A stretch of 64,000 nucleotides of DNA from Phycisphaerae bacterium (lineage in GTDB: Bacteria > Planctomycetota > Phycisphaerae > Phycisphaerales > SM1A02). The stretch spans positions 1 through 64,000 of the forward strand of contig PBAX01000014.1 in NCBI GenBank assembly GCA_002716385.1, written 5' to 3'. The notes below the pieces were generated by a model. It made no database searches. It was given only the letters and a program-made list of their open reading frames with translations, and was not told the DNA's origin. Below are positions 1 to 64,000 of this stretch, piece by piece. The position numbers were made by a program, and so were the translations under genes. Numbering within the stretch: position 1 is the stretch's first letter; each line of letters begins with the position of its first letter.

Positions 1-213
1 GATGGTGAGCGAGGTCCTGCCTTCGATTCGAACAGCCTCCTCATACTCCCCAGCCGTCACCAGGACCGTGCTGCCCTCGGGTGCCCACCGGGCTGCCCGA
101 GCCACCGTGAGATAGTCTCCACCACCGGCTGGATCAACGACATACGTATCGGCACAGGCCAATGATCCAAAGACCATCGTCAATGTGGCTGTCAGAGCGA
201 ACTTGTTCTTCAT
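1..213 (-). CDS. Truncated secreted right-handed beta-helix / pectinesterase-like protein (N-terminus only)
   Basis: Reverse strand reads MKNKFALTATLTMVFGSLACADTYVVDPAGGGDYLTVARAARWAPEGSTVLVTAGEYEEAVRIEGRTSLTI and runs off the window edge. Signal peptide plus the 'GGGDYLTVARA...GSTVLVTAGEYEE' pattern typical of DUF1565/pectin-lyase-fold proteins. Confidence 0.7.
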   Translation of the reverse strand, partial: MKNKFALTATLTMVFGSLACADTYVVDPAGGGDYLTVARAARWAPEGSTVLVTAGEYEEAVRIEGRTSLTI

Positions 214-462
214 GATTGGTTCCTTGCGGGGTTCTGGAGGTTTCAGGTCGGAAGTGGGCGATCTGCCCGCCTCCTGAAAACCCGCCTTTTCAGCATTGAA
301 AAGAGGCTCACGCCCTCTGTCTGAGGTATTCACGTCGCCTCGAGCACCTTTACCTATGAACCATCCACTCGCTTGTGTGACGGAAAGCAGGACATGCGCC
401 GTGCGACAGAACACCCCTCTGCAGTGCAGAGCTGGCACTGGTTCACAAGGTGAAATGACAGA

Positions 463-3039
463 TCAAGGGGTATCGATGATCCGGAGTTCCGCAATCTCAA
501 GCTCACCGGACTGCATCTGGATCATCGGACTGTTCTCGGCTTGCCGCGAATTCCCAGGCTGAAGCAAACTGCCCGATGACAACGGCACGCCATTGAGCAT
601 GACGGATAGGCTCGACTTCCCATCTTCTCTGGTCACCGATGCTTCGAGATTGAACCATGAGCCCGCCGCCACGAGATGCGTGGTGACTTCGTCCAGCCCC
701 GGGAGTGAACCCGTCGAAGGCTCACTCACCGCATCATGACCAAGATGGATCGCCAGACCATTTCCAAGATCGAGCCGAGCCATGGTTCCGGTCTTGTATC
801 GCATGCGAGCGGCAACCGTGAATGAATCCGGCAATGCCAGCCCCCATTGAAGAACGCCGGCTCCCGACAACTCGAGGCTTCCATCAGCCCGCACTTGCTT
901 CAGACCACCCATGCGTTTCGCATCAGCCATCGCCTGATCCGCGATCAGACTGGTTCCACCCCGTGGCAAGGATCGCTCCCTGGCATGGAAACGTATGTTG
1001 GAGATCCCACCCGGCCCGACATCGCCGAGTATTCGCATGGTGTCCGAGCCACCGTCACCGCCAGGCATCGGAAGATCGATCGCCTCGGCAATCGCAACAT
1101 CCTCAAGATAGATCCCCGCGATGCGACCTTGATCAACCTGACGCCCCTGCTCGTTGAACCTCGGCGTTTCATAATCGATTGAAAGCACCTGCCATTGCCC
1201 GGGGCCAAACCAGAACTCCACAGGCCACTCTCCGATGACTGTGTCATCGGAATCAAGAACACGAATCGTGGCGGAAGGAGGATCGGAGCCGTGATCCCGC
1301 AGAACCATGCGTGCACCGGATGGCAGACCAACACCGACTCCCCCACCTGATGGTAGGAAGGTCGAGAACTGCAATCGTCCATCGATGCCTCCCGTCGGAA
1401 GATCCATGTCTCCGGAAACCGGAGGGTCGTTCATGAGCAGACCATTGCCTGGCTGTGTCAGGAACTGACCATTCACATCCAGCTCTGCCGCTCCAAGGGC
1501 CCACCCGTCACCCTTCACCCGGTCCAATGGATCACCCCATGTCAACCGCACCCAGCCATCGAGGATTTCCGAACCACGTTCAAGTGGTGGCGCGACACGC
1601 ATTGCGATCATCGGCGTCTCGCTCGTCTGACCGGGCATCTGATTGACGGTATAGGAAAACTCGGGATGAAGAAGTTCATGACCATCACTGCTTCGAATAC
1701 CCTTGAAGCCCATCCGGACACAACGCCCCGCCTCGAGATCCGGTGTACGGACAATCAGACGGCGACGGTCCGGTGAGATGGTCAGGTCGACCACTTCAAG
1801 CGACTGCTTGTCCTGTTCCGGCGAGCCATACTCCCACCACCAGTTGTATCGATAGGTCCTCGCCTTCACATCCTCGGGCGTGATCTCGAGATCATCCGCC
1901 AGTGGCTGCGTGAACTCGATCTCGAATCCATCCGGCAGCAGATGAACCCGCTTCATCTCCATCGGCTCGACACCCGTCCATCGAATTCGACGAAGGCCGT
2001 ATCCGGGCTCCATTCCGCCCCAACCACGATTGGTCAATCCGGCATAGAGCATGTCGTCCGATCCGAACCTCACTCGACAGACCGATCCCACGCCCTTGCG
2101 AAACGGCCAGACGGCACCTTGATATTGACCATTGACCTTCTCGAGATCCGCTCTGAGAACCATTCCATTGGTCAGTTCCGCAACGAACATCTGTTCCTGA
2201 AACGGCCCGAATCCGCCAGCTGTCGTATCGGGAACCAGATTGCCCGCCGACCGTGACCAGTCGTAGGGAATCCAGATCGCCGCCGGCTTGCGCGACTCCG
2301 ATACGGGTTCGCGATCGCTTGGGATCTCCCCTCGACTCTGCCATTCATCCGTCCATCGGAGTGAATTGGGATGCCCGTAGAAACCACCTTCCTCGATGTG
2401 GAAGATGGGACACACCGGCATCCAGTCGCCTTGATTGTCGGTGGCGAACAGATCGCCTTCCATGTTCATGCCCAGACCACATGGACTTCGCAGACCACTG
2501 GCCATCGGCGTGACGGTTCCATCGGGCGAGACACGGAGCACCCAACCTCGCCAGGGGGTATCCGACTGACCATGCCACCACTCGGGATCCATGAAGCCGA
2601 CGTTGAGACTGACATAGAAGTTGCCCTGCTCGTCGACCGGAAGTCCGAAGGCGTACTCGTGATAGTTGTTCGACAGGCCCCAGTCCTGCGTGATCGTCTC
2701 GATTCGATCCACACGACGATCACCATCGATATCGACCAGCCGGGAGAGCTCTCCGCGTTGAACCACATGGATGTCGCCATCCACGACCTTCAAGCCGAGC
2801 CCTTCCGCCAATCCATCCGCGAAAAGATGCCAGGTCGCATCCGCCGGATTCTCGGCGTCCGGATTCTCGACGATCCAGACTCGACCGCGTCTGGTACTCA
2901 ATGCCAACGCCCCATCCGGCAACATGTCCAGGCCACCGATCTCGATCACCTCGCCATCCGGCGATGGAATGTTCTCGATCACGTAGTAATCGGATTCACT
3001 GGCTCCAATGACCAGACACATCGCGATCAACCAGCTCAT
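463..3039 (-). CDS. Secreted glucose/sorbosone dehydrogenase-like (PQQ-type beta-propeller) protein with C-terminal concanavalin-like region
   Basis: 858-aa ORF with signal peptide; 'LDMLPDGALALSTRRGRVWIVENP', 'ASGLRSPCGLGMNMEGDLFATDNQGDW' are typical of planctomycete membrane-bound dehydrogenase-like propellers. Confidence 0.7.
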   Translation of the reverse strand: MSWLIAMCLVIGASESDYYVIENIPSPDGEVIEIGGLDMLPDGALALSTRRGRVWIVENPDAENPADATWHLFADGLAEGLGLKVVDGDIHVVQRGELSRLVDIDGDRRVDRIETITQDWGLSNNYHEYAFGLPVDEQGNFYVSLNVGFMDPEWWHGQSDTPWRGWVLRVSPDGTVTPMASGLRSPCGLGMNMEGDLFATDNQGDWMPVCPIFHIEEGGFYGHPNSLRWTDEWQSRGEIPSDREPVSESRKPAAIWIPYDWSRSAGNLVPDTTAGGFGPFQEQMFVAELTNGMVLRADLEKVNGQYQGAVWPFRKGVGSVCRVRFGSDDMLYAGLTNRGWGGMEPGYGLRRIRWTGVEPMEMKRVHLLPDGFEIEFTQPLADDLEITPEDVKARTYRYNWWWEYGSPEQDKQSLEVVDLTISPDRRRLIVRTPDLEAGRCVRMGFKGIRSSDGHELLHPEFSYTVNQMPGQTSETPMIAMRVAPPLERGSEILDGWVRLTWGDPLDRVKGDGWALGAAELDVNGQFLTQPGNGLLMNDPPVSGDMDLPTGGIDGRLQFSTFLPSGGGVGVGLPSGARMVLRDHGSDPPSATIRVLDSDDTVIGEWPVEFWFGPGQWQVLSIDYETPRFNEQGRQVDQGRIAGIYLEDVAIAEAIDLPMPGGDGGSDTMRILGDVGPGGISNIRFHARERSLPRGGTSLIADQAMADAKRMGGLKQVRADGSLELSGAGVLQWGLALPDSFTVAARMRYKTGTMARLDLGNGLAIHLGHDAVSEPSTGSLPGLDEVTTHLVAAGSWFNLEASVTREDGKSSLSVMLNGVPLSSGSLLQPGNSRQAENSPMIQMQSGELEIAELRIIDTP

Positions 3040-4244
3040 GTAGACACCTCATCTTCGAGAAGCGTCCGCGACATCGAGTCGTCCCAGTCGGCGATCAGGA
3101 GTGTGACGATCTCGACTTCCTGATCGGTACCGCCGGCCACTACCGCGATGCTGGATCCATCCTGCTCATCAAGCGCGGCATTCCGAAGACCCGTCAACTC
3201 GACCAGCCCATCGGGCCCGAGGGTCCGATACCAGACAACCCCCTTCGAGTCGCGACCGATCTCCTTCGGTTCTCCGACAAGATGAAGATTGATTCCGACC
3301 TTCAGATTCTTCGGGTTTCCAAACCGGAATGATCTGGCATAACCGGACAATGGGCCGATCGTGATGGCACGACCGGCCTCCTCGACGGCGATGTCCGAAT
3401 CGTCCAACAACTGTTCGATGACAATCGTGTCCGATTCAAACGCTGTGCCCTTGAGAACGGATCGAACCGGTCTGCCATCCACAAGGAAGGACGCATCGGG
3501 TCCCCCATCATCGATCAGTCGAACCAGTCGGCCCTGGGGAAGCAGGGGCTCCCCACTTCTGCCGTCCCAGTTGCGAAGCTGGACGAAGCCGCCTTGCCGG
3601 ACCGCCAACAGACGAACATCATCCACCCGGTACTCCCAGCTCAGACCATCGGTGCCACCGGCAATGATGCCTCGAGGATGCGATGGAAGATCCGCTCCAA
3701 GTGATGCCAGTTCACCCCGAACCACCCTGGGCCGATCGGTGATCACCATCTGCGTGGCATCGGGATCCGACTTGATGATCGGAGGGCCCAGCGACTGGAC
3801 ATATCTGGCGATCGATCGTCGCTGAGCAGGTGTGAAGGTCTGCTTGAATCCGGGCATGGGTGTCCCGGGAATACCCGAGGCGATGACACGCTCGATCGCG
3901 GGCAGCGTGTTTCCGAAGGAGAAGCCCCCATCCTTGAAGGAACGGGCAGGCCGATCGAGAACCAGATCCCCTTTGCCGGAACCATCGGCCCCATGGCAAC
4001 TTGCGCAGTTGGCCAAAAACAACAAGCGGCCAGATACTGGCCGCATGGAGGTTGAAATGACTTGATTGCCGCCCGGTGGATCAGTCGTCGTATTGGTGTT
4101 CCGAGGAGCCAGATGGGATGGCTGAGGCATGATCGGATCGGGTGCGGTGCCCCACCAACTGACCGCGAAGATCGCAAAGGCCAGCACCGGAGCCAGAACG
4201 AAGGTGCAGACCAGGCTGACGACGATTTCCTTCATGGGCGGCAT
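3036..4244 (-). CDS. Membrane-anchored c-type cytochrome protein
   Basis: N-terminal TM helix, CASCHGADGSGKGD heme-binding motif followed by 'GTPMPGFKQTFTPAQRRSIARYVQSL'. 4-bp overlap with the downstream dehydrogenase-like ORF. Confidence 0.75.
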   Translation of the reverse strand: MPPMKEIVVSLVCTFVLAPVLAFAIFAVSWWGTAPDPIMPQPSHLAPRNTNTTTDPPGGNQVISTSMRPVSGRLLFLANCASCHGADGSGKGDLVLDRPARSFKDGGFSFGNTLPAIERVIASGIPGTPMPGFKQTFTPAQRRSIARYVQSLGPPIIKSDPDATQMVITDRPRVVRGELASLGADLPSHPRGIIAGGTDGLSWEYRVDDVRLLAVRQGGFVQLRNWDGRSGEPLLPQGRLVRLIDDGGPDASFLVDGRPVRSVLKGTAFESDTIVIEQLLDDSDIAVEEAGRAITIGPLSGYARSFRFGNPKNLKVGINLHLVGEPKEIGRDSKGVVWYRTLGPDGLVELTGLRNAALDEQDGSSIAVVAGGTDQEVEIVTLLIADWDDSMSRTLLEDEVST

Positions 4245-4273
4245 TGTACCTATTTATGGAATCTGGGCCCGGG

Positions 4274-4654
4274 TCAGGCCGAGAAGCTGCTTCCACAGCC
4301 ACAGGTGCTGGTGGCGTTCGGATTGTTGAAGACGAAGCCACGACCCATGATTTCATCCTTGAAATCGATCTCGGTGCCATTGAGATAGAGATAGGACTTG
4401 GGATCACAGACCACGCGAATCGCGAATTCCCCCTCCAAGGCCTCTTCTTCCTGAGCCTGAGGGAACTCGAAGGCGTATTCCCACGTCTCATCGGATTCCT
4501 TGGTGTTCTCCGTGAGGTCCAGGAGATAGTTGAATCCGGAGCATCCACCACCTTTGACACCCACGCGGAGACGGATGCTTTCGGCCGCAAGTTCCTGCTG
4601 CTTGATGATCGAGGCAATCTCACGGGCAGCGGTCTCAGTGACTGTGACTGGCAT
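4274..4654 (-). CDS. sufA: HesB/IscA/SufA-family Fe-S cluster assembly protein
   Basis: 'LRVGVKGGGCSGFNYLL' and C-terminal 'TCGCGSSF' conserved Cys motifs; divergent from sufB. Confidence 0.9.
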   Translation of the reverse strand: MPVTVTETAAREIASIIKQQELAAESIRLRVGVKGGGCSGFNYLLDLTENTKESDETWEYAFEFPQAQEEEALEGEFAIRVVCDPKSYLYLNGTEIDFKDEIMGRGFVFNNPNATSTCGCGSSFSA

Positions 4655-4753
4655 GAATGTGTTCCTTATCAGGTCCTGGGAAGGGTCGATTTCCTCAAAT
4701 CGGCTTAGCCACTAATTATAGCTCCAAAAACAGGCCTGAAACATCCCAAAGCA

Positions 4754-4766
4754 TAGAATGATTCTA
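4754..4766. promoter_or_regulatory. Perfect 6-1-6 dyad TAGAAT-G-ATTCTA in the sufA/sufB divergent intergenic region (candidate operator)
   Basis: Direct reading: both arms are exact reverse complements. A TATAAT for sufA lies on the minus strand at 4720-4715 and TACAAT for sufB at 4777-4782. Confidence 0.45.
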
Positions 4767-4778
4767 ATCTGGCAATTA

Positions 4779-4801
4779 CAATCTCAGCCTCGATGAGATT
4801 G
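4779..4801. promoter_or_regulatory. Inverted repeat CAATCTCA-N7-TGAGATTG upstream of sufB (leader hairpin or operator)
   Basis: 8-bp perfect arms with a 7-nt spacer. Confidence 0.4.
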
Positions 4802-4833
4802 ACGCAATCTGTCCCCATTTGGAGCCTCAGACC

Positions 4834-6297
<1,464 letters not shown>

Positions 6298-6339
6298 CGC
6301 CGGGAAATCGAATCAAGTTTCACGAAAGAAACAGAACAC

Positions 6340-7098
6340 ATGCTTGAGATCAAGAACCTACACGCATCGATTGAAGACACTCCGATTCTCAGAGGAATCG
6401 ATCTGACCATAGAAGATGGCAAGGTGCATTCCATCATGGGCCCCAACGGCTCGGGAAAGAGCACGCTCGCCAAGGTGCTCGCCGGCGACGAAGCCTACGA
6501 GGTCACCGAGGGGTCGATCATCCTCAACGGCGAGGATCTCCTTGAACTCGATCCGCATGAGCGGGCAGCCGCTGGACTCTTCATGGCGTTCCAGTATCCC
6601 GTCGAGATTCCCGGAGTGACCATGAAGTACTTCCTTCGAACCGCCATCAACTCCGTACGCAAGTATCGCGAGCAGTCCGAACTCGACGCCTACGAGTTCC
6701 TGAGCATGGTGAAGGAACGTGCCGCGATGGTCGAGCTCGACACGGATCTGCTCGACAGACCGGTCAACGGCGGCTTCTCCGGCGGCGAGAAGAAGCGAGC
6801 AGAGATCTTCCAGATGGCCATGCTCGAACCGACGGCCTGCATCCTGGACGAGACCGATTCGGGCCTCGACATCGACGCCCTTCGAATCGTCGCGGACGGC
6901 GTCAACAAGATGAGAGCCGACAATCGATCCTTCCTCGTCATCACCCACTATCAACGATTGCTCAGCTACATCGTTCCCGATGTCGTCCATGTACTTGTCG
7001 ATGGACGCATCGTCCGCACCGGAGGCAAGGATCTTGCCCTGGAACTCGAGGAGCATGGCTACGCTCCGATCGAAGCCGAACACGCCATTGATGCCTGA
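6340..7098 (+). CDS. sufC: Fe-S cluster assembly ATPase SufC
   Basis: Walker A 'GPNGSGKSTLAK', signature 'GGFSGGEKKRAEIFQM', 'LDETDSGLDIDAL'. Confidence 0.97.
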   Translation: MLEIKNLHASIEDTPILRGIDLTIEDGKVHSIMGPNGSGKSTLAKVLAGDEAYEVTEGSIILNGEDLLELDPHERAAAGLFMAFQYPVEIPGVTMKYFLRTAINSVRKYREQSELDAYEFLSMVKERAAMVELDTDLLDRPVNGGFSGGEKKRAEIFQMAMLEPTACILDETDSGLDIDALRIVADGVNKMRADNRSFLVITHYQRLLSYIVPDVVHVLVDGRIVRTGGKDLALELEEHGYAPIEAEHAIDA

Positions 7099-8428
7099 GC
7101 TGGAAACACCAATGTCCACCATGACCACCTCACCACATGCCAATCTGAACATGCGACTTCAGGACATCCCTGAGGATGCACTGACATCACTGCGAACGGA
7201 AGCCAACGAGTCCTTTCAGAAGATGGGCTGGCCTTCCATGCGGGATGAAGCATGGCGATACACGGACACGAGAAAGATCGCGAGCACCGAATTCTCCACA
7301 GCGGACCCCGGTGCCTCGGTCGAGATCGATCGACTCGCCCCATACATGCTTGGTCAAGACATGCCTCGCATGATCTTCGTCGACGGGATCTATCAACCCA
7401 GTCTCTCGACCGCCGAATCGAGCAGCGAGGTCAGAATTGATCGGATCGCCGATGTCATCGCCAGTGAACCCGACCGGCTCATGGAGCGGCTCGCCGCCCA
7501 TGCGCAATGGAAGGATGACCCTGCCAACGCCCTGTCCACCATGATGCTCACCGATGGCGTGATGGTGGAGATCGCCGCCGGCGCCGACATGACGTCACCG
7601 ATCCACGTCATCTACTACTCCAGTGGTGGTGACCAGCCGATCTCGATCCATCCACGAATCCTCGTCGTGGCCGGCGACGGATCCAGCGGCACCGTCATCG
7701 AGACGCATGCAGGCGATACCGACAACACGATTCTGACGGCGCCCGTCACCGAACTGATCGCCGGCGACAACGTCAATCTCGACCATTACAGGATGATTCG
7801 CGAAGGCAGCAACACCTCCCATCTGGGCGATCTCGCCATGCATCAGGGGGCCTCTTCGGAGGTGTCCTCGTGCGTACTGGCATTCGACGGGCCGCTCATC
7901 CGAAGTCGGATGCGAGCGACACTTGCGGGTGAACACGGCAACGCCATCCTTCATGGTCTCGCCCTTGGACATGACACACGCCATGTCGAGAACCTGCTTC
8001 GCGTCAACCACATGGTTCCCAACTGTCGAAGTCGCGAGGAATTCAAGCATGTGCTTGACGACAAGTCCTCCGCAGCCTTCACCGGACGCATCTACGTGGC
8101 CGAAGGCGCCCAGAAGACGGACGCGGTCCAGACCAACCGGAATCTGGTACTCACCAAGACCGGCAAGGCGGTCGCCAGACCACAGCTCGAGATCTACGCC
8201 GACGACGTGAAATGCACCCATGGTGCAACGACCGGGGAACTGGATCCTGAAGCCATGTTCTATCTTCAGGCTCGAGGCGTGCCCGCCGATGCCGCTCGTG
8301 GAATGCTGATCCAGGCGTTCGCAGGTGAAATACTCGATGATGTCCGACCACAAGCCCTGCGGGAACAGGCCATGATGCTGCTTCGAGATCGATTGCCAGC
8401 GGCCGAACATCTCGCCATGATCGATTGA
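7091..8428 (+). CDS. sufD: Fe-S cluster assembly protein SufD (ATG 7091 overlaps the sufC stop; ATG 7112 is an alternative start)
   Basis: SufB/SufD core: 'NRNLVLTKTGKAVARPQLEIYADDVKCTHGATTGELDPEAMFYLQARGVP'. Confidence 0.95.
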   Translation: MPELETPMSTMTTSPHANLNMRLQDIPEDALTSLRTEANESFQKMGWPSMRDEAWRYTDTRKIASTEFSTADPGASVEIDRLAPYMLGQDMPRMIFVDGIYQPSLSTAESSSEVRIDRIADVIASEPDRLMERLAAHAQWKDDPANALSTMMLTDGVMVEIAAGADMTSPIHVIYYSSGGDQPISIHPRILVVAGDGSSGTVIETHAGDTDNTILTAPVTELIAGDNVNLDHYRMIREGSNTSHLGDLAMHQGASSEVSSCVLAFDGPLIRSRMRATLAGEHGNAILHGLALGHDTRHVENLLRVNHMVPNCRSREEFKHVLDDKSSAAFTGRIYVAEGAQKTDAVQTNRNLVLTKTGKAVARPQLEIYADDVKCTHGATTGELDPEAMFYLQARGVPADAARGMLIQAFAGEILDDVRPQALREQAMMLLRDRLPAAEHLAMID

Positions 8429-9659
8429 TCGGAGCATCCCCATTCTCGATGTCGCTTCCATCCGTGCCCAGTTCCCGGTGCTTGAGCGGTCCGTACACGG
8501 CAAACCGCTCGTCTATCTTGACAGCGCGGCGACGACTCCCAAACCGCAGGCGGTCATCGATGCCATCGATGCCCATTATTCGATGGGAACCGCCAACGTC
8601 CATCGCGCCGCACATGAACTGAGTGTCGAAGCCACCGAGGCATTCGAATCGGCCAGACGACGGATCGGTGAATTCATCAAGGCCGACTCCTCGAACGAGA
8701 TCATCTTCACCCGAAGCGCCACGGAAGCCATCAATCTGGTCGCCAATGCGTGGGGAACGAGTTCGCTCGAGCAAGGCGATGAGATCCTGATCACCGCCAT
8801 GGAACATCATGCCAACATCGTCCCCTGGCAACTGCTCCAGGAACGACTGGGCATCGAACTCAAGGTCATCCCGATCGATGGCGACGGCATGCTTTCGCTC
8901 GATGATGTGAAGTCGCTTCTGGGCAGCCGGACACGATTGCTCTCGGCGACATGGGTGTCGAATGCGACCGGAACGGTGAATCCTATTCACGAGATGGTCG
9001 CGATGGCACGCGAAGCCGGTGTCGCCACTCTGGTCGATGCCACCCAGGCACTGCCCCACCAGCCCGTCGATGTGCAGTCCCTGGGATCGGACTTCATCGT
9101 GTTCTCCGGACACAAGATGTACGGCCCGACCGGAATCGGATGTCTCTGGGGCCGGGAAGCGATGCTCGAGGCGATGCCACCCTGGCAGGGTGGCGGCGAC
9201 ATGATCGAACAGGTCACCTTCGACAAGACGACCTTCAACCGGCTGCCGTGGAAATTCGAAGCCGGCACTCCGCACATCGCCGGCGCCATCGGACTGGGCG
9301 CCGCCGTCGACTGGCTCTCCAATCTCGGCATGGAAGCGGTCGCTGCCAGTGAAGCGGCATTGGTGGAGAAGCTCGCCGCCACGCTGGATGCGATTCCACG
9401 AGTCGATCTGATCGGCAGACCCACCCACCGAGCTGCCGCCGTCTCATTCATGGTCGAAGGCCTGCATCCACATGATGTCGGGACCATGCTCGATCAGCAT
9501 GGGGTGGCGATCCGGACCGGACACCACTGTGCGCAACCGACCATGCAGCATTTCAATGTACCCGCAACAGCAAGGGCCTCACTGGGCGTCTTCAACGACG
9601 ACTCCGACATCGAGGCTCTGGACAAGGCGCTTCGTCGCGTGATCGAGGTATTCGGATGA
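8424..9659 (+). CDS. sufS: Cysteine desulfurase SufS (track start is GTG 8478; similarity appears to extend upstream, possibly to ATT 8424)
   Basis: 'LVYLDSAATTPKPQAVIDAI', PLP-lysine region 'VFSGHKMYGPTGIGCLWGR', active-site 'RTGHHCAQPTM'. Upstream in-frame codons read IPILDVASIRAQFPVLERSVHGKP. Confidence 0.93.
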   Translation: MDRSIPILDVASIRAQFPVLERSVHGKPLVYLDSAATTPKPQAVIDAIDAHYSMGTANVHRAAHELSVEATEAFESARRRIGEFIKADSSNEIIFTRSATEAINLVANAWGTSSLEQGDEILITAMEHHANIVPWQLLQERLGIELKVIPIDGDGMLSLDDVKSLLGSRTRLLSATWVSNATGTVNPIHEMVAMAREAGVATLVDATQALPHQPVDVQSLGSDFIVFSGHKMYGPTGIGCLWGREAMLEAMPPWQGGGDMIEQVTFDKTTFNRLPWKFEAGTPHIAGAIGLGAAVDWLSNLGMEAVAASEAALVEKLAATLDAIPRVDLIGRPTHRAAAVSFMVEGLHPHDVGTMLDQHGVAIRTGHHCAQPTMQHFNVPATARASLGVFNDDSDIEALDKALRRVIEVFG

Positions 9660-10045
9660 GCGAACAACAGGCAGAACTCAACGATCGAATCGTGAAGGCC
9701 ATGCGAACGGTCCACGATCCCGAGATCCCGGTCAACATCCATGATCTGGGCCTCATCTACTCCGTGGACATACAGGATGGTGGCAAGGTCGCGATCCAGA
9801 TGACCCTGACGACCCCCAACTGCCCGATGGCCGAAGTGATACCCGGGCAGGTGCAGGCCGCCGTCGCAGCCGTCGATGGCGTTTCGGACGTCAGTGTCGA
9901 GCTCGTCTGGGAACCCACATGGGAACCCGAGATGATGTCCGAGGTGGCCAGACTGGAACTCGACTTCACGGGGAAATTCGATCCTGCCAAGTTCATGAAG
10001 AAGAGTCCGACTCAACTTTCAATCAACCGCAAGAAGCAGGGCTGA
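9656..10045 (+). CDS. sufT: MIP18/DUF59-family (SufT-like) Fe-S assembly factor
   Basis: 'VKAMRTVHDPEIPVNIHDLGLIYSVDIQDGGKVAIQMTLTTPNCPMAEVIPGQVQAAV' DUF59 motif; 4-bp overlap with sufS. Confidence 0.88.
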   Translation: MSEQQAELNDRIVKAMRTVHDPEIPVNIHDLGLIYSVDIQDGGKVAIQMTLTTPNCPMAEVIPGQVQAAVAAVDGVSDVSVELVWEPTWEPEMMSEVARLELDFTGKFDPAKFMKKSPTQLSINRKKQG

Positions 10046-10052
10046 ACGACCG

Positions 10053-10361
10053 ATGGCCGAATTCCACAAAGCCGCGACTGTCGCCGATGTCGCACCGGGA
10101 ACCGTCATCTGCGTAGAGGTGGCCGGAACGAGAGTCGCACTCTACAACCTCGATGGCGAGATCTACGCCACATCGCCATCCTGCACCCATGTCGAGGCGG
10201 ATCTGAGTGAAGGATTCATCGAGGATGACGAGATCGTCTGTCCACTCCACTTCGCGAGCTTCAACATTCGAACCGGCGAAGCCGGCGGGCCACCCGCCGA
10301 CGGGGACCTGACCACCTACCCTGTGCGAGTCAATGACGGCGAGATCGAAGTCGAGATCTGA
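10053..10361 (+). CDS. Rieske-type [2Fe-2S] ferredoxin
   Basis: 'CTHVEADLSEG...VCPLHFASFNIRTGE': C-x-H ... C-x2-H Rieske ligands. Confidence 0.9.
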   Translation: MAEFHKAATVADVAPGTVICVEVAGTRVALYNLDGEIYATSPSCTHVEADLSEGFIEDDEIVCPLHFASFNIRTGEAGGPPADGDLTTYPVRVNDGEIEVEI

Positions 10362-10384
10362 TCCTGACGACGAAGAGGCTCGAA

Positions 10385-11290
10385 CTATCCGGGCCAATGG
10401 CCTCCACACATTCCCCAGGCATCCAATACCCGCAGAACATCCGTCATGTTCACGCGGCCATCGCCGTTCACATCCTCCTCGCAGTATGCGGGGCAGGTTC
10501 CCTGGACACACATGCGGTTCTCCCCCTTCCATGAACCGCCGGCATCCACACAGGCCGTCATGGTCACCATGATGCAGTCGTCGCGAACGCAGCACGCCCC
10601 GCTCACACCACAGTCATCCCGAATGTCGATCACCCCGGCGTCCTCCCATTGGATGCCATCGCCGTGAAACCCGCAGGCGATGATCCGGGGCCGGCTTTCG
10701 AGACATCGGATCTCGGCACTGCCCGCACCCGAATCGTTCAGGTAGAACCAGCAGTCCTTGAATACGGGCGTGCCGTCCTGACTGAAACAGGCACCGCCCT
10801 CATCGGCTTCGTTGTTCAGGATCAGACATCGTTCGATGAACGGACTGGCTCCGATGAGCAACAGCCCACCACCGCAATCCCGTTCACGACCACGTCGATT
10901 CAGAGCGGTGCCGCTGCCACCGGCAATCGTCAATCCGATCAATCGCGTATCAGGGCCTTCGCCCGATCGCATCGTCACGACACTTCTGTTTGACGAATCC
11001 TCCGGCAGTGCGCCGCCATCGATCAACGTGTGTTCGGCACCGGCCTCGCCTCGAATGACGATCGACTTGCCGAGCAGATCGATCTGCTCACGATAGATCC
11101 CCGGCGCCACGATGATCTCATCGCCATCATTCGCCTGATCAATCGCCGATTGAATCGTCTTCACCCCAGACTGGACCCGATGCACCATGCCCTCCAAGGC
11201 CAACGCCGGTGCTGACAGACAGCTTGTCGTCAGTGCCAGCACCAGCGCTGCGTGAGGAGTCCGAATTCGGTTGCGCATCCTTGCGTACAT
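10385..11290 (-). CDS. Secreted right-handed beta-helix protein with Cys-rich segment and C-terminal dockerin-like motif
   Basis: ORF track begins at 11431; signal-peptide start is near 11290 or 11278 (MYARMRNRIRTPHAALVLALTTSCLSAPALA). C-terminus 'EDVNGDGRVNMTDVLRVLDAWG'. Confidence 0.7.
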   Translation of the reverse strand: MYARMRNRIRTPHAALVLALTTSCLSAPALALEGMVHRVQSGVKTIQSAIDQANDGDEIIVAPGIYREQIDLLGKSIVIRGEAGAEHTLIDGGALPEDSSNRSVVTMRSGEGPDTRLIGLTIAGGSGTALNRRGRERDCGGGLLLIGASPFIERCLILNNEADEGGACFSQDGTPVFKDCWFYLNDSGAGSAEIRCLESRPRIIACGFHGDGIQWEDAGVIDIRDDCGVSGACCVRDDCIMVTMTACVDAGGSWKGENRMCVQGTCPAYCEEDVNGDGRVNMTDVLRVLDAWGMCGGHWPG

Positions 11291-11291
11291 G

Positions 11292-11335
11292 AAAAACCTC
11301 CCCGACCGGATCAGAGCAGAAGCCGATCGAGGAGG
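11292..11335 (-). promoter_or_regulatory. Terminator/attenuator-like hairpin plus U5 directly upstream of the beta-helix start codon
   Basis: Minus-strand RNA CCUCCUCGAUCGG-N13-CCGGUCGGGGAGG then GUUUUUCAUG: 13 continuous pairs including two G.U wobbles that would be C.A mismatches on the plus strand. Confidence 0.55.
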
Positions 11336-11400
11336 CACCATACTTCCCAGGGGAGAGAGCACCTGGGTTTGATTCCAATTTTCGCATCGATTCCAAAGCA

Positions 11401-11438
11401 CACCGTCATGTGCTGCCAAATGGCATGACATGACGGTG
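11401..11438. repeat. Long inverted repeat (hairpin) CACCGTCATGT...ACATGACGGTG
   Basis: 11-bp perfect arms plus inner GCC-AAAT-GGC, in the intergenic region between the CBM9-like and beta-helix genes. Confidence 0.6.
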
Positions 11439-11496
11439 AATATCGACTGGACACATGTTCAAACAAGCATCGAGACGTGGCGAAAAGGACATTCCC

Positions 11497-12603
11497 TCAG
11501 GACGACGGGACAGCGGTTGCCTTCATGCTTCGCAGACATCCCGGCCCGAACTGGTATTCCCGAACCTCGTTTGGACCTGTCTGCTCGACCGTGACGATGA
11601 ATCCCTCGGCATCCTGGCTGATCCTGGGTTCACCCAATCCTTCGATGTTCATTGGTTCGTACTGATCTTGAATCAACGCCAGCGATTTGGGCCATGACTG
11701 GTTCGCGGACTTGTACTGTTCCGCCGCATGATGGATCCGACGCAGCAGTGTCCAGGCCACCGCATCGTCCGGCAGCGTGAACTCCCCACGACCCGGCGGC
11801 CTGCTCGAGAACTCGACCAGCCCCCAGTATTCGGGACGATGCATGTCGATGGCATCCTGGGGTGTCCAGGTCCAGTTGTCCTCTCGGACATCGGGGATGC
11901 GTTCGTAGGAACCATCCTCTTTCAGCTGATGCTTCCATTGAACGCGCGAATAGTTCACCGGCCACTGGTCGCCGGGGTTCGGCGGGATCGGTCGGTTAGC
12001 ATGACTTCGCAGGGATTCCCAGGGGATGGCGATCTCCATCGACCAGCCGTCATCGACATCGTCGCTCTTGTTAAGCGTGCCCCGGATGTCGACCGCGGTC
12101 TTCAGGCCCTCGATGTCCCATCCGATGTCGTAGGTGCCGCCGCATCGATAGGGATGCGTGAGCATCAGATCGAACTGGGTATTCAGCGCATTGACCTCGA
12201 GTTCGTAGTAGTCGTAGTTGTCTCCATCGGGATCGATGAAGACCTCGAAGTCGTTGTCGTTGTAGATGATCGAATCCCGCTTGGTCAGCGTTCCCCAGAC
12301 ATGGGGCTCCTCCATGTCGGCCCCGATGTAGAAGTACTCGTCATCCCAACCCATCTTCGCCCGGGTCAGGAAACGAGGATCGGGCTTCGCGTCACCTTCG
12401 ATGTCGCGGAAGGCGATCGTCCAGGGAGCCGTCCTCCAGGCGGGATCATCGAGTTTGCCGTCGATCACGGGCGGATCGGCCATTCGACCAGCCACGTACA
12501 CCTGCTGGAAATCGCTTGGGAGCGTCGGCACGTTTCTGGAGACCTGGCAACCACAGAGCACGAGACATCCCAGGAGCATCCACGTTCTGAATAGAGTTCT
12601 CAT
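11497..12603 (-). CDS. Lipoprotein with CBM9-like / carbohydrate-binding sugar-binding domain
   Basis: Lipobox 'LVLCGC'; 'PPVIDGKLDDPAWRTAPWTIAF...AKMGWDDEYFYIGADMEEPHVWGTLTKRDSIIYNDNDFEVFIDPDGDNYDYYELEVNAL' CBM9-like signature. Confidence 0.8.
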   Translation of the reverse strand: MRTLFRTWMLLGCLVLCGCQVSRNVPTLPSDFQQVYVAGRMADPPVIDGKLDDPAWRTAPWTIAFRDIEGDAKPDPRFLTRAKMGWDDEYFYIGADMEEPHVWGTLTKRDSIIYNDNDFEVFIDPDGDNYDYYELEVNALNTQFDLMLTHPYRCGGTYDIGWDIEGLKTAVDIRGTLNKSDDVDDGWSMEIAIPWESLRSHANRPIPPNPGDQWPVNYSRVQWKHQLKEDGSYERIPDVREDNWTWTPQDAIDMHRPEYWGLVEFSSRPPGRGEFTLPDDAVAWTLLRRIHHAAEQYKSANQSWPKSLALIQDQYEPMNIEGLGEPRISQDAEGFIVTVEQTGPNEVREYQFGPGCLRSMKATAVPSS

Positions 12604-12658
12604 GCCGCGAGTCTAGCCGACACTGGAGAAGCGGTCTGTCCCGTATCATCCTTTCCAG

Positions 12659-13714
12659 ATGCGTGTCTCACTTCCCACTCTCGAATCGAGCCCACCACCG
12701 GCCAGTATCGCTCAGCGGTCGTCGGGAATGCTGCTGGATACGCACGGCAGGCACATCACCGATCTGAGATTGAGCGTGACCGATCGGTGCAACTTCCGCT
12801 GCACGTACTGCCTTGATCCGGGCGTCCGCTTCCTGCCCAGACAGGAACTGCTCCATCTGGACGAGTATGTCCGAATCATCGCGGCGTGCATGAGCCGAGG
12901 CGTCCGAACACTTCGTATAACGGGTGGCGAGCCTACGCTGTATCCGGAACTCGATGAACTGATTCTGGAAGCTGGCGCGATGGGTCTCGACGACATGGCG
13001 ATGACGACCAATGGATGGGCCGTTGATGGGGAACGCGCCCGCCGCTGGCTCGATTCAGGGCTACGACGACTCACCTTCAGCCTCGATACGCTTCGTGAGG
13101 ATCGAATGAAGGAGATCACGAGATCACGAACCAGTGTGAAGCAGGTGCTGCGATCAATCGAGGTGGCCCGGGAAGCGGGCTTCCCGAGACCGAAACTGAA
13201 CATGGTCGTGATGCGGGATGTCAACGAGGATGAAGTCGTCGATTTCGCCCAACTGGCTCGAGACCGCGATCTGGACGTACGGTTCATCGAATTCATGCCG
13301 CTTGGCTCGGCACGGGACTGGACCTCCAAGGATGTTCACACCGCTCGGGAAACCAGAGCAGCGATCGAATCGAGATGGTCGCTCAGGCCCTTTGATGGCG
13401 ACCACGCCCATTCGACCTCCGTCAACTGGACCTTCGCTGATGGCGCGGACGGCAAGCTCGGTTTCATCGCGCCCGTCAGCCAACCATTCTGCGGCGCGTG
13501 CAATCGGCTGAGGATCACCGCGGAAGGTCGGATACGCCCCTGCCTCTTCAGTCATGACGAATGGGACCTGAAACCGATACTCCGGAGAGGGTCTTCGAAC
13601 GTTGAATTGGAACGGTTCCTGATCGATGCCGCCTGGAACAAGCAGTCGGGACATGCCATCGGGGAAGAGACCTTCGAGCAACCGGAACGAAGCATGTCGG
13701 CCATCGGCGGCTGA
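12659..13714 (+). CDS. moaA: GTP 3',8-cyclase MoaA (radical SAM)
   Basis: 'LRLSVTDRCNFRCTYCLDPG', 'LRITGGEPTLYPEL', C-terminal second cluster 'FCGACNRLRITAEGRIRPCLFS', terminal 'MSAIGG'. Confidence 0.93.
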   Translation: MRVSLPTLESSPPPASIAQRSSGMLLDTHGRHITDLRLSVTDRCNFRCTYCLDPGVRFLPRQELLHLDEYVRIIAACMSRGVRTLRITGGEPTLYPELDELILEAGAMGLDDMAMTTNGWAVDGERARRWLDSGLRRLTFSLDTLREDRMKEITRSRTSVKQVLRSIEVAREAGFPRPKLNMVVMRDVNEDEVVDFAQLARDRDLDVRFIEFMPLGSARDWTSKDVHTARETRAAIESRWSLRPFDGDHAHSTSVNWTFADGADGKLGFIAPVSQPFCGACNRLRITAEGRIRPCLFSHDEWDLKPILRRGSSNVELERFLIDAAWNKQSGHAIGEETFEQPERSMSAIGG

Positions 13715-13767
13715 ATCGACACCCTGACCGATCTACTCAATCTCCCCCAACCGGAAGAAACAAGCCC

Positions 13768-14790
13768 TTGACCGATACGCAGACAAACCAGCCTGACCAA
13801 GATGATCTTTCGGGACCACTCCTGATTCGAAGTTTCCTCGGCGGCTTTCTCATGGGTCTGGCAAATCTCGTACCGGGGATATCGGGCGGCACGATGCTGC
13901 TGGCGACTGGAATCTACGATCGATTCATCTCGGCTGTATCGCAGGTGACGACTTTCCGATTCAGGCTTCCTTCGATCATTCTGCTAGGCGTGATCGTTAT
14001 TGGAGCCGGCTTCGCCATCATCACCGGAGCCGATGTGCTGGGAACACTGGTCCATGAGAAACGATGGATCATGTTCAGCCTCTTCATCGGCTTGACGCTC
14101 GGTGGGGTGCCGCTGCTGGCAAGCATGATCAAACCATTCAATTCCAGTGCGATCGTCGGTTGTTTCATGGGCATACTGCTCATGGCGATGCTCGCGATGT
14201 TCGATCTGGAAGGTCGTGCCGTCGAGAGTGTGGAAGCCAATTGGATCATGCTTATGATTGCCGGTGCCGCTGGCGGTGCCACCATGGTGCTGCCCGGTGT
14301 CTCCGGAAGCTACATCCTGCTTGTCCTCGGACAGTATCTCGTGATCCTCTCCGCCATCAGCGCCCTGAAGAGCGGAGTCCAGGGTGATGGCGAGATGTCG
14401 GAGGCCATCGCCATCCTGATCCCAGTCGGCATCGGCGCGATCATCGGCGTGGTCGTCGTCTCCAATGTGATGCAGTGGTTCCTGGCCAATGCGAGGAAGG
14501 TCACGCTGGGCGTCCTGATGGGGTTTCTGCTGGGTGCGGTACTGGGCCTTTGGCCATTTCACGCCCCACTTGAGACCGACGTGCTCATGACGGAAATGGG
14601 GCTCACGATCGAGAACATCGAGCAGCTCAAACCTCGGGATTGGCCGGTGGCCCAGTTCGCTCCCTCCAGCCAGCAGTTGCTGGGCGCATTCGGCCTGATC
14701 GTGCTTGGATTCATCATCTCCCTGGGCATCACCATGCTCGGGAAGGAGAAGAAATCCACCCGGTCAGCAGATGCCGCCGAGCTGAGATAG
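13768..14790 (+). CDS. DUF368-family polytopic membrane protein (TTG start)
   Basis: 'FLGGFLMGLANLVPGISGGTMLLATGIYDRFISAV...PGVSGSYILLVLGQY' is DUF368-like. Confidence 0.85.
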   Translation: MTDTQTNQPDQDDLSGPLLIRSFLGGFLMGLANLVPGISGGTMLLATGIYDRFISAVSQVTTFRFRLPSIILLGVIVIGAGFAIITGADVLGTLVHEKRWIMFSLFIGLTLGGVPLLASMIKPFNSSAIVGCFMGILLMAMLAMFDLEGRAVESVEANWIMLMIAGAAGGATMVLPGVSGSYILLVLGQYLVILSAISALKSGVQGDGEMSEAIAILIPVGIGAIIGVVVVSNVMQWFLANARKVTLGVLMGFLLGAVLGLWPFHAPLETDVLMTEMGLTIENIEQLKPRDWPVAQFAPSSQQLLGAFGLIVLGFIISLGITMLGKEKKSTRSADAAELR

Positions 14791-14866
14791 AGGTCCAAAA
14801 AGGGATTTTAACGGCTTTTAAGCAGTCAACTGCGGAATGGCAACACAACTTAAATCGTTGTTTTAA

Positions 14867-14886
14867 GGCCTCTTAGAGCCTTTTTT
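14867..14886 (+). terminator. Rho-independent terminator (DUF368 gene)
   Basis: GGCCTC-TTA-GAGCC followed by TTTTTT. Confidence 0.55.
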
Positions 14887-14937
14887 CGCCTATTTCAGGT
14901 TTAAGACACACCAAACGGGATCTGGCTCGTAGTTGAG

Positions 14938-15045
14938 TATGTCGGGAGGCAATGAATCAACGCCTTCCCGACCCCCCTCCTCTCTCACACTCTCTCCGCT
15001 CTCTCCACCACCGAGCCCGCTCAAACGCGGGCTCGGTGGTTTTTT
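14938..15045 (+). ncRNA. Candidate small RNA unit A: 5' hairpin, C/U-rich linker, terminator
   Basis: Hairpin GTCGGGAGGC...GCCTTCCCGAC (14941-14972), C/U-rich linker, terminator stem CCACCGAGCCCGC/GCGGGCTCGGTGG (15008-15039) + T6. Confidence 0.5.
15008..15045 (+). terminator. Strong rho-independent terminator A
   Basis: 13-bp perfect stem, 6-nt loop, T-run. Confidence 0.85.
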
Positions 15046-15093
15046 GCCCTCCATGGGCCGGCGATGGGAATCAGACGAAATTTTCGCCATGAC

Positions 15094-15245
15094 GTCACAC
15101 ACACGGACATGAAGCGAATAGATGGGGGTGAAGGAAGCACATCTCTCCTGAACTCCATCTCTTCTCTCTCACTTTCTTCACAACTTGATCTCTCTCCTCT
15201 CTCTCCATCACCGAGCCCGCTTCGAAGCGGGCTCGGTGATTTTTT
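15094..15245 (+). ncRNA. Candidate small RNA unit B incl. promoter (GTCACA-N17-AATAGA), C/U-rich body, terminator
   Basis: Shares GTCACACAC...CGNATAGATGGGGGTGAAGGA with unit C at exactly +200 bp; ends in the perfect 34-nt palindrome 15207-15240 + T-run. Confidence 0.6.
15207..15245 (+). terminator. Strong rho-independent terminator B
   Basis: ATCACCGAGCCCGCTTC/GAAGCGGGCTCGGTGAT + T-run. Confidence 0.88.
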
Positions 15246-15293
15246 GTGCCCATGAGAAGCCTGTAGAGCAATTACAGAAAAAACAACCGAACC

Positions 15294-15448
15294 GTCACAC
15301 ACGAGGGCATCAGGCGTATAGATGGGGGTGAAGGATGCAGGATCCTCCTCCAGAACTCCATCACCTGCCTGCGTTCTTCTCAACTCAATCTCTTCTCTCT
15401 CTCCTCCGATCCACGGGCCAGCACAATTGCCGGCCCGTGGGTTTTTTT
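15294..15448 (+). ncRNA. Candidate small RNA unit C incl. promoter (GTCACA-N17-TATAGA), C/U-rich body, terminator
   Basis: Same organisation as unit B at 200-bp offset; terminator CCACGGGCC...GGCCCGTGG (15411-15440) + T7. Confidence 0.6.
15411..15448 (+). terminator. Rho-independent terminator C
   Basis: 9-bp G/C-rich stem followed by GTTTTTTT. Confidence 0.85.
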
Positions 15449-15641
15449 GGGACCTACGTTCAAAGGAATGTGTTGCCGGTTAACTCCGCCCGGGATCAAG
15501 CCGATGCGGTTTTCGGCCCTGGGTACGGCGTGAGGGGCCTTCCATTCCCTCTTTTACGGATTTCGACTCACACCCACGCCCCGACTCCATAGAAGGCAAT
15601 AGATCGCCCTCCTCATTGAACTCCCCAAAGGACTACCCGCC

Positions 15642-15842
15642 ATGACCCTCAAGCGGCTTGCCCTCATCACGACTGCTCTCATGAGCGCCTCATTCGGATT
15701 CGGATGCTCCACTCAGACGAGCACCAATACCGCCAGCGACATGGTCCGATTGGGCGCCATGGATACCAATCGAAACCCATTCGCAATGGGTTCTGGAGAT
15801 GCACTTGGTGCAGCGCTCTACAGACAACATGATCTGAACTGA
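15642..15842 (+). CDS. Small secreted/lipoprotein-like protein, unknown function (66 aa)
   Basis: Signal-like N-terminus MTLKRLALITTALMSASFGFGCSTQ, followed by its own terminator. Confidence 0.55.
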   Translation: MTLKRLALITTALMSASFGFGCSTQTSTNTASDMVRLGAMDTNRNPFAMGSGDALGAALYRQHDLN

Positions 15843-15872
15843 TCACGACGTTCCCATTCGTACAGTTCAGCG

Positions 15873-15905
15873 AGACGGCCCTTACATGCGCAAGGGCCGT
15901 CTTTT
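15873..15905 (+). terminator. Rho-independent terminator of the 66-aa ORF
   Basis: AGACGGCCCTT-N8-AAGGGCCGTCT + TTTT. Confidence 0.8.
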
Positions 15906-15989
15906 CTTTGAGTTAAAGATCGAGCGAACGCAAAAACACAAGAGAACAGTCCGATTCAGCCGAGACAACTGGAGAGGGTTTTTTGCCCG

Positions 15990-16283
15990 ATGAGACAATG
16001 CATGATGAATAGAGATCCTCGACAGCTCAGGATTCAGACACGAATCTATCTGCAACGCCTGCTTGAGGATCGTGAGGCAGAATCCATGAGACACAAGGAT
16101 CTCGGAACCATGGACCCGATGAAGGTCTCAACCGGCCAATCCGCATTGGATGCGGCTGTTTCTCAGGCCGAGGAACTCATTCGATCTCTCGATAGGATCC
16201 TCGACAAGGAATGCCCTGAAGTGAACACGTTCAGGACGACCTGCAACGGTCTTTCACGCCTGAAGACCTCCAAGTGCGCCTGA
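15990..16283 (+). CDS. Small hypothetical protein (97 aa)
   Basis: Isolated ORF on the same strand as its neighbours; helical composition; no recognised family. Confidence 0.4.
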   Translation: MRQCMMNRDPRQLRIQTRIYLQRLLEDREAESMRHKDLGTMDPMKVSTGQSALDAAVSQAEELIRSLDRILDKECPEVNTFRTTCNGLSRLKTSKCA

Positions 16284-16336
16284 AAGCACCCGAACACTCT
16301 CACTGACTACAACCATCGCCCGGTTTGAGTTAGCCT

Positions 16337-16798
16337 TTGCATCAGATGCAGGGACCAGATATTCCAATCAAGAGGCTGTCCGCCTTGGCAGTCATACCTG
16401 GCTACGCCACTTCTGGCGCCTCCGGCATGGATCTTCATGCAGCCATAGATGAACCTATCCAACTTCCCGCTGGCGACATCCTGATGGTTCCACTGGGATT
16501 CGCCATGGCCATACCTCCTGGATGGGAAGCACAGGTTCGACCTCGCAGCGGACTGGCCAGTCGCCATGGCATCTCCATGCCAAACTCGCCCGGAACGATC
16601 GATGCCGACTACCGCGGCGAATGGAAGGTTCCGCTCATCAATCTCGGGCGTGAAGCGTTCACCATCGAACCAGGCATGCGCATCGCACAGGCGGTGATCT
16701 GCCCGGTTGCCCAATGCGTCCTGAATGAAGTGGATGAACTTGATGAGACCGATCGAGGAACCGGTGGATTCGGCTCGACCGGAACCGGCCCCTCATGA
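16337..16798 (+). CDS. dut: dUTP diphosphatase
   Basis: 'YATSGASGMDLHAA', 'VRPRSGLASRHGI', 'GTIDADYRGEWKVPLINLG', 'GMRIAQAVI', C-terminal 'RGTGGFGSTG'. Confidence 0.96.
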   Translation: MHQMQGPDIPIKRLSALAVIPGYATSGASGMDLHAAIDEPIQLPAGDILMVPLGFAMAIPPGWEAQVRPRSGLASRHGISMPNSPGTIDADYRGEWKVPLINLGREAFTIEPGMRIAQAVICPVAQCVLNEVDELDETDRGTGGFGSTGTGPS

Positions 16799-18081
16799 CG
16801 AACAGCGATCTCGAACTCCGGAAGATCGGCCCATCGGACATCACTCTGCTCATTGGACTGTCGACCAGTCTCCTCACCATCGCGATGGGACCTCTCATCC
16901 CGGGTCTCATTCGAGGTGGCACACTCATGTTGATCGCCATTGGCGTCATCTGGTGCGTCGCACTGCCTGGAAGAACGGAACAGAATCGATCACTGATGTT
17001 CTGGCCGATTCTCCTGGTGCTTCTGGGCGTGTTGCCGAGCCTTTTCAATTCGATCAATCTTCAGGCCAGCCAGGAGACGCTCGCCTTTCTTCCAATCGGA
17101 TTCGTACTGTTTCTGGGGATCTGCATTGCCGGTGCGGCCGGCCGGAAAACAATCGCCATCGCGGCCCTGATATCGATCTTCCTGATCGCGCTTGAAGGAA
17201 CACTGCAGTATCTCTTCACGAATGGATTGTTCTCGGGCCGCTCTATGGCCGGCAACAGAGTGCGATCCAGCATGCCTCATCCCAACGACATCGCGATTCT
17301 CCCGATGCTGCTTCCGATCGCCGTCATTGGAATCAGGCATCTTCCAAGACCTCTGGCGGTGGCAACCGGTTCCATTCTGGTCCCACTGGTCGTATTCACG
17401 GTGATCACATCGTGGAGTCGGAACGCCTGGATCGGCCTGACCGTCACCGGTATCGCTCTGGCCATCTGGAAAGGTGGCCTAATCAGGATCTCGGTCGGCT
17501 GTGGACTGATCATCGCCATGCTTCTGGTGGCGATCGATGTTGCCGATATGCAGAACAGATTGCTGTCGCTTGCGGACCCTATGCGTGACGGAAGGATAGG
17601 ACTCTGGCTCGCCGCCATGGCGATGTTCCTCGAACATCCGTTCACTGGAATCGGCGCCGGCACCTTCGGCTTCGCGTATCCCGATGTAGTGTCGATGGTT
17701 CGGCTGCCTGAGGGCTATCAGGCGGAATCGGGCTTCATTCCATGGGCCCACAACATGTATCTGGAACTGCTTGCGGAATACGGACTGCCCGGCTTTCTCG
17801 CCTATGCCATCGTCACGACATGGCTGATGGGCAAACTTCTGGCTCAAGCAGTGTTCGGGGAACGCCGAGCATCAGGTGACCGTACGGATGATCTTCGAAA
17901 CTGGGCGATCGCTCTGCTGATTTCATGGTCCGCCATACTCGTGATGGCCATGTTCGATCTGACCTTCTACAAGCACTGGGTGGTCTATCTCTACTGGATG
18001 CTGGTCGGTCTTGGCTTCTCTATCGTCGCACGCGTACAAGGACGAACACGCCCAGAAGTGACGCCATCGCAAGAGGACTGA
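16795..18081 (+). CDS. O-antigen ligase / polymerase-like (Wzy/WaaL) membrane protein
   Basis: Multi-TM; 'RSSMPHPNDIAILPMLLPIAVI', 'TSWSRNAWIGL', 'HPFTGIGAGTFGFAYP', 'AHNMYLELLAEYGLPGFLAY' typical of the O-antigen ligase family; 4-bp overlap with dut. Confidence 0.85.
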   Translation: MTNSDLELRKIGPSDITLLIGLSTSLLTIAMGPLIPGLIRGGTLMLIAIGVIWCVALPGRTEQNRSLMFWPILLVLLGVLPSLFNSINLQASQETLAFLPIGFVLFLGICIAGAAGRKTIAIAALISIFLIALEGTLQYLFTNGLFSGRSMAGNRVRSSMPHPNDIAILPMLLPIAVIGIRHLPRPLAVATGSILVPLVVFTVITSWSRNAWIGLTVTGIALAIWKGGLIRISVGCGLIIAMLLVAIDVADMQNRLLSLADPMRDGRIGLWLAAMAMFLEHPFTGIGAGTFGFAYPDVVSMVRLPEGYQAESGFIPWAHNMYLELLAEYGLPGFLAYAIVTTWLMGKLLAQAVFGERRASGDRTDDLRNWAIALLISWSAILVMAMFDLTFYKHWVVYLYWMLVGLGFSIVARVQGRTRPEVTPSQED

Positions 18082-20542
18082 CCCAAACAGCCTCTTCCCC
18101 GAAGACTCTCAAACCGTAGTAGTAGTAGTAGTAATAGTAGTAGCCGTAGGAGTATGGTGAATGGCCATCGGAGTCTTCCGAGCAATCGTCGCCGTACGCA
18201 TCCAGAAGCATCAGGATGTCATTGACTGCGACCAGTCCGTCATCGTCAAGATCTCCCGCAGGATCGGATGTCTCCCATACGGAGATCACATAGAGAACGT
18301 CGTTGACATCGACCACATTGTCGCCCGTGGCATCCGCAGGACAATTCGAACAGCTTCCAATGGTGTTGTAATCGTCGGTGTCGTTTTCGTAGGTTCCATC
18401 CAGCTGCTCTCCATCATTGCAAGCAAGATAGGTCCCACGCATGGTCACCAACGCCCCGGCTTCTATCTCCAGACCACCAACAGCCGTTTCATCCTCGTCA
18501 AGCAGATGATTGCCGACGATCGCATCGAAGGCGAGGTCGAGAATGCTGGAAACGTCACAGTGAAGACCCGCACCTTCCTGGGCGGAATTGAACTGCAGGG
18601 TTGACGTATAGATCTCCCCATAGCTGCCCGGCAAGGCAGATACGCCCCCACCCAGATCGATGGCCGTGTTTCCGATCAGACGGCAACCACTGATGGTGTG
18701 CACGCCAATCGAATTGGACCCCAGGGCGATGCCGCCACCGATTGTTCCACGGTTGTCGGAGATGTCGCACTTGAGAACACCGACGGACGATTCCTCGAGG
18801 TACATACCCGCACCTGTTACAGATTCATTGTTCCGAATGAAGAATCTCCGGATCAGCGGATAACCCGATGTGTTGTCTCCAATCCAGATGCCACCACCCT
18901 CGATTGCTGCCGAATTACCTTCGATGGTGGATAGATACGAGTAGATGTTTGAAGGATTGAATGAATTCGATGACAGGAACGGACTGCCGTTGCCGGTGGA
19001 GTACAGACCGCCACCTCTGAAACCAGCTGTGTTGTCCTGCAGTTTCATCTGATAGATCGACGGGCTTGAGCCAGCGATGCAGAATATGCCGCCACCATTC
19101 TGAACGGCGATGTTGCCTCTGATCTCACAACGAATCATTGCCGGATCACTCTGGCTGCAATAGACGCCGCCACCTTCGACGGCTTGATTCTGGACAATGA
19201 AGCACCTTCTCAGAGATGGGTTGCTGCCATTGATACAGCGAACACCGCCACCTTGTGAGGAGGATCCGCCCGTCAGGATGAGGTTCGAGAGAACCGTCCC
19301 ATTCGTTTCTGAGGATTGGAAGATGAAGACCGGCCCATTCTGCTTGGCATCGATAGTGACCAGTGGATTGCCATTTGAATCAAGACGCCCTTCAATCAGA
19401 ACGGACTTGCCCTGAGTATCCAGCGAATCCTCGAAGTAGGTCCCCGCCTCCACCCCGATCGAGTCGCCATCCTGACAGGCGTCGATCGCGGATTGAATCG
19501 TGGCGAAGTCTCCAGGTACATTCCATGTGGGATTCTCGCAGCCAAGGGTATACCAACCAAGCGAGCTTCCACCGAGGTTCGTCCAGTCACCACGAATCTG
19601 GGCTGGGGAGTTGTAGCAGACGAGGGTATCCGTCAATTCGAGCAGATGACCTGAAGATGGAACAACGTAGATTCCACCACCATCACCGCCATAGACCTGA
19701 TTGAAAGAAATGATGCAATCCAGCATCTGGGTATTGCCGGAGCCTGTGATGCAGACGGCGCCGCCTTGCACCGAATAGAGCCGATTCGAGGTCATCGTAC
19801 AGCCGAGCAATTGCGGACTGCCATCGTCGATCTGGACAACACCTGCGAAGTACGAGGGATTGAAACCCGATGTATCACGAGAACAATTCATGAATGTCGT
19901 GGCTGATACCTGAGGATTCGACCCTCGAATATGCATGGAAGCGTTTCTATAGCAACTCTCAAAGGTACAGCCATGGACTTCTGCAGACCCTGATCCATTC
20001 ACCGATTCGCCATCGAACGAGATTCCGCCGACACCCCAACGGATAGTGCAGTTGCTCACTCGCGGACTCGAGTCGAAACACTGAATCTGGAAGATGTTCT
20101 CCAAACCTTCCCCGTAGAGGGCGTAGTTGTTTTCAATGAAGCAGTCCTCGATTGTCGGATCACTTCCACGGCAATCTATGCCGCTGCCGACGCCATTCGT
20201 TTCACTCCATCCATCTCGAATAGTCAGGTTCGAGATTCGAGTATCGAAGGTTTCACCGGAATTGAATATGAATACGGAAGAACTGTACCCACCTGAAAGC
20301 TCAGCGGCGGGATATCCATCCTCAGTCGTATCCAGACCGATGATCGATATCGCCTTGCCATTGGTATTGAGATTCGAGACCGTGTAGTAGCCGGAGCGGA
20401 TGTAGACGACATCGCCATTCTGCGAGAAATCGATTGCCTGCTGGATGGAGGCGAAGTCATCTGGGACGTAGATATCCGCAGCCTGCGCAGTCGACACACC
20501 GAGAAACGTCAAACAAGCAGCAAAAAGTCCGATTGCACGCAT
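18020..20542 (-). CDS. Secreted right-handed beta-helix protein (duplicated helix module) with dockerin-like repeats, poly-Tyr tract and C-terminal TM/Arg tail
   Basis: Signal peptide; two DUF1565-like modules (DDFASIQQAIDFSQNGD..., GDFATIQSAIDACQDGD...); 'DATGDNVVDVNDVLYVI...DLDDDGLVAVNDILMLLDAYG'; C-terminus 'YYYYYYYYYGLRVFGEEAVWVSPLAMASLLGVFVLVRVRR'. Confidence 0.8.
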   Translation of the reverse strand: MRAIGLFAACLTFLGVSTAQAADIYVPDDFASIQQAIDFSQNGDVVYIRSGYYTVSNLNTNGKAISIIGLDTTEDGYPAAELSGGYSSSVFIFNSGETFDTRISNLTIRDGWSETNGVGSGIDCRGSDPTIEDCFIENNYALYGEGLENIFQIQCFDSSPRVSNCTIRWGVGGISFDGESVNGSGSAEVHGCTFESCYRNASMHIRGSNPQVSATTFMNCSRDTSGFNPSYFAGVVQIDDGSPQLLGCTMTSNRLYSVQGGAVCITGSGNTQMLDCIISFNQVYGGDGGGIYVVPSSGHLLELTDTLVCYNSPAQIRGDWTNLGGSSLGWYTLGCENPTWNVPGDFATIQSAIDACQDGDSIGVEAGTYFEDSLDTQGKSVLIEGRLDSNGNPLVTIDAKQNGPVFIFQSSETNGTVLSNLILTGGSSSQGGGVRCINGSNPSLRRCFIVQNQAVEGGGVYCSQSDPAMIRCEIRGNIAVQNGGGIFCIAGSSPSIYQMKLQDNTAGFRGGGLYSTGNGSPFLSSNSFNPSNIYSYLSTIEGNSAAIEGGGIWIGDNTSGYPLIRRFFIRNNESVTGAGMYLEESSVGVLKCDISDNRGTIGGGIALGSNSIGVHTISGCRLIGNTAIDLGGGVSALPGSYGEIYTSTLQFNSAQEGAGLHCDVSSILDLAFDAIVGNHLLDEDETAVGGLEIEAGALVTMRGTYLACNDGEQLDGTYENDTDDYNTIGSCSNCPADATGDNVVDVNDVLYVISVWETSDPAGDLDDDGLVAVNDILMLLDAYGDDCSEDSDGHSPYSYGYYYYYYYYYGLRVFGEEAVWVSPLAMASLLGVFVLVRVRR
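18116..18145. repeat. (GTA/TAC)n trinucleotide microsatellite encoding the poly-Tyr tract
   Basis: gtagtagtagtagtaatagtagtagccgtag. Confidence 0.8.
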
Positions 20543-20573
20543 GATCTCTCTTTTCCCTAATCGACAGGAACAA

Positions 20574-20591
20574 GGACCATCAACATGGTCC
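20574..20591. repeat. Small perfect hairpin GGACCAT-CAAC-ATGGTCC upstream of the beta-helix gene
   Basis: 7-bp arms, 4-nt loop, about 30 nt upstream of the minus-strand start codon. Confidence 0.4.
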
Positions 20592-20694
20592 GTCTTGTAG
20601 ATTCATCCCTGAAAGTAGATCCGCTGGCGAATGGAAACAAGTGGTTTCTTCGATATTCGAAATCTGCCTTCGATCATCCTCGATCAAAGCGGCC

Positions 20695-21381
20695 TTAAAG
20701 CCCAACCAGTCCCTGAAGACCAGCCAGCCCGAGTGGTTCCTTCGTGTAGAAGGGCTCGGCGGCAGCGGTCCCGATACGGCTTCCGAAGTAGGTCACACTC
20801 GACATCATCACATCGATGATGCGACGATTCTTCTCGGGAACGACGAACTGACTTTCATAGGCCAGCATCGCTCTTCGCTTGTGATCCTCGAAACCGGTGA
20901 TGTCGATGAGGAAATTCGGATCGGGAACGCGACGCAGATGCGTGCAGTAGTAGTAGAAGAGCCAGCGTGGATGGACCGGATCGCCAGGCAGATCGGTCTT
21001 GGTCAACTTGGCGTCGAATCTCGCGTCCTCGACGATCCTGGTGGCTGCTACATGGTCCGGGTGCGCATCGATCGGATGAGGCGCGAAGAGAATCTCGGAT
21101 TGATGCTCGCGAATGATCCCAGCCACCACATGTCTCGATGCGAGATCGTGAACGACTTCCCGATTCTTCAGACCCGCCTGGATTCTTCTGACACCGAGAA
21201 TCTCCGCCGCCGCGGCCGCTTCACTCGCACGTGTCTCGGGATCACCATGAGGCGTGGGCTCGCCGTCGGTCAGATCCACGACGAGCACATCGTGACCCTG
21301 TGCCGCAAGCGAGGCGATGGTGCCACCCATGCCCAGTTCCTGATCATCCGGGTGAGGTCCAATTACGCAGATTCTTGCCAT
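20695..21381 (-). CDS. PIG-L/LmbE-family deacetylase, BshB1-like
   Basis: 'ICVIGPHPDDQELGMGGTIASLAAQGHDVLVVDLTDGEPTPHG', 'APHPIDAHPDHVAATRIVEDARF', 'YESQF'. Start set at MARIC (21381). Confidence 0.85.
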   Translation of the reverse strand: MARICVIGPHPDDQELGMGGTIASLAAQGHDVLVVDLTDGEPTPHGDPETRASEAAAAAEILGVRRIQAGLKNREVVHDLASRHVVAGIIREHQSEILFAPHPIDAHPDHVAATRIVEDARFDAKLTKTDLPGDPVHPRWLFYYYCTHLRRVPDPNFLIDITGFEDHKRRAMLAYESQFVVPEKNRRIIDVMMSSVTYFGSRIGTAAAEPFYTKEPLGLAGLQGLVGL

Positions 21382-21416
21382 TCGCGCATGATAGACGGCA
21401 GGAGCCGCCCATGCGA

Positions 21417-23489
21417 TCACTGCATCATTCGCATGCCGTCAACACCGATTCCAGTCGCCTCTTCACGCATGCCTGGAACCGCCAGCGGTCGGGCCGGGAC
21501 AAGACCCATTCGTCGGTTCAAGCGAAGCATCTCCCGTCCAAGCCACTCCTGCAAAGCTTCCGCCTCCTCGAATCGCTCCTGTTCCCGCAGGAACTGGATC
21601 TCAAGCAACGCATGCGTGACGGCCGCCAATCGTGAACGCTCCTCGATCAGAAGACCATCGTGTGACGGAACACTCACAAGCTGCCCGATGGTCATCAAGG
21701 CCGGATTGTCTGCTTCATCATCTGGCATGTGCACGGAAACGGCACCGACCAGTCTCAAGCCTGAGAATGGATGTTCCAGTTCGATCGCGAGTTCGTTCAT
21801 GGTCGAGCGGTCACCGGAGGCGATCGCGTCCGAGTAGCGATCGACGAGATCCTCGAAGACCTCTCGTCGTTCGATCATGTGATCGACTGGAAGCTCCCAT
21901 GCCGACCAGGCATCGATTCTGCGAAGGGAGTCCCGGTCGATTGACTCGATCAGACGAAGATGGTCGAGGAGACGGCGATAGTTGTACAGAGCCGCGCCGC
22001 CTTCACCAGCGGATCGGCCACTCGACCAGTCGTCTATCCAGAGAGACCACGCCTCACCTATCCGATCGGCATGGCGACCACCGGCCGAATGCCGACCTCT
22101 GAGATGGTCATCGGCCTGATCGAGCAGGATGAACATCTCCAGCTGCCGTTCGAATTCACGCAACGCCCGTCGGGCGTCCTCACGAGTCGTCTGTTCGACC
22201 ATCGCCGAGATCAGGCGCCGCAGACCGGCAATCAGACGCTTGGTTCCTGCAGGATCGAAATCGTCAAGACGATTACTCCATGACTCCAGATCATGCAGCC
22301 AGGTCAGCGCCTCGAGCATGTTGCGGGGCTCTCCCAGAACCACCACCAGACCCGGATCCGTCCACGGAGAATCGGACTGCGCGATCTCGGCGAAGGAATC
22401 GAACACCCTGCGCTCCGCCAGCTTGCATTGCTTCGAGATCCGAGCGTGGATCCTGGCATCCTCACCATCGAGTCCCTTGGATTCCCTCGCCCGGATCATC
22501 GCGACCGTCCGAACCGTTCCGGCCAGTGCGATGGTCGGTTCCGCAGGTGGAAAACGCTCCGGCCACGGCTCCATCAACTCCAGAATCGACTCGCTGTTTC
22601 GACTGGCCACGGATCGCCCGCCAGGCGATTCGGACAACTCCCTGAAGGCGGCCACCAACTCACGCATCGCGTCGATTCTGCGGACGATCTCCATCTCTGG
22701 AAGCCTGTCGATACGAGCTTTCGCGAGCTCCTTCTGCAAGGTGGAAAGGACACGCCGTCTGACACCACCATGTATCCAGGCATGGATGAACATCCCGTCA
22801 ACAAGCGACACCGCAGATGGACGCAACAGGGCATCGTCCGACAGTAACCGTATCTCGGATCGAAGCGACTCCTCCATCTCGAGATCATCCAGGGATACTG
22901 ATGCTGCCACCGGAGTATCCGATGAAGTCGGTCTGAGATCATCGTTTGACACCCACCATCCATCAGGCAAATCGACACCGGTGGCTTCCCGACATGCCTG
23001 CGCCAATGGTGTCAGCATCGAGACGAGCACCTCTTCGGGATGTTCCACCGGTGAATTCGGCAGTCTTGCAAGACCCGCGCGAACTGTGCGAGTGAAACCG
23101 ATGAGTTTCGATCTAATCTCGGCAGCCTTGGACTCCGGCAGCTCGCCTTCGGCGAAAGGCTCGAAGAGATCCCCCATGTCGGGCAATCCCTCCAGAAGTG
23201 TCATGGCAGCAAGCAGAAGCCGTGAACCAGTGGGCCCCTCTATCCTGCGGGCACGCTTGAAGAGCGTCTCCGTCAACACCAGATACTGCTCCAACGCCGC
23301 ATCGAGCACTCGCTTGTCGGGATTCCGATCCTTCGATGAGCGACTGGCCCGGCGAAGTTCTCTTCTCTGCGACGAGACATCGCCAGAAATCGATTCGACG
23401 AATGACGGCGACGCGACTTCGGGCCTGTCCGAGTATGCCGAGCCGGTCAGGATCAAAAACAGGATGATGGTCGAGATCAATCGAGTCAT
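21417..23489 (-). CDS. Hypothetical secreted protein (~690 aa)
   Basis: Signal peptide MTRLISTIILFLILTGSAYS; Arg/Leu-rich helical body; no family recognised. Confidence 0.6.
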   Translation of the reverse strand: MTRLISTIILFLILTGSAYSDRPEVASPSFVESISGDVSSQRRELRRASRSSKDRNPDKRVLDAALEQYLVLTETLFKRARRIEGPTGSRLLLAAMTLLEGLPDMGDLFEPFAEGELPESKAAEIRSKLIGFTRTVRAGLARLPNSPVEHPEEVLVSMLTPLAQACREATGVDLPDGWWVSNDDLRPTSSDTPVAASVSLDDLEMEESLRSEIRLLSDDALLRPSAVSLVDGMFIHAWIHGGVRRRVLSTLQKELAKARIDRLPEMEIVRRIDAMRELVAAFRELSESPGGRSVASRNSESILELMEPWPERFPPAEPTIALAGTVRTVAMIRARESKGLDGEDARIHARISKQCKLAERRVFDSFAEIAQSDSPWTDPGLVVVLGEPRNMLEALTWLHDLESWSNRLDDFDPAGTKRLIAGLRRLISAMVEQTTREDARRALREFERQLEMFILLDQADDHLRGRHSAGGRHADRIGEAWSLWIDDWSSGRSAGEGGAALYNYRRLLDHLRLIESIDRDSLRRIDAWSAWELPVDHMIERREVFEDLVDRYSDAIASGDRSTMNELAIELEHPFSGLRLVGAVSVHMPDDEADNPALMTIGQLVSVPSHDGLLIEERSRLAAVTHALLEIQFLREQERFEEAEALQEWLGREMLRLNRRMGLVPARPLAVPGMREEATGIGVDGMRMMQ

Positions 23490-23543
23490 GCGAATGTCAC
23501 CTGGGTTGTCGTCCGACACGAAGCATACGATAACTCGAAGCGA

Positions 23544-24395
23544 TCACTCCGATGGACCGTTTTCCGATTGATCGGCGATGGCCGCGTCGGCCGTCGCCTG
23601 CTTCTGTCGAGCACGTCCTGATCCGGGCTCGCCATACTCGATCCACATCAGACACAGGCCTTCCGGAGGCATGGTCCGACCGGTTCTCTGACGATCACCG
23701 CTGGCGATCATGTCGGGGATGTCCTCCGGCTTGTAGCGGGCTTCGCCGACACCCACGAGTGTTCCGGCAACGATGCGCACCATGTTCCAGAGGAAGCCGT
23801 TCCCACTGACGTGGATCGCGAGACGATCATCATCTTCGGCCTCGACCGTGCAGTCGAATATCGTCCTCACCGTGCTTTCCCGCGTCTGACGTACACGTGT
23901 GAAGGCCGCGAAGTCGTGTTCACCGACAAGATGGGCGGCCGCCTCCTTCATTGCTTCGAGATCCAGATGATTGGGAGACCATGCCGTCACATGACGATCG
24001 AACAGCGGTCTCAGATCGGCCGTGTTTCTCGCATGCGCAATTCGATAGCGATATCCCTTTGAAACCGCATCGCCGATCGGATTGAAGGCCGGATCCGTTT
24101 CCCAGGCCGACTTCACCTGGACGTCATCCGGCAATCTCGAGGTTATCGCGGCCGGCAGTATCTCGGGATTGAATTCCCTTGGTGACAGGAAGGAGGCCAC
24201 CTGTCCTTCGGCATGCACACCGGAATCCGTGCGGGAGGCGCCCAGCACATGCACCGGTTCACGCACCACTTCCTGGACCGCGGCCTCGACGACCTCCTGA
24301 ACGGTCCGCAACGGATCGGAGTCAGGCGGATGCTGTTTCTGCCATCCGTGAAAACCGGTTCCGTCGTAGGCGATGGTCATTGCATAACGGCGCAT
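23544..24395 (-). CDS. truA: tRNA pseudouridine(38-40) synthase TruA
   Basis: 'IAYDGTGFHGWQKQ', 'GASRTDSGVHAEGQVASF', 'YRYRIAHA', 'GNGFLWNMVRIVAGTLVGVG'. Confidence 0.95.
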   Translation of the reverse strand: MRRYAMTIAYDGTGFHGWQKQHPPDSDPLRTVQEVVEAAVQEVVREPVHVLGASRTDSGVHAEGQVASFLSPREFNPEILPAAITSRLPDDVQVKSAWETDPAFNPIGDAVSKGYRYRIAHARNTADLRPLFDRHVTAWSPNHLDLEAMKEAAAHLVGEHDFAAFTRVRQTRESTVRTIFDCTVEAEDDDRLAIHVSGNGFLWNMVRIVAGTLVGVGEARYKPEDIPDMIASGDRQRTGRTMPPEGLCLMWIEYGEPGSGRARQKQATADAAIADQSENGPSE

Positions 24396-24431
24396 GATGA
24401 GCAGGCTCGATCACCCATTGGGCTCGGTCGG

Positions 24432-25565
24432 TCAATGCCCGAAGAGATTTCCGGTCGCGAACATGCCCTGGTTCTCGAAGAACTCAAGCGCATCGTCGAC
24501 GGTCGGGAAAATCTTCGTGGCGGTCTCGGTAATGAACGGTGACGGCGGCTTGGCCGGCTTCCACACCACATAGACTTCCTTGGTGTGCTCCCAGGCGTGC
24601 TGGAGTTCACGCTCGACGCCGCTGGAGAGCGCCGGAATTCCGCCTTCAAGCTCGGGAATCAGGGAAACGATCATGTCGCTCTGATCGATGAGCTTGAAAT
24701 CACGCATGTAGATCTGTCCGTCGACATCACCCGCGATGTCGAGCACCTCCTTGACCGGGAATCGGATGGGATCCTGTCCACGACCACCGCCAAAGGCATG
24801 TGGTGTGACATCGACCCATTCCTCCCCGGCCTTCTCGGCGGCGATCGCTCGGTCAAGCAGCAGTTTCTCGTCTACGTCGGCGGGATCGAATGCGATGAAG
24901 TGTTCGGCGATGGCCGCCCGGAACGCCTCGATCTCGGCAAGCACATCCGGCATGTCGACGACATGGCTCATCGGGAAGCTCGGGTAGACCTTTCGCATCT
25001 CGGGACGGGTGATCAGACGCAGGCAGGTCTCGAGCGTCTCCTCGTGACGACCTCGGCTCAGGATGTAGAAGTTGTCGTGGCATCCCATCGCATTCGCCAG
25101 CAGCTCCGTCACGATGATCTCCTCTTCACGCCAGACCATGCAGTCCTTGAGTGTCGCGTCGATCTCGTGTTCGTTGTGAAGGCGATGATGGGCCATCTCG
25201 ACGTTGTCGAGAAGGCAGATGAACATGTTCGGCTTCAGAAGCGACATCTGATCGAAATCGAACGCGCTGAAGAGGCCGTGGCGCCAACGGAAGGTCGCAT
25301 GCGTGTTGACGATTACATCGGGATGGTCCGATGCCGGAGTCGTCTGGGCGATGATGTCCTTGAAGGCGGCTCGTCGCAACGAAGCCAGTCGGCTCAATGG
25401 AAGATCCAGAATGCGACCCGATCTGACGTCAGGCGCCTCCTGGTACATCATCGATCCGACGTGAAAGCACTCCAGACGCTGCCCGCGGCTGCCCGCCAGT
25501 GAGGCGACCGACTCCAGGTAGGGTTTCTTGTCCAAACCGATCTGTCCAGTCACCACTGCACGCAT
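24432..25565 (-). CDS. Unusual protein: N-terminal degenerate P-loop/adenylate-kinase-like region and C-terminal nucleoside 2-deoxyribosyltransferase-like region
   Basis: N-term 'MRAVVTGQIGLDKKPYLESVASLA'; C-term 'YMRDFKLIDQSDMIVSLIPELEGGIPALSSGVERELQHAWEHTKEVYVVWKPAKPPSPF'. Confidence 0.5.
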   Translation of the reverse strand: MRAVVTGQIGLDKKPYLESVASLAGSRGQRLECFHVGSMMYQEAPDVRSGRILDLPLSRLASLRRAAFKDIIAQTTPASDHPDVIVNTHATFRWRHGLFSAFDFDQMSLLKPNMFICLLDNVEMAHHRLHNEHEIDATLKDCMVWREEEIIVTELLANAMGCHDNFYILSRGRHEETLETCLRLITRPEMRKVYPSFPMSHVVDMPDVLAEIEAFRAAIAEHFIAFDPADVDEKLLLDRAIAAEKAGEEWVDVTPHAFGGGRGQDPIRFPVKEVLDIAGDVDGQIYMRDFKLIDQSDMIVSLIPELEGGIPALSSGVERELQHAWEHTKEVYVVWKPAKPPSPFITETATKIFPTVDDALEFFENQGMFATGNLFGH

Positions 25566-25624
25566 GGGAATCCTCTCGAATCAGCTGGCACCTTCGCCAG
25601 AGCCTCAGGATACCGCATGCTGAC

Positions 25625-26497
25625 TCAGGAGTCGCTCTTGGAAATGCTTCTGTGCGCAGTTGGGCCCATAACCTCGCGCAACCATGCGGCAGGAGCCCTT
25701 GGAGCCTTGATCTTGAGCTTTTTTCTTCGCCACCAGAACCAGAACATCACAAGAATGATCGCCAGGATGATCGAGAAGAAGATCGTCTCCTGAACATGCT
25801 TCTGCTTGGCGGTCATCGAGACGCCCTTGCTGATCAGCCAACCGAATCCCAACTGCATTCCGACGACCGGCAAGGCCGAGAGCGATTCCGCGATCATGAA
25901 CTTCCAGATCTTCATCCTCGCCAGACCGGCGGCGGTGAAGACAGGCGTTCGGGAGAAGGGGATGAATCGACTCAGCACGACGACCCAGGTGCCCCATCGA
26001 TCGAACTTGTACTTGATCTCGAGAATGCGACGTGGATGGAACATCCGCCTGAAGAATCGGAATCGCATGATCGTGCCCGAGAACTGCCGCACGACCAGCA
26101 TCCAGAGCGTGTCCGCGAACACGACTCCGAAATAGGCCGCCGCGATCGTCCACCAGAAGGGCATCAGCTCCCGCTCCATGAGAAAGCCAGCAGGAATGAT
26201 GAAGGCATCCTCGCCCAACGCCATGCCGACTCCCGATGCCATCAGCAGGCCGAAGAGCAGCCACGGACCGTAGTTGGTCAGAGCGGATTCAACCCAACTG
26301 TCCTCGGACTCAAGTTTGGGCGAGTCCTTCGGAAGTACGGAGGCCGCCTCACTCGATGCCTGATCCGCCGGCGTCTCCGCAAGGGCCAGTCGTGGAATAG
26401 CCATGCCGATGATGACGAACCCGACGGCGAGCAGGCATGAAATGGTCGACCACCTGCCGGGCCGCTGGAGACATGTCATGCGAAGCATGGTAACCAT
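25625..26497 (-). CDS. DedA/SNARE-associated (VTT) family membrane protein
   Basis: 'DAFIIPAGFLMERELMPFWWTIAAAYFGVVFADTLWMLVVRQF', 'VVVLSRFIPFSRTPVFTAAGLARM'. Start chosen near MVTMLRMTCLQ; the track ORF extends to 26950. Confidence 0.78.
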   Translation of the reverse strand: MVTMLRMTCLQRPGRWSTISCLLAVGFVIIGMAIPRLALAETPADQASSEAASVLPKDSPKLESEDSWVESALTNYGPWLLFGLLMASGVGMALGEDAFIIPAGFLMERELMPFWWTIAAAYFGVVFADTLWMLVVRQFSGTIMRFRFFRRMFHPRRILEIKYKFDRWGTWVVVLSRFIPFSRTPVFTAAGLARMKIWKFMIAESLSALPVVGMQLGFGWLISKGVSMTAKQKHVQETIFFSIILAIILVMFWFWWRRKKLKIKAPRAPAAWLREVMGPTAHRSISKSDS

Positions 26498-26540
26498 TGG
26501 CCGATACTCATGTTTCGCATTCTGATCTGATAGCCTTTTC

Positions 26541-27650
26541 ATGACCATGAAAGTTCTTTGCGCCCCCGACAGCTTCAAGGATTCCATTTCAGCAGCTGAT
26601 GCTTCAGCCGCCATGGTTCGAGGAGCACGAGGACTCGTCGAATCCGCGATTTCGTGTCCGATTGCCGATGGTGGAGAAGGGACATTGGAGGTGCTGATCG
26701 GCAGCTGTGGCGGAAGATTCGCCAGCTTCGGCACATTGGATCCTCTCGGAAGACCGCATGAAGCCAGAATAGGTTTTCTCGATGAACGGAAAATCGCGAT
26801 CGTCGAGATGGCCGAAGCCAGCGGACTCGAACGGCTCAAGACGACGGAACGTAATCCATTCCGGACATCCTCGTATGGAACCGGACAACTGATGGCCATT
26901 GCGGCAAGAGAGGCCGAACATATCATTCTCGCCGCAGGTGGAACAGCCACGATGGATGGCGGCTGTGGAATTCTTCAGGCATTCGGCAGCCGACTGCTGA
27001 ACTCAATCGGGGAACCGATCGAGGATCCGATCACGAATGGGACACTAACGAGAATAAGCAGCATCGAGATCCCGAATCACATGCCTCGAATCGAAGTGGC
27101 CGTCGATGTCCAGGCGACGCTGCTTGGCGAACAGGGCGCGGCATATCTGTTTGGAAATCAGAAGGGTGCTCGTCCCGAGGATATCGAGGTGCTTGATGCG
27201 AATCTCATGCATATCGCGGATGTGATGGATCCCGACGGCAGGCATCGACTCGTCGCAGGAGGTGGCGCTGCTGGCGGCGCAGCCTTCGGACTTCATGCCA
27301 TGACGGACGCTCGCATCACCAGTGGTGCGACAACCGTTCTCGAGATGATCGATTTCCATGCCAGACTCGAGGGGATCGATCTGCTGATGGTGGGCGAAGG
27401 CCGACTTGATCGGCAATCAACGCTCGGGAAGGCGCCGTTCATCGCTGCAAAGCAAGCACATGGGATGGGCATCGAGACCATTGCCGTCTGCGGTTGCACA
27501 GGCGATGGATGGGAGACGGCCCTCACCGAAAACGGCGGTCCGATCGACCGGATCGTCTCGCTCTCCCGGCAGCATGGGGAAGAACGAAGTCTTCAGGAGA
27601 CCTCGTCGTGTCTCGAAGAGACCGTTCGAGCGATACTTTCCGCCCGCTGA
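26541..27650 (+). CDS. garK: Glycerate kinase (GarK/GlxK family)
   Basis: 'MKVLCAPDSFKDSISAADASAAMVRG', 'PIADGGEGTLEVL', 'GGTATMDGGCGILQAFG', 'GGGAAGGAAFG', 'VGEGRLDRQSTLGKAP'. Confidence 0.92.
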   Translation: MTMKVLCAPDSFKDSISAADASAAMVRGARGLVESAISCPIADGGEGTLEVLIGSCGGRFASFGTLDPLGRPHEARIGFLDERKIAIVEMAEASGLERLKTTERNPFRTSSYGTGQLMAIAAREAEHIILAAGGTATMDGGCGILQAFGSRLLNSIGEPIEDPITNGTLTRISSIEIPNHMPRIEVAVDVQATLLGEQGAAYLFGNQKGARPEDIEVLDANLMHIADVMDPDGRHRLVAGGGAAGGAAFGLHAMTDARITSGATTVLEMIDFHARLEGIDLLMVGEGRLDRQSTLGKAPFIAAKQAHGMGIETIAVCGCTGDGWETALTENGGPIDRIVSLSRQHGEERSLQETSSCLEETVRAILSAR

Positions 27651-27651
27651 C

Positions 27652-29055
27652 TCAGATGAGAATTCGATCGCCGGAGCCAACGGCTTCCGGCAGATCCTCG
27701 GACTTCAAATCATCGGACCCCATCGCCGACAGCGGACTGATCTCGATGTCGGCAAGTACATGGCCTTCCTCGTTGCGGGCCACTTCGATTCCCCGGGATT
27801 CGAGCCAGCCGCCGTACAGGTCGTTCTGGGCTTGCCGACACGATTCAGGAGAGTCCTCACCCGCAGCATTCTTGATGGGTGCGAATTCCAGGGAACGATC
27901 GACTTCCAGAATGGCCGGATTGGATGCCAGACCCAGCGCATCGAATATGAAACGTTCGAGCTTCACACCATTGGGCGATTCCGGAGCGATCTGCGAATCG
28001 GTCTCCAGGTCGAAGTACGGCACCTTCTTGACCGCACGATGCCATGGAAGTTCGTTCGCCTCGAAGACCCGTCTGGCGAAATCCACACCCAGAAGATGGA
28101 TCGCGATGTTCCCGGCGTCGTAGCGCAGTCGTCCGTTGTCGTCCACCTCGGTCATCAACGATTGAGGCATGTCCGAATACTCGATCACCCGGGTGTGGTC
28201 GCCGACGCGACAGAACACGCCCACCTTCTCACCGGATTCACGCTTGGGAACCATCTTGCTCGACATCTCTCCGGATGATCGCTCCGGATCAGCATGCAAT
28301 CCGATGAACATCGGATCGATGACGCTCGAGAGCGGGTTGTCCACCTGGAAGTAGGAGATCGTGTCGATGCCAAGAACCGACATCTCCTCGAGTGCACCAC
28401 TGGCATGCAATGCCGCGATCGAGCCACCATGGCCATCGGGGCTCATCGCCAATCGGTCAGGCGCCTCCAGAAGGACATTGCCTTTGTGCATGTCGAAACA
28501 AGGCATCATCCCCTGCGGGAACAGCATGATCTGGGTTCGGGGAAGACCGAACCAGTTGTTGTCCGCGAAGAAGGCGCGAGTCGCCGCATCGTTGGCCTCA
28601 CTCGTCATGATGTACCAGCGAATGGGTGTGTTCCAGGCGATGCTGGCAGCCTCGATCTGTTCGGCGAACACCCTGAACAACGGTTTGCCACTGACCGGCG
28701 TCGCTGGATAGGTCCCCTTGGGACCGCCCCAGCCCAGACGCGTCCCCTGACCACCGGCCACCGTGAACGCGGCCACGCGACCTTCGCGAATCACCTGCTC
28801 ACCACGTTCCGTCAGTGCCGCTGCCAGTTCCGGATCCGGCATCGTGACCCGAGGTGGCGAGATGTCGGTTGAACTGGAATCCCCACTTTCACAGCAGACG
28901 AAGCGCTCGATCAGTTCGGGAAGCGATTCCAACGGCAGACGGGATGCCTGTTCCATCAGTGAAGACGCACGTGCAGGATCAAGCTTCTCGCAGGCATCGA
29001 GGATGTGATCCTGACCAGAGGCTTTCAATCTTGAACGGATCTGCTCGTTATCCAC
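27652..29055 (-). CDS. UDP-N-acetylglucosamine/UDP-sugar pyrophosphorylase (UAP1/UDPGP type 1 family), GTG start likely at 29055
   Basis: 'VAGGQGTRLGWGGPKGTYP', 'FPQGMMPCFDMHKGNVLLE', 'SPDGHGGSIAALHASGALEEM', 'YFQVDNPLS'. Confidence 0.88.
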   Translation of the reverse strand: MDNEQIRSRLKASGQDHILDACEKLDPARASSLMEQASRLPLESLPELIERFVCCESGDSSSTDISPPRVTMPDPELAAALTERGEQVIREGRVAAFTVAGGQGTRLGWGGPKGTYPATPVSGKPLFRVFAEQIEAASIAWNTPIRWYIMTSEANDAATRAFFADNNWFGLPRTQIMLFPQGMMPCFDMHKGNVLLEAPDRLAMSPDGHGGSIAALHASGALEEMSVLGIDTISYFQVDNPLSSVIDPMFIGLHADPERSSGEMSSKMVPKRESGEKVGVFCRVGDHTRVIEYSDMPQSLMTEVDDNGRLRYDAGNIAIHLLGVDFARRVFEANELPWHRAVKKVPYFDLETDSQIAPESPNGVKLERFIFDALGLASNPAILEVDRSLEFAPIKNAAGEDSPESCRQAQNDLYGGWLESRGIEVARNEEGHVLADIEISPLSAMGSDDLKSEDLPEAVGSGDRILI

Positions 29056-29057
29056 AC

Positions 29058-29738
29058 TCAACTCTTTTCCGGCTCCTCCGGCTCGGTCCAGCCCGAGGAG
29101 AGATGCCGGACGATCTTTCCGGATTCCAGATAGATCAACTGTTCGGAGATGTTGGTGCAGTGATCGGCCATGCGCTCCAGTGCACGATTCACGTTCAGCA
29201 GACACAACGCCTCCTCCAGAGGCATGGATCCATCCTGAACAGCAGCCTGGACGAGACGAACCACTTCGGTTCTGAATCGATCGATCGTGTCGTCGAAATC
29301 GAGCACTCTCTGAGCCAGACCCGTATCACGGTTCCGGAGCGCCTGATTGGCGTCACGAACCATGCCGATGACACTGTTGGCCATGACTTCGAATGTGCCC
29401 GAACGCGGCGCGTCACCATCATGGGAACAGGTCGCCTCGGCGATGTTGACCCCACAGTCCGCGATTCGTTCGAATTCATTGTTGATCTTCACGATCGTGA
29501 ACACCGAACGGATGTCGTATTCCTCGGTTGGCGCCAGCATGAGAAGCTTGATCGATGCCCGCTCGATCTCGATATCCGCTCGATCGATGACACGATCGGC
29601 CTCGATGACCGACTGGGCCTTCTCCGGTTGATTGCCGAAGAACGCTTCGACAGCATGCATGGCATGCGACACCACGCGATCTCCCTGAGTGAGCAGATCG
29701 TCTCGAAGCTGTCCATGCCTGCGAACAAACTCTTCCAT
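29058..29738 (-). CDS. phoU: Phosphate-transport regulator PhoU
   Basis: Two PhoU-like helical repeats: 'IKINNEFERIADCGVNIAE', 'LCLLNVNRALERMADHCTNISEQLIYLESG'. Confidence 0.88.
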   Translation of the reverse strand: MEEFVRRHGQLRDDLLTQGDRVVSHAMHAVEAFFGNQPEKAQSVIEADRVIDRADIEIERASIKLLMLAPTEEYDIRSVFTIVKINNEFERIADCGVNIAEATCSHDGDAPRSGTFEVMANSVIGMVRDANQALRNRDTGLAQRVLDFDDTIDRFRTEVVRLVQAAVQDGSMPLEEALCLLNVNRALERMADHCTNISEQLIYLESGKIVRHLSSGWTEPEEPEKS

Positions 29739-29890
29739 ACTTGGCTCTTCATGCACCAGGAAAAGAAAAAGCAACCGCGCGAAGTATACCCGTCCAATGG
29801 CCCCTCCGTACTCGAAATGGCCCGAAGACTCGATCAGACATGGTCTTCCGCAAGGGCGACGCTATGATTCCATGCTTGGATACCACCCCC

Positions 29891-30640
29891 ATGCCAGACC
29901 TGTGTGTCAACATCGATCATGTCGCCACGGTTCGCCAGGCCCGCCGGACCTGGGAGCCCGACCCCGCCTGGGCCGCCGTCGAGGCGCAGCTGGGTGGTGC
30001 CCATGGCATCACATTCCACCTTCGTGAGGATCGTCGCCATATACAGGATGACGATCTCAGGAAGCTCAAGGGCCTCACCGACACGAGACTGAACATGGAG
30101 ATGGCCGCCACCACCGAGATGCTCGGGATCGCCATCGAGCTGCAACCCCAGATGGCCATGCTCGTACCAGAAGGCCGTGACGAGATCACGACCGAGGGCG
30201 GACTCGATGTGGTTGGCAGAATCGATGAACTTCGCCCGATCGTCCATGCCCTCAAGGGGGCCGGTATCCCGGTGAGCGCCTTCATCGATGCCGAGCCGGA
30301 TCAGATCTCCGCCGCAGCCGACTGCGGCTTCAATGTGTGTGAACTCCACACGGGTCCCTATGCCGAATGCTTCCATGAATACGGACGGGCCATCGAGGCA
30401 CCGGCCGTCATGGAGGAACTGGAACGGGTCTCCAAGGCGAGTCGACTGGTTCTGGAGACTGGCATGCGATGCAACGCCGGCCATGGCCTGAACTACGCCA
30501 ATGTCGCGCCAATCGCCGGAATACCCGGCCTCTCCGAGCTTCACATAGGACACAGCATCATCAGCAGATCGATTTTCGTGGGGGTACGCGAGGCCACCCG
30601 GGAAATGATTCGACGAATGGCCTCCGCCCATTCGATCTGA
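29891..30640 (+). CDS. pdxJ: Pyridoxine 5'-phosphate synthase
   Basis: 'LCVNIDHVATVRQARRT', 'GITFHLREDRRHIQDDDL', 'NMEMAAT', 'ELHTGPYA', 'NAGHGLNYANV', 'ELHIGHSIISRSIFVG'. Confidence 0.96.
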   Translation: MPDLCVNIDHVATVRQARRTWEPDPAWAAVEAQLGGAHGITFHLREDRRHIQDDDLRKLKGLTDTRLNMEMAATTEMLGIAIELQPQMAMLVPEGRDEITTEGGLDVVGRIDELRPIVHALKGAGIPVSAFIDAEPDQISAAADCGFNVCELHTGPYAECFHEYGRAIEAPAVMEELERVSKASRLVLETGMRCNAGHGLNYANVAPIAGIPGLSELHIGHSIISRSIFVGVREATREMIRRMASAHSI

Positions 30641-30650
30641 AAGCCCCTTC

Positions 30651-31181
30651 ATGTCCACCAGTGAACACACCCCCGAGCTGCCGTATCGAATCGCCGTGCT
30701 CTGCTACATCTACGACAAGCAGGGTCGAATCCTGATGCTCCACAGGGCGAAGCCACCCAATCAGGATCTGTACTCGCCGGTTGGCGGAAAGCTCGAGACC
30801 GGACTCGGGGAAAGTCCCTGGGAATGCGCCCGCCGCGAGATCAAGGAGGAGACCGGTCTCGACATCGAACCCGGCGACATCCGACTCCAGGGGATGGTCT
30901 CCGAGACCGCCTATGAAAACAGCGGTCACTGGCTGTTGTTCCTGTTCGAGGTGACCCGTGCTGTTGAACACTCCGAACTCGCATTCGTCGAATTCGATGA
31001 GGGGCGACTGGAATGGATCGAACCGGAGAAGGTGGCGGAACTCTCGATTCCGGACACCGACCAAAGAGTCATATGGCCGATGTCCCAGTCTCATCGAGGC
31101 GGGTTCTTCGGTGTGCACATCGATTGTCGCAATGATCCGTTCACATGGACGCTCGAGCAGGAAATTCTTCCTTCATCCTAG
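30651..31181 (+). CDS. NUDIX hydrolase
   Basis: Nudix box 'GGKLETGLGESPWECARREIKEETGLDI'. Confidence 0.9.
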   Translation: MSTSEHTPELPYRIAVLCYIYDKQGRILMLHRAKPPNQDLYSPVGGKLETGLGESPWECARREIKEETGLDIEPGDIRLQGMVSETAYENSGHWLLFLFEVTRAVEHSELAFVEFDEGRLEWIEPEKVAELSIPDTDQRVIWPMSQSHRGGFFGVHIDCRNDPFTWTLEQEILPSS

Positions 31182-32579
31182 TCAGAGGCCTGCTGACCGA
31201 CGGGCTTCCCCGGCCAGCGCCTCGGCCGCTTCGGCGTCCGCGCTCTCGACGATGAGTCTGGCGATCGGCTCGGTGTTGCTCGGTCTCAGATGCATCCAGC
31301 CCGAGGGAAGATCGATGCGGACACCGTCCATCGTCGAGACTCTTGCATCCGCCTGCTGTTCGTAGTTCGATTGAAGCGATGCCATCGAGGCCGCGAGCCT
31401 CTCCGACGCATCCGAACCTTCAAGCTTGATCGTCTGCTTGATCATGGTGTAGGAGGGCATGTCGTCGACGATTGCGGACAACGGTCTCGATTCACGAGCC
31501 ATCAGCTGAAGCACCAGCCCCATGGCCGTGAGACTGTCCCGGATCCAGGTGACGGCAGGCAGCATCACACCACCATTGCCTTCTCCGCCGAACATGGCGT
31601 CATTCGCCCGCATCACCTCCGCCACGTTGGCCTCCCCGACCGGTGACCGATGGACGCTGGAACCGAATGACTCCGCGACACCGTCGATGAGCCGACTGGT
31701 CGAGAGATTCGCGACGACCGGACTACCGGGGTTCAGGGCCAGCCATGACTGGGCGGCCAGAGCCAGGGTGTATTCCTCCCCGATGTACCGTCCACGATCA
31801 TCGACGATCGCCAGACGATCCGCATCGGGATCCTGTGCGAAGCCGACTACCGATCCGGTGGTCTTCACCAGTTCACGAAGGTCCTGGAGATTCTCCTCCT
31901 TGGGTTCAGGAGGATGGGCGAAGTTGCCGTCGGTTTCCGCATTGACATGATGAAGCTGGCAGCCAAGATGATTGAGCAACTGTGCGCCCGCCGGACCGCC
32001 AGCACCGTTGACGGAATCCAGCACTACCTTGAAACCGCAGCTGCGGATCGGAACCGGATCGATCTGACCGAGCACCTTGGCGACATGCGTGTCGTGACCG
32101 CGTGTCTCGGTCGAGATCTCCAGCTCACCGGCGCTGGACGGCATCGATTCGTCGGACTTGAATCGCTCGATGATTGCCGAAGCCGTCTCCGCCGCCGGTG
32201 CTGTTCCATTTCCATCGAGGAGTTTCAACCCGTTCCATGGGGTGGGATTGTGGGACGCCGTGATCATGATGCCGCCGCTGGCTCTCATCGCGCCGATCAT
32301 CACTCCGGCCGTTGGGGTGGTCACGATCCCGAGTCGTACGACTTCACATCCCGCGGCAGCCAGTCCCTCTGCAGCCGCGTCCGCGAGCATGGGACCGGAT
32401 GGTCGGCTGTCTCGACCGAGGACGACACGGGCCCTCCCCTCGATCGTCGTTGCGAGATGCGATCCCCAGATGGTCGCCAGACGTCGAGCGACGTCGGGTG
32501 TCATCGATTCGCCCACGATGCCTCTGGCTCCGGAAACGGAGAGCATCAAGGGCGCCTCGTTGGATTCGTGTTCACTCAT
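31182..32579 (-). CDS. glmM: Phosphoglucosamine mutase / phosphohexomutase
   Basis: 'SGARGIVGESMTP', 'MITASHNPTPWNGLKLL', 'DPDADRLAIVDDRG', 'GGEGNGGVM', 'RPSNTEPIARLIVE'. Confidence 0.85.
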   Translation of the reverse strand: MSEHESNEAPLMLSVSGARGIVGESMTPDVARRLATIWGSHLATTIEGRARVVLGRDSRPSGPMLADAAAEGLAAAGCEVVRLGIVTTPTAGVMIGAMRASGGIMITASHNPTPWNGLKLLDGNGTAPAAETASAIIERFKSDESMPSSAGELEISTETRGHDTHVAKVLGQIDPVPIRSCGFKVVLDSVNGAGGPAGAQLLNHLGCQLHHVNAETDGNFAHPPEPKEENLQDLRELVKTTGSVVGFAQDPDADRLAIVDDRGRYIGEEYTLALAAQSWLALNPGSPVVANLSTSRLIDGVAESFGSSVHRSPVGEANVAEVMRANDAMFGGEGNGGVMLPAVTWIRDSLTAMGLVLQLMARESRPLSAIVDDMPSYTMIKQTIKLEGSDASERLAASMASLQSNYEQQADARVSTMDGVRIDLPSGWMHLRPSNTEPIARLIVESADAEAAEALAGEARRSAGL

Positions 32580-32594
32580 GGATCAGAAATTCTA

Positions 32595-32966
32595 TCAACC
32601 TCGTTCAAGCCGACAGCAAGCCTCGCATCCGGGCGCCTCGGTCACGGCGACCGTTATTGACACGACGGACGCGGGCAGATCCGGCTGCAGCTTCGCAGCG
32701 ACATGACCGGCAACGTTCTCGGCCGTCGGATTGACCGAATCGAATGGTGGTGTCTCATTGAGATTAGCGTTGAGGAATGGAGCGAGAACCAGGTCCAGCG
32801 ACGCTTCCAGCTCGTGGAAATCGCAGACCATGCCATCGGCATCGAGTGTCGGGGAATCCAGCGTCACCCGCACGCGCCAGTCGTGGCCATGAAGCGTTTC
32901 CGGCTCGCCGTTGATGAGCATGGCGTGGGCCGCCGAGAAGATTCGTTCTATGCGTATTGAATACAT
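32595..32966 (-). CDS. queD: 6-carboxytetrahydropterin synthase QueD / PTPS family
   Basis: 'FSAAHAMLINGEPETLHGHDWRVRVTL', 'MVCDFHELEASLD', 'LNETPPFDSVNPTAENVA'. Confidence 0.9.
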   Translation of the reverse strand: MYSIRIERIFSAAHAMLINGEPETLHGHDWRVRVTLDSPTLDADGMVCDFHELEASLDLVLAPFLNANLNETPPFDSVNPTAENVAGHVAAKLQPDLPASVVSITVAVTEAPGCEACCRLERG

Positions 32967-32984
32967 GTCGGCAAGATAGCCGAC
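32967..32984 (-). promoter_or_regulatory. Hairpin GTCGGC-TATCTT-GCCGAC abutting the queD start codon
   Basis: 6-bp perfect stem immediately 5' of ATGTATTCAATACG on the minus strand. Confidence 0.4.
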
Positions 32985-33007
32985 TGGACCACTTCAAGCG
33001 GCGTTCT

Positions 33008-33577
33008 TCAATCCCAGGCAGCCAGACGCGGCATGGCCGAACCAATAAGACGGAGTGGCGAGATCTCATCCGCCTCCACCTGTATGTCCTGAGCATCGTC
33101 ATGTTCGACCACCAGATCGATGAATGCTCGATGCAGCCACCGACCATCCTTGAATTCGAGTGTGAAAGGCGGCACCGGTGAGTCGGCGCCGGGTGGTATC
33201 TGCGTGACGCCTTCCAGCAGTGGCCAGGAATCGGGACCGTCCTCCCACATCAAGGCGGCGGTCGACTCGTCCCATCGAAGCGTGATCCAATGGTTGTCGC
33301 CCATGTCGATCTCGATGGCATTCGACGCCACGACCGAATCCAGCGGACTGGCGGGCAGTGGTCCGAAATCCGTTCCTGATCGAACCATCGCCTGAATGCG
33401 CTCGATGATGATGCGACCCGAAACGGTCGTCGATACCGTTCGAGTGGTCGACTGAAACGCATGGAACGAAGCACCAAGCGCAATCATGGTTGCCAGCAGC
33501 AGCATGGCCGAGATCAGGAGCGCGATCATCAGCTCGGGGACACTGAATCCCGTTCGTCTTCTCCTCGTACGCTTCAT
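33008..33577 (-). CDS. Type IV pilin-like / pseudopilin (GspJ-like)
   Basis: Prepilin signature 'RRTGFSVPELMIALLISAMLLLATMIALGASFHAFQ'. Confidence 0.75.
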   Translation of the reverse strand: MKRTRRRRTGFSVPELMIALLISAMLLLATMIALGASFHAFQSTTRTVSTTVSGRIIIERIQAMVRSGTDFGPLPASPLDSVVASNAIEIDMGDNHWITLRWDESTAALMWEDGPDSWPLLEGVTQIPPGADSPVPPFTLEFKDGRWLHRAFIDLVVEHDDAQDIQVEADEISPLRLIGSAMPRLAAWD

Positions 33578-35976
33578 AGCGAACCTCCCTCGACATAGGT
33601 TCCGGAAAGAGGCGACATCCGGATCGGCCACGGGATGCCATCGGGCAGTCGACCATCGGGGTCGTAGCGAAGCGTGATCTCGCCGAATCCGGCGAAGCCC
33701 GGTGAATCGGGATCCACACCTTCACCATCACCCTCCTCGTTTCCGAAGTAGCCCAGTGTCGTATTGAACGCATCCGGCGTGCCGCCATAGAACAAGGGGC
33801 CCTGACCAGCCTCCGGACGGTACGTCATCAGGACGGTTCCATGCACATCGGCCGTGCCGCGGATGTCGATGAGTCCCGCGACGATCGTCCCACTGAGCTT
33901 GATCTTGGTGGCGGAATCGTTCTCGAAGTTGCCCACGTCGACCGACCATCCCGGCATGAGTATCGAACTTCTCGCAAGCTCGGCGCGATCCTCCTTGCTG
34001 ATGCTGAGCAATGCGGACTGGAGTGTCGCGGCGTCGCCCTCCTGAAGGAGATCCGGATCATATGGATCGATGAAACATCTGGTGTTGCCGGTCATCTGGA
34101 TCTTGTTCCGCCAATGTGTGTATTCACCGGGACGATCGCCGGCCAGCGAGCCCAGGAATGTGCAGCCCTCGAATCGCAGATTGTTGGAATAGGAACGTGT
34201 ATCAGTCACCGTCTCGTTCCCGAGCGTCGAGACCAGATCGGGGAAACGCTCCGTGAAGCCACCGAAGCCGTCGGGCTCGACGGAGCCGGAGTAGTTCCAG
34301 TTGGGATCCGTACAGTCGGATTCCGTCTCGATCCAGGTGACACCGATGAAGGTGCAGTCGCGGAACAGCGCGTTGGTCCCCTTGGGGATCTTCACATCGG
34401 TGAATGTCATGTCCTCGTAGACCGGACGCTGGTAGTAGTCGTAGGCTCCGAGCGAACCGTACGGAACGGATTCGGCGGGCTCGCTTCCCGCAGGACTGTA
34501 GACCCCGCCTGATGAGATACCCGTGGCCACCTGACCTGAACTTTCATTGCCGAACGGTCTTCCGGAATCGGCACGGTCGCTGAACCATGTCTGGGAAGTG
34601 GAGAACATGTCCGTATTGAGTTCGATCATCTCGGGTTCACCGACTTCGAAGGCGGCCGGCGCGACATCGGGACCGGTGGAAACAGGCCCCTGAACGAGAT
34701 TCTGATACCCCTCTCCATTGGCGGTATCCCAGTCGTCACGTGCCACGGCGAAATTGAGACCACCACGAGCCTTGGCGTATCGATCTCGCTTGTCGAGAAC
34801 CCCATCCTTCCAACCGAGCGCCGTGTCGACACCATCGACCTGCCCATCGCTGTTGCGATCCGGCAATGCGCCATCGACAAGCGGGCCAAGCTGCGGATCG
34901 ATCTCGAACTCCAGTGAGCCGGGATGCCCTGTCGAGGCGGCCAGCGTCTCGTCGTAGATCACGAGACCATCCCCGTTGGAATCGAAGATCCCGAGAAAGA
35001 GATCGAAATCGTCCACGTATTCATCGCCATCGCGATCCTGAAAGTAACCCTGGAGCGCGACACCATCGGATTCCGTTGGATGGGCCGGACGAAGTCGATT
35101 GTCTCCGTCGACATCGTGAAGCGCCACCGCCGAATAGAACGCGTCGAGCTGTTCATCCAGTACCGCATCGAGATCGTAGTAGTCGCTTCGGAGGACAAGC
35201 GGATCCCCGTTGCCGGGTTCGAGTTCCCCCTGCACTGTTCCGTACAGCGATCCGATCGGACCGTCCACGAGCACATTCTTGCCGATCATGATCCTGTTCG
35301 GGGCCAGAACCGCGAATTCGATCTTCTTGTCTATGAGGAAGTCCAACTGGAGATTTCGCCTGATGCCCTGATCATGCCCCTGACTGGTGACTCGTACCTG
35401 CGAACCATCGGCAAGCAGTTCGTATCTGAGCCTGAACCAGGGATCGGCCTCGCCGGTACCCAGTCGAATCGGAGGGGTCGTGATGATCCCATTCTCGGAA
35501 TCGAGCATCAGCGAATGGACCACCCCCTCATCGTCGATCGGTTCGTAGTCGTCCAGGTAGCGATGCGCATCATGAATGGCATGGACGAGGCCGGGACCGG
35601 AGGGATTCGAAACAACGTATCCATCCGGATCGTTGACCTCGATGCTTCCGTCACCACCAACCCATGTGCCTAGCCAGAGACGTTCCCCGAAACCCGAGTC
35701 GATCACCCCCTGATCGACGATGAAACGACGGCTCTCCAGCCTGAGTCGTCTCGCGGCGAACGCAAGCCCGCTCTCCGCGGCACTCAGCGCCCTCGAGATG
35801 CGAAGCGAGGAGTACGCCGTCTGGACATTCCCCTGCGCCAGAATCGCCATGACCGCCGCCAGTGACGAGAAGAGCATGAGGAACATCATCGCCAATACCG
35901 AGGCGACACCACGACGTCCACCGTTCGAACGGTTCACAGCGTTCGGCCGAAGATGTCGTTGACTGTCGTCTGACAT
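33574..35976 (-). CDS. Large PilX-like/pilin-associated protein with EF-hand/dockerin-like Ca-binding motifs
   Basis: 'RRGVASVLAMMFLMLFSSLAAVMAILAQGNVQTAYSSLRISRALSAAESGLAFAARRL' (PilX-N type); 'DRDGDEYVDDFDLFLGIFDSNGDGLVIYDE', 'DRNSDGQVDGVD'. Confidence 0.65.
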   Translation of the reverse strand: MSDDSQRHLRPNAVNRSNGGRRGVASVLAMMFLMLFSSLAAVMAILAQGNVQTAYSSLRISRALSAAESGLAFAARRLRLESRRFIVDQGVIDSGFGERLWLGTWVGGDGSIEVNDPDGYVVSNPSGPGLVHAIHDAHRYLDDYEPIDDEGVVHSLMLDSENGIITTPPIRLGTGEADPWFRLRYELLADGSQVRVTSQGHDQGIRRNLQLDFLIDKKIEFAVLAPNRIMIGKNVLVDGPIGSLYGTVQGELEPGNGDPLVLRSDYYDLDAVLDEQLDAFYSAVALHDVDGDNRLRPAHPTESDGVALQGYFQDRDGDEYVDDFDLFLGIFDSNGDGLVIYDETLAASTGHPGSLEFEIDPQLGPLVDGALPDRNSDGQVDGVDTALGWKDGVLDKRDRYAKARGGLNFAVARDDWDTANGEGYQNLVQGPVSTGPDVAPAAFEVGEPEMIELNTDMFSTSQTWFSDRADSGRPFGNESSGQVATGISSGGVYSPAGSEPAESVPYGSLGAYDYYQRPVYEDMTFTDVKIPKGTNALFRDCTFIGVTWIETESDCTDPNWNYSGSVEPDGFGGFTERFPDLVSTLGNETVTDTRSYSNNLRFEGCTFLGSLAGDRPGEYTHWRNKIQMTGNTRCFIDPYDPDLLQEGDAATLQSALLSISKEDRAELARSSILMPGWSVDVGNFENDSATKIKLSGTIVAGLIDIRGTADVHGTVLMTYRPEAGQGPLFYGGTPDAFNTTLGYFGNEEGDGEGVDPDSPGFAGFGEITLRYDPDGRLPDGIPWPIRMSPLSGTYVEGGSL

Positions 35977-36068
35977 GGGGATCGACTCCGAAACCATCAC
36001 ATTCATCATCGAATCCAAGTTCGACTTGGATGGAGGACAACACGGACTATCTGGCATAAGAGGACTTC

Positions 36069-36641
36069 TCAATTCGGCGCAATCCATCTGACCCGCGTCA
36101 TCTCCCGAATTCCTTCGAACCGAGGATCGTCCCAGCGGACCACGACCTCGACCAGCATCAGCTCGGAATCCCCTTCCGGGACCTCCGCGTTGACATCGCC
36201 CGGATCGACATTCCAGACCCTGATCTCCTGTGACCATCTTTCAAGACCCTCGATCGTTTCACGAAGGCTGTTCACCGGACCTGTGCCGTCGGCACCTGAG
36301 AAGATCACACCACCGCCATCGCCGTCGAAGTCATCCAGATCGTCGAAGTCCTCTAGTCCGTTTTCATTGAGTTCGGCTCCCCATGTGGCGGCACCAGCGA
36401 CCGGATCATGACGAGGAAGCGTCAGGGTCATTTCACGGATCTCGTTGCCAAGTCTGGAAGCGAGTCCGACCTGCTGGGCCCAGTCGTTCTGGTAATGCCA
36501 GGCCTGCTGTCCGGCCATCATCGCCAGTACACCGACACCGACGATCACGATCGCCAACGCCGTCTCAATCAGGGTGAAACCTCCGTGGACGCGACGCCCA
36601 AGCGGTCTCGATACTGTGGTGTGCGATGACAGTCGATGCAT
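36069..36641 (-). CDS. Type IV pilin-like / pseudopilin (GspI/PilV-like)
   Basis: 'HGGFTLIETALAIVIVGVGVLAMMAGQQAWHYQ'. Confidence 0.78.
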   Translation of the reverse strand: MHRLSSHTTVSRPLGRRVHGGFTLIETALAIVIVGVGVLAMMAGQQAWHYQNDWAQQVGLASRLGNEIREMTLTLPRHDPVAGAATWGAELNENGLEDFDDLDDFDGDGGGVIFSGADGTGPVNSLRETIEGLERWSQEIRVWNVDPGDVNAEVPEGDSELMLVEVVVRWDDPRFEGIREMTRVRWIAPN

Positions 36642-36659
36642 GAGGATGCTCCCTTGAAT

Positions 36660-37892
36660 TCAGCCTGAGACGATGGCGCTCATCTTGAAGATCGGAAGGA
36701 TGATCGCCATCGCGATGAAGCCGACGATCGAGCCCATGAGCACGATCAGAATCGGCTCGATCATGCTCGTCATCGTCTTGATGGCATCCCGAAGTGCCGA
36801 TGCGTAGAAACCCGCGATCTCCTCGAGCACCTCGCCCAGTTTTCCCGAATCCTCGCCAGCAGCCATCATCTGGACCACGGACCGCGGCAGCAGACTCGTC
36901 CCCGAAAGCGCGACATTGATCTTCTGGCCCTGGCGAACGGCCAGATGCACCTTGCGCCAGAGTCCCCGGTAGAGAACATTTCCTGTGATGTCGCCTGTCA
37001 CAGTCATCGCGTCGAGGACCGGAACACCCGCGTTGAGCAGCTCTCCCATCGTCTGCAGCGAACGGCTCACGTAGAGTGCCCGGAACATCGGCTTGAAAAG
37101 TGGGACCTTGAGTCTCATGCCATCGAACCAGAATCGGCCGACCTCGGTCCGTATGAAGAATATGAACGCGATGATCCCCATGAGCGGGACCAGTACCAGC
37201 AGCCACCAGTTGGCGACCATCCAGTTTGAGGTCGCCATCAGGAACTTCGTCGGCCATGGAAGTGCCGCTTCCTTGCCCTCGAACACGGTCGCGAAACGCG
37301 GCAGCACGAATGTCATCAGAAAGATCGTGACCGAAGTCGCGATGGTGGCGATCACGCCCGGATATATGCTGGCCCCGATGACCATCTTCCGAGTCTCGAG
37401 CTGATGCTTCATGAATGTCGCGATTCGATCGAGCATGTGGGCGAACGAACCGGACATCTCTGATGCCTTCACCATGTTCACGTACAACGCGTCGAATAGA
37501 CGCGGATACTTCGCGATCGCCTCGGAGAACTGCTTTCCGGATTCGACGTCCTGACGGATCGCCTGCAGAATCTTCTTGAACTTAGCGTTCGCAGTCTGTT
37601 CCGCGATACCTTCGAGCGCCTGTCGAATGCTGATGCCTGCGCGAATCATCACGGCAAGTTGGGAAGTGAAGTCGAGAACCTCCTTCGCCGTGGGTCCAGA
37701 ACTCCAATTCAGGCCATTGACGATCTTCTTGACCAGATCACCCGAACCGGTCCCCTGAAGCGGAACAAGCTTGAGCACATGCTGCCCCTGACTCCTCAAC
37801 ATCGTGGCGGCGGCAGCTGCACTGTCCGCATTCAGCACGCCCGCCTGGAGCCTGCCGGTGTTGAGTCGGGCTTGATATCGGTATTGAGGCAT
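36660..37892 (-). CDS. Type II secretion / type IV pilus inner-membrane protein (GspF/PilC family)
   Basis: 'FTSQLAVMIRAGISIRQALEGIAEQ', 'GELLNAGVPVLDAMTVTGDITGN', 'MMAAGEDSGKLGEVLEEIAGFY', 'MIEPILIVLMGSIVGFIAMAIILPIF'. Confidence 0.92.
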   Translation of the reverse strand: MPQYRYQARLNTGRLQAGVLNADSAAAAATMLRSQGQHVLKLVPLQGTGSGDLVKKIVNGLNWSSGPTAKEVLDFTSQLAVMIRAGISIRQALEGIAEQTANAKFKKILQAIRQDVESGKQFSEAIAKYPRLFDALYVNMVKASEMSGSFAHMLDRIATFMKHQLETRKMVIGASIYPGVIATIATSVTIFLMTFVLPRFATVFEGKEAALPWPTKFLMATSNWMVANWWLLVLVPLMGIIAFIFFIRTEVGRFWFDGMRLKVPLFKPMFRALYVSRSLQTMGELLNAGVPVLDAMTVTGDITGNVLYRGLWRKVHLAVRQGQKINVALSGTSLLPRSVVQMMAAGEDSGKLGEVLEEIAGFYASALRDAIKTMTSMIEPILIVLMGSIVGFIAMAIILPIFKMSAIVSG

Positions 37893-37917
37893 CGTGAATT
37901 CGTTTCAACGGCCGCCA

Positions 37918-38973
37918 TCAGGCAGCGAGGCTTCGCTCCATCTGCTCTGGATAGGCCGACTGGGCCACGGCATCCTGTCGACTGATGAAACCGTTGAAGT
38001 AGAGTTCCGCAATCGAGGAATCGAGGCTGACCATGCCCGCACGGCGGCTGGTCTCAATCACATTGGGTATTTCAAATGTCCGGTTCTCCCGGATGATGTT
38101 CCGGACGGCAGGAGTGCACAGGAGAACTTCGACGGCCGGAACCATTCCGGGGCGATCGACTCTACTGAAGAGGGTCTGGGACACCACGGCCTGCAACGTG
38201 TTCCCGAGCATGGATCGAACCTGATTCTGCTGGCCGGCCGGATACATGTCGATGATCCGTTCGACGGTCTGGCCGGCATTGCAGGTGTGCAGAGTCGAGA
38301 GAACAAGGTGGCCCGTCTCGGCCGCGGACATCGCCAGAGCAGTCGTATCCAGGTCACGCATCTCGCCCACCAGGATGATGTCGGGGTCCTGTCGCAAGGC
38401 GTGCTTGAGCCCCGATGCGAAACTGGGCATGTGGACACCCAGCTCCCTTTGTTCGATCACACACTCCTCCGATTTCAACTCATATTCGATCGGATCCTCG
38501 AGGGTCATGATGTGCTTGCGATATCGAGCATTCATGGCCTGAATCATCGCGGCCAGGGTGGTCGACTTGCCCGAACCCGTGTCGCCGGTCACCAGCACGA
38601 GCCCCCTGGGAAGCCAGGTCAGCTTCTGTATGACCTCAGGCAGGTTCAGATCCGTGAGATCCGGCACCTGTGTCCTGATGACACGCATGGCCAGTGCAGG
38701 ACCACCTCGCTGCGCGTGAGCATTGATTCGATAGCGCCCCAGGCCTTCGACCGCATGGGAGAAATCAAGATCCAAATTCTCTTCGAACGTCTCCTTCTGG
38801 CGGTCATTGATCATCTCGTCCAGAAAACGTCTGGTCTGCTGGGCCGAGAGCGAGCCTTCGACCAGTGGTTCCATGACCGTATTAACCCGAACCATCGGGG
38901 GGTGATCAGGTACCAGGTGCACGTCACTGGCACCACGATCATCTGCCATTCGAAGAATGTCGTTGAGCTGCAT
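37918..38973 (-). CDS. pilT: Type IV pilus retraction ATPase PilT-like
   Basis: 'VTGDTGSGKSTTLAAMIQ', 'ITLEDPIEY', 'LRQDPDIILVGEMRDLDT', 'TGHLVLSTLHTCNAGQTVERIID'. Confidence 0.92.
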   Translation of the reverse strand: MQLNDILRMADDRGASDVHLVPDHPPMVRVNTVMEPLVEGSLSAQQTRRFLDEMINDRQKETFEENLDLDFSHAVEGLGRYRINAHAQRGGPALAMRVIRTQVPDLTDLNLPEVIQKLTWLPRGLVLVTGDTGSGKSTTLAAMIQAMNARYRKHIMTLEDPIEYELKSEECVIEQRELGVHMPSFASGLKHALRQDPDIILVGEMRDLDTTALAMSAAETGHLVLSTLHTCNAGQTVERIIDMYPAGQQNQVRSMLGNTLQAVVSQTLFSRVDRPGMVPAVEVLLCTPAVRNIIRENRTFEIPNVIETSRRAGMVSLDSSIAELYFNGFISRQDAVAQSAYPEQMERSLAA

Positions 38974-39109
38974 CAGAAAAATCCAGACGATGGGTGGAGA
39001 TGAACAAGAGGACGTCAGGTGCCCCTATCGGCGGCACAACGACAACTCATCAGCACGTCCGATCCATTCGAAAGAGCTCTGACAGAAGATTGAATGACTG
39101 GGTGGCCTC

Positions 39110-39655
39110 TCAGGAGCCTGCGGATTCATCCGGGAGAGACGATTGGACCGAAGAGTCCGATGGTGCGGGTGGCCCGGGTTCCGGCAGCACGACGACCGTC
39201 TTCAGATCGCCAGATGCTGCAAAGCCTGTTGAAGGCTTGTATCCAAGATCAAGCAACGTCTCCGCGAACACGCCCTCGTCGACGTAGACAAGAGTGCCTG
39301 ACAACGACCAGCGTGCGGAATCGGGGACTGTTCCATCGGTCCAGCCGACACGCTGGTATGGAATGACGGCCGGTAGGGACAACGGACGTTTCTGACCACC
39401 AGCGTCGAGTGTCATCTCGGCAGCGTGTCGGCCCGAGTAGACCCCTCTGCCGGCAACGGACAGGTTGTAGGTGAATTCCAACGGCTCGATCGGCTTGTCA
39501 TTGGGATTCGTCAGGACAAGGTTGTAATGGAGTGCCATGGCGTTCTCGTTGCGTTCGACGATCTCGACGCTGTCCACCGCGATCACCGGGGGACGGGTCA
39601 GGCAGCCCCCCAGAAGGAAGCACATCGATAGAAGCAACATGGCTCTCATGGGCAC
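39110..39655 (-). CDS. LEA type 2 (LEA14/WHy)-like lipoprotein
   Basis: Lipobox 'FLLGGC'; 'VEIVERNENAMALHYNLVLTNPNDKPIEPLEFTYNLSVAGRGVYSG'. Confidence 0.72.
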   Translation of the reverse strand: MPMRAMLLLSMCFLLGGCLTRPPVIAVDSVEIVERNENAMALHYNLVLTNPNDKPIEPLEFTYNLSVAGRGVYSGRHAAEMTLDAGGQKRPLSLPAVIPYQRVGWTDGTVPDSARWSLSGTLVYVDEGVFAETLLDLGYKPSTGFAASGDLKTVVVLPEPGPPAPSDSSVQSSLPDESAGS

Positions 39656-39728
39656 ACTGTATCAGGCTCGGAACAGGAGCCTCATGGCCGTCGTATGATC
39701 CAATGCGGGAATAGCCCGGAAATCGACC

Positions 39729-42700
39729 ATGAAACCGACTCTTCGAATCCTGAGTTCACTTCTGCTGGCCACTCTGATGTCAGCCGGAAGCCTCGCGCAG
39801 GCACCCCCGCCCAATCCCGTCTTCGTGAACGACTCGGCCGAAGCCGCCAGGATGCTTCGGCAGGCCCGGGGCGATGCCGTGAAGAATCCCTCCGAATCCA
39901 TCCGACTCATCCAGAAGATCCTCGACGAGCATGACGACACACTCCATCCGGACGAGGCCCAGATCGGGCGTTTCACCTCGGTTCGCCAGGACGCCATCGA
40001 ACTTCTGTCATCCAATCCGGAGCTCTGGAAGCGATACGAGTCAGTCGAGTCGAAACGGGCGAATCGACTTCTCGAAGAGGGGCGGCTGCGTCGTCTGGTC
40101 AACACTCGGTCGATGACGACCGCAGGACTCGAAGCGTTGCTCATGCTGGCCCAGCAGAATCTCGAGATGGGCAGGTTGGCCACGGCCACCAGTTATCTGG
40201 ACGAAGCACTCATGCACCCGCAGATCACCGATCGTGATCGCTGGTCCGCGACGATGATGGCCGCCATGGCCGCTCATGCCAGTTCTGATGTGCAGAGACA
40301 TGAAACACACATGCGTGAACTTGAGGACGCCGGTGAAGACGCGAGACTCTGGCTCGATGCGATGCGGCGATTCACTCGATCGACCCCGCCGGAGAGACGA
40401 CGGGGCCGCAACAGCATTGATGATGCCATCGAACCGATCGGCGAGACGACTTGGCCCGCGCTCTGGAGCAACGATTTCCAGCGTGTCCCGGCCAAGATAC
40501 GCGCACGGAACGAATTCGATTCCGACAGGATCGCCATGGACCTGTCCGAAGGCCGATTGACCGCCGTCGTTCCTTCGATCGTTGGTGATCGGATCGTCTT
40601 CAACGAAGGTGGCGAAGTCGTCGAGATCGATCTGCTGACGGGGCGCGAGATCTGGCGGACATCCATTCTCGAACAGGCCGCCAGAGCCGATCGGATCGAT
40701 GACCCGATCGGACCGACTGCCGTGGCCGTCGATGAGAACGATGTCGTTGCATGGACTGGATACAGCAGGGAAGGCGGCGTATCGGAGACAGACGACGTCG
40801 TCTGCCTCGATCTGAAGACGGGCGGAGAACGCTGGCGATTCAACCTTTCGGAAACGCCCGGGATAGACGACGCGGCCGATCTCTATCCGGCGGGCCCACC
40901 CGTGATCCACGAAGACCGTGTGCTTGTGCTGATTCGACGCGAACGACGACAGAAACTCAAGAGTGTCTATCTGCTTGCCTTGGACAGACTGGATGGGACC
41001 CCCGTATTCACTAGCTACATTGCCTCGACAAGCAGCCAATCGGATGGACTACGGCCGCTCACCATGCCGGTTGTCGATGGTGGCGACATCCTGGTGTCCA
41101 CATCGATCGGCGCCGTGGCCTGCGTCGACATCGCCAGCGGAAGAATCAAATGGCTTCAGAGGATGGCGACCCCCGTGAGCAGCACACTCGCAACCAGTCG
41201 TGTTCGGCCCTATCAGCTGCATCGACCACTTGTATTCGAGGATCAGGTGATCTCGCTCACTCCCGACTACCGAGGACTTGTCCGTCTGGACCGGGAATCC
41301 GGCAGGATACTGGAACGTATGTCTCTTGAGGATCAATCGGGCCGCAGTCGACCGGCCTATCTGCTGACGGACAAGAAACGGGTGTACGTCATCGGCAGCT
41401 CCATTGTCGCATTCGACCCGCGGGATCTCTCCAGAGTTCTCTGGACGAAGTGGCCAAGGCCAGGAGCACGCAGCACACCTCTGTCAGGAAGAGTGCATGT
41501 GGCTGGAAATCAACTGCTGGTCCCCACCGGTGAACAGCTCCAGATCCTGGATGGCCCGACCGGAAGACTGCTGGATTCGCTTGATCTGGAAGGATCATCC
41601 ATTCCACTGATCAGCGATGGACATCTTCTGGCGACGAGTCCGAACGGCATGGCGCTCCACGCCGACATCGCCGTCATGTCCGATGCCTTGTCGAAACGTC
41701 TGGCCGAACGTCCCGGAGAACTCGAGAGCATTCTCGGTACCGCACGACTGGCCGCCAGATCGGGCGATACGGATGCACTGCTTGACCAGTCCTCGCTTCT
41801 GGCCGAATCGATCAATCGGATGGATCGGAATGGTCGTACAGACGAGATTCGCAAACTGGTCTTCGAGGAGATCCGCGATCAGATTCGATCTGGTTCATTT
41901 GATCCGGTCCATGTCGAAAGAATCCAGCCGCTGCTGACCTCGCTGACGTCGGGAACCACTCTGGATGCCTCGGCACGAATCGCACTGGGCGAGTGGCAGA
42001 TGGACTTCGACATGCCCTCGGCCATCGTGCAATGGCAGATGCTGTCGTCCGATCCGACACTTTCAGCCCAGCTCCATGAGGCGGACGGCATCCTCGCCCC
42101 GGCCGGTGAATGGTCGAGAAACAGAATGACGAAGATTGCCGAGTCGAACCCCGAACTGGTCGAACCGATGCCAGAACGAGCATTGAATGGTTCAAATCCA
42201 TGGGGACAGCGGCTGGCCGATCTGGCGTCCAACCTCAGGAACAGAGGTGGCTCGGACCGTGTGGCGACACAGACGCTCCAGATACTCAAGGAGGCTGAAA
42301 ACACCTCGAGAACGGAGGCTGGTCTTGAGATTCTCGATCTCTGGTCCTCTTTCCACCAGCCCGCGGACAACTTCCCGGATGGAAGAACAGCATCTGAATG
42401 GAGAACACGTCTGCTCGCTGCCGGTCTCCCCGAAATTCCCAGAGGTGTCGAGATCGGCGGCCGCTCCCTGCGATGGCCCGGTGTTCTTGTACCGGCAATA
42501 AACAAATCCGCCCAGCAGCGGCTGTCCAGAGACGGATTCCTTCGTTCATTCGATGACACACTGTCATGGCATGCCGGCCCCGACCTCGATCCTCGCTGGA
42601 CGGTTGAGCTTCCCGGAAATGAAGTCTCAATCTCATGGCAGGATGACGAGCGGATCGTGGTGCAGCTCGCCAAGCTGGGGCGACCAAGGCGACTGGTCTG

Positions 42701-43766
42701 CCTATCGCTGGCCGATGGACGCAGGGAATGGGACTTGATCCTTCCTGACGACGCCTTCCCGGAACAGATGCCAAACGCCCTTGAGAAGAGTCGATCTCCA
42801 CTGAATACCGCCAGTTGGGTCGCCGTTGAACCAGTCGATGATCGAATGATCCTGATCCATCAGGATGGACGGACCACCGCCTTCGATATCGATGGAACCA
42901 CGGAGCCCGTCTGGTCGGCGACTCTGCCCGATCATTTCATTCAGGATCACGCCCCGTGGCAGAACGGTGTCGCCGTGATCGGCTACCGATCCATAGATGC
43001 GAGCGATCCCTGGCTCAATAGAGGCCCACAGCAAGGTGACATGATCCTGGGATGGTTCGATGCGGGCACGGGGGATGTCCAATGGATAGATCTTCCAATG
43101 CAGATAGGTGCCGCAAGCTGGCTGGAATCGAACGAGATCGGGGATCTGATCGTCGGCGGCACGAATGGGGCCGCCTTGTACCGGAACCCCGGAAAGGGGC
43201 CAAGCTGGATTTCACAGGATCGGTCACTTCAAACGAGCCGCCTGCTGGACGGCATCGATCTGACCGCCAGAATTCTTCAGACCACCGATTTGCAGTACGA
43301 CCGGGAGGCGTTCTCGCTCGAGACCGGCCGCAAACTCGAACTCGATCCCCTGCCGGATCGCCCCTTCCGAACCGGAATGCCCAAAATTCACGGTTATGGG
43401 GACAGCCAGAGCCTTCTCTTCGACAAGATGATCCTGATGCTGGACTCCAGCGGACAGGTGATGGGCTCCAGTGCGGGCAGCCGGGCCATGAACCACCGAT
43501 TCGATGAAGCCATCCCATTTCTGGACGGGCTCGCCGTTCTGGATCAGATAGATCCTCGGCTCCACTCCGCAGCTGGACGCTCGTCCGCGCGCCACTTCTA
43601 CCAGATCCAGATCATTTCTCCGGATGGAAAAGGCGTGGAGATTCTTGACCTCTTCCCGCTCGATAGTAGAATTCGCGCCGGGCGTGCCATGCATGGCACC
43701 ATGCTTCTGACGACTGAGGATGAGGTCATCGCCATCACGCTCCCACCCGCCATTGACGCCCCGTGA
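39729..43766 (+). CDS. Large secreted PQQ-like (BamB-like) beta-propeller protein with N-terminal helical/TPR-like region
   Basis: Signal peptide; 'GEVVEIDLLTGREIWRTSILEQ', 'DVVCLDLKTGGERWRF', 'GAVACVDIASGRIKWLQRM', 'DYRGLVRLDRESGRIL' PQQ-like repeats. Confidence 0.75.
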   Translation: MKPTLRILSSLLLATLMSAGSLAQAPPPNPVFVNDSAEAARMLRQARGDAVKNPSESIRLIQKILDEHDDTLHPDEAQIGRFTSVRQDAIELLSSNPELWKRYESVESKRANRLLEEGRLRRLVNTRSMTTAGLEALLMLAQQNLEMGRLATATSYLDEALMHPQITDRDRWSATMMAAMAAHASSDVQRHETHMRELEDAGEDARLWLDAMRRFTRSTPPERRRGRNSIDDAIEPIGETTWPALWSNDFQRVPAKIRARNEFDSDRIAMDLSEGRLTAVVPSIVGDRIVFNEGGEVVEIDLLTGREIWRTSILEQAARADRIDDPIGPTAVAVDENDVVAWTGYSREGGVSETDDVVCLDLKTGGERWRFNLSETPGIDDAADLYPAGPPVIHEDRVLVLIRRERRQKLKSVYLLALDRLDGTPVFTSYIASTSSQSDGLRPLTMPVVDGGDILVSTSIGAVACVDIASGRIKWLQRMATPVSSTLATSRVRPYQLHRPLVFEDQVISLTPDYRGLVRLDRESGRILERMSLEDQSGRSRPAYLLTDKKRVYVIGSSIVAFDPRDLSRVLWTKWPRPGARSTPLSGRVHVAGNQLLVPTGEQLQILDGPTGRLLDSLDLEGSSIPLISDGHLLATSPNGMALHADIAVMSDALSKRLAERPGELESILGTARLAARSGDTDALLDQSSLLAESINRMDRNGRTDEIRKLVFEEIRDQIRSGSFDPVHVERIQPLLTSLTSGTTLDASARIALGEWQMDFDMPSAIVQWQMLSSDPTLSAQLHEADGILAPAGEWSRNRMTKIAESNPELVEPMPERALNGSNPWGQRLADLASNLRNRGGSDRVATQTLQILKEAENTSRTEAGLEILDLWSSFHQPADNFPDGRTASEWRTRLLAAGLPEIPRGVEIGGRSLRWPGVLVPAINKSAQQRLSRDGFLRSFDDTLSWHAGPDLDPRWTVELPGNEVSISWQDDERIVVQLAKLGRPRRLVCLSLADGRREWDLILPDDAFPEQMPNALEKSRSPLNTASWVAVEPVDDRMILIHQDGRTTAFDIDGTTEPVWSATLPDHFIQDHAPWQNGVAVIGYRSIDASDPWLNRGPQQGDMILGWFDAGTGDVQWIDLPMQIGAASWLESNEIGDLIVGGTNGAALYRNPGKGPSWISQDRSLQTSRLLDGIDLTARILQTTDLQYDREAFSLETGRKLELDPLPDRPFRTGMPKIHGYGDSQSLLFDKMILMLDSSGQVMGSSAGSRAMNHRFDEAIPFLDGLAVLDQIDPRLHSAAGRSSARHFYQIQIISPDGKGVEILDLFPLDSRIRAGRAMHGTMLLTTEDEVIAITLPPAIDAP

Positions 43767-43786
43767 GATCCCAGACGAGCACAGAC

Positions 43787-43975
43787 ATGAACGACGCAAT
43801 CAACAGCAATGAACTAGATGGATTCCAGCCAATCGAAGAAGACGATCAGATGGAATACGGCTTTCTCGACGAAGCCATGGACGACGAGGACGAGGACGAC
43901 GTCAGCGATGATGATCGCGAGGACGAGGATGTCGAGGTCGTGGACGATGATCCCGATGGACTCGATGCGGACTGA
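43787..43975 (+). CDS. Very acidic small protein (Asp/Glu-rich)
   Basis: MNDAINSNELDGFQPIEEDDQMEYGFLDEAMDDEDEDDVSDDDREDEDVEVVDDDPDGLDAD, immediately downstream of the PQQ-repeat gene. Confidence 0.5.
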   Translation: MNDAINSNELDGFQPIEEDDQMEYGFLDEAMDDEDEDDVSDDDREDEDVEVVDDDPDGLDAD

Positions 43976-44010
43976 TTGAATTTCATGCAACCATAGATGG
44001 CCGTGCCGGT

Positions 44011-44841
44011 TCAGCCCTGACTGGCGCCGATCCACTTGTCGTCCGTCCTGCACGCTTCACGAGCACGACCATGGGTCCCCTTCGCCGAATCTTCCAGTGA
44101 ATCACAGATCGACATTATTGCGGGGAAATCGGCGAACTCGGATCGAACGACTTCGATCGCACTGGACATGTTTCCGTTGTCCCGGAAGAGGCGACGATAG
44201 ACCTCCTTCATCGAGTCGATCTGATCGCTTGAATAGCCCAGTCTCGACATCGCGACCACATTCACCGCTCGCACCTCTGCTGGATGGCCTTCGACGATCA
44301 TGAACGGTGGCACGTCGCGGGAAACTCTCGCCAATCCACCGATGAATGCGGACTGTCCGAGTGTCACGTAATGGTGCACGCCGGCTCCGCCGCCGATTCC
44401 GACGCGGTCCTCGATCATGACGTGACCGGCCAACATGACCTGATTCGCGATGACGGTCTCGTGGCCGATGATGCAGTCATGGGCGATATGGCATCCGACC
44501 ATGATGAGATTGCCGTCGCCGAGCTTGGTGACACCGCCACCGTTGCCGGTCCCACGATGGATGGTTACGTGCTCGCGAATCTCGTTGCCATCGCCGATGA
44601 GGCATTCCGTCCGTTCGCCGTCGTACTTCTTGTCCTGAGGATCCGCGCCGAGCACTGCATACGGATAGACGACGTTGTTGCTGCCGATTCGAGTGAGGCA
44701 TTGAACCGTAACGTGGTTCAGCAGTCGTGTTCCGGGGCCGATCTCGACATCCGGACCAATGACGCAATACGGACCGATGGTCGCCTCGGCGCTGATTCTG
44801 GCGGCCGGATCGATGATTGCTGTTTCGTGAATGTTGGCCAT
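44011..44841 (-). CDS. lpxA: Acyl-ACP--UDP-N-acetylglucosamine O-acyltransferase
   Basis: 'IHETAIIDPAARISAEATIGPYCVIGPDVEIGPGTRLLNHV', 'IREHVTIHRGT', hexapeptide repeats, C-terminal 'RLGYSSDQIDSMKEVYRRLFRD'. Confidence 0.92.
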   Translation of the reverse strand: MANIHETAIIDPAARISAEATIGPYCVIGPDVEIGPGTRLLNHVTVQCLTRIGSNNVVYPYAVLGADPQDKKYDGERTECLIGDGNEIREHVTIHRGTGNGGGVTKLGDGNLIMVGCHIAHDCIIGHETVIANQVMLAGHVMIEDRVGIGGGAGVHHYVTLGQSAFIGGLARVSRDVPPFMIVEGHPAEVRAVNVVAMSRLGYSSDQIDSMKEVYRRLFRDNGNMSSAIEVVRSEFADFPAIMSICDSLEDSAKGTHGRAREACRTDDKWIGASQG

Positions 44842-44884
44842 GCTTGCTCTCACGCTCATTCGCTTCTGACACGAATGAAAAAAC

Positions 44885-46249
44885 TTAGTGCTTCTCCGAA
44901 TCCACCATCATGAACCTGATGTTAGCCTCTGCCGCCACTTGGCTCCCCACAAATGCCTTGCAATGAATCGATGCCGTCCTTGAACTGGCTCGGACGGTTT
45001 CCGCCTCGAGTATCAGCTGATCCCCAGGCGTCACTGGATGACGCAACTTCACCTTGTCGAGGCTCAGGAGAACGGCGATCTTCCCGGCATGTTCGAGCTT
45101 CTGACTCAGAAGGAGTCCTCCCAGCTGGGCCATAGCCTCGACGATCAGCACACCCGGCATCAACGGCGTGCTTGGATAGTGACCACCGAAGAAAGGTTCG
45201 TTGATCGTGACGTTCTTGACCCCGATGGCTCTACGATTTCCTTCGACCTCGATGACTCGATCAACAAGCAGCATCGGATATCGATGGGGCATGATCTGCT
45301 GGATGGCCCGGATGTCCATGACACGACCATCACGAAGCATCTCCTGTCGCCGACGAGACTCGGACTGTTCGCGAATTCGCTCGCACATCTTCCGATTGAG
45401 GGAGTGTCCGGATCGCGAAGCCACGAAACGGCCATGCACCGGACCGCCGAGGAGATACAGATCCCCAATTAGATCCAGAATCTTGTGGCGAGCCGGTTCG
45501 TTGTCGAAGCGATAGCTGTTCTCGATCGGACCATCTTCACCGATGACCAGGACATCCTTGGGAGTGAGATGTCGGCAAAGCCCCTTCTCCCACAAGCTCT
45601 GCGCCTCCTCCTTCAGGCTGTATGTCCTTGCGGTCGACAATTCGCTTAGATACTGGTCCGTATCAAGCACGAATCCCTGGGACTGCCGAATGATCCGACT
45701 TTCCGCATTGCCATAATCCAGTTCGTAGATCACGCGGAAATCGTCATGACGACTTGGAAAGGCGGCCAACATGGATCCACCCTCGTCAAGGATGATCGGT
45801 TCGGTGACTCGGTAGACCAGTCGGGAGCCATCCTGCTGCTGAACGCCCACCTTGTGGATGGCGTCAACGAAGGGTGCGGCACTTCCATCCCCAAGCGGGA
45901 CTTCGGGACCATTGAGGCGAACCAGCGCATTGTCGATGCCGAGACCCGCCAAGGCCGAAAGGAAATGCTCGACGGTCTCGATGGTGCTGGAGCCGTTCTT
46001 GAGCGTGGTCCGCCTTTCTCGATCGACGGCGTGATCAATCAATGCCGGAATCCGGATCGGTGGATCCAGATCCACCCGTTCGAACACGATTCCGTGATCA
46101 ACCGGGGCCGGCTCTATGACCAGTTCAGCCTCCTGCCCATGCAGCAACCCACGGCCGGTGACAGAGGTCGGCTTGGCCACCGTGTGCTGGTAGGGAGCCG
46201 GGGATACCCCGACTTGCTGATTATCTTCTGCCTCTTGGATCATTGGCAC
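44885..46249 (-). CDS. lpxC-fabZ: Bifunctional UDP-3-O-acyl-N-acetylglucosamine deacetylase / 3-hydroxyacyl-ACP dehydratase (LpxC-FabZ fusion)
   Basis: LpxC: 'TVEHFLSALAGLGIDNALVRLNGPEVPLGDGSAAPFV', 'RHKILDLIGDLYLLGGPVHGRF'; FabZ: 'IQQIMPHRYPMLLVDRVIE...FFGGHYPSTPLMPGVLIVEAMAQLGG'. Confidence 0.95.
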   Translation of the reverse strand: MPMIQEAEDNQQVGVSPAPYQHTVAKPTSVTGRGLLHGQEAELVIEPAPVDHGIVFERVDLDPPIRIPALIDHAVDRERRTTLKNGSSTIETVEHFLSALAGLGIDNALVRLNGPEVPLGDGSAAPFVDAIHKVGVQQQDGSRLVYRVTEPIILDEGGSMLAAFPSRHDDFRVIYELDYGNAESRIIRQSQGFVLDTDQYLSELSTARTYSLKEEAQSLWEKGLCRHLTPKDVLVIGEDGPIENSYRFDNEPARHKILDLIGDLYLLGGPVHGRFVASRSGHSLNRKMCERIREQSESRRRQEMLRDGRVMDIRAIQQIMPHRYPMLLVDRVIEVEGNRRAIGVKNVTINEPFFGGHYPSTPLMPGVLIVEAMAQLGGLLLSQKLEHAGKIAVLLSLDKVKLRHPVTPGDQLILEAETVRASSRTASIHCKAFVGSQVAAEANIRFMMVDSEKH

Positions 46250-46295
46250 TCCGACGTCGAGCGGCGGCCAACACGGGTCGGGTAGGAAGGGGACG

Positions 46296-47351
46296 TCAGC
46301 CCTTCAAACGCCCCTGACGGGCCAGATATTCAGGCAGTTTACGAAGGGCCGCAACCTGACGCAAAGTTTCCTTGGCAGGTTGAGCAGGAATGCCCGCTAC
46401 GACCTCTCCAGCGGCGACATTCTTTATGACGCCCGCCTTGGCACCGATTCTGGCCCCATCACCGACCTTGAGGTGTTCGACAATCCCGGCATGGGCACCA
46501 ATCTGGACACCATCCCCGATCTGGGCCGATCCCGCGATGCCCGCCTGGGCGGCGATCACCGTCGAACGACCGATGCTCACGTTGTGGGCGACCTGAACGA
46601 GATTGTCGAGCTTGGTGTTGTCCCCGATCGTCGTGGCACCGAACTTGCCTCGGTCGATGCAGCTCCCCGCCCCGATCTCCACGTCATCACCGATGTGTAC
46701 CGTTCCCAGATGCGGAACCTTCAACAATCCACCACCTTCGGGATCCGGTCGATACCCGAATCCATCGGCGCCAACCACGACAGATGGATGAACACGGCAA
46801 CCCCGACCGAGGCAGCACGTGTGCTCGATGACCACATTGGCGTGAAGCGTGGTGCCGTCGCCGATGACCACATCGGAGCCTATTCGTACACCGGCATCGA
46901 GCATGACGGCATTTCCGATGACGGAACGGGCCCCGATGGTCACATGGGGACCGACATGGGCACCTGAGTCGACCTGCGCCGACTCGTGGATGATCGCCGT
47001 CGGATGGATCCCCGGTTCCATGGGATGTTCAGCCGCCTTCGAGAAGGATTCCAGAACATGCAGCATCGCGATCTCGGCATCTTCGACGAGAATCACCGCA
47101 CGAGCGGATGGATCGTGTCCCGAAACATCGATGCCTCGAGTCACCAACGCCGCGCCGGCCGCGGCATCCTGCCAGCTCCGCGACCACTTGTCGGCATGGA
47201 TGAAGGTCAGTTCGTCCGAACCCGCATCATTCAGGGAGTTGAGACCGTTGATGACCAGATTGCCACAACCATCGAACGGCTCGCCCAGAAAGGCGGCGAT
47301 GTCGGCAACAGTCGATCCGATCTGAATGGGTCCACCGGAGGGTTCCGGCAT
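46296..47351 (-). CDS. lpxD: UDP-3-O-acylglucosamine N-acyltransferase (LpxD, copy 1)
   Basis: 'INGLNSLNDAGSDELTFIHADKW...AVILVEDAE', hexapeptide repeats, 'VVGADGFGYRPDPEGGGLLKVPHLGTVHIGDDVEIGAGSCIDRG'. Confidence 0.92.
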   Translation of the reverse strand: MPEPSGGPIQIGSTVADIAAFLGEPFDGCGNLVINGLNSLNDAGSDELTFIHADKWSRSWQDAAAGAALVTRGIDVSGHDPSARAVILVEDAEIAMLHVLESFSKAAEHPMEPGIHPTAIIHESAQVDSGAHVGPHVTIGARSVIGNAVMLDAGVRIGSDVVIGDGTTLHANVVIEHTCCLGRGCRVHPSVVVGADGFGYRPDPEGGGLLKVPHLGTVHIGDDVEIGAGSCIDRGKFGATTIGDNTKLDNLVQVAHNVSIGRSTVIAAQAGIAGSAQIGDGVQIGAHAGIVEHLKVGDGARIGAKAGVIKNVAAGEVVAGIPAQPAKETLRQVAALRKLPEYLARQGRLKG

Positions 47352-47354
47352 GGC

Positions 47355-47975
47355 TCAGGAGCCTCCGGCTCGGAAGGCCGCATTCATTCTGGTGATCAAG
47401 GCTTCCGTCACATCGAGCTGCTCTCGAGCGAAGAGCACTCGACGGCTTGAGATCTGGGCGAGGATGTCCTTGGCGTCCTCTGGAATCGGGACAACAGAGT
47501 CGTCGACGAGAATCAGATCCAGACCCTGTTCGTTCGCCATGTCCATGGCGGACGTCTTGATCTTGTCGTAGATCGCCTTGATCTGGGTGTCGTTGAATTC
47601 CATCCGGCGACCCTGATGAAGCGCGACGTATGCCTGAAACTCGAGTGCCGCCATCTCGTACTTGCGTTCTGCTTCCTTGTACTTGTCGGAACCGACGGGG
47701 TAGTCCTCGGTATCCGCAAGCATCTCCTCCACTTCCTCGCGTCGTCGAACGGCCTCTTCTTCGAGTTCCGAACCCATCTCGAGCAACTGGGCCTCCACCG
47801 AGACCCATTCTTCGAGGCCGTTGAAGGTCTTCTCGAGGTTGACCACGGCGACAGCGGACTTCGGTGCCGGCGATGCCTGATTGGCATCGGTCCGATCATT
47901 GAAAAGGAGCGAGATGGCCAGCGCAGTGGCCAGAACGGTAATGGTGATGTTGCCGAGTGTATTCATCTGTTTCAT
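47355..47975 (-). CDS. OmpH/Skp-family periplasmic chaperone (copy 1)
   Basis: 'VAVVNLEKTFNGLEEW...' coiled-coil and C-terminal 'LDLILVDDSVVPIPEDAKDILAQISSRRVLFAREQLDVTEALITRMN'. Confidence 0.8.
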   Translation of the reverse strand: MKQMNTLGNITITVLATALAISLLFNDRTDANQASPAPKSAVAVVNLEKTFNGLEEWVSVEAQLLEMGSELEEEAVRRREEVEEMLADTEDYPVGSDKYKEAERKYEMAALEFQAYVALHQGRRMEFNDTQIKAIYDKIKTSAMDMANEQGLDLILVDDSVVPIPEDAKDILAQISSRRVLFAREQLDVTEALITRMNAAFRAGGS

Positions 47976-48023
47976 GTTTGCTTCCAGTTGCGGAGGTGCG
48001 TGTACTGATGCGATGGACGGCGA

Positions 48024-48656
48024 TCAGCGTGTTCCCTGATCCGCTGCATAGGCGTTGTTCATTCGAATGATCAGCTGTTCGGTAATGTCGATGCTGGGCG
48101 ATGCGTAGAGCACGCGACGCGTGCTGATCTGCTGCCGGACCTGTGTTTCCCGTGGCATCTGGGCGTCCTTGACGGTCCGGACGGCCTGACCGGCATCACT
48201 GATGAGCACGATGCTGATCCCCTCGACTTCGGCGAGTTCTGCGACCGCATCGGAGATCTTCTTGAAGAGATCCTGCAGCAGCAGGGACTTCTCGATGTCC
48301 ACCTGCTGCTTGATGTATTCACGCCAGGCCGCGGCCCGAACGAGCGTCATATCCAGTTCCTGTCGAAGCGTCTCCATCCTGACTGGATCGACGGTGTCCT
48401 CCATCTCTGTCTGGAGTTCCTCGATCTTGGCCAGACGATCAGTGTTCTCCGTCTCGATCCTCTGGGCAAGCGCCATCAATCCGGCCTGGGCATCCACCCG
48501 TTCCGTCAATCCTTCTCGAACACGGTTGATGTCGATGATGGCCATGGATGATGGCGGCGCCATGTTTCTGGCTGCACCGACGTTCATGGTCAGGCCCAAC
48601 ACGGCTGCTACGGCCCCAAGGCATACTGAAAAAGTGATTCTGTCACGATTGAACAT
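48024..48656 (-). CDS. OmpH/Skp-family periplasmic chaperone (copy 2)
   Basis: 'MAIIDINRVREGLTERVDAQAG...', 'ISIVLISDAGQAVRTVKDAQMPRETQVRQQISTRRVLYASPSIDITEQLIIRMNNAY'. Confidence 0.8.
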   Translation of the reverse strand: MFNRDRITFSVCLGAVAAVLGLTMNVGAARNMAPPSSMAIIDINRVREGLTERVDAQAGLMALAQRIETENTDRLAKIEELQTEMEDTVDPVRMETLRQELDMTLVRAAAWREYIKQQVDIEKSLLLQDLFKKISDAVAELAEVEGISIVLISDAGQAVRTVKDAQMPRETQVRQQISTRRVLYASPSIDITEQLIIRMNNAYAADQGTR

Positions 48657-48693
48657 GTGATGGCCTCTCCCTATCCCGTTGTCAGGTATGGAA

Positions 48694-51075
48694 TCAGAAC
48701 GGCAATTCAGCAGAGAAGCTGAAAAGCTGAGTGTCATCATACTCCGCCTTCATCATCGGGAAGGCAAAGTCGAAGGCCAATGGGGTCGGCCCCAGCTGGG
48801 GCAGATACAGGCGGACACCCACCCCTACCGCGAGCCGGTAGTCGCTGAACCCGACCGTATCGGTCACGGTGCCCGAATCGCAGAAGACCACCCCATCGAT
48901 CACGGTGCTCACAAGCGGGAACTGGTACTGCGAGCCGAGAAACACAAGCCAGTTGCCACCGATTGGAATGTCGTTTGGTCCCCCCGGCACGCTCGGGGTC
49001 CCCTTTGGACTGACCGTTCTGAATTCGAATCCACGCAGGGTTCGACCACCCAGATAGAACCGTTCATAGGTTGGCGCGTTGCCACCGAAGATGTAGCCCG
49101 CGGAGGCATCCAGACGAAGCGTCGATGTGCGACCGAGGAAATCCCTGTCCAGCGCGAAGTATCCGGTGTAATCCACCCGGGTCCGATTGAATGTCAGATC
49201 ACCCGCGTAGAGTCCGAAGTTGTCGAAGTTCAGATCGATTCGACTGCCTGAGGTCGGACGAACCATCCGATCGATCGTGGTCCTCACGAGCGAGAAGCCC
49301 GTGTCGACCGCGTCATCAGGCCCTTCATCCTCGTAGATCTCGAGCGGTGCCCCGAACACGATGTCCTCGAGGCGGATGTTGGCCACGTTTAGCCTGCCCT
49401 CGATCACCCAGACATCCCCAAGCCGACGACTCAACTGCGCGCCGGCATAGAGACGCTGCTCCGTGTAGTCGCGGAAGATTCGACGATAGTACCCGGCCGT
49501 TCCACCGAGGGTGTAGGCCGTATCGAAGATGTTCGGATTCGACAAGGAGACGTCGTACGCGAAGATCTCGTTACCTGGCTGGAAGGTGACGTTGAACTTC
49601 TGTCCCGCACCGCGGAATGCCCGACCGCGAACCAGCTCGGTGAAGGTCTCCGGGATATCGAAGATGTCGAAGTTGTCCTGATTCAGCGAGATGCTGCCCA
49701 GAACACCGGAGTCGGAACCGAAACCGACACCAAAGTTAAGCGATCCCGTGTTCTTCTCTTTGACCTCGACGAGCACATCTCGATGGCCCGGGTTGTCCTC
49801 CGATTCCTGCTGAACAGTCACACGGACATCGTTGAACAGACCTGTCTGCTCGATCCGCTCCTTGGCACCCTCGATCTCGTTGCCATCGAATCGTCGGCCG
49901 GGCTCAAGATAGATCGGACGACGGATGATCCGGTCCCGGGTCAGGCTATTGCCATGGATGTTCACCATGCCGACCTTCGCGATCTCACCCTCACGCACCT
50001 CGATACGGACGTCCACGACCGCGGATCCCGCCTCTCGACGGACCGGGAAGAGCTGGACCTGCGTATCCAGATAGCCCATCGCGCCGTAGCTGTTTCGAAT
50101 GATTTCAGTCGATTTCTGCACCCGATCGGCGCGATACACATCACCCTTCTTGAGCGTGATGAGCGCAGCCAGCTGGTCGGCGGCGAACACCTCGAGCTCA
50201 CTTCCATTGAAGGCGCTCGAGCGGATGTCGCCGACACGGAATCGCTCGCCTTCCTCGATCAGATAGAGAACCTTGGCTTCCTTCTGATCCGGCGAGATCT
50301 CGATCGTCCGATCGACCCTGACATCGAGGTAACCACGATCCTTGTAGTAGTTGTCGAGCGACTTCACATCCGCGGCCAGCATCTCGTTGTCGAGCTCGCC
50401 GCGGATGAGGAACGGAAACCAGGTACGAGTGCTGATCTCGGCCTGAAGAACCTTGGTCGGGAAGTGCGTGTTCCCAACGAACTCGATGTGTCGGACCCGG
50501 ACACGCGGACCCTCGATGATCTCGTATATCAGGACATCGTTCTCATCCAGCTGCTGTTGATCGATCCCGACGGTCGTGAGGTAGTAACCCTTCTTGCGAT
50601 ACGCTTCGCGCATCGTCCGCAGTCCTCGCTCGATCAGAAAGTCGTCACGTGCCGAACCCCTTCGCAAGCCGGTGGGACCGAGCAATGCGGAGTCGCTGAT
50701 GACACGGTTGCCCACGACCTGAACCTGAGCAAGGAGCGTCTGCTCCTTGAAGTAGTACGTCAGCGCAACCGTTCCATCATCCAGAAGCGTGGCCTCGACA
50801 TCGATGCTCGAGAAGTCCCCCAGACGAGTGAGCCTCGATATGTCGCCACGTGAAGTTGACGGTTCGTAGGGTGAGCCGACCCTTGATCGGATGTTGTTGA
50901 GTACCTTCTGCTCCGGAACACGGTCCAGACCGGAGAAGGTGATCTTCGACACAGGCCTGTCCAGGAGCTGTTCCTGTTGAGCCATCACGGCGGTGGTACC
51001 AAACTGTACGACCCCCAGGAGCAGGACCAGCAGTGGCGCCACCCCACGAATTGCGTTGTAAAGCGAGCGTCGCAT
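48694..51075 (-). CDS. bamA: Outer-membrane beta-barrel assembly protein BamA
   Basis: POTRA repeats ('ITFSGLDRVPEQKVLNNIRSRVGSPY', 'IEFVGNTHFPTKVLQAEI') and barrel 'FYLGGRTLRGFEFRTVSP...DSGTVTD...LAVGVGVRLYLPQLGPTPLAFDFAFP'. Confidence 0.95.
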   Translation of the reverse strand: MRRSLYNAIRGVAPLLVLLLGVVQFGTTAVMAQQEQLLDRPVSKITFSGLDRVPEQKVLNNIRSRVGSPYEPSTSRGDISRLTRLGDFSSIDVEATLLDDGTVALTYYFKEQTLLAQVQVVGNRVISDSALLGPTGLRRGSARDDFLIERGLRTMREAYRKKGYYLTTVGIDQQQLDENDVLIYEIIEGPRVRVRHIEFVGNTHFPTKVLQAEISTRTWFPFLIRGELDNEMLAADVKSLDNYYKDRGYLDVRVDRTIEISPDQKEAKVLYLIEEGERFRVGDIRSSAFNGSELEVFAADQLAALITLKKGDVYRADRVQKSTEIIRNSYGAMGYLDTQVQLFPVRREAGSAVVDVRIEVREGEIAKVGMVNIHGNSLTRDRIIRRPIYLEPGRRFDGNEIEGAKERIEQTGLFNDVRVTVQQESEDNPGHRDVLVEVKEKNTGSLNFGVGFGSDSGVLGSISLNQDNFDIFDIPETFTELVRGRAFRGAGQKFNVTFQPGNEIFAYDVSLSNPNIFDTAYTLGGTAGYYRRIFRDYTEQRLYAGAQLSRRLGDVWVIEGRLNVANIRLEDIVFGAPLEIYEDEGPDDAVDTGFSLVRTTIDRMVRPTSGSRIDLNFDNFGLYAGDLTFNRTRVDYTGYFALDRDFLGRTSTLRLDASAGYIFGGNAPTYERFYLGGRTLRGFEFRTVSPKGTPSVPGGPNDIPIGGNWLVFLGSQYQFPLVSTVIDGVVFCDSGTVTDTVGFSDYRLAVGVGVRLYLPQLGPTPLAFDFAFPMMKAEYDDTQLFSFSAELPF

Positions 51076-51195
51076 GAATCGACCGGAGGATATCCGCCCC
51101 CGGGGCTGACCGCTACGAGGAGGCCCCGGTTGTCTGGTAGTCTGCTCGCCTCAGGAGGGTTCAATTCGCCCCCTGGAACAGGAGATCCCCCGGAA

Positions 51196-52242
51196 ATGCT
51201 TCTTTCGGAACTGGCCCAGCAGGTTGATGCCGTACTTGATGGCGATGGAGTAATCGAGATATCAGCCTGTGCTGGTATTCGAGAAGCTGGTCCTCATGAG
51301 GTCACTTTCCTGGCCAATGCCAAGTACCAATCTCATCTTTCGGCCACCAAGGCAGCCGCGGTATTCATCAGGGAGTCCGATCCCTGCCCGGAAGGCGTGA
51401 ACAGGCTGATCTGCGACGACCCCTACTTCGCCTTCCGCAACGCCACTGTGATTCTGCATGGGCATCGTGTCCATCCCGAGGTCATGGAGGATGAGGGCCG
51501 AGGCATATCGAGCAGGGCCGTGATCCACCCGGAAGCCTCGATCGGAAACGACAATCGGATTCATCCGAATGTGACGATCGAAAAAGGCGCTCGGATCGGC
51601 GATCGATGCCACCTGTATCCGGGCGTGTACATCGGCCCCGATGTGGAAATCGGGGATGACTGCATTCTCTATGCCAATGTCGCCGTCTACGATGGATGCA
51701 AGCTCGGCAACCGGGTGACGGTTCACGCCTGTTCGGCGATCGGCAATGATGGTTTCGGATACGCCACCCACGCCGGTGCCCATCACAAGATTCCACAGAC
51801 TGGGATCACCATTCTCGAGGACGACGTCGAGATCGGATCCAACTGCGCCATCGAACGGGCGACTCTGGGCGCCACCGTGGTCGGCGAAGGAACGAAGTTC
51901 GCCGATCTGATATCCATCGGACACGGCACCACCATCGGCAAGCATTGCCTGCTGGTCTCACTCGTCGGCATCGCGGGCTCCGTCGAGGTGGGCGACTACG
52001 TGGCGTTGGGCGGTCAGACCGGCGTGGCCGGCCATCTGCGGATCGGAAACCAGGTCCAGGCACTGGCCAAGACCGGCATCACGGGTGATGTCCCCGACGG
52101 GTCCATCGTCGGCGGCGCGCCGGCCGTGGATGCGGACACGGCCAAGAGGAACGCGTTGGCCGCCATGAGCCTGGGCGCACTTGTTCGAAGAGTCCGTTCA
52201 CTGGAACGGACCATCGACAAGATGAATCAACGAGAAGAATAG
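51196..52242 (+). CDS. lpxD: UDP-3-O-acylglucosamine N-acyltransferase (LpxD, copy 2)
   Basis: 'MLLSELAQQVDAVLDGDGVIEISACAGIREAGPHEVTFLANAKYQSHLSATKAAAVFI', 'AIGNDGFGYATHAGAHHKIPQTGITILEDDVEIGSNCAIERATLGATVVGEGTKFADLISIGHGTTIGKHCLL'. Confidence 0.92.
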   Translation: MLLSELAQQVDAVLDGDGVIEISACAGIREAGPHEVTFLANAKYQSHLSATKAAAVFIRESDPCPEGVNRLICDDPYFAFRNATVILHGHRVHPEVMEDEGRGISSRAVIHPEASIGNDNRIHPNVTIEKGARIGDRCHLYPGVYIGPDVEIGDDCILYANVAVYDGCKLGNRVTVHACSAIGNDGFGYATHAGAHHKIPQTGITILEDDVEIGSNCAIERATLGATVVGEGTKFADLISIGHGTTIGKHCLLVSLVGIAGSVEVGDYVALGGQTGVAGHLRIGNQVQALAKTGITGDVPDGSIVGGAPAVDADTAKRNALAAMSLGALVRRVRSLERTIDKMNQREE

Positions 52243-53351
52243 AACGGCAGGTTCGTCACTTCGCCTTCCAGAACCTGCTTGCCGAAGTCGATCTGGAGCG
52301 GCTTTCCGGCCTCTGCATGCTCGATGTCCACACGAATGATGGCGATGGGCTTGTCCAGTGTCGGGCTCAGGCATCCGCTGGTCACCACACCCACGGTCTG
52401 CTCACCCGACTTCACAGGCATGCCCTGCCTGGGCGCCCGCCGTCCTTCGAGGATCAGTCCGGTCGTCGTTCGTTTCAGCCCGGCCGCATGGATGCGCTGA
52501 AGCGCCTCCTGTCCTATGAATTTCTCGACCTCGGGATCATCCATTCCCTTGTCCAGAGTGATGGCGAAGTGGAGATTGGCCGTGAGTGGATCCGTGTCCT
52601 CGTCGATCTCGTGTCCATACAGGGCCATGCCCGCTTCGAGCCGCAGACTGTCTCTGGAACCAAGTCCACATGGCTTGATCGTGTCGGGCGAATCCATGTT
52701 CTTGAGCATCATCTCGACGGCCTTGTTGGCGAACATCGATGGAAGGATCACCTCGACGCCGTCCTCGCCGGTATAGCCCGTTCGTGAGATGATGAACTTT
52801 GCCATCAGAAGATTCTTCGTCGTGCTTCGGTATCGCTTCAGATTGGGAATCTCACTGGAGAAGGCCGAGAGCATCTCCATGACACGAGGCCCCTGAATCG
52901 CGATCATGGCCGTCTTGGTGGTCTGATCGACCTGCTTGAAGACGAAGTCGCCCTTTTCCCTGGCGAAATGCTGCAGCAGCTTCTCGCGATTCGCCGCATT
53001 GCAGACCATGAGGTACTCGTGCTCGTCCAGTCGTGTCACCAACGCATCATCCAGACAACCACCACGCTCGTTGCAGATGATGGTGTACCGAGCCTGTCCG
53101 ATCGCCGTACCGTGGATCTTCCTCGTGCAGATGCGATCCAGGAAACGACAGGCATCGCGACCACTGAAACGTATCCGTCCCATGTGGGAAACATCGAAGA
53201 GTCCACCGCTGTTTCGCACCTGCTTGTGCTCCTCGATGATTGAGGAGTACAGGAGCGGCATCTCCCAGCCGGCATAGGGAACCAATTTGGCGCCGTGCTC
53301 GACGTGGTACTGGTGGAACGGGGTCTGATCGAGTTGTTGTGTTGCTGACAT
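52227..53351 (-). CDS. gcvT: Glycine cleavage system T protein (aminomethyltransferase)
   Basis: 'TPFHQYHVEHGAKLVPYAGWEMPLLYSS', 'LFDVSHMGRIRFSG', 'YTGEDGVEVILP', 'CGLGSRDSLRLEAGMALYGHEIDEDTDPLTANLHFAI'. Confidence 0.95.
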   Translation of the reverse strand: MSATQQLDQTPFHQYHVEHGAKLVPYAGWEMPLLYSSIIEEHKQVRNSGGLFDVSHMGRIRFSGRDACRFLDRICTRKIHGTAIGQARYTIICNERGGCLDDALVTRLDEHEYLMVCNAANREKLLQHFAREKGDFVFKQVDQTTKTAMIAIQGPRVMEMLSAFSSEIPNLKRYRSTTKNLLMAKFIISRTGYTGEDGVEVILPSMFANKAVEMMLKNMDSPDTIKPCGLGSRDSLRLEAGMALYGHEIDEDTDPLTANLHFAITLDKGMDDPEVEKFIGQEALQRIHAAGLKRTTTGLILEGRRAPRQGMPVKSGEQTVGVVTSGCLSPTLDKPIAIIRVDIEHAEAGKPLQIDFGKQVLEGEVTNLPFYSSR

Positions 53352-53380
53352 CCCGTACAGGATATCGGGAGTGGAGGAGT

Positions 53381-54121
53381 TCAGGACATCTGCCTGAGTT
53401 CATCGCGAAGAATGGCCGCCAGCTCGTAATTCTCGGCGTCGAGTGCACGCTGGAGGCGATCCTCGAGTTCAGCCCGCTGGGATGAAGGGAGCTTGGGAAC
53501 AAGCAGATCACGCATCCCACGCAGGAGAATGACCTCGTTGCTCTGTTCGAAATGCTCCGCTGGCAGGATCTCCTCCAACTCCTCCAGACCGTGGTTGATC
53601 AGCTGGACCGCCATGTTTCCCTGTTCATTGCCAACGGCCAGCTCCGCTTCCGCGCGGGTCCTCATGGTGATGACCTGCGGTCGGAATGGGTCGAGACCGA
53701 ATCGGTCCTGATCGGTCGATCCGAATGACTGGCAGAAATCGATGCACTCGAGATTCCGCCTCGTATCCCTCACGACATCCTCGAATCGGCCCAGATGGAA
53801 CAGGGCCACGTATCGATGAAAGTACTGAGCGGCTTCCTCACGGAGCAATCTGGCATCCTCTGGGGAGATCACAAAGCCTCGACTTGAACCATGGGCTTCC
53901 TGATAGGTGGCGAGATCCTTCTGCACGGCATGGAGACACGATTCGAAGCCTCTGATGGTGATGCCGTCAGGGCGGCCGGCCATTTCCATCTGAAGGATGC
54001 CCAGATCTATCCGGACCTGAAGCACGGGACGAGCCTCTGGCCCTTCAACGATTCTCACGAGAAAACGACCCGGCTCATGGGGCCAGGCCTGCAGGATTTC
54101 ACTGAGATCTTGTTGAGCCAT
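53381..54121 (-). CDS. UVR (UvrB/UvrC) motif-containing protein
   Basis: C-terminal 'RAELEDRLQRALDAENYELAAILRDELRQM' UVR motif. Confidence 0.7.
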   Translation of the reverse strand: MAQQDLSEILQAWPHEPGRFLVRIVEGPEARPVLQVRIDLGILQMEMAGRPDGITIRGFESCLHAVQKDLATYQEAHGSSRGFVISPEDARLLREEAAQYFHRYVALFHLGRFEDVVRDTRRNLECIDFCQSFGSTDQDRFGLDPFRPQVITMRTRAEAELAVGNEQGNMAVQLINHGLEELEEILPAEHFEQSNEVILLRGMRDLLVPKLPSSQRAELEDRLQRALDAENYELAAILRDELRQMS

Positions 54122-54545
54122 ATGTGTTCAGACGTCCTCTGGCATTCAATAAAGCATGGTACGTGGGTTGAAGATGCGAATTTAGGCGAAAAACCTCACC
54201 CGGGGCCGGTTGTGCGGCCTGTCTTGGTTGGGGGGCTGCCAATGGGGTGGTTCCGGTTCCAATTCACGCTATTGGCTTGCCTGAGGGTCAAGATACCCCG
54301 TTTCTATACCGATTTAAACGCTCGAAAGGCTTCAAGGTTCGCCATGAAAGCTGTGTCCGACTGGTTTACGGGGGTTGAAGGCCTCAAAGACCGAATTCAG
54401 GACCGGAATCATGAAGAACTGAGCAGCTAAGTGAGAGCTTCCGGATAGTCCGGACGCATACTTGATAACCGACCAGACATGATTCTCCGCTCGTTGCGGA
54501 ACCACCGAACCAGGTCTGAACACAGTAATTGGGAACCAGTTCCGC

Positions 54546-55433
54546 ATGGCCTATCGCACTTCAGATCGTGACCTCGAGACCTATCTCAAGCAGATCAATC
54601 GAACGCCTCTCCTGACTCCTGAGGAAGAGAAGGAGTTGGGCTGGCGAGTCATCAATGACAATGACTTCGACGCCAAGGACCGCATGGTCAAGGCCAACCT
54701 GAGATTGGTCGTCTCGATCAGCAAGCATTACACCAGACGGGGACTTTCCCTCTCGGATCTCATCGAGGAAGGCAACATCGGCCTCATCCGAGCCGTCGAG
54801 GGATTCGATCCGGCACAGGGCGCACGATTCTCGACCTATGCCTCCTGGTGGATCAAGCAATCGATCAAGCGGACGCTCATCAACGCGGTCCAGCCAATCC
54901 ACATCCCTGCCTACATGGTCGAGTTGATCGGTCGGTGGAAGCACATGCACCGCCAGCTCACGGACGAGCTTGGAAGAACACCCAACCAGCAGGAGATGGC
55001 GGAATCCATGGGTGTACCCATGAAGAAGGCCGCTGTGATCGTTCGAGCGATGCGGGCCTACAAGTCGAGTTCCTATACACCTCGTGGTGAAGATGGACAG
55101 CCATTGGACTACGCGGACATCCTCGAGGATTCTCGTCATGAACTGCCGTTCGAGAGAACCGAACAGAATGAGCAGATCAAGGCGGTGATGGAGATGGTCA
55201 ACACCCTTGGTCCCAGGGAGGCACGGGTCCTCAAGCTCCGCTTCGGACTATCCGGGCAGGCACCGCTGACTCTGAAGGAGATCGGCACAATTGTCGGACT
55301 CACACGCGAACGCGTCAGGCAGATCGAGGTCGATACGCTGCAACGAATCAAGGCCAGACTGAATGACGATCAGCGGAATCTGTTCCGCAGTCTGGCGACG
55401 AATCCACCTGTCCAGCACAACAAGGCGTCCTGA
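54546..55433 (+). CDS. RNA polymerase sigma-70 factor, RpoD/SigA-like without region 1.1
   Basis: Region 2 '[60 protein letters not shown]'; region 4 '[14 protein letters not shown]...[27 protein letters not shown]'. Confidence 0.95.
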
Positions 55434-55462
55434 ATCCGATCCGACCTGGGCGATGGGACTCG

Positions 55463-57871
55463 TCAGGGCAGAATGGGATCATTGAGCCCAGATCGCACGA
55501 TCGCAAATTCACCGATGTACGGCATGCCACCAAGATCTGGGTATTGCCTTTGCAACCGATTCAATCTCGCTTCGATGGCATCCATGCTGCGACCATCTTC
55601 CTGCATCAGCTGCAACAGTCGAAGCTGCGACGTCCAGAAGAGATTGGGCTCATCAGCCGGATCTAGCTTGGAAAGTCGCGTATAGAGCCTGATCGCCTCC
55701 GCCCGATCGGTGCCGGGAATCATCAACAGACTTTCCGCCCGTGAGAAGATCGCGGTTCCCAGATCTGGATTCTCCGCCAGTACCCGGCTGGAGAACTCGA
55801 TCGCCTTCTCAGGCTCGCCTATTCGACGGTATCCCTCCATGATCGCTGCTTGATGATATTGGCTTGTTGGCAGGGAGTCGGCCAACGCCTCGGTGAGATA
55901 GAGAAGCAGTTCTCGATTCTCCGGATCAACCAGTGGATCCAGCGGAAGACGCGGTCCGGGCTCGAGCAGTCTCTTGACCAGTCGATTCGAAAGCATGTCC
56001 GCTTTCAGATCAGCGGGGATCTCGAGGACGATTGCATCCACCGCCCCAACTCTCTTTGTCTCAATGGCAGAATCAAGTTTGAGACCATAGACCCGTTTAG
56101 CCTGGGCTGGATCAATCGCATGGGCCTGTATACGCCCCAGATACTCCAACGCCTTGGTCGGATTGGACCTCATGAGTTCTATCTGGGCAGCCAACAGATT
56201 GAGATCCACTCGCGCAAGTGAGGCTTCTCTTGGAAACTTGCGGGCAAGCACCCTGTTCTCTGAGTAATAACCGTCCAATTGCTTTCTGGCCTTGTCGAGA
56301 TCGCCGGGAAGAACCGGTGAATGCACCAGCTCGACGGAGAGTCCACGAGCCTTTCTGGATATGGATTGAACGCGGGCTACCGATTCGCCGTCGATCATCT
56401 CGTAGAACTCTAGGGCCTTCGTCCTGTCGCCATCCTGATCGGCCATCACGCCCGATTCCAAAAGCCATTGATCGATGTCGGGATGGTCGGGGAAGTTCTG
56501 CAGCAGATGCGTGATGGATCGTTGCTTGGCGGATTGCAATTGAGTGCTTCCAGGGGAAAGTTTCAAGGCCTCTGTAGACATCGCCGCAGCCATCCCCGCT
56601 GCGGTGAACGCCTCCTCCCGATCGGTGGCGATCGTCGACCATTTGATGGCGTGATCAACGGCCTGGGCGTGACGTCCCATCAAGGCCTCCGCCCGCATCG
56701 TCAATGCCAGAAGCCTTGTCTGAACCCTCGGCATGAGACCTTTTCGATCCACTATCGAAACCAGCATCTCGTGCGCTTCCGGAACTCTTTCCGGATCATC
56801 CAACATCGGCACCAGCTGCGACAGAACCACGGAGACGGGCACATGGTCCGCCTTGTAATCACGCACCTTCAGGCGACCATGACGCTGCTCGATGAGCCGA
56901 TAGACCATCGTCGGGTCGTCGGGAACCTCCATGCCGCCCTGCTCGGGCAGCAGGAGCAGAAACGATTCGAAGGCACTTCGTTCAAGCTCCGCATGGGCAG
57001 CCAGTCGATCCGGATCGTCCTGATCAGCCAACGCCTGACGCGAGGCCTCCATCCAATGCCTCGCTGCTTGCTCGATCAGAAGCAGACGATGGGATGCCGT
57101 ACCGGTCGTGGCCGCTCGCAACTGTCCTCTGGCCGCGGCGTTCCCGGGATCGTTCAATGCACGTATCTCGTATCCCGCGAGTAACAGACCAAGGGTGTCG
57201 AAGTCCATTTCAGGCCGAGCCTGAAGCTGCCGATCCAGTATCTGGCTGGCCACGTCCAGCTGTTGCTCGCCGGCATGGGCTTCCGCCAGATAGCGAGAGG
57301 CGTTTACGCGTTCGGACGGTCGCAACTGCATGGCATCGCTGCCCAGAAGTCGAATGGCCTCCTGACGAGCACTTGAGGCCGACGGCATGATTCCCTGATC
57401 CGCGGCGATCACAAGCGCCATCCCTCTGAGATATGGAAGACGATTGTTGCGGATCGCCATGAGACGATCCGTAAGGACACTGTCTTTGGATGACTCGGAA
57501 AGAAGTCCAGGCAGCTCCCGGATGATGGTCTCGGACTGCTCGAGGGCAACGCGGGTCATCTTCTCCAGCTGCACCACCTCGGTCTTATCAGGCAGGCCGT
57601 ATCGAACACGGTATTCCAGACCGTTGAACCTCGAAGCCTTGAGCATCGCGTCCTCAAGCTGCGCCAGTCTCCAGAAGATCTCATCAGGATGCCCGGGGTT
57701 CTCGTTGATCAGACGGTCACGACGAACCATGAGCTTGTTGAGCAACGGACTCATCTCATGGGGCTTTGCTTGTTCGTACTGTTTCTGAAGCGCCGAGATC
57801 TCAGCATCCAGTTGCTGCGCAACAACGCCACTGGATGAAATCAACAACAGCAAGTAGGCCAACAGCTTCAT
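55463..57871 (-). CDS. Secreted TPR-like repeat protein of unknown function
   Basis: Signal peptide MKLLAYLLLLISSSGVVAQQ; helical repeats ('ALEYLGRIQAHAIDPAQAKRVYG', 'AIFSRAESLLMIPGTDRAEAIRLYTRLSKLDPADEPN'); 3' end of the ExbBD/vWA operon. Confidence 0.6.
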   Translation of the reverse strand: MKLLAYLLLLISSSGVVAQQLDAEISALQKQYEQAKPHEMSPLLNKLMVRRDRLINENPGHPDEIFWRLAQLEDAMLKASRFNGLEYRVRYGLPDKTEVVQLEKMTRVALEQSETIIRELPGLLSESSKDSVLTDRLMAIRNNRLPYLRGMALVIAADQGIMPSASSARQEAIRLLGSDAMQLRPSERVNASRYLAEAHAGEQQLDVASQILDRQLQARPEMDFDTLGLLLAGYEIRALNDPGNAAARGQLRAATTGTASHRLLLIEQAARHWMEASRQALADQDDPDRLAAHAELERSAFESFLLLLPEQGGMEVPDDPTMVYRLIEQRHGRLKVRDYKADHVPVSVVLSQLVPMLDDPERVPEAHEMLVSIVDRKGLMPRVQTRLLALTMRAEALMGRHAQAVDHAIKWSTIATDREEAFTAAGMAAAMSTEALKLSPGSTQLQSAKQRSITHLLQNFPDHPDIDQWLLESGVMADQDGDRTKALEFYEMIDGESVARVQSISRKARGLSVELVHSPVLPGDLDKARKQLDGYYSENRVLARKFPREASLARVDLNLLAAQIELMRSNPTKALEYLGRIQAHAIDPAQAKRVYGLKLDSAIETKRVGAVDAIVLEIPADLKADMLSNRLVKRLLEPGPRLPLDPLVDPENRELLLYLTEALADSLPTSQYHQAAIMEGYRRIGEPEKAIEFSSRVLAENPDLGTAIFSRAESLLMIPGTDRAEAIRLYTRLSKLDPADEPNLFWTSQLRLLQLMQEDGRSMDAIEARLNRLQRQYPDLGGMPYIGEFAIVRSGLNDPILP

Positions 57872-57912
57872 GAGATGCTTGTATGCGGACAATGGTCGAT
57901 CTCCTCCAACTC

Positions 57913-58404
57913 TCATTTCACCTCGAGAGACACGACATCGTAGCCTGCTCCGACCACAGCGTTGAAGGTGCCGACCACTCTGGACCAGGCAACGGCTGGG
58001 CCGGCCAGAATCACGATCGGATGATCGCTGGTGAACCAGCCCTGATCCCTCTGCCCGCTGCCCCCTATGCGATGAGCCGCCATGAACCGTGCCAGCTCTG
58101 GGATGTCGACGGGGTCGCCCCAGCCACCCTCCAACCGCAACTGATATCCCGGTTCGGAGGCGGAGACGTCTAGACGGATTCGCAGCGGCTCTTCGGCCTG
58201 ATCGAAGAGGACATCGTGCTGTCCCTCGCCGCGTTGGGGAAGGTCCAAACGAAACACCTGCTCACCGGGCCTGAAATCGGTCGCCACCATGAAGTAGATC
58301 AGCAGCAGAAACACCACATCGATCATGGAAGCGAGATTGACGCCGATCGAGGAGGTTCCGGATGAGCGTCGTGATGCTGATCGGGATGGTCTCGGCATGC
58401 TCAT
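57913..58404 (-). CDS. ExbD/TolR-family protein (copy 2)
   Basis: 'VNLASMIDVVFLLLIYFMVATDFRPGEQVFRLDLPQ'. Confidence 0.85.
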   Translation of the reverse strand: MSMPRPSRSASRRSSGTSSIGVNLASMIDVVFLLLIYFMVATDFRPGEQVFRLDLPQRGEGQHDVLFDQAEEPLRIRLDVSASEPGYQLRLEGGWGDPVDIPELARFMAAHRIGGSGQRDQGWFTSDHPIVILAGPAVAWSRVVGTFNAVVGAGYDVVSLEVK

Positions 58405-58865
58405 CGACCTCCCGATTCGACACTCAACCGAACTCTGGCCGCGGGATCCCCTGCCAGAGTCGCCGCACTGCGCGAAGCGGCCATGACCGGTGCGACCCAA
58501 CCCCATCCCGTCGCCTGATCGGCACGGACATTGATGAACAGACCCGGAGTCGATTCCAGTCTCGCACGCAGATGATCGATGAGTTCACTCTGCCCCGATG
58601 TGTCCACGGCGAACAATCTTCCATCGACCTGATATCCGATGCTGGTGCCATCGGGGCCGGGCAGCACGTTCACGACGGCACGAAGACCCTCCTCGGGTTG
58701 ATGGGCAGCGGACGGTTTCGGATCCGGAAGATCGAGTTCGAGACGATCTCGATCGACCAGCTGGGAAACCGCGACGAAGAAGACCACGAGCAGAAACACC
58801 ACGTCGATCATCGGGGTCAGGCTTGCCTGCACCCGAGCTGGTCCACGATGGTGAATTGAACTCAT
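58401..58865 (-). CDS. ExbD/TolR-family protein (copy 1)
   Basis: 'VQASLTPMIDVVFLLVVFFVAVSQLVDRDRLELDLPDP'. Confidence 0.88.
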   Translation of the reverse strand: MSSIHHRGPARVQASLTPMIDVVFLLVVFFVAVSQLVDRDRLELDLPDPKPSAAHQPEEGLRAVVNVLPGPDGTSIGYQVDGRLFAVDTSGQSELIDHLRARLESTPGLFINVRADQATGWGWVAPVMAASRSAATLAGDPAARVRLSVESGGR

Positions 58866-59617
58866 CCAGCCGATTCCCCCCCCGCTGGACGAAACGGAGC
58901 CATCATTTCCTCCGCCTCAAGAGTCGCTTCGATGGTGAGTTCGTCGATCTTATTTCTCAGCAGTGCGTATCCCGCCAGAGCCGGTATCGCGACCACCAGA
59001 CCCCAGAAGGTCGTGGTCAGCGCGGTTCCGATGCCGCCGGCCAACATGACCGGATCAGCCGCTCCACCACTCGCCACGATGGCACCGAAGGCCAGAATCA
59101 TTCCATAGACCGTTCCGAACAGACCGATCATCGGACTGACCTGCCCCAGAACATTCAACAGCTCGATTCGTCGAAAACGAATGGTCGTCTCCTCGTCGGC
59201 AACCTGCTCCAGACCGCGGATGATCGCCTCGTATCCATGCGGCGACTGTCGCAACCCCGCGATGAGCACGCGTCCGAAGAAGCTGCCATCGGCATCGGCG
59301 GTGGCGATGGCCTTCTCGTAGTTGCCCGCCTGGATCGATTTCCTGATCCGCTTGATCGAATCGCCGGGAAGAATCGTCTCACGACGATTCGCGACCGCCA
59401 TCGAGACGATCAGCCCGATGCCGAACACGGACATTGCCAGCAGCAGCCAGATCACCGCGCTGCCGAGAATCTCCAGACTCCCATCTGCGCGACGTGCCAC
59501 GAAGAACGCCTCGGCAAAGGTACGTTCGACCGTTTCGGCATTCGCGAAAGTCGATGTTGCCAGCCAGGCGAGGCCGCAGGCCGTCACAAGAAGACGTTTG
59601 TCATTCACTCGAATCAT
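58862..59617 (-). CDS. ExbB/TolQ/MotA proton-channel family protein
   Basis: 'LNVLGQVSPMIGLFGTVYGMILAFGAIVASGGAADPVMLAGGIGTALTTTFWGLVVAIPALAGYALLRNKIDEL'. Confidence 0.92.
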   Translation of the reverse strand: MIRVNDKRLLVTACGLAWLATSTFANAETVERTFAEAFFVARRADGSLEILGSAVIWLLLAMSVFGIGLIVSMAVANRRETILPGDSIKRIRKSIQAGNYEKAIATADADGSFFGRVLIAGLRQSPHGYEAIIRGLEQVADEETTIRFRRIELLNVLGQVSPMIGLFGTVYGMILAFGAIVASGGAADPVMLAGGIGTALTTTFWGLVVAIPALAGYALLRNKIDELTIEATLEAEEMMAPFRPAGGESAG

Positions 59618-60588
59618 CACGGGGCTCCTGCTGGTTGCTTCGCCAGCTCTTTTCGTCCCAGTCGTATCCATCCATCGGATCCTCCGTAGCGTTCACCCAG
59701 ACGCTGCATGGTTGAATCGCCATCGTCGTCGTTCTCCTGATCGGCGCCAATCTCGATGCACTGGATGCGTGTCCATCGTGTGCTGTTCACCGGATCGGCA
59801 ATCGGATTGAGCGTATCCAGCCTCTGGAACAACTGGTCGACTTCGAGAGTGGAACCATTGGTCCCATCCAGACCTTCGCTGAGAAGAAAGATGACGTCAG
59901 GCTCGAGGGCGAATGCCTGCTCCAAGGCCGGCATTGGATTGGATCCGCCACCGGGTATCAGGTTCGCGCCACGGCTCGACCACTTCATCACTCGATCTAT
60001 GTTGGCGGGACTCGCCTTGACGAGCCGCTCGGGCGGCACGGGTATGGATCGATCCCTCTGGAAGAAGAGAACGGAGAATCGCTGGGATGGGGATAGCCGC
60101 TCGAGCGACTGCTCGAGGGCATCAAGGACCATCGGCAACCAGGTCATCATGCTCCCACTGGCATCGATGACATAGACGAGTGATCTCGCGTTGGTGACCC
60201 GGGCTCCGGCGAATTCCGCCTGAGTGTCCGAACTGGATTGCGAAGACCCATACGACATGTCCATGTTTGCCCATGTCGGCTCGGTCAATTCCGGAAGCAC
60301 CGGGATCATGATTTCGGGCGGCGATTCGATCTCGGGCGTTTCATCGATCGCGGGCGCCTCCGGAACCGGAAGCGTCTGAACCGGAAGAAAAGCCGTGGAA
60401 CGGAAATCGGAGATGATCGGTCTGGGCTTCGGTCGGGACTCGTCCTGAATGACCGTCCAGGTGATGACGAGACCGGCCGCTATGACCATGGCATGCAGAA
60501 GGCCGGATGCCATCCAGGGAACGACCCGTGAACGACGTATCCGTCTTGGCGGCTGCCCTGATCGCATTCTCCCGGACGATCGACGCAC
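59617..60588 (-). CDS. TonB-like N-terminus fused to von Willebrand factor A domain
   Basis: Single N-terminal TM ('WMASGLLHAMVIAAGLVITWTVI'), Pro/Glu-rich linker, vWA MIDAS 'VYVIDASGSMMTWLPMVLDALEQSLERLSPSQRFSVLFFQ'. TGATG overlap with exbB. Confidence 0.75.
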   Translation of the reverse strand: MRRSSGRMRSGQPPRRIRRSRVVPWMASGLLHAMVIAAGLVITWTVIQDESRPKPRPIISDFRSTAFLPVQTLPVPEAPAIDETPEIESPPEIMIPVLPELTEPTWANMDMSYGSSQSSSDTQAEFAGARVTNARSLVYVIDASGSMMTWLPMVLDALEQSLERLSPSQRFSVLFFQRDRSIPVPPERLVKASPANIDRVMKWSSRGANLIPGGGSNPMPALEQAFALEPDVIFLLSEGLDGTNGSTLEVDQLFQRLDTLNPIADPVNSTRWTRIQCIEIGADQENDDDGDSTMQRLGERYGGSDGWIRLGRKELAKQPAGAP

Positions 60589-60593
60589 CTGTA

Positions 60594-61295
60594 TCAGGCT
60601 GATGCAGCAGGCTTGGCGGCCGGCTGCTCCTTGTTGCGTCCGAACACAAGGCTGTCGAGTGACAGAATGCCCGGTCCCACCATGAACAGACCCAAGGCCA
60701 GCACGAAGGCGGCGGCCTGGAAGAACATCTCGTAGTACAGCATCGAATCAGCTCGCCAATGGAATGGATTCATCTGGAACATCTCGTTCTGCTGCACGGA
60801 TGTGAGCGTGAACGCACCGCCGATCAGGACCGCCAGAAGAAATCCCCAGATACGTGTGAACAGACCAAGCAGAACCAACGCGCCCGCAACCACCTCGAAG
60901 ACGGCGATGCCCCAGGCCAGTGGAACAGCCCCTTTCTGAATCCCCCAGTAGTGGAGATCGAGTGCGATCTTGTAGACGGCCCGAGTTCCATCCTCGGAAG
61001 TGGCCGACGTATCCGCAGGCTTGTCGTCATCCACCTTCTTCGCTGCTTCCTTGTTCGAGTCCTCGGCCTGAGACTTCGCGGCATCGACGACACCATCCCA
61101 CTGCCATCGAACGAGCTTGGTCGATGACGAATCGGGACCGGTGGCCTGCATCTCCTTGATCTGCTCCTTCTGCGATGGGGTGAACGTGGCCATCGAGAAG
61201 CAGTGGTACCAGCCTGAGAAGAAGAACGCCGCACCGAGCACGATTCTGCTCAGCAAAGGTATGAAACGTGTTCCGGCGGATTGACTGATGCTCAT
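60594..61295 (-). CDS. DoxX-family membrane protein
   Basis: 'LSRIVLGAAFFFSGWYHC', 'FEVVAGALVLLGLFTRIWGFLLAVLIGGAFTLTS', 'EMFFQAAAFVLALGLFMVGPGILSLDSLVFGR'. Confidence 0.8.
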   Translation of the reverse strand: MSISQSAGTRFIPLLSRIVLGAAFFFSGWYHCFSMATFTPSQKEQIKEMQATGPDSSSTKLVRWQWDGVVDAAKSQAEDSNKEAAKKVDDDKPADTSATSEDGTRAVYKIALDLHYWGIQKGAVPLAWGIAVFEVVAGALVLLGLFTRIWGFLLAVLIGGAFTLTSVQQNEMFQMNPFHWRADSMLYYEMFFQAAAFVLALGLFMVGPGILSLDSLVFGRNKEQPAAKPAASA

Positions 61296-61408
61296 CTGAC
61301 ATGACTCCTGGGTGAATAACGGCCGAGTCGACGACCGGATCTTGACTCGAGCAGGGTACTCGACCATCATCGTCCTGTAGCCCCTTGTGGCTTCAGAGGT
61401 ACTGCAAG

Positions 61409-61490
61409 GCGGGTGTGGCGGAACTGGCAGACGCGCTGGATTTAGGTTCCAGTGGGGCAACCCGTGGAGGTTCGAATCCTCTCACCCGTA
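61409..61490 (+). tRNA. tRNA-Leu(TAG)
   Basis: GCGGGTG acceptor pairing with CACCCGT, anticodon stem CTGGA-TTTAGGT-TCCAG (anticodon TAG), long variable arm GTGGGGCAACCCGT, T-loop GGTTCGAATCC. 3' CCA not encoded. Confidence 0.95.
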
Positions 61491-61590
61491 TTTTGCAGCC
61501 CTCGAAGGGTTCCGGACCAGCCCGCCGGAGGCCCCGGATCGGGATGACCACCGGCTTGCAGAGCCTCGAGCGAGTACCCTTGCGATTTCC

Positions 61591-62952
61591 ATGAAGCAGC
61601 CAAAGTCATCTGATTGGTCCATTGATTCCTGGCGAGATCGTCCGGCCTTGCACCAACCGGTCTACCCGGACCAGACCGCGCTCGAGGAAGCCGCCGCTGA
61701 ATTGGCGGAGTTTCCTCCGTTGGTGACTTCATGGGAGATCGAACGACTCAAGCAACAGCTTGGCGAAGCGGCCGAAGGCAAGAGATTCCTGCTTCAAGGC
61801 GGCGATTGCGCCGAACAGTTCAAGGGATGTACTTCCGACCAGATCACGGCCAAGTTGAAGATCCTTCTTCAGATGTCTCTTGTCATGGTCCAGGGCACGC
61901 GACTGCCGATCATCCGGGTCGGTCGTCTCGGTGGCCAGTACGCCAAACCCCGTTCCTCACCAACCGAAACGCGTGATGGTGTCGAGCTTCCATCCTATTT
62001 CGGCGACATCGTGAATCGTCCCGAGTTCGATGAACAGTCGCGTCGACCCGATCCGTGGCGGATGCTTCGGGGGTATGAACGTTCCTCCCTTACGATGAAC
62101 TTCATCCGGGCACTCGTCGGCGGTGGTTTCGCCGACCTGCATCATCCCGAATACTGGGATCTGGGCTGGGTGGAACATTCACCGCACGCCTCCGAATACC
62201 AGTCGATGGTCAACCAGCTTGGTGATGCCGTCCGGTTCATGGAGACCATCACGGGCATCTCGGTAGGCAATCTTTCAAGAGTCGAGTTCTACACCAGCCA
62301 CGAGGCCCTGCTGCTTGAATACGAAGCGGCATTGACCAGAATGGTTCCTCGTCGTGACGGCTGGTACAACCTCTCGACCCACTTCCCGTGGATAGGCATG
62401 CGAACCGCGGCCGCCGACGGCGCCCACGTCGAATTCATGCGGGGACTTCGAAATCCGATCGCCATCAAGATCGGGCCCGGCATCGAGCCGAGGAATCTCA
62501 AGTCGGCCGTCACGCCGCTGATCGACACCCTCCACCCCGATGATGAACCCGGCCGTCTGACATTCATCCACCGTTACGGCGCCGAGAAGGTTGCCGAGCA
62601 TCTGCCGGCGTTGATCGAGGCTGTCCGTTCAACCGGCCGGAAGGTGCTCTTCGTGTGTGATCCGATGCATGGCAACACCCGATCGACCTCCGCCGGCATC
62701 AAGACCCGTCGCTTCGACGACATCCTCATGGAACTGGAACAGTCCATCGAGATCCATCGCAACTGCGATTCACACCTCGGCGGAGTTCACTTCGAACTGA
62801 CCGGCGAGAACGTCACCGAGTGCACCGGTGGCGCCCGCGGCCTGACCGATGACGATCTGCGTGAAGGCTATCGATCCCTGGTGGACCCGAGACTCAACTA
62901 CGAGCAGTCGCTCGAGATGGCGATGCTGATCGCCCGTCGCATCGGCGACTGA
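61591..62952 (+). CDS. 3-deoxy-7-phosphoheptulonate (DAHP) synthase, class II
   Basis: 'LLQGGDCAEQFKGCTSDQITAKLKILLQMSLVMVQGTRLPIIRVGRLGGQYAKPRSSPTE', 'CDPMHGNTRSTSAGIKTRRFDDI', 'GGVHFELTGENVTECTGGA'. Confidence 0.95.
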   Translation: MKQPKSSDWSIDSWRDRPALHQPVYPDQTALEEAAAELAEFPPLVTSWEIERLKQQLGEAAEGKRFLLQGGDCAEQFKGCTSDQITAKLKILLQMSLVMVQGTRLPIIRVGRLGGQYAKPRSSPTETRDGVELPSYFGDIVNRPEFDEQSRRPDPWRMLRGYERSSLTMNFIRALVGGGFADLHHPEYWDLGWVEHSPHASEYQSMVNQLGDAVRFMETITGISVGNLSRVEFYTSHEALLLEYEAALTRMVPRRDGWYNLSTHFPWIGMRTAAADGAHVEFMRGLRNPIAIKIGPGIEPRNLKSAVTPLIDTLHPDDEPGRLTFIHRYGAEKVAEHLPALIEAVRSTGRKVLFVCDPMHGNTRSTSAGIKTRRFDDILMELEQSIEIHRNCDSHLGGVHFELTGENVTECTGGARGLTDDDLREGYRSLVDPRLNYEQSLEMAMLIARRIGD

Positions 62953-62959
62953 CGTCGGC

Positions 62960-63226
62960 TCAGAACCATTTCTTCTCGTTGGCGATGTAGGTGTCGTAGA
63001 AAACCCGCTCCGACTTCGTCAGATAGATGATCCCCTCGACGAAGCTCACGATCGAGAAGAGACCGAATGTCACGAAGGACAGGATCAGCTGGATGATCGC
63101 CGTACGTGTGTAACCAAGAATGAACTTGTGAATGGCGAACCACGGCAGGACGATCGCAAGCACGCCGCAAACGACCTTCTTGGTCCTGACGTCTTCTTCG
63201 TTGTAGCCGATGGTGATGTCGTCCAT
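62960..63226 (-). CDS. TM2 domain-containing membrane protein
   Basis: 'VLAIVLPWFAIHKFILGYTRTAIIQLILSFVTFGLFSIVSFVEGIIYLTKS'. Confidence 0.85.
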   Translation of the reverse strand: MDDITIGYNEEDVRTKKVVCGVLAIVLPWFAIHKFILGYTRTAIIQLILSFVTFGLFSIVSFVEGIIYLTKSERVFYDTYIANEKKWF

Positions 63227-63430
63227 GTTGGATTCCTTTCGGGTGAGGAGCTTGCTGCGATTTCAATGCTAACCAAGCGACTGCCATAGTACGAATGGAA
63301 CGGTGGCCGCCCCCCGTCGATGCGATACAGGCGTGCTCCAGTCGTCATCGAGTCCCGTGGCGGTTGGGAGCGGCCGTTCTGCGGCAAGGCATCCACCCTT
63401 CAATCGGTGGAATGGATACAATCACCATCC

Positions 63431-64000
63431 ATGTCCGAACCAGTCGTCATTTCAGGAATCGGCCCCATCTCAGCGGCCGGTGTCGGCATCGAGGCCACCT
63501 GGGAAGCCATGCTTGCTGGACGAAGCGGCGTGGCCCCTGTCCAGGCGTTCGATGCCAGCGACTTCCATTGCAGCTTCGGCGGTGAAGTCGGAAAGGACGC
63601 CTTCTCGGTTCGCAAGATCGTCCCCAAGTCGTATCGCAAGGCCACCAAGGTCATGTGTCGGGACATCGAACTGGCCATCGGTGCGGCCGCGGCGGCCGTC
63701 GAGGACGCCGGGCTGGTGACGGCCGCCACGTCTGAAGATGCTGAACCGACAATCGACCCCGAACGCATGGGCTGCCACATCGGCGCCGGGCTGATCTGCT
63801 CGGATGTGAACGAGCTGGCCGCTGCGCTCTGGCCGAGTCGAGGCGAGGACGGGAACTTCGATCTTCATCACTGGGGTGAACAGGGCATGGAGAACCTCAC
63901 CCCACTGTGGCTTCTGAAGTATCTCCCGAACATGCTGGCCTGCCATGTGACGATCGTTCATGAATGCCATGGCCCCAGCAACACCATCACCTGCTGCGAA
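63431..64000 (+). CDS. Beta-ketoacyl-ACP synthase family protein (truncated at window edge)
   Basis: 'VVISGIGPISAAGVGIEATWEAMLAGRSGVAPVQAFDASDF...HECHGPSNTITC' KAS I/II-like; ORF open at the 3' end of the window. Confidence 0.85.
   Translation, partial: MSEPVVISGIGPISAAGVGIEATWEAMLAGRSGVAPVQAFDASDFHCSFGGEVGKDAFSVRKIVPKSYRKATKVMCRDIELAIGAAAAAVEDAGLVTAATSEDAEPTIDPERMGCHIGAGLICSDVNELAAALWPSRGEDGNFDLHHWGEQGMENLTPLWLLKYLPNMLACHVTIVHECHGPSNTITCCE

Follow-up and report, generated by a model that had tools for sequence, protein, structure and literature searches.

The window, by which we mean the whole stretch of 64,000 nucleotides analysed here, contains three consecutive plus-strand units, A, B and C. 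They lie between a gene for a DUF368/VCA0040-like undecaprenyl-phosphate translocase (13768-14790, plus strand; PF04018, E 5e-44), which serves as the upstream syntenic marker, and the gene of a 66-aa lipoprotein-like protein (15642-15842, plus strand). We are highly confident that these units constitute a real, conserved family of small-RNA genes, which is defined by its promoter-like blocks, its structure, two covariance models (R1 and R2) and synteny. The best explanation, which we consider probable, is that they encode co-regulated, Hfq-independent RNAs that act in trans against Shine-Dalgarno (SD) sequences. Literature searches limited to open-licence papers returned no comparable small-RNA family from Planctomycetota.

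All parts of the units are read on the plus strand. Unit A (14938-15046, ~108 nt) consists of a 5' hairpin (14941-14972), a C/U linker (14973-15006) and a terminator (15007-15046). The 5' hairpin of unit B (15127-15246, ~119 nt) has a long C/U-rich loop and is followed by a linker (15183-15206) and a terminator (15207-15246); unit C (15327-15447, ~121 nt) repeats the order of 5' hairpin, linker (~15381-15407) and terminator (15408-15447). The terminators of A and B were found in the first scan, and that of C, absent there, in a later terminator survey. Sequence and terminators thus confirm the three terminator-ended units of a preliminary description of this region, which had also noted repeats in B and C at an offset of 200 bp. 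These are recovered by the repeat search (15093-15139 versus 15293-15339, 85% identity over 47 nt, spacing exactly 200), which additionally matches 14990-15046 with 15190-15246 (88% identity over 57 nt, spacing 200). Upstream of unit A, a terminator-like hairpin with a T-run (AAGGCCTCTTAGAGCCTTTTTT, 14866-14887, plus strand; read by eye) closes the DUF368 gene, and a similar GCC-TTTTTT end, also read by eye, precedes unit A in the five relatives within the genus.

That the units are paralogous small RNAs had been suggested from the letters of a single genome and is now supported by conservation, synteny, compensatory changes and a promoter-like block at fixed spacing. Two to three syntenic units are present in all five other genomes of the genus, and the 14 genus units, when aligned from CACAC, show one layout of CACAC-N18-TAG (TAA in one of them), hairpin, linker and terminator. 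Unit B has an orthologue in genome G004, with second units in the remaining genomes of the genus, and the G004 orthologue of unit C combines a diverged hairpin with a conserved terminator. Model R1, built from 11 genus units, gives 137 bits for unit A and 122 bits for unit B, scores that are not independent since the model was trained on genus units including these two; its full-length matches in other genera (g5, g8, g52, g53 and g58; 45-74 bits) are independent. The units thus recur in relatives throughout the genus and in five further genera. Tandem pairs also occur in g53. Four genera (g1, g52, g53 and g58) preserve the order DUF368 - unit(s) - orf97 - dut, with the restriction that in g52 the stretches read from G112 and G091 matched on the dut side only and that of G063 gave no orf97 match. 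The copies in g5 and g8 sit elsewhere, adjoining parB or porin-like genes (by eye).

Matches outside the family are weak and mostly comprise linker and terminator only. Those in family f2 (L156, L158, L161, L165, L166 and L169) were not counted, being mostly linker plus terminator and in some cases 3' UTRs; at L156 (132580-132819 of G451:C3, same order), two C/U-plus-terminator stretches lie ~170 bp apart behind a PEP-CTERM-like gene. Locus L160 (1501-1649, minus strand; G464, from another family of the class) carries a strikingly similar CGTAGTAGAGGGTGAAG block, after which come a C/U stretch and a hairpin, and is possibly a distant member outside the order. A fourth RNA-like locus of the genome under study (G000:C5:77755-77870, plus strand, equivalent to L128:17755-17870) is composed of a hairpin, a ACTCTCTCCTCTCTCCTCCT linker and a terminator. 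It is found in five of the six genus genomes (relatives L172-L175) with a nearly invariant linker, its hairpin arms appear to co-vary and it has no CACAC..TAG promoter block; it is probably a dispersed member or an analogue of the unit family.

The predicted folds place an unpaired C/U linker in each unit between a 5' hairpin and a terminator that is perfect or nearly so. The fold z-scores against shuffles (A -7.4, B -5.2, C -4.1) are mostly due to the terminators, and B and C without them are not clearly above shuffles (z -0.3 and -1.1). Single-genome fold scores being this weak without terminators, a comparison between genomes was needed. Of the 28 full-length matches, 22 have a 5' stem with 7 bp or more that begins no further than 15 nt from the presumed transcript start, where shuffles of the same stretches would give 6.6 (mean z -1.5), and the stem sequences are wholly different between genera. 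Across the six orthologues of unit A, both partners of stem pairs 4, 5 and 6 are exchanged (G-C/A-U) and still pair, the one exception being a non-pair cell at pair 6 in G002; these pairs were read by hand, MAFFT having put the 3' arms of the hairpin out of place. The terminator stems vary with compensation as well, and their loops vary freely. As initially proposed, no plausible ORF explains the region, the frames not being conserved between orthologues. Small proteins were accordingly rejected, the ATG frames of several units (MGVKEA..., MSGGNE...) being absent, truncated or crossing the terminator in orthologues. Rfam 15 gave no match in the region at the gathering cut-off, its best sub-threshold match reaching 18.5 bits against a cut-off of 47.

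Each unit is preceded on the plus strand by a promoter-like block, which reads GACACACC-N15-CGTAGTTGAG at 14904-14937 for A, GTCACACACA...CGAATAGATGGG at 15093-15126 for B and GTCACACACG...CGTATAGATGGG at 15293-15326 for C. The block, CACACA-N15-CGTAG or GAATAG, keeps one fixed spacing in A, B, C and the units of other genera, and the motif can be written for the units as CACACA-N15-CGTAGTTGGGGGTGAA. The promoter-like arrangement that the preliminary description saw in B and C therefore stands; its view that A diverges in the 5' part does not, as A has the CACAC...TAG block with the spacing of B and C. A scan for consensus sigma-70 sites found none at the three units, so the promoter would be lineage-specific or of an alternative type. 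With a matrix for which only units of other genomes served as training set, B, A and C are the three best matches in that order (35.9, 28.3 and 28.2 bits) in 780 kb, that is 28% of the genome, read as stretches (the window plus L117-L136 and L139-L155). The next match (C14, complement 215900) appears to run antisense to a coding sequence and was taken for a chance match. It is likely, in our judgement, that the three units have a dedicated promoter in common.

A weaker copy of the motif, CTCACA-N17-TAG at 15565-15597 (plus strand), precedes the lipoprotein-like gene and is also found before its orthologues in G001, G002, G003 and G005; its matrix score of 14.7 bits is inside the range of the control. 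The lipoprotein-like protein, with the signal sequence ...SASFGFGCS, is syntenic in the genus and gave no Pfam match, and its co-regulation with the units is possible. A small orphan gene on C5 scores 21.6 bits. A vegetative promoter was rejected, since apart from the three units the 780 kb have a convincing motif only before the lipoprotein-like gene and before one small gene of C5. With a motif this rare in the genome, control by a single alternative sigma factor or activator is probable; the motif may serve protein genes too, and it looks like the mark of a small regulon under such a dedicated factor. Apparently orthologous orphan genes of ~65 aa stand behind this promoter-like motif at G000:C5:129038-129068 (L131) and G005:C30:429535 (L064); they start with MKMYLLRNGSLALDLNRRSNGC... 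and have no Pfam match. In G100 (g5), two CATAGATGGGGGTGAAG copies (L017:1500-1545 and L017:1948-1975), with CACA 19 nt before TAG by eye, stand upstream of a similar lipoprotein-like gene and of a STAS-domain-like gene.

SD-like motifs are in use in this genome, with an enrichment ahead of gene starts. AGGAG is found at -22 to -4 of 37 of 362 genes, compared with 9 of 362 upstream. In the 780 kb of G000, a GGAG SD precedes 52 of 125 predicted signal-peptide genes (42%) and 97 of the 474 others (20%; p 4e-6), exported genes being called by a simple signal-peptide heuristic and gene starts by a simple rule that adds noise; the difference is absent in a control window. With GGAG twice as common in predicted exported-protein genes, even a generic anti-SD RNA would be a selective regulator. 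In the target prediction, which had been envisaged early on, pairing of the linker is stronger with start regions (TIR) than with flanking windows, and the window gene at 20542-18020, with the leader aagagagatcATG, is among the best predicted targets. Pairing with start regions is, however, equally good for the real linker and its reversed form, and nearly the same exported-protein bias follows from the reversed linker, from poly-CU and from plain CCUCC anti-SD, so that specific target prediction was rejected as non-specific. Selection of the units for those mRNAs in particular is hence not supported. Nor is there an excess of GGAGAG among SDs of the GGAG type. These results agree with a generic anti-SD blocker that has a bias towards exported proteins built in, and show no selected target set.

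The linker itself is nearly free of G, up to 40 nt long and mostly unpaired in the predicted folds, and would thus offer an accessible anti-SD sequence. CUCUCC occurs in 28 of 28 linkers (7.0 in shuffles of their own letters) and UCCUCUC in 23 (2.8 in shuffles), whereas UUUU is found in none (9.3) and UUCC in three (20.3), figures that are partly selection-biased because R1, which was used to collect distant units, contains a C/U consensus. Half of the set (14 of 28) are syntenic units of the genus, 11 of which built R1; these 14, at one syntenic place, show the same linker pattern. To judge from such counts, the linker is an ordered CUCUCC tract, more than plain pyrimidines. Its sequence is of low complexity and drifts between genera with the composition kept. 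A C/U tract as a generic feature of terminators in this genome was rejected, since among 39 strong terminators of the 780 kb the three units rank first to third for C/U in the 30 nt upstream; among random 30-mers, 80% C/U occurs with a frequency of 0.0006.

We propose on these grounds that A, B and C are separate genes for small RNAs of a common family and that each would be transcribed from its own promoter of non-sigma-70-consensus type. The RNA would consist of a 5' hairpin, an open linker of CUCUCC repeats and an intrinsic terminator. Pairing of the open linker with GGAG/GAGAG SDs (CUCUCC complements GGAGAG) would block translation initiation on mRNAs led by strong purine-rich SDs, while the 5' hairpin and the terminator would shield the ends of the RNA and hold the linker open. 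Since strong SDs are concentrated in exported-protein genes, induction of the RNAs would chiefly reduce the output of envelope and secreted proteins, comparable to the action of LhrC on the mRNA of a cell-wall protein, and this without Hfq. We offer this envelope-biased outcome only tentatively, as an inference from SD usage, and consider it rather doubtful.

The same linker could alternatively serve to titrate an RNA-binding protein, such that the units would act as sponges of a 90-aa RRM protein, or of S1, Rho or a cold-shock protein. Hfq was not detected in the six genomes of the genus that were searched, in which positive controls were detected, and each of them encodes one RRM protein (90 aa here, L137:1495-1767), which resembles cyanobacterial Rbp proteins. 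In eukaryotes, CUCUCU is bound by RRM proteins of the PTB type, and a long, nearly G-free tract of repeated CUCUC that drifts in sequence and keeps its composition would suit such a function. However, the recurrent CC ending (CUCUCC in place of CUCUCU or UCUU) and the scarcity of UUCC, CCUU and UUUU are better explained by complementarity to GGAGAG than by a loose polypyrimidine tract, and each RNA holds one tract only. We therefore regard titration as unlikely, though as the most serious competitor of the anti-SD reading.

The RRM protein could also act together with anti-SD RNAs, as their chaperone in place of Hfq. This idea draws on a genus without Hfq in which the RNAs are accompanied by one RRM protein in every genome; co-occurrence in six close genomes is, however, no association test, and it may be that the whole order has RRM proteins, which makes such a role improbable at present. 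Equally improbable is the widest form of the proposal, a class-wide system of Phycisphaerae, independent of Hfq, in which tandem C/U RNAs under an alternative-sigma promoter (core CGTAGTAGAGGGTGAAG, as far as L160) and with an RRM chaperone would silence the SD-dependent translation of exported proteins. If it were true, genes without an SD would go on being translated and SD usage itself would sort genes into the regulon.

Two further explanations do without a trans-acting RNA, and we consider both highly improbable. The units could be serial leader or attenuator elements acting in cis on the lipoprotein-like gene, which in the genus follows them after 195 nt on the same strand, but three successive strong terminators with no evident anti-terminator would have to be passed, the gene has its own promoter-like motif, and the units of other genera stand before orf97-dut or adjoin parB or porin-like genes. 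Mere terminators with a C/U spacer, reached by transcription from the DUF368 gene, would resemble the f2 matches in which C/U tract and terminator directly follow a coding sequence (L156, L158 and L166), but C/U tracts are not general to terminators in this genome, the promoter-like block and the 5' stem are conserved along with the terminators, and, so far as read-in can be tested here, the terminator-like sequence at 14866-14887 parts DUF368 from promoter A in the window and in relatives (by eye).

Considered as anti-SD RNAs, the units are closest in architecture to the csRNAs of streptococci and to LhrC, neither of which needs Hfq, and closest in their C/U motif to the alpha-r14 or cuckoo RNAs. 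The CiaRH-dependent csRNAs occur as several similar RNAs per genome, with two stem-loops, an unpaired anti-SD region and own promoters under one regulator (PMC3091779), in organisms without Hfq (PMC4132741). The plan of two stem-loops with an unpaired anti-SD region is shared by the genus units and by most of the 28 matches. The linkers of csRNAs add an anti-AUG (CAU), a conserved nonamer and dependence on CiaR, whereas the units, from another phylum, have CUCUCC repeats and the block CACACA-N15-CGTAG, and no conserved CAU was seen by eye in their linkers. LhrC1-5 of Listeria monocytogenes are multicopy RNAs of 111-114 nt whose C/U-rich sites block the SD without need of Hfq; they are induced by envelope stress and act on cell-wall protein mRNA (PMC4132741). 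Their copies are almost identical and carry three redundant UCCC sites, in two loops (one that of the terminator) and a single-stranded stretch, unlike the units, whose hairpins are divergent and whose C/U motif is conserved only in the one long linker.

The preliminary description had likened the units to CcsR/cuckoo RNAs, and this holds for the C/U-rich anti-SD motif. In alpha-r14, CCUCCUCCC lies in the unpaired regions of three hairpins, with variable stems and a C/U motif that is kept (PMC10746234), while the units have two hairpins and the motif in the linker. CcsR1-4 are tandem C/U-rich anti-SD RNAs cut by RNase E from one precursor that includes a DUF1127 gene and ends in one terminator (PMC10253847). 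Here, by contrast, a promoter-like block and a terminator come with every unit, and the neighbours are DUF368, lipoprotein-like, orf97 and dut genes, with no DUF1127 gene among them. Since the defining features of these RNAs are thus only partly shared, and with no homology claimed, the units are filed as a new family that would work like csRNAs and LhrC.
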